Positions 1 to 20,055 of a stretch of DNA of 20,055 nucleotides are shown one piece after another. Made by a program: the position numbers and the translations under genes. Source of the stretch: a virus. Numbering within the stretch: the first letter of the stretch is position 1; the number at the start of each line of letters is the position of its first letter. Where the stretch lies: the IMG/VR virus record IMGVR_UViG_3300025141_001029, positions 1 to 20,055 of that record; one strand, written 5' to 3'. The notes below the pieces were generated by a model, which saw only the letters and a program-made list of their open reading frames with translations, ran no database searches and was not told the DNA's origin.

Positions 1-61
1 TACCAGCCCCCTCGGCTTGCATAACAGTGGGTAGCTTCCACTTACCTGAATAATTAGGCAT
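1..61 (-). CDS. Partial hypothetical virion protein (N-terminus only)
   Basis: An ATG at position 61 opens a frame that runs off the left edge after 20 codons (MPNYSGKWKLPTVMQAEGAG). An AGAGGT Shine-Dalgarno sequence lies about 5 nt upstream, and the gene continues the minus-strand series 32 bp after the RCC1-repeat gene. The SGKW...MQAEGAG opening resembles, from memory, N-termini of marine-phage structural or glycine-rich proteins (SGxW followed by MQA). Function cannot be assigned from 20 residues; a tail or fibre-associated role is inferred from position only. Confidence 0.6.
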   Translation of the reverse strand, partial: MPNYSGKWKLPTVMQAEGAG

Positions 62-93
62 CAGTTACCTCTGAATATAATTTCGTTTTCATA

Positions 94-1485
94 TTATTTA
101 ATAGCGCCAATACTCTTCCAGCCGCTACCTATTCTGTCCCAAGTAGTTAATGCGCCAACTTGTACTGGAGAAGAATAATCAGTGGTATTGCCTTGACCTA
201 ATTGGCCGTTAGCATTATCACCCCATGCCCAGAGAGTGCCGTTTTCTGACATAGCAAAAGATGCTTTCCAAGCAATACCTATCCTGCTCCAAGTAGTTAA
301 TGCCCCTACTTGAACCGGAGAACTGCGATTAGTGGTACTTCCATCACCTACTTGTCCTTCAGCGTTACCTCCCCATGCCCAGAGTGTTCCATCTGTTTTA
401 AGGGCAACAGTGTGTAGGTAATGAGTAGAAACCTCCAACCAATCAGTAAGAGCGCCAACTTGTACTGGAGAGTTTTTATCAGTGGTATTCCCTTGGCCTA
501 ATTGCCCAGCACCATTCTCACCCCACATCCAAAGAGTGCCGTCTGTTTTTATTGCACCAACAGTAAAGTAGCTTGCTTGTACTTTCGACCATGTAGTGAG
601 CGCCCCTACCTGCTTAGGCGAAGAATAGTTAGTGGTATTGCCTACACCCAACTGGCCTTTGTTATTTCTTCCCCAGCTCCATAAGGTTCCGTCAGTTTTA
701 ACAGCAATACAACCATAGTAGCCCGATGAAGCCTGTAACCAATTAGTAAGCGCACCGACTTGTACAGGAGAATTATAGTTAGTGGTATTACCTTGACCAT
801 TCCCACCATAGTTACCCATTCCCCAACACCACATAGTTCCACTACTTTGAACGGCAGCTACATTGTTATAAGAAGCTGATATAGATACCCATGTAGTAAG
901 TGCGCCTATTTGTTTTGGTGAAGAATAATTAGTGGTATTGCCTAAGCCATTTTGCCAATAACCGCCTGCACCCCATGACCACGCAGTCCCATCAGCTTTA
1001 ACAGCCAAAGTAATTTTTGCTCCTCCAAATGTTTGCAACCAATTAGTGAGAGCACCTACCTGTACCGGGGAGCTTCTATCGAGAGTGCTTCCCTCGCCCA
1101 ATTCACCTTCACTACCTTCGCCCCACATCCAGAGTTCACCACCATTAAAAATTGCAATGCTATTGCTTGCAGCGCTTCCTCCGCTTGGCCCGTAAGCGTT
1201 AGTAGCACTAACAGTAACAGTATAAGTTTGCCCTTTGGTTAGACCCGAAACCACAATAGGAGAAGATGCCGCAGTTCCCGTAAAGACCGCAGCAGTAACA
1301 GTGTCGGTAGCTATCGCCTCATAACTCGTTATTGCACCACCACCCACATCTGAGGGCGCAGTAAAAGTAGTGGAGATTCCATCGCTCCCCGATGCAGATG
1401 CTGCCCCAATAGTGGGCGCATCCGTTACTAATAACGGATTGTAACCGGGACGTATAAAGCCGCCGAGAGTGTCGCTTATAGGCAT
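94..1485 (-). CDS. FN3 plus seven-blade RCC1-repeat tail or receptor-binding protein
   Basis: This 463-aa protein has three parts. Residues 1-20 are a short N-terminal segment. Residues about 22-112 look like a fibronectin type III domain (ITSYEAIA, then GLTKGQTYTVTVSATNAYGP). Residues 114-463 form seven RCC1-type repeats. Each repeat carries a W-x-WG core with WG at 121, 171, 221, 271, 321, 371 and 421, then GxGxxT, SSPxQVGALTxW and an xVKTDGT strand. The spacing is exactly 50 residues with no insertion. RCC1 proteins form seven-bladed beta-propellers, so a complete propeller is predicted. Adhesion domains at the distal end of a late operon usually sit at the tail or fibre tip, so host or glycan binding is inferred. 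It could instead be a capsid decoration. No lysis, enzymatic or signal-peptide motif is visible. Confidence 0.85.
   Translation of the reverse strand: MPISDTLGGFIRPGYNPLLVTDAPTIGAASASGSDGISTTFTAPSDVGGGAITSYEAIATDTVTAAVFTGTAASSPIVVSGLTKGQTYTVTVSATNAYGPSGGSAASNSIAIFNGGELWMWGEGSEGELGEGSTLDRSSPVQVGALTNWLQTFGGAKITLAVKADGTAWSWGAGGYWQNGLGNTTNYSSPKQIGALTTWVSISASYNNVAAVQSSGTMWCWGMGNYGGNGQGNTTNYNSPVQVGALTNWLQASSGYYGCIAVKTDGTLWSWGRNNKGQLGVGNTTNYSSPKQVGALTTWSKVQASYFTVGAIKTDGTLWMWGENGAGQLGQGNTTDKNSPVQVGALTDWLEVSTHYLHTVALKTDGTLWAWGGNAEGQVGDGSTTNRSSPVQVGALTTWSRIGIAWKASFAMSENGTLWAWGDNANGQLGQGNTTDYSSPVQVGALTTWDRIGSGWKSIGAIK
97..1146 (-). repeat. Seven in-frame 150-bp repeats encoding RCC1 blades
   Basis: The DNA repeats with an exact 150-bp period across most of the RCC1 gene. 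The recurring plus-strand block is an AGT-rich linker followed by a 'gcgcc-act-tgtac-ggaga' element that encodes SSPVQVGALT on the minus strand. Copies differ mostly at the loop codons between GxG and the SSP motif and in the strand after ALTxW. Such a regular array could expand or contract by recombination, but all seven copies are present here. Confidence 0.8.
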
Positions 1486-1498
1486 AGCCTACTCCTTG

Positions 1499-1897
1499 CT
1501 AATCGTCAATTACTTCATAACTTACGGTGTAGCTAATCTTGCTAGCCGTTCCGCTCGTTACAGCAATCGACTGATCTTCCATTAAGTAGATCGCAGTAGT
1601 CTTATCTACAACAATCAACGAGGCATCCGCCGGGACTGAAACAGTGGAAACAATTGCATACGCTGTTCCATTTGCAGGTGCAGCACCTGCAACTTCATCA
1701 CCATTAGTGTAGAGGTCAACGGTCACGTTAACCGCACTGCTTCCGTCTACATTTGCAGCTACAATCTGGTTGATTTTGTAAACTTTACCGCTAGTTGACG
1801 TATTTGGCAGCAAAATTTTAGAAGTCGTTGCCGCCGGGATGAGATAAGCAGTCTCACCGTAAATACTTGCTACTGATACTATATTGGGATTTGCCAT
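1499..1897 (-). CDS. Small beta-rich virion protein
   Basis: This 132-aa protein is rich in Val, Thr, Ser and Ala and lacks Cys and Trp. It starts MANPNIVSVASIYGETAYL and contains GKVYKINQIVAANVDGSSAV followed by VTVDLYTNG. From memory, this pattern (short N-terminal strand, GKV(Y/F)K(I/V)N, NVDG) recurs in uncharacterised marine-phage structural proteins. No enzymatic motif is visible. It lies 13 bp before the RCC1-repeat gene and 11 bp after the fibre-like gene, so a structural or tail-associated role is inferred. A GGAG-like ribosome binding site precedes the start. Confidence 0.75.
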   Translation of the reverse strand: MANPNIVSVASIYGETAYLIPAATTSKILLPNTSTSGKVYKINQIVAANVDGSSAVNVTVDLYTNGDEVAGAAPANGTAYAIVSTVSVPADASLIVVDKTTAIYLMEDQSIAVTSGTASKISYTVSYEVIDD

Positions 1898-1908
1898 TTA
1901 TATTTCTC

Positions 1909-2700
1909 CTAAAAACCCATGACCATCGCAAGCGCGATAGAAAGTCCTGCTGATATACCGGCTGCGGCTGGTGTGCTTGACTGCCAAGTAGTACCGTTTG
2001 ATGTGAGTAAATTACCTGAACTGCCGGGAGCAACTTCTTGAACCGCTGATGTGCCATTGCCAAGCACAACGCTATTCAAGGTTATGGAAGTTGCGCCCGT
2101 TCCACCATTTGCTACAGGAAGAGTTCCGGTAATCTGTGAAGTAAGGTCAACGCTTCCCAGTGTGCCACCCAAAGTAATAGTGCCAGAAGTGGTAATTGTT
2201 CCACCTGTGAGTGTAATGCCATTAACCCCACCGCCGTCAGCGGTTGCAACAGAGGTTACTGTCCCTGTACCTGTCTCAGTAGGGTTTGCAAGAGTAACTG
2301 CTGCACCTGATCCCGCACCATCAGTGTAAATCCACGCTTTTACACCTGTGGCTATAGTAACTTCAGCGCCTGAACCTTGTTTAATAGTAATGGACTGACT
2401 GCCAGTAGTGGCATTCTCAATCATCCACATCTTGGAAACAGTATTTGGTGCAAGTGTCAGGGTACGAGTCGCAGTTAATGAACCAGCGGAGGTGAACTTC
2501 AGGTACATCGCCCGCATACCGTCTGCGACCCCGTCAGCCATAGTAAAGGTTTCATTAGAATCCGCCGCCACTTGTTCAGTGCCGTAACCAAGACCATCCG
2601 CGATCAATTCGAGATTAGTGTTTGTACTCGTACCCCAAGTACCTGATTCATCTCCGGTTGCGATTTCTTTTAATCGCAAATTGTTTACATACGTTGCCAT
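1909..2700 (-). CDS. Tail fibre-like structural protein
   Basis: This is a 263-aa protein. The N-terminal half begins MATYVNNLRLKEIATGDESG and continues with GTWG and a beta-rich region (LTATRTLTLAP, SQSITIKQGSG), typical of uncharacterised marine-phage virion proteins. The C-terminal half has Gly/Thr-rich repeats (GGTITTSGTITLGG) and then the common phage fibre signature LPVANGGTGATS, VVLGNGTSAVQ, SSGNLLTSNGTTW. That signature is frequent in tail fibre shafts and tips. The last 15 residues are hydrophobic (GISAGLSIALAMVMGF) and could be a chaperone-like or membrane-facing end. A fibre role is inferred from these repeats and from position between other tail genes. No endosialidase or peptidase motif is visible. 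Confidence 0.75.
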   Translation of the reverse strand: MATYVNNLRLKEIATGDESGTWGTSTNTNLELIADGLGYGTEQVAADSNETFTMADGVADGMRAMYLKFTSAGSLTATRTLTLAPNTVSKMWMIENATTGSQSITIKQGSGAEVTIATGVKAWIYTDGAGSGAAVTLANPTETGTGTVTSVATADGGGVNGITLTGGTITTSGTITLGGTLGSVDLTSQITGTLPVANGGTGATSITLNSVVLGNGTSAVQEVAPGSSGNLLTSNGTTWQSSTPAAAGISAGLSIALAMVMGF

Positions 2701-2712
2701 CTCATTACCTCA

Positions 2713-3426
2713 TTATGTCGGTATATCTGTCCATCCGGGGGTTTGTGCGTCAACAACAGGAATCCAGTTGGGAGTCTGGGAAGGAACTATCTCCTCCCAG
2801 ATAAGGACTCTGCCTACATAACCCGTGGCATATACCCCTGTCGGATACACATTGGTTTTGTTTAGAACGGTAGCAGTCCCGACAGCAGCAGTAGCTGCTA
2901 TTCCGGTGACAGAAACCTCTTGGAGTAAATCTACTGTGACTGCGCTACCAGTCGCGGTAGCGGAAAGGCCGGTAACAGAAACATTTCCCGTTCCTGTCAC
3001 GGTTACTGCGTTGGTTGAAGCTGTTAAGCCGGGGGAAGTTACATTAACTTCCACGCTGCCTATTGGGGCAGCGGTTCCTACATAACCTGTAGCTGATAGC
3101 CCTGTGACATTGGCTATTCCATTGTGATAAACGGTAACTGATCCAACATAGCCCGTTCCAACAACACTGCTGACAAATACATTTCCGGGTGCATCTACAT
3201 TGGCATCACCTACCACTCCAGTAGCAGATACCCCAGTGACGCTCACAAGAGCGCCAGCGGCTACCGTAGCGGTGCCAACCGAGCCTGTCGCAAAAGCAAT
3301 CGCTGATGGAGGCTGTCCCCACGGGCCAGTATTCCAAGTAGAGCGGCCCCAGCCGCTCAAGACGACCGTTACATCACTTAATCCCCACGGGCCTGCTCCC
3401 CATGTCGAACGGCCCCACCCTGCCAT
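2713..3426 (-). CDS. Repeat protein with GWGRSTW motifs, probable virion component
   Basis: This 237-aa protein has two visible repeat families. Two copies of GWGRSTW(G/N)xGPWG lie at residues 3-15 and 25-37. From about residue 62 to 207 there are six degenerate units of about 22-25 residues with the pattern V-TG-(V/L/I)-x-ATG-x-VG-x-(A/V)-x-V (for example VTGVSATGVVGDANV and VTGLSATGYVGTAAP). The composition (Val, Thr, Gly, Ala) suggests a beta-solenoid or stacked beta-strand fold. The C-terminus has PNWIPV and PGWTDI. The ATG codon overlaps the stop of the upstream gene by one base. Function is unknown; a tail or fibre structural part is inferred from context. Confidence 0.75.
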   Translation of the reverse strand: MAGWGRSTWGAGPWGLSDVTVVLSGWGRSTWNTGPWGQPPSAIAFATGSVGTATVAAGALVSVTGVSATGVVGDANVDAPGNVFVSSVVGTGYVGSVTVYHNGIANVTGLSATGYVGTAAPIGSVEVNVTSPGLTASTNAVTVTGTGNVSVTGLSATATGSAVTVDLLQEVSVTGIAATAAVGTATVLNKTNVYPTGVYATGYVGRVLIWEEIVPSQTPNWIPVVDAQTPGWTDIPT

Positions 3427-3860
3427 TAGGCTATCCTGATAATCGCATTACTCGCATCGTCAGTAGGGAAAACTATTTTGAAGTCTCCGGCGGTGGAGGT
3501 TTTATCGCTCAAAAAGTCCAGCACTACCACGGTCGGATTACCACTGGCTGTGTCGTTATAGAGCAGAGCGCCCCTCGCTGTGATGGTTGCCGTACTCCAA
3601 GTGAAGTCAGCAAAATCGGTATAGCCGGTAGTACCTGAAGAAGTAGGAGTAACATTAGTCAATGCCCCGCCTCCACCTGTGTAACCCGTTCCTGTAATCT
3701 CATTGGTAGCTGTATAGGCTGTAGTAGCCGCCGTAAAGGAAGCGCTGTTGTCATACAGCGCTATCTTGAACGTGTTACCACTAGAGTTCGTAAAATCATG
3801 TGTTGCAGTCATCAGCTCTTTCTTGAAGCTGGTACACATATAGTTGCCAGTAAAAGCCAT
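3426..3860 (-). CDS. Hypothetical virion protein
   Basis: This 144-aa protein begins MAFTGNYMCTSFKKELMTATHDF and is followed by FKIALYDNSASF, a Gly/Thr-rich loop (GTGYTGGGGALTNV), FADFTWSTATITARGALLYND and a final VFPTDDASNAIIRIA. This arrangement is, from memory, a recurring uncharacterised phage structural family with a jelly-roll-like beta pattern. I chose the ATG at 3860 over a TTG one codon upstream. The ATG overlaps the upstream stop (TGATG) and has a GGAGG ribosome binding site 6 to 7 nt before it. A role in the tail or as a surface protein is inferred from position. Confidence 0.75.
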   Translation of the reverse strand: MAFTGNYMCTSFKKELMTATHDFTNSSGNTFKIALYDNSASFTAATTAYTATNEITGTGYTGGGGALTNVTPTSSGTTGYTDFADFTWSTATITARGALLYNDTASGNPTVVVLDFLSDKTSTAGDFKIVFPTDDASNAIIRIA

Positions 3861-4150
3861 CAAAGCCTCCTTATCTGTTCGGCTAGAGCGGTTTCTCCAG
3901 CATCAAGTAAAAGATTATAAATAGTTGTTCGCTCGCTTTTTGCCGCCTGTTGCAGATACATCAAAACCACCTGCTCAATTGATGACTTAAACGCCTCGGC
4001 TTGCTGCCTGATAACAGGGTCTGCACTGCCTGCCACGGAAATAATCTTCGCAGCACAGCTTACTGCTAACTCCTCAGCAGTAAAGCCCCGCTTGTGAGTT
4101 GTCTCGACCATCACCGAACCGGCGCTGCCATTCATCTGTGATACAAACAT
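3860..4150 (-). CDS. Small helical hypothetical phage protein
   Basis: This 96-aa, probably all-alpha protein has visible segments VETTHKRGFTAEELAV, AAKIISVAGSADPVIRQQ, AEAFKSSIEQVVLMYLQQA and a C-terminal TTIYNLLLDAGETALAEQIRRL. From memory, GFT(A/P)EE, IR(D/Q)QA(R/E)AF and a LAE-IRRL ending recur in uncharacterised marine-phage proteins that sit beside tail adaptor genes. No catalytic motif is visible. It is coupled to both neighbours: its start overlaps the adaptor stop and its stop overlaps the next start. Confidence 0.7.
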   Translation of the reverse strand: MFVSQMNGSAGSVMVETTHKRGFTAEELAVSCAAKIISVAGSADPVIRQQAEAFKSSIEQVVLMYLQQAAKSERTTIYNLLLDAGETALAEQIRRL

Positions 4151-4791
4151 CAGACCCTGACACTCCTGACCATACCGGAACGGAAGTTATCCGTCGTATC
4201 GTAACCTTCACCAAGGGATTTAAGCCGCATCACGGCATCATCGTATTTAGCCTGATACCACTGGAGCAGGTCACCATCGCCCTTGAGGAAGGTATAACCT
4301 TCCACTAGACACCCATAAAGCAACGCATTCTCTGCGTTGGTTCCAAGCCAGCTCGTACCACCGCTAGCGACAGTGATTGATTCAGGCTCATACAGATAGT
4401 GCAGCTCTGTAGCAAAATTGGCGTTAGGGGTTGGCCCTATGATAAAAGTGTCCTCGTCAAAAATACTGTAATACTTTGGAACATTTTCCGTTGCCTCTAC
4501 GGGATAGGCTTCACGCATGAAGTTCACATCCTTGAATACCAGATATTCATAACCGGAGTTATCAATAGCAAGGGAATAGGAAGCCAGAAAGTCAGATGGC
4601 ATCGTCAGGTAAGGGTTACTCTGACTCAGCGTTCCCGTAACATTCTTACGGAAATCAGGGAGCTGTACAGTACGCAGTATCCGCTCTTCCGCCTGAGTAA
4701 TAATCAGGGGGAGGTTCGTGACAAACGTGGTCTCGCTGGTCTCAAGGTAATCCTGAATGGCGGTCTTTAATGTGGTAAAGGTAAAAGCCAT
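4150..4791 (-). CDS. Phage adaptor-like protein (head-tail or tail tube region)
   Basis: This 213-aa protein begins MAFTFTTLKTAIQDYLETSE, followed by LPLIITQAEERILRTVQLPDFR, LTMPSDFLASYSLAI, EYLVFKDVNFMREAYP, PKYYSIFDEDTFIIGPTPN and a C-terminal helical region (YEPESI, AENALLYGCLVEGYTFLKG, LQWYQAKYDDAVMRLKSLGEG). This order matches, from memory, a widespread phage adaptor family found between the portal or gp4-like gene and tail genes. The longer frame to 4833 lacks a good ribosome binding site. The ATG at 4791 overlaps the upstream stop as TGATG, so I use it. A role joining head and tail is inferred. Confidence 0.7.
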   Translation of the reverse strand: MAFTFTTLKTAIQDYLETSETTFVTNLPLIITQAEERILRTVQLPDFRKNVTGTLSQSNPYLTMPSDFLASYSLAIDNSGYEYLVFKDVNFMREAYPVEATENVPKYYSIFDEDTFIIGPTPNANFATELHYLYEPESITVASGGTSWLGTNAENALLYGCLVEGYTFLKGDGDLLQWYQAKYDDAVMRLKSLGEGYDTTDNFRSGMVRSVRV

Positions 4792-5135
4792 CAGGTTATT
4801 TCCACCGTTACTCTGCCCACATGGCCGGAACAATCCAGACCCACTGTACGACTACCCATAGCGGTTACACCCCCGCCCACCGGATCAAATGCCCCCAGTA
4901 TCCGGCTCTGGTGATAACCACCATCAGGTCTTGGGTCTCGTAACGCCTGCGGATCAGACATGTTAATCATGCCCAGCTTCCACTGGGGATTGTCCACATC
5001 CAGCACATCACGCCCTACCAGCATACCGTTTGGTCTGCCAGCCTCGATCTGCGGGACAAGGTCTCTTAGCTTGTAACGGAAACCAGTCCTGTCGCAAAAC
5101 CCGAACGCATGTTTACCACTCGCAAAACTGCTCAT
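4791..5135 (-). CDS. Hypothetical protein with degenerate CDRxGFRY motif
   Basis: This 114-aa protein begins MSSFASGKHAFGFCDRTGFRY, then KLRDLVPQIEAG, VGRDVLDVDNPQWKLG and a Gly-rich C-terminal part (GAFDPVGGGVTAMGSRTVGL). From memory, related phage proteins have a small zinc-ribbon-like form with CDRCGFRY plus a second Cys pair (VCxxCxD) followed by HPQ. Here the second Cys of the first pair is Thr and the second pair is gone (only C14 and a late Cys remain), so metal binding looks lost. The C-terminal extension is unlike the family as I recall it. Position between two head-completion genes suggests a virion assembly role. The function is unknown. Confidence 0.65.
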   Translation of the reverse strand: MSSFASGKHAFGFCDRTGFRYKLRDLVPQIEAGRPNGMLVGRDVLDVDNPQWKLGMINMSDPQALRDPRPDGGYHQSRILGAFDPVGGGVTAMGSRTVGLDCSGHVGRVTVEIT

Positions 5136-5827
5136 AAGTATTGATACCCGCCCGGAACCACATACAGAGAGGCTTTCTCTCTAGCCGCATCGGATGCAAG
5201 ATTCCATTGTTCTTCGTAATCCTGTTTAAGAAAATCAATTCTGGTCGCTGCTTCAGGTTTCTTAATGGCAATCTGGTAAGCCAGCCCCGCCGTAAGCGGA
5301 GGCAGGAACCGTGCCGGAACATCCACATTGAGAGTAGCAGGTGAACCACTATCTTCAATTCGTTCCATGTAGTAATAACCCAGAGTCCATGTCTGTGAGG
5401 AATCAGGGATAGGCCATACGTTAACCGTTATACCGCTGGGCGCTCTTTCAACCCAGTACTGAATCGGTCTGCCCTGAAGCAACTTGTTGGTCTGGTGGGA
5501 ATACTGGGCGATGGATATACGCTGCATGGTAAGGTCGGACTGCTTAGTGGTGCTTCCTGCGTTGGTTCGCATGAAGGCTTCCACTATGTCTAACTTCTCA
5601 GCAGTAAGGGCGTATGCTCCGGTTCCGGGTGTAAGCGCAACGCTGGTATCCTTTACCGTCCATAGACTTAACCCCCTGTTCTGCCATTCCAGCATCAACA
5701 GGTCAAGGCTGCGCCGAGCAGTACGGTAATCAAAACCAGTACGCATCTCGATATTACAGCGCTCGTAGGCTTCCTCCATGATCTGTCCCAGATCAAGGTT
5801 GAATGTATAAGTTCCGCTTGTCGCCAT
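5132..5827 (-). CDS. P22 gp4-like head completion / tail accessory factor
   Basis: This 231-aa protein has features of the packaged-DNA stabilisation / tail accessory gp4 family. The N-terminal helices carry MEEAYERCNIEMRTGFDYRT, followed by the typical LDLLMLEWQNRGLSLWTV (residues 41-58). A beta region follows (VALTPGTGAYAL, MQRISIAQYSHQTNKLLQGRP, VNVWPIPDSSQTWTLGYYYM). The C-terminal helices contain PPLTAGLAYQIAIKKPEAA and a long charged helix. In P22, gp4 binds the portal ring after DNA packaging, plugs the head and forms the platform for the short tail. Its presence is a main reason to call this phage a podovirus. The start ATG overlaps the stop of the 75-aa gene (TAATG). Confidence 0.75.
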   Translation of the reverse strand: MATSGTYTFNLDLGQIMEEAYERCNIEMRTGFDYRTARRSLDLLMLEWQNRGLSLWTVKDTSVALTPGTGAYALTAEKLDIVEAFMRTNAGSTTKQSDLTMQRISIAQYSHQTNKLLQGRPIQYWVERAPSGITVNVWPIPDSSQTWTLGYYYMERIEDSGSPATLNVDVPARFLPPLTAGLAYQIAIKKPEAATRIDFLKQDYEEQWNLASDAAREKASLYVVPGGYQYL

Positions 5828-6054
5828 TAAGTTATACGTCCCTTCGTATGTCCTCGTTGCGCTATACCGTCAATTTTCTTTGAAGTTACAGTTCCTACCA
5901 CCTTAGTGGCTGTCTTTTTTGTCGTAACTCCCTGTACATCTGCATCCTTTATTCGGCTGCTGGGAGGCAACGCACTCATCACACGAGGCGTAGCCTCCAC
6001 GGTCATTGATGGCGCATCTCCAGTATATTTTCGCCTGCTTGTCTTTTTAGCCAT
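5827..6054 (-). CDS. Small basic hypothetical protein
   Basis: This 75-aa protein is rich in Lys and Arg and begins MAKKTSRRKYTGDAPSMTVE. It ends IDGIAQRGHTKGRIT, which I recognise as a recurrent C-terminal signature of small phage proteins ((A/V)xRGxTKGR). The neighbouring 68-aa protein ends with a similar G-KT-RGRIV. It is the last of five small basic proteins in a row and is translationally coupled on both sides. Function is unknown. The charge suggests nucleic-acid contact, perhaps inside the capsid, but this is inference. Confidence 0.7.
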   Translation of the reverse strand: MAKKTSRRKYTGDAPSMTVEATPRVMSALPPSSRIKDADVQGVTTKKTATKVVGTVTSKKIDGIAQRGHTKGRIT

Positions 6055-6260
6055 TACACTATTCTTCCTCTGGTTTTTCCCTGTACAACTTTACCGTCAC
6101 CGATCCTGCCGCCGGAGAACATCTTGCGATTGATTCCAGCCTCACTCAGAGCAATAGCCATTGCCTGATTACGGTTGGTAACCTTATGACCAGAACTAGA
6201 TTTGAGCTTTCCATCTTTGTACTCACCCATCACTTTACGAACCTTTCTGTTCTTGTCCAT
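6054..6260 (-). CDS. Small basic protein resembling DUF6496
   Basis: This 68-aa protein begins MDKNRKVRKVMGEYKDGKLK, then SSSGHKVTNRNQAMAIALSEAGIN, and ends GDGKVVQGKTRGRIV. The sequence KVMxEYKxGKLxSxSGxKVxxRxQAxAIALSEAG matches, from memory, a domain seen in many small bacterial and phage proteins (DUF6496-like). Function of the domain is unknown. The C-terminus shares the G-(K/H)T-(R/K)GRI signature with the downstream 75-aa protein. The gene is coupled to both neighbours. Confidence 0.7.
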   Translation of the reverse strand: MDKNRKVRKVMGEYKDGKLKSSSGHKVTNRNQAMAIALSEAGINRKMFSGGRIGDGKVVQGKTRGRIV

Positions 6261-6448
6261 TATTTCTTGAATCCCTTCAAGGTCTTGGCAAGGTTAGCGC
6301 GTTTTCGAGTGGTGGGATTCTTTGACTTCGACAGCTTAGACAGCTCCTTAGCGCTTATCTTCTGGCCTTTTTTTACACCCGCCGCTTTTCGCAAGCTACC
6401 CGGCTTCTTGATCGCCTTCTGAATCCAGTTCTTTTTACCTCTTGCCAT
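6260..6448 (-). CDS. Small basic hypothetical phage protein (WIQKAIKKPGSLR)
   Basis: This 62-aa protein is about one-third Lys or Arg. It has the pattern WIQKAIKKPGSLRKAAGVKK, GQKISAKELSKLSKSKNPTTRKRANLAKTLK. From memory, W-I-(Q/K)-KAIKKPGAL(R/H)K followed by a KNP-T-(R/K)KRA-LAxTLK helix recurs as a stand-alone small protein in many tailed phages. Its function is unestablished; a DNA-binding or internal capsid role is possible from the charge. It overlaps the HNH-like gene by 14 bp. Confidence 0.7.
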   Translation of the reverse strand: MARGKKNWIQKAIKKPGSLRKAAGVKKGQKISAKELSKLSKSKNPTTRKRANLAKTLKGFKK

Positions 6449-6665
6449 TTCGCCTCCGGTTAGCCGTTCGTGAAGTTACTGCCAAGTTAGATCGTTTGTT
6501 GTTGTTTGGATTGCGGTCTTTGTGGTGGACGTCGCGCTTGTCACCTTTTGATACCACCCCCGAAGCCAACAGCTTATTACGCGCCGTATTCCTTCCAGCC
6601 CTGCGCTTCTTCTGCACGGGCTTGGCATGGTAATTCCTGTATTCGCTACGATAATTTCTAGCCAT
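6435..6665 (-). CDS. Small HNH-like protein
   Basis: This 76-aa protein has a basic N-terminal half and a compact HNH-like core at residues 45-61: DVHHKDRNPNNNKRSNL, with H47-H48, D50, N52 and N55. The second half of the classic HNH motif (a final His after NLxxLCxxCH) is not there; the chain continues AVTSRTANRRRNGKR. This shortened form, with Asn where the last His would be, is, from memory, frequent in phage genomes next to virion genes. It may be a nicking nuclease assisting terminase or only a DNA-binding fold. I start at the ATG at 6665 rather than the TTG at 6668. Confidence 0.7.
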   Translation of the reverse strand: MARNYRSEYRNYHAKPVQKKRRAGRNTARNKLLASGVVSKGDKRDVHHKDRNPNNNKRSNLAVTSRTANRRRNGKR

Positions 6666-6677
6666 CAAATTGCGCCT

Positions 6678-6878
6678 TTATTTCTTCTTTTTTGGCGCTG
6701 GCTTCTTCTTAGAAGCCGGAGTTCCACCCATCTTGGCTAACCTTGCCGTGGCTTCCTTCTTCTCCATCGGATCAAATACTGAGATGTCATACTCTCCGTC
6801 TGCATTCTTTGATCCTATCTGGTAGACAGGACGACCATCACTGAAATTTCCGTTCTGAAATATCTCTAACTTAGCCAT
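6678..6878 (-). CDS. Small protein with lysine-rich C-terminal tail
   Basis: This 66-aa protein begins MAKLEIFQNGNFSDGRPVYQ with a small acidic-neutral beta segment (IGSKNADGEYDISVF), then a helix (EKKEATARLAKMG), and ends in a strongly basic tail (SKKKPAPKKKK). The tail resembles histone-like or DNA-contacting tails. No family is recognised. An AGAGG ribosome binding site lies about 6 nt before the ATG. It is the first of five small basic proteins. Confidence 0.65.
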   Translation of the reverse strand: MAKLEIFQNGNFSDGRPVYQIGSKNADGEYDISVFDPMEKKEATARLAKMGGTPASKKKPAPKKKK

Positions 6879-6886
6879 AGAAACCT

Positions 6887-7294
6887 CTATTCGTAGTTCT
6901 TGATAAGTGTCAGGACAACCATATAGGTATCACCTGCTGCTGCACCGTTGGTTGAAAAAACAATGTCTCCAGTTTTACCAGAAGCCGAGTTATTGGGAAT
7001 GCCGGTAAAGGCTGAAAAATCCAGATAGTCTGAATAATTTTCAGGCAGCGTGGCAATCAGGGTATTGACAGTGGCATCGAATTCTATTGTTACTGACATG
7101 TTATGGGTAGAGAACTGTATACCTGCCACAGTAACACTCGTACATGCTGCGCCAGTTCGAGGCTGTACGGTTAAACCCGAAACATCCACCTTAACAACAT
7201 CAGATTCACCAGTGTTATCGCTGACATTGGTAAACTTCATGATGGCGTTTCTAGGGCCATCCTGTATTGTCTGGCTTGTTACTAAATCTGCCAT
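6887..7294 (-). CDS. Beta-rich hypothetical virion protein
   Basis: This 135-aa protein begins MADLVTSQTIQDGPRNAIMKF and is followed by DVSGLTVQPRTGA, VAGIQFSTHNMSVTIEF, NYSDYLDFSAFTG and DIVFSTNGAAAGDTYMVVLTLIKN. From memory, this order (TIQDGPRNA(I/V)MKF ... SG.TGDIVFST ... DTYxxVLTLxK) occurs in small structural proteins of marine podoviruses, next to the capsid gene. I use the ATG at 7294 (GGAG ribosome binding site 7 nt before) rather than an in-frame TTG at 7306 that lies inside the T-run of the upstream terminator. A role as capsid decoration or minor capsid protein is inferred. Confidence 0.75.
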   Translation of the reverse strand: MADLVTSQTIQDGPRNAIMKFTNVSDNTGESDVVKVDVSGLTVQPRTGAACTSVTVAGIQFSTHNMSVTIEFDATVNTLIATLPENYSDYLDFSAFTGIPNNSASGKTGDIVFSTNGAAAGDTYMVVLTLIKNYE

Positions 7295-7304
7295 ATCTAT
7301 CTCC

Positions 7305-7330
7305 AAAAAGAGCGGGGCCGAAGCCCCGCT
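7305..7330 (-). terminator. Intrinsic terminator after the 175-aa gene
   Basis: Read on the minus strand, an 8-bp perfect stem AGCGGGGC / GCCCCGCT closes a TTCG tetraloop and is followed by CTTTTT. This is a textbook Rho-independent terminator. It is unusual in that the ribosome binding site (GGAG) of the next gene begins directly after the T-run, so read-through transcripts are immediately translated. Confidence 0.9.
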
Positions 7331-7336
7331 GCTAAA

Positions 7337-7864
7337 TTACGCATCTGCGAACGGTGTCTCCAGAGAACCGGAGCCAACCAAAACGCCAGAAACTTGCCAT
7401 TTGTTGGTATAGATAGGAACCACCTGAATACTGGAACCAGCTATGCCCCCCTTGGTGGTAGTGTTGGTGTTTATCACATCATTAGTACTGCCGTTGGGAA
7501 TATATTGTTCCGCCGCCGATGTCTTGCCGAGAATGATCGACCCCACGAAGAGATCGCCCGGAGTTCCTGATCCACCACATTTTAACGCCAAGGTGCAGTC
7601 AACAAGAAAGACGATGTTATACATCAGTCCTGTATTGTTAAGAGTGTTGGGTTCTGCACCGGGGCCGCCGGTAGTGGGGTCAGCCGCCACGCTGATTTCA
7701 GGAAGCGTGAGGGTTAAGGAGGAATTGTTAAGGAGAATAATCTTGCCGCCATGTGTAGTGGGGCTAAGAGTGGTGTCAACAGTAAGGGCAACAGTGGTCG
7801 CTGGGCCTTGCGAATAAAATCCGCCAAGCGAGCGTACTGGGCCTTGAAAGGTCGTTAAAGCCAT
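7337..7864 (-). CDS. Structural protein next to major capsid protein
   Basis: This 175-aa beta-rich protein begins MALTTFQGPVRSLGGFYSQG and continues GKIILLNNSSLTLTLPEI, NTGLMYNIVFLVDCT, GDLFVGSIILG and IQVVPIYTNKWQVSGVLVG. From memory, an N-terminal F-GPVRSLGGFY segment occurs in uncharacterised virion proteins downstream of the capsid gene in marine podoviruses. It lies between two intrinsic terminators, so it probably belongs to an abundant transcript. A capsid decoration or minor capsid role is inferred. AGAGGT lies 8 nt before its ATG. Confidence 0.75.
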   Translation of the reverse strand: MALTTFQGPVRSLGGFYSQGPATTVALTVDTTLSPTTHGGKIILLNNSSLTLTLPEISVAADPTTGGPGAEPNTLNNTGLMYNIVFLVDCTLALKCGGSGTPGDLFVGSIILGKTSAAEQYIPNGSTNDVINTNTTTKGGIAGSSIQVVPIYTNKWQVSGVLVGSGSLETPFADA

Positions 7865-7876
7865 AAGAGATACCTC

Positions 7877-7910
7877 TTTACGAAAGGATTCGTTCTAGCG
7901 TCTTCGTAAA
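7877..7910. repeat. Short inverted repeat in the capsid intergenic region
   Basis: TTTACGAA at 7877-7884 and TTCGTAAA at 7903-7910 form an 8-bp inverted repeat separated by 18 nt. It sits between the terminator that follows the capsid gene and the start of the 175-aa gene, just upstream of that gene's ribosome binding site on the minus strand. It could be an mRNA 5' structure or processing site. No convincing promoter is seen with it. Confidence 0.35.
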
Positions 7911-7950
7911 CGTCCACTGGGCTGGTCGCTAAAACTGTATGTTTCCCAGA

Positions 7951-7974
7951 TAAAAGGGGGCGCTACGCACCCCC
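7951..7974 (-). terminator. Intrinsic terminator after the major capsid gene
   Basis: On the minus strand GGGGGTGC-GTA-GCGCCCCC (7956-7974, one T-G wobble, three-base loop) is followed by TTTTAT. It lies about 15 bp after the capsid stop codon. Such a terminator after the capsid gene is common in podoviruses and lets capsid mRNA exceed that of downstream genes. Confidence 0.88.
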
Positions 7975-7989
7975 ATTATCTACTGCTGA

Positions 7990-8928
7990 TTAGGACGTAC
8001 CGGGCGAAGCCCAGATTCCTAGTGGATCAGAAACACCGAAACTGTACCGCTCTCGTGCCTTGTAGCGCACGTTACCAGTATCGAAGTCGCCATCCATTGA
8101 AGTCTCAAGCGGAGTACGCTCGAAGTGCTTCATCCCATTCGGCACATCAGTGATGAGGTAGAAAGCATTGGTGTCAGTCAGGTAATGATTGACAGAGTAG
8201 CCTTCAGGAATGGAACCATTGTTCTTCAGCGCGTTGATGTCGTTATCAGCAGTACTGACGCGCAATTCAGAATCTAGGATTCTGGTTGCCACGAACATCA
8301 AGTTAGGGGGAACAATGAGCCTACGAGGACGGGCTGCGATCAAAAGTCCACGCTCATCGGTGAACCCTGCAATCTGAATCACAGCATCTTCGAGTGAGGT
8401 TTCATTAAGGTCAGCCGCTGTCGCGGGCCGGTTAGAGTTAAAGCCACCATTAACCTGCGGGTGACCGCCTCCACCAGTTACGCCATCGCCTACCGCTGTG
8501 AACAGGTTAACACCATCGCCAGACTGATAAGCGTTAGTGAAACCGTTGTTCAATGGAACGGCAGCCTTGACTTGCTTGGTGTAAGCCATAGCTCTTGCCA
8601 GTGCCTTTGTGTATCGCTGTGACAGGGAAGCATAGAGGTTATCCTCCATTGCCTCTTCCGTAATAGCGAAACCCTGAGCAATGGTCTCGTGGGTATAGCG
8701 AGCCGTGAACGCTTCCTGCGCTGAATCATAATTGATTGCAGAGCCTTCAGGTTTCACTGGAGCCGCGCCAAAACCACTCAATTTTACTTCTTCCTCAAAC
8801 GAGCGGTCGGATGATTCAGTTTCGTAAATCATCTTGTCCTCGTCTTCATACTTTGCATACTCTAAGCCAAACAGGGCATTAAGACCCGGAAGTAGCTCTT
8901 TGAGCATCTGCGCTCTTGAAATAGCCAT
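7990..8928 (-). CDS. Major capsid protein
   Basis: This 312-aa protein has the composition and segment order of an HK97-fold capsid protein. It has an N-terminal helix (RAQMLKELLPGLNALFGLEY), an E-loop-like region (SFEEEVKLSGFGAAPVKPEG), a conserved block YTHETIAQGFAITEEAMEDN with a long helix after it (YTKALARAMAYTKQVKAAV), and a P-domain-like stretch (RPRRLIVPPNLMFVATRIL). A C-terminal A-domain part follows (YLTDTNAFYLITDVPNGMKHF). From memory it is closest to the Mu gpT-like / uncharacterised podovirus capsid group. It follows the scaffold and decoration genes in the usual order, has a GGAG ribosome binding site and ends at a strong terminator. Confidence 0.82.
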   Translation of the reverse strand: MAISRAQMLKELLPGLNALFGLEYAKYEDEDKMIYETESSDRSFEEEVKLSGFGAAPVKPEGSAINYDSAQEAFTARYTHETIAQGFAITEEAMEDNLYASLSQRYTKALARAMAYTKQVKAAVPLNNGFTNAYQSGDGVNLFTAVGDGVTGGGGHPQVNGGFNSNRPATAADLNETSLEDAVIQIAGFTDERGLLIAARPRRLIVPPNLMFVATRILDSELRVSTADNDINALKNNGSIPEGYSVNHYLTDTNAFYLITDVPNGMKHFERTPLETSMDGDFDTGNVRYKARERYSFGVSDPLGIWASPGTS

Positions 8929-8939
8929 TCGCTAGTCTC

Positions 8940-9521
8940 CTATACGCCTAAGGCGGTACGGTACTGGTGCATCCCGGCGACATAAGTCAGGAGAACATCA
9001 GTGTATGCATCACCTACCACACTATCTGGGCCATTCACAAACTCAAGAATACGCAACGGGAGTGTGTTAGTGGTCGCAGCCGAACTCGCTGTAACAGAGT
9101 TCTTGCTACGCATAATAGTGGTAGAACCGGAAGTTTGGGTTACTGCAATGTTATTACCCAAGGTAGTCTGTGCCAAAGAAGCATTCGCCTGCATTCTGAA
9201 TACGGCGTCTGGATCATCCAGCACATAGGCCATAGCGTCAGTCGCTACAGTCCCAGTAGGCCACATCTGGTTAAATGTGGGCTGGCTGGTAGTAGGGTCT
9301 GTATAAAAACAACCCATGAATATACCAACCGGGGTCATGGTCGTTGTACCAGTATCTTTTTCAAGAGTCCCGGTACTGACCAGTTTTACAAAGTCACCAT
9401 AAAAAACATCAGCCCCATAAGTGCTGATTATAGATATATGGCGAACCTTGCCGGAGAAAGAACCACAAGCGCTTAAACCGCCGACTGGTTCCGCCCCCAT
9501 AGGGGTCGCTGTTGCTGACAT
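8940..9521 (-). CDS. Putative capsid decoration or stabilisation protein
   Basis: This 193-aa beta-rich protein begins MSATATPMGAEPVGGLSACG and continues RHISIISTYGADVFYGDFVKL, then PVGIFMGCFYTDPTTSQPTF and MAYVLDDPDAVFRMQA, with a C-terminal LPLRILEFVNGPDS and DVLLTYVAGMHQYR. From memory, proteins of this pattern lie immediately upstream of capsid genes in marine podoviruses and are often called structural or head-stabilising. No catalytic motif is visible. It is 11 bp from the capsid gene and has GGAG 8 nt before its ATG. Confidence 0.7.
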   Translation of the reverse strand: MSATATPMGAEPVGGLSACGSFSGKVRHISIISTYGADVFYGDFVKLVSTGTLEKDTGTTTMTPVGIFMGCFYTDPTTSQPTFNQMWPTGTVATDAMAYVLDDPDAVFRMQANASLAQTTLGNNIAVTQTSGSTTIMRSKNSVTASSAATTNTLPLRILEFVNGPDSVVGDAYTDVLLTYVAGMHQYRTALGV

Positions 9522-9548
9522 AACAATCTCCTCATGTCATTAACGTGA

Positions 9549-9576
9549 GCAAGACAACCCCAAAGGGTTATCTTGC
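9549..9576 (-). other. Strong intergenic hairpin without U-tract
   Basis: GCAAGATAACCC and GGGTTGTCTTGC (minus-strand sense) pair over 12 bp with one T-G wobble around a four-base loop. The hairpin overlaps the last codons of the 151-aa gene and precedes the decoration-like gene. There is no run of T after it, so it is more likely an mRNA processing or stabilising element, or a weak pause, than an efficient intrinsic terminator. Confidence 0.55.
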
Positions 9577-10023
9577 GTTATAGGTTGTCCTGCTAGACCG
9601 ATCTTTAATTAACGGCATTGCAGGATGCTCTTCTCGCATAAAATTATTATCGACCGCTTCCATCTGTTGGACAGCCAGCTTGTTGTAATATTCACTACGC
9701 TGGTTAAGCTGCTCTGAGGGAATCTTACAAAGCAACAACCCACCATACTCAATATTACCTTTAAACCTACCACCAATTTCTGGAATCGCATCAATCTCAG
9801 GATAGTCTTCTGCTTTAACAGGAACCCATCCTTCTCTCATCTTCTGCGAAACATTTGTGTTGTCAGCCTGCCCAAGAATACTGATTCTTATATATCGGTG
9901 TTCAAAACCGGGAATCCGGTGAGGCTGAGGCAGCGAGGAAGCGGGCTTCCACACATCGCTTGGCCTTGGGTTGGGCCTGCCTTCAGCAGGGCCGTTTGCG
10001 CTAGTATTTTCGGTATCACTCAT
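9568..10023 (-). CDS. Hypothetical protein of head module
   Basis: This 151-aa protein has a Pro/Asn-rich start (SANGPAEGRPNPRPSDVW), then FEHRYIRISILGQADNTNVS, QKMREGWVPVKAEDYPE, GGLLLCKIPSEQLNQR, and a helix with Gln/Asn (YYNKLAVQQMEAVDNNFMRE) before PAMPLIKDRSSRTTY. From memory, (Y/W)(I/V)R(V/I)S-LG--D-TNV--(K/R)-REGW-PV--ED marks a small family between scaffold and capsid genes in marine phages. Function is unknown. The ATG overlaps the scaffold stop as ATGA, with GGAGG upstream. Confidence 0.7.
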   Translation of the reverse strand: MSDTENTSANGPAEGRPNPRPSDVWKPASSLPQPHRIPGFEHRYIRISILGQADNTNVSQKMREGWVPVKAEDYPEIDAIPEIGGRFKGNIEYGGLLLCKIPSEQLNQRSEYYNKLAVQQMEAVDNNFMREEHPAMPLIKDRSSRTTYNAR

Positions 10024-11087
10024 TGCTGAGCCTCCTTATGCACCTGTGTGGCGTACTGTTCATTGGTCAATCCCAAGCGCTTAGCGAGGGCTTCTTGGGT
10101 TTGCGTAAGCTGGATTTTGCGTGTCTTTGCGCCATTATTCCTAGAGGAAGATGGAGCTACCACGTTGGTATTTCGTCGGGAACGGGCCGGAGCGCTTCGT
10201 GGCTCACTGACATCCTCAAAACCGGAGTAATCAGGAAACCGTTCTCGAATTCTTCTGTCAATCTCCGCATAATACTTCTGCGGATCATTGCGGGCATTAA
10301 TGCCCTCGTTAATTAAATTGTCATGAATGGCATACCCTATCGCCGTCATCTCTTTATGCAACGGGTCAATGGTCTGGCCTTCTTTCACCACTGGTGAAAA
10401 CCACGGATTATTACGCATCCAATCGATCTGGTTTTGATCCAGCTCTACCGTTTGCTTAGGCTGTGGTTTTGGTTGTGGTGGTCTTCTAAGTGGAGGTTTT
10501 TTGGCCAGAGCGGCTTTTACCTTTCCAGTCCTTGCCTCCAAGTCTCGTAATTCCGTTTGCGAGGCAATCATTGCTTTTTGACTATCGACGATCTTTTCAG
10601 CATCGCCTTCCTCATGAGCTTGCTTCATGGCCTTGGTGGCCTGATCAAGCTCTACCTTCGCCTTACGGGCTGAAGAATCCAGAATCGCATGTTGGCCTCT
10701 TTTAAGAAGGCTTTCATACTCAGCCAGTTTCCTCTGCTGACGTTGAGCAATAGTAACTGCCTCTTCACGCATACGATTAGCTTCGCCGAGCTTTCGTTTA
10801 TCTGCGTGATTAATGGCCCGTAACTGGTTTATTCTTTTCTGCACCCCTTTGCTGTACTGGTCAAGCTCTTCATCGGAAACCCCGTCGTTATACACAGGGG
10901 TCTGCGGCTCAGACTCAGCCTTCTTGGGTGGTTTTTTCTCTTCGAGTGGAGTGTCGTCAATAATCTCGACCTCAAACTCCGCATCTGCCTCAACAGCAGA
11001 AGTTTTTTCTTCAGGTATCGCTACCTGCGTCTTAACGCCTAAGAACTGCTCTTCAGCAGACATGGGTTTCTCTTCAATGTCACTCAT
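10020..11087 (-). CDS. Putative capsid scaffolding protein
   Basis: This 355-aa protein has the layout expected of a scaffold: an acidic, disordered N-terminus (residues 1-75), a long coiled-coil region (about 75-190, rich in Lys, Arg, Glu, Gln and Ala), a basic proline-rich linker (KKPPLRRPPQPKPQPKQ), and a conserved-looking C-terminal part with WMRNNPWFSPVVKEG, YAEIDRRIRERFPDYSG and a basic tail ending in LAKRLGLTNEQYATQVHK. Basic C-terminal helices bind capsid protein in P22-type scaffolds. Position between portal and capsid genes agrees. No protease signature is visible. The start overlaps the GroES-like stop as ATGA. Confidence 0.72.
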   Translation of the reverse strand: MSDIEEKPMSAEEQFLGVKTQVAIPEEKTSAVEADAEFEVEIIDDTPLEEKKPPKKAESEPQTPVYNDGVSDEELDQYSKGVQKRINQLRAINHADKRKLGEANRMREEAVTIAQRQQRKLAEYESLLKRGQHAILDSSARKAKVELDQATKAMKQAHEEGDAEKIVDSQKAMIASQTELRDLEARTGKVKAALAKKPPLRRPPQPKPQPKQTVELDQNQIDWMRNNPWFSPVVKEGQTIDPLHKEMTAIGYAIHDNLINEGINARNDPQKYYAEIDRRIRERFPDYSGFEDVSEPRSAPARSRRNTNVVAPSSSRNNGAKTRKIQLTQTQEALAKRLGLTNEQYATQVHKEAQQ

Positions 11088-11479
11088 ATTTTTACAATTC
11101 CCCGTGGGTCTTCGACAACCGCTTCAACACTGTCGTCGTTAATTAACCTGAATTCATTGCCATGAACCAAGAATCGAGTACCTGAATAAGCCCGCATTAC
11201 AATAAAGTCTCCTTTCTTGCAATAAGGGCCATGAGGAAAACGCTTTTTGTCCTGATATGAATCAGGGCCAAGCGCCATCACCATGCCTACTACCGAGCCA
11301 ACCTCTTCAATATGAAGCGTTTTTGCTGACTTGATAATTCCGCCTTCGGTTTTCTTGTCCGGTTCAGGCATCGCAATCAGAATCTTGTACCCTTTGGGGT
11401 CAGGAAGCTGATGTGCGTTGCGAGGGTTTGCGGTGGTATCTGCCTCCACCGATCCTACTTCTGCTAATGCTTCTGCCAT
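11084..11479 (-). CDS. GroES-like co-chaperonin
   Basis: This 131-aa protein has the Cpn10 order: DPKGYKILIAMPEPDKK, a mobile-loop-like segment (TEGGIIKSAKTLHIEEVG), SVVGMVMALGPDSYQ, a short insert (DKKRFPHGPYC), and KKGDFIVMRAYSGTRFLVHGN followed by EFRLINDDSVEAVV. The GGII-K in the loop corresponds to the GG(I/V)-hydrophobic tripeptide with which GroES contacts GroEL. Phage co-chaperonins such as T4 gp31 help host GroEL fold the capsid protein, and the gene lies between portal and scaffold, fitting that role. It is longer than GroES (about 97 aa) owing to an N-terminal extension. I start at the ATG at 11479 (AAGGA ribosome binding site); a GTG at 11518 would add 13 residues. Confidence 0.78.
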   Translation of the reverse strand: MAEALAEVGSVEADTTANPRNAHQLPDPKGYKILIAMPEPDKKTEGGIIKSAKTLHIEEVGSVVGMVMALGPDSYQDKKRFPHGPYCKKGDFIVMRAYSGTRFLVHGNEFRLINDDSVEAVVEDPRGIVKI

Positions 11480-11540
11480 TAGTTTGTCCTTGCACTGGAA
11501 AATAGTGTCCAGAGTCACTTGCGCCGCCTTACACGGAGAA

Positions 11541-11759
11541 TCAGTCTTCTTCGATCTGTTTGTTCAGGTCGAGAAGTTCTCTTTCAGCCATTGCGAGTCC
11601 TTCAATTATCCCGCAAGACCTTGAGTATTCCTCAAAATTATTACAACCGCCAGTACTAATGTGATCGGCTCTCTCATTCATTATGATCCGTATCTTGTCT
11701 TTTAGTACCTTGAGAGCATTACTGCTAAATATCTCACTCACGGTCACGCTCTCTTTCAT
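11541..11759 (-). CDS. Small hypothetical protein after portal
   Basis: This 72-aa protein begins MKESVTVSEIFSSNALKVLK and continues KIRIIMNERADHIST, then GGCNNFEEYSRSCGIIEGLAMAERELLDL. It is mostly helical with two Cys. From memory, small proteins with a Y-xxCGxIxGLxxAxREhxDL ending are common downstream of portal genes in marine phages. Function is unknown. Its start lies inside the portal 3' end (26-bp overlap), so translation is probably coupled. An alternative TTG one codon earlier is less likely. Confidence 0.7.
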   Translation of the reverse strand: MKESVTVSEIFSSNALKVLKDKIRIIMNERADHISTGGCNNFEEYSRSCGIIEGLAMAERELLDLNKQIEED

Positions 11760-14268
11760 CAATCATCTGTTCACGCTCAATTTCCCTTCGGTCGATCTTA
11801 TCCTCGACCTCCCGTTCGCGCTCATCAATCATTATTTCCTTGGCGATCTGCACCCCAAGTTTAGCTCCTTCGAGTTTATCCTTGGATGCTATCTTGTTTG
11901 TTTCAAGCTCTTCCCTGGTGTTGGTCTCGGCAATCTTGACACCGAGTTTCGCCCCTTCAATCTTCTCGTCAGCGGCTAGTTTTTCGCGCTCAAGGTCATC
12001 CTTGGCCGCCGCCTTCTCAAGATCAGCATCGATCTTGGCCTGATCAATTTCTTTCCTGTCAGCAACTTTCTGGGCCTCAAGTTCAAGCTCAGCCTTCTGT
12101 AACTGCATAACCGGGTCTTCCTGTTGGGCCGCCATCTGTTCGGCTTCAGCTTCCTGAATAGCTTTTCCTGTTAACTGGTCAGCAGCAGGGGCTACAAGCT
12201 GGGACAAACGATACTCAATGTCTTCCGGCAGGCTCTCATCAGGCGGTGGCAACGGCACACCAAGTTCTTTTTCGATATCCTGACGATACTGGAACGCCAC
12301 ATGTTCAGATATATGAGAGCTTAGCGCCCCCTGTTTAGCGTCTGCATCCGGCGATATATTAAGCATTTCGGCTATTTTCGGGTCGTTCATGGCCGCTAAA
12401 TGCACTTGCAGGTGCGCCGCATGATCTTGATATATAAAGGCTTTTACAGCTTCTCCGACCATAATATTCATATTTTCCGACACCGGATCGGTTGGTTTGA
12501 TGTCGTCTTCGCTTGGTACGATCTTGTCTGCGTCCCTGATTCCAAGCACTTCCAGCATCTGGCGGTGCAAAAGGGGCAGGTCATACATCTGCGGAGCCTG
12601 TGCAGACAACTGAAGCGCTGCCTGATACTGCATAATCCGCTGCGCCATCGTGCCAGAGTTGGGGTCACTGACCGGAATTATGTCTACCCGGTCATCAAAG
12701 TCCTCGGCAGTGATGGCATTCTCTTTGCTGCCGTAGGGATACTCCGTTGGCCCGTCTTCCTTGACGATATCGCATAGAATTTTAAGTTCTATCTTCATCG
12801 AGGCATGAACACGGGCCTGAACAGCGCTCAATACCTTCATTTCACGCTCAAGCAGCGCCAATGTTGTTCCAACTGGCGCTTCACCGTTGATATCAGCCGC
12901 TTTTACGTCGGCTGCGGAGGCAAAACGCCTGCCGTCCTGCACAATTTCCTGCAACATCTGGTGAAGTACAGCAGATGGCTCTTTATAGGGTAAAAAAGTG
13001 ATATTGTCGCGGATTACGCCGCCGGGAACGTCCACATCGCGGAATTCTCCCGGCATTATGGGCGAATCATCGCCCTTAATTCGCAATCCACGCGCTTTTA
13101 GGCCGCCCGGAAGGTTTGCAAGCGTTCCTGCGTCAACTAATTGACGTAACAGGGAGGTTGCCGACTTGGTCAAGCCCCCAATCATGTGTACCAGCCCGAA
13201 TCCGTAGAAGCCAAGGCCCGGTAAGTACTGGTAATGGACAAAATGTTGACGCTTTAGCTTTAAATCATCGTCCTCACGCCAGTTACGGCGGATGGCAAGT
13301 ATCTTTGTTGATGACTTGTCAACAGTAATGACATAAGGCAACCCGATGTGCGTGGGTTCAGCGTTGTCCAAGTCCTCAAAGCCCGGAAGATCGACATCAA
13401 CCATCATCTCAAGAAGGGTATGTCGTTGATCTACCTCATAATTTGGGTGATCTCCGGTGAGTTTGCTGTATTTGGCAGAGATTTCACTCTGGTCGGGGGC
13501 TGGTGCAGGCAATTCTATGTCTGCATAGAAGCCATCCCGTTGTAATTTCAGTACTTCGTTAGTAGTTTTCTTCATTACATGGGTGGCTCGCTCGCATGTC
13601 TGGAGTTCCACCGCCCCGTAGCTCACTACAAAGTCTTCGGCAGGGACAAACATCGAGCATGGCCGACCCATGCTGGGGTCGTAATACACTTTTCTGAAAG
13701 CTGAGCCTGCAATCGGGAGAGAGAAAAGCAATTTTTCCGTTTCTCCACGGTATTCAGTCATTTCAACCGTCATCAGGTAGTTCAGGTAGTCCTGCACCCG
13801 CTCTGCCTGCTTGGCCTTCTCGTCAGTGATCTCACCCATGATGGTAGTCTTGGCGGGGCCACTGGCAGGGAATATCTCCATGATGGTCTGGGACTGGAAC
13901 CTGACCACCGCCTCGGAAAGGAGTGGGTGAAAAACACCACACGCCCCGTCCCACGGGGTAGTCCTGTCTTCAAACCGCATTCCCAGCAGATCGAGTCCCT
14001 TGATATAGGACTCTTCCCAGTCATGACGACTTTCCTTGTCGGCGTCGTAAAGAGCGACCAGCTCGCTGCCGAGCCTGCCCAGTTCTGACTCATCCATGAA
14101 CTCCACAAGGTTAGCACCGTGTTCGGCGACATCTTCCTCATCTGTGAAATCCATAAACAGGGAACTCTCGTCATCAGAGATAGAAACCGCATCGGGGTTT
14201 ATTATCTCTACCTCGATCTCTTCCTCTATGCCTGCGCCCGCAGGATACATGGCCTTTTCTATTGCCAC
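11734..14268 (-). CDS. Portal protein
   Basis: This 844-aa protein is the dodecameric portal by size, position and segments. It has an acidic N-terminus (1-60), then DADKESRHDWEESYIKGLDLLG, TTPWDGACGVFHPLLSEAVVRF, QSQTIMEIFPASGPAKT and LFSLPIAGSAFRKVYYDPSM, VPAEDFVVSYGA. Later come HYQYLPGLGFYGFGLVHMIGG, NLPGGLKARGLRI, IMPGEFRDVDVPGG and FLPYKEPSAVLHQMLQ, GEAPVGTTLALLEREMKV. The last 130 residues form a charged helix rich in Glu, Lys and Asp, like the long barrel of P22-type portals. P22 gp1 is 725 aa, so this one is longer. It uses a GTG start at 14268 that overlaps the upstream TAG; ATG at codon 7 is an alternative. Confidence 0.85.
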   Translation of the reverse strand: MAIEKAMYPAGAGIEEEIEVEIINPDAVSISDDESSLFMDFTDEEDVAEHGANLVEFMDESELGRLGSELVALYDADKESRHDWEESYIKGLDLLGMRFEDRTTPWDGACGVFHPLLSEAVVRFQSQTIMEIFPASGPAKTTIMGEITDEKAKQAERVQDYLNYLMTVEMTEYRGETEKLLFSLPIAGSAFRKVYYDPSMGRPCSMFVPAEDFVVSYGAVELQTCERATHVMKKTTNEVLKLQRDGFYADIELPAPAPDQSEISAKYSKLTGDHPNYEVDQRHTLLEMMVDVDLPGFEDLDNAEPTHIGLPYVITVDKSSTKILAIRRNWREDDDLKLKRQHFVHYQYLPGLGFYGFGLVHMIGGLTKSATSLLRQLVDAGTLANLPGGLKARGLRIKGDDSPIMPGEFRDVDVPGGVIRDNITFLPYKEPSAVLHQMLQEIVQDGRRFASAADVKAADINGEAPVGTTLALLEREMKVLSAVQARVHASMKIELKILCDIVKEDGPTEYPYGSKENAITAEDFDDRVDIIPVSDPNSGTMAQRIMQYQAALQLSAQAPQMYDLPLLHRQMLEVLGIRDADKIVPSEDDIKPTDPVSENMNIMVGEAVKAFIYQDHAAHLQVHLAAMNDPKIAEMLNISPDADAKQGALSSHISEHVAFQYRQDIEKELGVPLPPPDESLPEDIEYRLSQLVAPAADQLTGKAIQEAEAEQMAAQQEDPVMQLQKAELELEAQKVADRKEIDQAKIDADLEKAAAKDDLEREKLAADEKIEGAKLGVKIAETNTREELETNKIASKDKLEGAKLGVQIAKEIMIDEREREVEDKIDRREIEREQMIDERERDRE

Positions 14269-14696
14269 TACACAACTTCCCTGAACTGACCACCTCTAGT
14301 TGCAGCGCCCATACCACGGGCTGTAATAGTCTTGGTCTTGGGTTCGCCCATGTTCAGGTTAATAGCGGTAGGAGAAAGAGCGCGTCCCCCTTTGCTTCTC
14401 TTGAGGCGCTTGTTGCCTTTATCCATCGTGCCGACAGCCGCATACTTGCGGCGACCACTGGCTTTCTCCATGCCTTCACTTTCCTTGCGGCGGCCTGCCA
14501 TTCCACCCTTGGCCTTCTTGATCATCTTGCCGGTAAGGACATCCTCTCCCATCGCCATGCGTTTATGCTGGTTAATGTCAGGAGACAGCGTAGCCGCCTT
14601 ACGGCTGGTACGCTTGGTCTTGGAAGTGGTCTTTTTCTTGCGGTTGCGTTCACCCAAAGACTCATCGAGTCTGGCGTTATAGCCCTGTTTCTTCAT
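14268..14696 (-). CDS. Very basic hypothetical protein before portal
   Basis: This 142-aa protein is dominated by Lys, Arg, Gly, Ser and Thr. It has MKKQGYNARLDESLGERNRK, a KTKRTSRK patch, AMGEDVLTGKMIKKAKGGMA, KASGRRKYAAVGTMDKGNKR and a C-terminal TARGMGAATRGGQFREVV. RGMGAA.RGGxF is, from memory, a common end of small basic proteins encoded next to podovirus portals. It is likely disordered and nucleic-acid binding or an internal virion protein. It overlaps its upstream neighbour by 4 bp (ATGA) and the portal start by one base. Confidence 0.7.
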   Translation of the reverse strand: MKKQGYNARLDESLGERNRKKKTTSKTKRTSRKAATLSPDINQHKRMAMGEDVLTGKMIKKAKGGMAGRRKESEGMEKASGRRKYAAVGTMDKGNKRLKRSKGGRALSPTAINLNMGEPKTKTITARGMGAATRGGQFREVV

Positions 14697-15460
14697 ATGA
14701 ATTTCGCTCCTTTCTTCTTACGGGAAATCCTGCCGCCGGTTTTAAATCCAACACGGCCACCGTACTGCCGACGAGCCCCTGCAAATAATCTGTATGGGGT
14801 CATCTCTCCACCCCCCCTATTAGCTGGGTTGCGCTGATCGGTATGATAACCCTCCATTTGTGCCAAAAACGCTTGTCCCTCGGGTGTTTGCGACCACTCA
14901 TAATTACTCCTAGCTCGATCCAGACGAGGTTGCATCGCCTCCAGCTCTGGCCCCAGAGCCGCAACCCGACGCTCAACCCCGCTCATGTCTGGAACGATGC
15001 CACCTATCTCCCGACCTAGTCTTTGGCGCATTCCTGGCCTCTGCGCTGGTATCCCACGCATTTGGGCAGCAGTCATTGCTGGTACAGCCCCTGCTCTCTG
15101 GGATGCTGCTCTCGCTGCCAGCACTCTTTGATTTCGATTTGGGTCTGGCACCACCGGCGGCCTGCCCATGCCCATAGCACCACCGTACCGGTAGCCCACT
15201 GCCTCACGGCGCAGTCTGGCCATCTCGTCACGGGCATTACGCTCGCGGGAACCAACCCGTGATAACTGGGCGCGTCTGTCCCGACGTTCAGCCGCATCAT
15301 GTGGCCGTCTGGCCCTGACCCGGCGCAGCTCATCGGCTGCATTGTCCTGTACCCCGATAACCCGTGCTTCTTCATCGCGCAGGTTCCTTCCGCCTCGGCG
15401 GTAGCCCTTGCGTACTCCACCGCCGGGCTTATTGGCGGTGCTTTTAAAATATCTTGGCAT
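14693..15460 (-). CDS. Arg-rich hypothetical protein
   Basis: This 255-aa protein is extremely rich in Arg, Gly and Ala. It begins MPRYFKSTANKPGGGVRKG with a YRRGGRN patch and ends RRQYGGRVGFKTGGRISRKKK. From memory, the (Y)GG(R/K)VGxKxGG motif closes many small phage proteins of the head region. A helical middle part (VERRVAALGPELEAMQPRLDRARSNYEWSQTPEG, seen in pieces at residues about 160-195) may form a coiled coil. No signal peptide or enzyme motif is visible. An internal virion or DNA-condensing role is possible from composition; this is inference. Its AAAGG ribosome binding site lies in the short gap after the 234-aa gene. Confidence 0.6.
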   Translation of the reverse strand: MPRYFKSTANKPGGGVRKGYRRGGRNLRDEEARVIGVQDNAADELRRVRARRPHDAAERRDRRAQLSRVGSRERNARDEMARLRREAVGYRYGGAMGMGRPPVVPDPNRNQRVLAARAASQRAGAVPAMTAAQMRGIPAQRPGMRQRLGREIGGIVPDMSGVERRVAALGPELEAMQPRLDRARSNYEWSQTPEGQAFLAQMEGYHTDQRNPANRGGGEMTPYRLFAGARRQYGGRVGFKTGGRISRKKKGAKFI

Positions 15461-15477
15461 AATCTTGACCTTTAAAT

Positions 15478-16182
15478 TTAGTGGGAGGTTGGAGGCGGCC
15501 CTTTATCGGCTCGCTTCTTCACAGGGAATTCAATGACTTCCCACTCATCGGTTCCTTCCCGCTGAGCAGAAGCATGGTAACTATGCTCTAAACCGGCAAT
15601 AGCCTCCTGAACCTTCGTGTATATACCATCAAGGATCGGTGGAACCTCCTGACGAGGCCAGCTTTTCGGGGCTATCAATCGTTTAGGATATTTCTTTCTA
15701 TGCTCTCGGCTTAGAAATATAGCTTCCTCTGCGCTTAACTCAAAACCAACAGTGGCTTCATTTGAGCTAAGCGTTACCACAAATGTATCAATTCGCTTGT
15801 GTATTCTCTTTGGTTTGACAGGAGCAACAGTCTCTTCGTAGCGCTCCAGCGTAACATAGGGGAAACAGTTACTGTGGTATTGGTGATCATGCCTGAAGGT
15901 AAAGTTATTACGTTTCAGGTCATTAACGCACATATCAATGATTGCCCCCAGAATATCATCATTACCGGCAAGGGCTACACCACAACTGGCTTGTTTCCTC
16001 TGGTCTTGTTCTCTTTGGTTATTCAGCTCTTGTTGAACTTCTTCTGGCAACGAATCAAAATCAACCTTCTCATAACCTGACGCACCGAAGATACCCAACT
16101 TTGCATCTGCTGGGCCTTTCCCAAAGGTGCTCTTTGAGTCCCAAAAATCTTTAACCCACTTCTCATACTCGTCGTCAGTCAT
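15478..16182 (-). CDS. Hypothetical protein with terminase-derived C-terminus
   Basis: This 234-aa protein begins MTDDEYEKWVKDFWDSKSTF, then DSLPEEVQQELNNQREQDQR, a Cys/His-containing middle (DMCVNDLKRNNFTFRHDHQY, C67, C85 and C106) and EATVGFELSAEEAIFLSREH. I recognise no family for the first 200 residues. Residues about 204-220 (ASAQREGTDEWEVIEFP) are nearly identical to residues 239-255 of the large terminase encoded upstream, and the DNA is about 90% identical there. The last 14 residues (VKKRADKGPPPTSH) are unique. The C-terminus therefore looks chimeric. A GGGAG ribosome binding site precedes the ATG. Confidence 0.7.
   Translation of the reverse strand: MTDDEYEKWVKDFWDSKSTFGKGPADAKLGIFGASGYEKVDFDSLPEEVQQELNNQREQDQRKQASCGVALAGNDDILGAIIDMCVNDLKRNNFTFRHDHQYHSNCFPYVTLERYEETVAPVKPKRIHKRIDTFVVTLSSNEATVGFELSAEEAIFLSREHRKKYPKRLIAPKSWPRQEVPPILDGIYTKVQEAIAGLEHSYHASAQREGTDEWEVIEFPVKKRADKGPPPTSH
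15522..15573 (-). repeat. 52-bp copy of a large terminase segment
   Basis: Positions 15522-15573 match 17143-17194 inside the large terminase gene at 47 of 52 bases, the first 28 being identical. Both lie on the same strand and in the same reading frame, encoding REGTDEWEVIEFP in each. In the terminase this segment is part of the ordinary ATPase-to-nuclease region, so this is the derived copy. Confidence 0.9.
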
Positions 16183-16289
16183 AGCGACTCCCGGTTAGTG
16201 TAAGGCGGCAAGTGGCGAACATCTTCTAGCGTTCGGTCGAAGCCCATGTTAACAGTATGGGGCCACTTGCCTAGCACCTGATTAATCAA
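16179..16289 (-). CDS. Short ORF upstream of 234-aa gene (uncertain)
   Basis: A 36-codon frame from a TTG at 16289 encodes LINQVLGKWPHTVNMGFDRT followed by LEDVRHLPPYTNRESL and stops in an ATGA overlap with the 234-aa gene. The TTG overlaps the stop of the preceding 31-aa ORF as TTGA, which suggests coupled re-initiation. The frame stays open further upstream without an ATG. An internal ATG at 16247 would give 22 residues but lacks a ribosome binding site. The composition looks protein-like. With the preceding ORF it may be one gene broken or read through by a -1 shift. Confidence 0.4.
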   Translation of the reverse strand: MINQVLGKWPHTVNMGFDRTLEDVRHLPPYTNRESL

Positions 16290-16293
16290 GTGC
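16207..16293. repeat. Inverted repeats between large terminase and 234-aa gene
   Basis: GGCAAGTGGC (16207-16216) and GCCACTTGCC (16262-16271) are perfect 10-bp inverted repeats 45 nt apart. Immediately beside them GCACCTGA-TTAA-TCAAGTGC (16274-16293) is an 8-bp stem with one wobble and a four-base loop. No U-tract follows on the minus strand, so these are not intrinsic terminators. They could be mRNA structures affecting the short ORFs or the 234-aa gene. Confidence 0.55.
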
Positions 16294-16381
16294 CTAATAA
16301 AATATTGTCTAATGCGTTCTGTGCCGGGTGGGAGCGGCTACTTGCTGGGTTCCGATAGATTAACCCGTGGAATTGCACCAC
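16286..16381 (-). CDS. 31-aa ORF after large terminase (uncertain)
   Basis: A GTG at 16381 with GGGAG 7 nt upstream opens a 31-codon frame (MVQFHGLIYRNPASSRSH, PAQNALDNILLGT) directly after the terminase stop. It ends in a TTGA overlap with the next short ORF. No family is recognised. The good ribosome binding site and chain of overlaps favour translation, but length and the GTG start keep the call tentative. Confidence 0.4.
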   Translation of the reverse strand: MVQFHGLIYRNPASSRSHPAQNALDNILLGT

Positions 16382-16399
16382 TATTACACTCCCGTAAAC

Positions 16400-17908
16400 T
16401 TAGTAGTAATCAGCCTTTCTGGTCAGTTTTGGTTCGTCATCTGCCTCGTCACTGCCGAGGCTGAGGAACCCACCCTGTCTGAATCTGAGTAATGCCTGTG
16501 TCGATGAATCTACAAGGTCGTCATGTTCTCCTGCCGGAAAAGCCGCGAATTCGTTAATTACGTCCTCGGCAAATCGGGTTTCAGGACACCAGACAACGCC
16601 TGATGCGAACAAGTCAGCAACAGCGTTTACCCGCGCTATCTTGTCGTTGCCCCGTGTAGGGGTGAATTCGGAGACCGGAATGCCCATTGCCCGTAACTCA
16701 AATATGAGCGGGGTTCCCGCTGCCTTGGCCTCAACGATAAAGGCATCGGGTTTAACGTCCTGATACATCTCGTAAGCTACTTTCTTGAGTTCAGGAAATT
16801 CGAGGCGTTCCTTGTAAGCATCCAGAAGGATGATGTTCGGTGTGGTAGTGCCTTCATCATCAGGGGAATAGAAAACCCCCCATGTGGTGCAGGCCGAGTA
16901 GTCAGCCCGTTGGGTCTTGAGAAAAGCGGTATCCCATGATTGGATCACGAACTCGCATTGGGGCGGGGATTCCTTCTCCCATGTCCTCCACCACTCCTTC
17001 TTGACCAGCGCCCCCTCCTCAGAGGTGGGATTCTGCTGGTATTGCGCGTTCCACTTGGCCGAGGGAAGCTCGGCCTTGAGTGAGTCCAGCTCCTTCAGGC
17101 TCCAGAACTCAGGCCACAGGGAATTGCCCGAAGGCATAATTGCAGGGAATTCAATGACTTCCCACTCATCAGTTCCTTCCCTTTGAGTCGAAGCCTTGAT
17201 TATCTTCCCTGTCAGGTCGCGCATGTGCCACCGTGTCATCACGATCACAATAGCGCCACCGGGTTGTAAACGCTGGCGAGGGCCGGAGGTGTACCAGTCA
17301 TACGTCTTGTCAAATACCGAGGGATCAATACTTTGACCTTCCTGCTCACTATGAGGGTCATCAATGATAAGCAGGTCTGCACCTTTACCAGTAACAGCTC
17401 CCCCAACCCCGATAGCAAAGTATTCGCCACCTTGATTGGTACTCCAGCGCCCAGCCGCCTTGGAGTCAGCCCTTAATGCCAGCTCTGGGAAAACCTTTTT
17501 AAAATCCTCGTCATCAACGAGGTTACGCACCTTGCGCCCGAATCCTACTGACAACTCAGCAGTATGGGCGGTCTGGATCACCTTCTTCTCAGGATACTGA
17601 CCCAAGAACCATGCAGGTAACAGGTAAGAGGCAAATTCACTCTTGGTATGCCGCGGCGGCATATTGACAATCAACCGCTTTAAATCGCCATCAGCGATAC
17701 GCTTGAATGCCTCAGCCATAATCTGGTGGTGGCGCCCCTCAATGAAGGCAGGCCACATGTGTTTAACGAAATCCAAGAACCCAGCACGGGACTTTTCCCG
17801 CCGTTTGGCGGTATCCAGTGAGTCAAGCATATCAAGGATTTCTTTCTGACGGTCTACAGGAAGCCCATGAATACGGGCCTTCAGGGATGAATCGATAGTT
17901 AAAGCCAT
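16400..17908 (-). CDS. terL: Terminase large subunit
   Basis: This 502-aa protein is the DNA-packaging motor. The N-terminal ATPase has a Walker A-like VNMPPRHTKSEFAS (residues 81-94), Walker B ADLLIIDDPH with the acidic pair at 183-184, and a coupling-motif VIVMTRWH (221-228). The C-terminal RNase H-like nuclease has SWDTAFLKT (D326), IVEAKAAGTP (E393) and EHDDLVDSSTQAL (D463-D464). It cuts concatemeric DNA and pumps it through the portal. It lies about 600 bp after the small terminase. The ATG at 17908 has AGGGA 7 nt upstream. Residues 239-255 are copied into the downstream 234-aa protein. Confidence 0.93.
   Translation of the reverse strand: MALTIDSSLKARIHGLPVDRQKEILDMLDSLDTAKRREKSRAGFLDFVKHMWPAFIEGRHHQIMAEAFKRIADGDLKRLIVNMPPRHTKSEFASYLLPAWFLGQYPEKKVIQTAHTAELSVGFGRKVRNLVDDEDFKKVFPELALRADSKAAGRWSTNQGGEYFAIGVGGAVTGKGADLLIIDDPHSEQEGQSIDPSVFDKTYDWYTSGPRQRLQPGGAIVIVMTRWHMRDLTGKIIKASTQREGTDEWEVIEFPAIMPSGNSLWPEFWSLKELDSLKAELPSAKWNAQYQQNPTSEEGALVKKEWWRTWEKESPPQCEFVIQSWDTAFLKTQRADYSACTTWGVFYSPDDEGTTTPNIILLDAYKERLEFPELKKVAYEMYQDVKPDAFIVEAKAAGTPLIFELRAMGIPVSEFTPTRGNDKIARVNAVADLFASGVVWCPETRFAEDVINEFAAFPAGEHDDLVDSSTQALLRFRQGGFLSLGSDEADDEPKLTRKADYY
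17143..17194 (-). repeat. Source copy of duplicated 52-bp segment within terL
   Basis: This is the partner of the copy at 15522-15573 (47 of 52 bases equal). It encodes STQREGTDEWEVIEFPA between the ATPase coupling motif and the nuclease domain of the large terminase, a place where related terminases also have a W-E-V-(I/L)-x-(F/L)-P-A segment. This one is therefore the ancestral position. Confidence 0.9.
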
Positions 17909-17953
17909 ATATTTCCCTATACGTTAACTAACGGTACGTTTAGTAACTGACTG

Positions 17954-17989
17954 TTAATAACGGAATTTTTCATCCCAGAAAAATTCCAT
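17954..17989 (-). CDS. 11-codon leader ORF before terL (uncertain)
   Basis: ATG at 17989 encodes MEFFWDEKFRY and stops at 17954, with GAGG 8 nt upstream of the ATG. Almost the whole ORF lies within a 10-bp perfect inverted repeat, GGAATTTTTC-ATCCCA-GAAAAATTCC (17962-17987). Ribosome movement would open this hairpin, so a leader-peptide control of terL expression is possible. It may also be chance. Confidence 0.3.
   Translation of the reverse strand: MEFFWDEKFRY
17962..17987. repeat. Perfect 10-bp inverted repeat upstream of terL
   Basis: GGAATTTTTC at 17962-17971 and GAAAAATTCC at 17978-17987 form a perfect stem with a 6-base loop. On the minus strand it lies 54 bp before the terL start. 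It is not followed by a T-run, and its A/T-rich stem is unlike the GC-rich terminators elsewhere here. It could be an operator or an mRNA hairpin. Confidence 0.6.
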
Positions 17990-18051
17990 TTACCCAACCT
18001 CGTTATATATCGTAACGTGAATACTCGTTTGCTAAAGTCGGAAATACGATA

Positions 18052-18089
18052 ATTCTAGCATATCGTACCTATTGACACCGACAAGTCAA
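18052..18089 (-). promoter_or_regulatory. Candidate promoter for terL and late genes
   Basis: On the minus strand TTGACT (18089-18084) is followed after 16 bp by TACGAT (18067-18062). An extended -10 sequence TGC-TAGAAT lies just downstream (18060-18052). Either would start transcription about 140 bp before the large terminase gene. The motifs match the bacterial sigma70 consensus at 5 of 6, 4 of 6 and 5 of 6 positions respectively. Confidence 0.35.
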
Positions 18090-18110
18090 GAGTTACAAGT
18101 TACAAAAACC

Positions 18111-18137
18111 AATTTTTTTTGCAAAAAATTTTTTTGG
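18111..18137. other. A/T homopolymer tract
   Basis: AATTTTTTTTGCAAAAAATT followed by TTTTTGG forms a run of T, then A, then T again, flanked by CC and GG. Phased A-tracts of this kind bend or easily melt DNA. It lies within the repeat-bearing terS-terL intergenic region. No U-tract terminator with a GC stem is formed on either strand. Confidence 0.5.
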
Positions 18138-18511
18138 CATATTCGGGCGGGCGCTTCCCTGTAAAAAAAGGAGTAAGACAGATCACAAAAGAGGTGTGAG
18201 AAGTTACGTTTACTGAAAAGTTGGGAATTATATGAGCGGAATAGTATGTATATATAACGAACCGATTGTTGGCTCCGGGGGGGGTACTGTCATAGATCAA
18301 GTGTTATGAGACAGGACGGATGGACCCCATGACACCTGTTATGTGATCCTGTGACATCTGTTAGGGGAATCGTGCTAACAGACATCGTATGGCTAACGTG
18401 CGTTATATGACGATAGGCGATAACTGACTGCACTGCTACCTGTATGGGAAACCTTATACCAGACGTTATATGGTGAGACATGTGACTGTTACCTAACACC
18501 GAACGTATGGA

Positions 18512-18958
18512 TCAGTGCAGTTCATCATCGGTTAACTCAAGTTCGGATAGCTTACGTTCCAACATTGCAGTGATCTCGGCTGATGACTGGGGAGTGACGT
18601 CTGCTATCTGTGTAACAAAGAGACCTGACGCCTTAGCGAGTATGTTCGCACTGGCTATCTGATCAGTGTTCAACGTGATCTCACCTTTGAGACATCGACG
18701 GACTGAATCGAGAGTTAGTTCTCTGTCGTTTAGGCTTTTAGCCCTATGTGCAGCCTCTTTTTGCCCAATAAGGTAGTCAAGATACCGGCTAACATGGGCC
18801 TTCTTCTTCTCCCTGTACGCGAGCTTTTGCACCGTAGTTGGCTTAGCCGTAGTACTGTAGGCATCTCGATAGCATTGGGTAGTGCTGAGTTTGCCTTCTG
18901 CCAGCAATCTGGTGAACGCAAGCTGGCGTGGGGTTAACTTTGAATCGCTAGGTTTCAT
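18512..18958 (-). CDS. terS: Terminase small subunit (putative)
   Basis: This 148-aa protein begins MKPSDSKLTPRQLAFTRLLA and continues TTQCYRDAYSTTAKPTTVQK, KKAHVSRYLDYLIGQKEAA, ELTLDSVRRCLKGEITLNTD and an acidic C-terminus (LERKLSELELTDDELH). The LTPRQ-AF-(R)-L order followed by a Y--AYS helix-turn-helix-like segment matches small terminases that recognise pac or cos DNA; the acidic end could contact the large subunit. A longer frame to 19060 has no ribosome binding site. The ATG at 18958 has AGAGGA 8 nt upstream and overlaps the end of the 50-aa ORF. Position before terL supports the call. Confidence 0.75.
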   Translation of the reverse strand: MKPSDSKLTPRQLAFTRLLAEGKLSTTQCYRDAYSTTAKPTTVQKLAYREKKKAHVSRYLDYLIGQKEAAHRAKSLNDRELTLDSVRRCLKGEITLNTDQIASANILAKASGLFVTQIADVTPQSSAEITAMLERKLSELELTDDELH

Positions 18959-19100
18959 TGGGTAAATCCTCTGTGTGATCCCCGGAATCATACGCCTCTG
19001 CCCCTGACATGTCACCAGCAGCAGGCTGCTGCGAGCTGTTATTTCCATAACACTTCTCACTGGTCTTTGGACTATTTCCGTCTATTTTCACCCATTTCAT
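18948..19100 (-). CDS. 50-aa hypothetical protein before terS
   Basis: ATG at 19100 with a TGAGGA ribosome binding site 7 nt upstream encodes MKWVKIDGNSPKTSEKCYGN, then NSSQQPAAGDMSGAEAYDSG and DHTEDLPNET. It stops (TAG) 8 codons' distance past the terS ribosome binding site, overlapping the terS start by 11 bp in another frame. The composition is hydrophilic and acidic toward the C-terminus. No family is recognised. The clear ribosome binding site and overlap make it the likely first gene of the terminase operon. Confidence 0.65.
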   Translation of the reverse strand: MKWVKIDGNSPKTSEKCYGNNSSQQPAAGDMSGAEAYDSGDHTEDLPNET

Positions 19101-19192
19101 GATAATTCCTCATAATTCTTTTATCTGACATCTGTAGTTAAATCAGTAACTTAGAGCCATATTAAAGTCTTTTCTAATTTATTTTCTCGTCT
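19101..19192. other. A/T-rich divergent spacer
   Basis: This spacer separates the leftward terminase operon from the rightward structured region. It is clearly richer in A and T than either flank. It carries the ribosome binding site of the 50-aa gene, a copy of TGACATCTG (19127-19135) that also occurs at 18352-18360, and probably promoters for both directions. No gene is seen. Confidence 0.5.
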
Positions 19193-19200
19193 GCTATAGA
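19192..19200 (+). promoter_or_regulatory. Candidate extended -10 promoter for structured RNA
   Basis: TGC-TATAGA at 19192-19200 is an extended -10 sequence (TGn plus 4 of 6 matches) at the sharp change from A/T-rich spacer to GC-rich structured sequence. No good -35 is seen 17 bp upstream (TTCTAA at 19172-19177). If used, transcription would begin near 19207. Confidence 0.35.
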
Positions 19201-19204
19201 TATG

Positions 19205-19569
19205 TCAGCCGTAACGTGGTAATTTGCCAACTCTGTTGGCAAGCCGGGGCAGCCGGAGGTTCTCGCCACAGAAAGCCCGAAGGATCGGGCTTCCGATTCG
19301 ACAGCCGCAGGGTGCGGCGCGACAGCCACTCGCCCAGTCGCAGAATCGCAGCGCAGTCCACCGCCCGCGCTGACTAGAAATAAGAATGCGGGACTCCGGC
19401 GTTGGAAGCGACAGCTTCCTTTGATCCAGACACCTGAGCAGATACCTCACAGGGATTGCCCCAGCATAGCGTGAGGATTCAGGCAGACGGCTCCACCAAC
19501 AGAGGTGCAAAGGGTTAACTTCACGATGTAATGTGTCAATAAAAGGCACCAGTGCGGTTTCGAGGTTCT
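19205..19569 (+). ncRNA. GC-rich hairpin-dense leader or unknown large structured RNA
   Basis: This stretch of about 365 nt has no convincing coding frame. A 114-codon minus-strand frame lacks a ribosome binding site and has an implausible composition. It contains several compact hairpins: TTGCCAAC-TCT-GTTGGCAA (19224-19242), AAGCCCGA-AGGA-TCGGGCTT (19273-19292), GCCGCA-GGG-TGCGGC (19304-19318), GGAAGC-GACA-GCTTCC (19404-19419), and CCTCAC pairing GTGAGG over 19445-19476. It begins at a promoter-like sequence and runs into the hammerhead ribozyme, so it is probably transcribed as one RNA. It does not match tRNA, tmRNA, RNase P, SRP or group I/II core motifs that I could look for. The strand is inferred from the ribozyme. 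Confidence 0.5.
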
Positions 19570-19625
19570 GACGGTCAACACCTGATGCGAGGTGTTCTGA
19601 CGAGGGCCAGCAGGCCGAAACCGTT
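19570..19625 (+). ncRNA. Type III hammerhead ribozyme
   Basis: All core positions of a hammerhead are present. Stem III pairs GACGGT (19570-19575) with ACCGTT (19620-19625). C17 is 19576, giving a GTC cleavage triplet and predicted cleavage between 19576 and 19577. Stem I is a perfect 7-bp AACACCT / AGGTGTT (19577-19583, 19590-19596) with loop GATGCG. The core CTGACGA (19597-19603) fits CUGANGA with C at the variable position 7. Stem II is GGGCC-AGCA-GGCC (19604-19616) with one bulged G. GAA (19617-19619) precedes A15.1. Stem III is open, so this is type III, the same layout as the tobacco ringspot satellite hammerhead. Cleavage would leave a 5'-OH RNA starting 71 nt before the next ATG. Confidence 0.88.
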
Positions 19626-19647
19626 TCATCTATATGAGGAATAACCT

Positions 19648-19752
19648 ATGCCCAATCAAGGCACCTTAGAACAACGCTATGCAATTTATGTCGCTTGCAT
19701 GCAAGGTTCAGGCGAGTACATCAAGTCATTCTCTGAATGGCTCAACTCTTAA
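19648..19752 (+). CDS. 34-aa hypothetical protein behind the ribozyme
   Basis: The ATG at 19648 has a GAGGA ribosome binding site 8 nt upstream. The protein is MPNQGTLEQRYAIYVACMQG followed by SGEYIKSFSEWLNS. From memory, small proteins with LEERYAxY near the start and SFxEWLxS at the end are widespread in phages and plasmids, with no known function. It lies 71 nt after the predicted hammerhead cleavage site and 24 bp before the 74-aa gene, probably in the same transcript. Confidence 0.7.
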   Translation: MPNQGTLEQRYAIYVACMQGSGEYIKSFSEWLNS

Positions 19753-19776
19753 TACCCAATAACTGGAACTCACATT

Positions 19777-20001
19777 ATGAAAATCACTTACGCAGCAACC
19801 AAACATTTTTGGGAGCGGATGCGCGAACGAGAATTGCCATACCAGCAAATCGCCGACGCCATCGAGCGTGGTGATAAGCGACCAAGGTACGGTCAGGAAA
19901 ATCTGTTCCTTCACATTAACCAGTCAGTGACAGTGGTGACCCACGAGATCGGGCGCACCTGCACCCTGATCACTGCCTACAAAACCACCTCTACAATCTA
20001 G
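19777..20001 (+). CDS. DUF4258-like small protein
   Basis: This 74-aa protein has the layout of the DUF4258 group: an N-terminal strand and helix with H10 and ERMRERELPYQQIADAIERG, a middle strand (ENLFLHINQSVTVVTHEIG) and a closing RTCTLITAYKTTS. DUF4258 proteins have a RelE/BECR-like alpha-beta form and some are toxin-like; others have no assigned role. No antitoxin-like partner with a DNA-binding motif is seen; the 34-aa ORF upstream is the only candidate. A weak GGA ribosome binding site precedes the ATG. A terminator follows 15 bp after the stop. Confidence 0.72.
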   Translation: MKITYAATKHFWERMRERELPYQQIADAIERGDKRPRYGQENLFLHINQSVTVVTHEIGRTCTLITAYKTTSTI

Positions 20002-20016
20002 AAACGAGTCTATATC

Positions 20017-20040
20017 GAAGGCACTGTAACCAGTGCCTTC
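20017..20040 (+). terminator. Perfect 10-bp hairpin after the 74-aa gene
   Basis: GAAGGCACTG-TAAC-CAGTGCCTTC is a perfect 10-bp stem with a four-base loop, followed by TATTAT rather than a strong T-run. It sits 15 bp after the DUF4258-like stop codon and marks the likely end of the rightward transcript. Lack of a long T-run leaves an RNA-processing or bidirectional role possible. Confidence 0.7.
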
Positions 20041-20055
20041 TATTATGGGTTCCAC

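Follow-up and report, generated by a model that had tools for sequence, protein, structure and literature searches.

Hammerheads of all three types are already known from phages (PMC7761336), and their role there has been described as an open question (PMC6155905). The type III hammerhead (Rfam RF00008), reported from bacteria and phages (PMC3088659, PMC7761336), shares with the element analysed here the core, three stems, an open stem III, a predicted contact between loop I and loop II and an intergenic phage setting, whereas the present element departs from it in having an additional nucleotide separating A9 from stem II, a score under the Rfam cut-off and a long structured leader ahead of it. 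An extra residue between A9 and 10.1 is likewise found in the (+) hammerhead of CChMVd, which carries an extra A10 (PMC3705267, citing de la Pena & Flores 2001); unlike that plant viroid element, the present one resides in phage DNA, belongs to a group in which the extra residue is mostly U (G in this copy) and has conserved UGAUGC and AGCA loops. A type III hammerhead was also found in Roseobacter phage CRP-125, at 38170-38224 of OR420743.1 (2475-2529 of locus L195; 53.8 bits), which similarly has a loop II with AGCA and is located ahead of a gene start codon and behind a long non-coding stretch, but lacks an extra nucleotide after A9 and precedes a different gene. The annotated start of CRP-125 gp49 (38141) lies upstream of this hammerhead, and its true ATG is likely at about 38241. 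In a related phage (L055, 3163-3245, - strand), a type II hammerhead (RF02276) directly precedes the start codon (ATG) of a gene that diverges from the terminase, the latter being 52% identical; it also sits in a divergent leader upstream of the terminase, in a comparable place, but represents another circular permutation and another sequence.

The element under study lies in a 20,055-base IMG/VR virus fragment, analysed as a whole and referred to below as the window, and is almost certainly a hammerhead by descent, constituting a variant of the known phage hammerheads. It is encoded on the + strand between the terminase genes and a 34-aa ORF followed by a DUF4258 gene; the terminase genes are on the - strand, in line with the originally described divergence from the terminase operon, and the DUF4258 call also stands, just passing the Pfam cut-off. 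The RNA (GACGGUC^AACACCUGAUGCGAGGUGUUCUGACGAGGGCCAGCAGGCCGAAACCGUU) forms three helices joined at the core, and because stem III is the open one, the topology is type III. Direct reading bears out the claim that every invariant core element (GUC, CUGANGA, GAAA) is in place: C3 U4 G5 A6 N7 G8 A9, G12 A13 A14 A15.1 and U16.1 H17 are all present, in the strings GUC^, CUGACGA and GAAA, together with the three stems. Stem III has 6 bp with an outer G-U pair, and the pairs flanking the core are A-U at 1.1-2.1, A-U at 15.1-16.1 and G-C at 10.1-11.1. Stem I comprises 7 bp (19577-19583 with 19590-19596), although only 6 are conserved among the relatives described below (19577-19582 with 19591-19596), and stem II has 4 bp rather than 5. 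The predicted cleavage site and the 71-nt leader that cleavage would leave before the ATG at 19648 agree with the coordinates given originally. These and the neighbouring features are compiled in Table 1.

Table 1. Coordinates of the ribozyme, its parts and neighbouring features; positions refer to the window except for the counterpart in L008.
Feature	Position	Strand	Basis or remark
Structured non-coding leader, ~360 nt	19190..19550	+	Conserved in L002, L003 and L008; without Rfam family
Leader counterpart in L008	4080-4545	-	Conserved structured RNA, about 360-460 nt, divergent from terminase; hairpin at its end instead of ribozyme
Competing 8-bp helix strand, CGGUUUCG	19555..19562	+	Complementary to 19616-19623 (CGAAACCG); preferred by predicted MFE
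Type III hammerhead ribozyme, whole motif	19570..19625	+	R1 43.8 bits, E 6.8e-10; R2 47.7 bits, E 4.5e-14
Stem III, 5' strand	19570..19575	+	Pairs with 19620-19625; A15.1-U16.1 is 19620-19575
U16.1	19575	+	Read from sequence
C17	19576	+	Read from sequence
Predicted cleavage site C17^A1.1	19576..19577	+	Deduced from core position
Stem I hairpin, loop UGAUGCGA	19577..19596	+	Covaries at all 6 pairs in subfamily
Core CUGACGA (C3-A9)	19597..19603	+	Read from sequence
Extra nucleotide (G) separating A9 from stem II	19604	+	U or A elsewhere in the subfamily; R2 alignment
Stem II GGCC/GGCC, loop AGCA	19605..19616	+	Sequence and R2 alignment
Core GAAA (G12-A15.1)	19617..19620	+	Read from sequence
Possible 3-bp kissing contact	Loop I UGC 19586..19588 with loop II GCA 19610..19612	+	Suggested by complementarity
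Shine-Dalgarno-like GAGGA	19636..19640	+	Read from sequence
34-aa ORF	19648..19752	+	Downstream of ribozyme; absent in L002 and L003
DUF4258 protein, 74 aa	19777..20001	+	Pfam PF14076, 25.9 bits, cut-off 25

The hammerhead is a simple motif, and Perreault et al. (PMC3088659) warn of its accidental occurrence in large databases, so that a chance resemblance has to be weighed. The original prediction held such an accident to be very improbable, and an exact-core descriptor covering all three topologies indeed matched the window at 19570-19625 only, while shuffling the window 1500 times at order 1 and searching both strands for the three topologies yielded 99 weaker matches and none with a stem I of at least 6 bp and a stem III of at least 5 bp. 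Nevertheless, the corresponding chance rate, extrapolated from the shuffles as ~1e-4 per window, is by itself insufficient against chance in a large scan, as many windows were probably read, and evidence was therefore sought at the level of the family.

The Rfam models, whose application had been proposed with the original prediction on the understanding that no match above threshold would speak against it, gave just such a result. Neither the full window nor a 271-nt slice gave a cmscan match at the ribozyme locus, even at E 10, and RF00008 and RF02276 run on the whole record gave no match to the window copy, which has no RF00008 score at or above the gathering score of 48.5 bits, a value that serves as a detection threshold and does not define the ribozyme. 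Taken literally this goes against the prediction, but the null is uninformative, since cmscan was also silent on the type III hammerhead of CRP-125 and on the textbook type II hammerhead of L055 (28.2 bits with RF02276), and the 48.5-bit cut-off was passed by 0 of 8 phage hammerhead records. RF00008 does name the copy in the related phage L022 (28.5 bits, E 8e-4) and scores that of L205 at 31.3 bits.

Independent models were built from phage sequences. When viral contigs were scanned with a pattern (GGTC...CTGAYGAG...CGAAACC) in which stem pairing was not demanded, at least 119 stretches matched, and 82 distinct hammerheads with paired stems were selected among the matches listed. One contig, L093, bears three type III copies within ~2 kb, a clustering also described for prophages. 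A covariance model (R1) derived from 30 of these 82, all unrelated to the window copy and none of them from its clade, was run unfiltered over the entire window and scored 43.8 bits at exactly 19570-19625, the second-best place reaching 9.3 bits. A second model (R2), built from the subfamily to which the window copy belongs, gave 47.7 bits against 8.6 bits for the second-best place.

This subfamily is defined by traits that the window shares with L022, L204 and L205, namely UGAUGC in loop I, AGCA in loop II and a single nucleotide separating A9 from stem II. A pattern combining them (TGATGC-N5-9-CTGANGA-N6-AGCA-N5-GAAA), again without a demand for pairing, matched 16 stretches in viral contigs, in all of which stems I, II and III are formed, and 8 in genome contigs, where the stems are formed in one (L224, with two subfamily copies 1.7 kb apart on a single contig). 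Counting phage contigs other than the window, the subfamily occurs in a dozen or more. Among 14 distinct subfamily sequences, counted with the window left out, 95.5% of the alignment cells in stem positions are paired (59% in shuffles), both-sided changes occur at 14 of the 16 pairs, including covariation at all six pairs of stem I, and the covariation score is 0.94 compared with 0.21 in shuffles, a signal lost when partners are slid by 1-3 columns. The loops, UGAUGC(U) and AGCA, could possibly kiss; both were preset by the search pattern, which leaves no room for covariation between them.

The stem lengths originally described (6, 7 and 4 bp) hold, while the bulge assigned to stem II is better read as the extra nucleotide after A9 that is a hallmark of the subfamily; the G-C pair at 10.1-11.1 is compatible either with G19604 left unpaired ahead of it or with a bulge inside stem II. 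The window copy has the extra nucleotide and both loop motifs and departs from the subfamily in the identity of its extra base, in a stem II of 4 bp and in a loop I longer by one base. In the other viral stretches the extra base is mostly U, with A in a few, and G was seen only in the window among the extra nucleotides observed. For the CChMVd (+) hammerhead, replacing the extra A by U is reported to speed cleavage and replacing it by G to slow it strongly (PMC3705267, citing de la Pena & Flores, JBC 2001). As this A10-to-G change is strongly detrimental in the viroid, G19604 is a caution on activity and, by analogy, could lower it.

R1 was also run over 58 loci around relatives of the window phage and CRP-125. 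In L022/L023, whose terminase is 82% identical to that of the window, it scored 36.0 bits for a divergent ribozyme 1.65 kb upstream of TerL, the same arrangement as in the window, where the distance to the terminase is 1.66-1.72 kb. In L215 (terminase ~81% identical), a ribozyme occupies the same slot, ahead of the same small gene. Between L022 and L215 the core is identical, while in stem I a G-C pair is exchanged for A-U and in stem II two pairs are altered on both sides; core variation without covariation among homologous phages had been named as grounds for doubt, and the opposite was found, the core being kept while stems I and II covary. These compensatory changes in syntenic homologues, together with the R1 and R2 scores and the subfamily covariation, rather than the shuffle figure, exclude a chance origin, the likelihood of which is now negligible, and uphold the original assignment of a type III hammerhead at 19570-19625. 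Among named phages and plasmids, nucleotide searches found no homologue of the window region.

Closer relatives document how the locus changes. In L002 and L003, core and stems are fully intact, which alone is little evidence because the contigs are nearly identical; across 19564-19629 there are zero variable bases among three near-identical contigs, although the leader does vary. The DUF4258 gene follows the ribozyme directly in L002 and L003, its ATG standing at about the distance that separates the ribozyme end from the ATG of the 34-aa ORF in the window (22 nt), and the start-codon spacing is thus maintained while the gene changes. In L008 (terminase 98% identical), the leader and DUF4258 are held in common and a plain hairpin stands in place of the ribozyme, which indicates that the ribozyme comes and goes among relatives.

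The leader is conserved in its own right, being kept in L008 despite a small terminase only ~60% identical, and its hairpins hold their pairing through changes such as GCCAAC/GTTGGC to GTCAGC/GCTGGC. No Rfam match was found for 19190-19550 and no leader homologues beyond L002, L003, L006 and L008; assignment as a tRNA or tmRNA was rejected, as ARAGORN found none. The leader of L022/L215 is unlike that of the window in sequence, yet is also hairpin-rich with paired changes. It is conceivable, although rather unlikely, that the main purpose of the ribozyme is to form the 3' end of the leader as a free-standing phage ncRNA rather than an mRNA 5' end: the L008 leader runs into a strong hairpin at the place of the ribozyme, as though one type of 3' end could stand in for the other. 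This hairpin, however, has no good T-run and the same hairpin type follows DUF4258 in the window, while most phage type III hammerheads lie near a downstream start codon and many 10-30 nt after an upstream ORF, which points to mRNA processing.

Several other features were recorded in these sequences. Similar long hairpins (GAAGGCACTG...CAGTGCCTTCTATTATG), lacking a strong T-run, are found repeatedly where genes or RNAs end (window 20014-20043, L008 4065-4127 and two copies in L043). A 52-nt piece, ~90% identical, is present at window positions 15522-15573 (TerL) and 17143-17194 (a 234-aa protein), with the common peptide QREGTDEWEVIEFP. The 463-aa protein encoded at 94-1485 (- strand) appears by eye to contain RCC1-like repeats (W.WG.N..GQLG) after a fibronectin-like stretch.

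The strand immediately upstream of the ribozyme (CGGUUUCG) offers a competing fold. Energy minimisation gives -31.3 kcal/mol with the competing helix and -19.8 kcal/mol for the hammerhead fold, and the helix has P ~0.99 in the predicted ensembles of both 19550-19640 and 19180-19660; a comparable 8-nt complementary match upstream occurs in only one of the 82 other hammerheads among the matches listed. Such a helix could, on these models, reduce activity, and may be either chance or a switch. Together with the G seen only in the window and the short stem II, it raises the prospect that this is a real hammerhead by descent that is weak or locked in this clade, staying mostly uncut as an ordinary leader hairpin. 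That outcome is improbable, as core and stems are wholly intact in all three near-identical contigs and as energy models without tertiary contacts also give a low stem III probability for L022, L215, L204 and L205; a model failing for most other subfamily members tested makes the competing helix weak evidence against activity. Slightly more doubtful still is a leader-controlled ribozyme, in which the leader and the competing strand would toggle self-cleavage in response to a signal during infection; if true, expression of the 34-aa ORF and DUF4258, or release of the leader RNA, would be responsive to that signal.

An active hammerhead near the 5' end of a phage transcript divergent from the terminase, self-cleavage included, is the reading that we consider probable, and its position relative to genes is consistent with a role in mRNA processing. 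Among the matches listed, 78 phage type III hammerheads were covered by sufficient sequence, and in 58 of these a Shine-Dalgarno sequence and start codon lie 5-45 nt downstream. The 8% obtained for random positions is too generous a control; randomly positioned 55-nt blocks within intergenic gaps reach 49%, against which the enrichment is modest, and, with many loci related, it is suggestive. An upstream ORF ends less than 100 nt away in 49 of 82 hammerheads among the matches listed, and the downstream proteins of 46 hammerhead loci have no common family. This placement fits the proposal of Perreault et al. (PMC3088659) that phage transcripts are cut to gene-length mRNAs.

In this model, transcription from 19190 onward would produce an RNA in which the three stems form, the UGC of loop I would contact the GCA of loop II, and self-cleavage would follow between C19576 and A19577. 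Upstream of the cut, the structured leader would be left ending in a 2',3'-cyclic phosphate. Downstream of it, the mRNA encoding the 34-aa ORF and DUF4258 would begin with a 5'-OH and carry the stem I hairpin at its extreme 5' end, its start codon lying ~20 nt beyond the ribozyme. Such processing would be independent of host RNase and would probably stabilise the mRNA, free the leader as a separate RNA, or both. We infer that the likely role of the window copy is to cut the leader off the 34-aa/DUF4258 mRNA.

The extra-nucleotide subfamily, the ortholog covariation and the start-codon position appear to be new, having no match in the literature compared. The failure of Rfam thresholds on the phage hammerheads tested implies that annotation pipelines likely under-report these elements, and CRP-125 provides a named, isolated phage with a type III hammerhead that would allow 5'-OH ends to be mapped in infected cells. 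The analysis thereby defines a phage subfamily marked by its additional core nucleotide and an ortholog pair whose stems differ by compensatory changes. The shared position ~20 nt ahead of start codons argues for mRNA processing at single genes, and the job of the subfamily is likely the trimming of phage mRNA without host enzymes.
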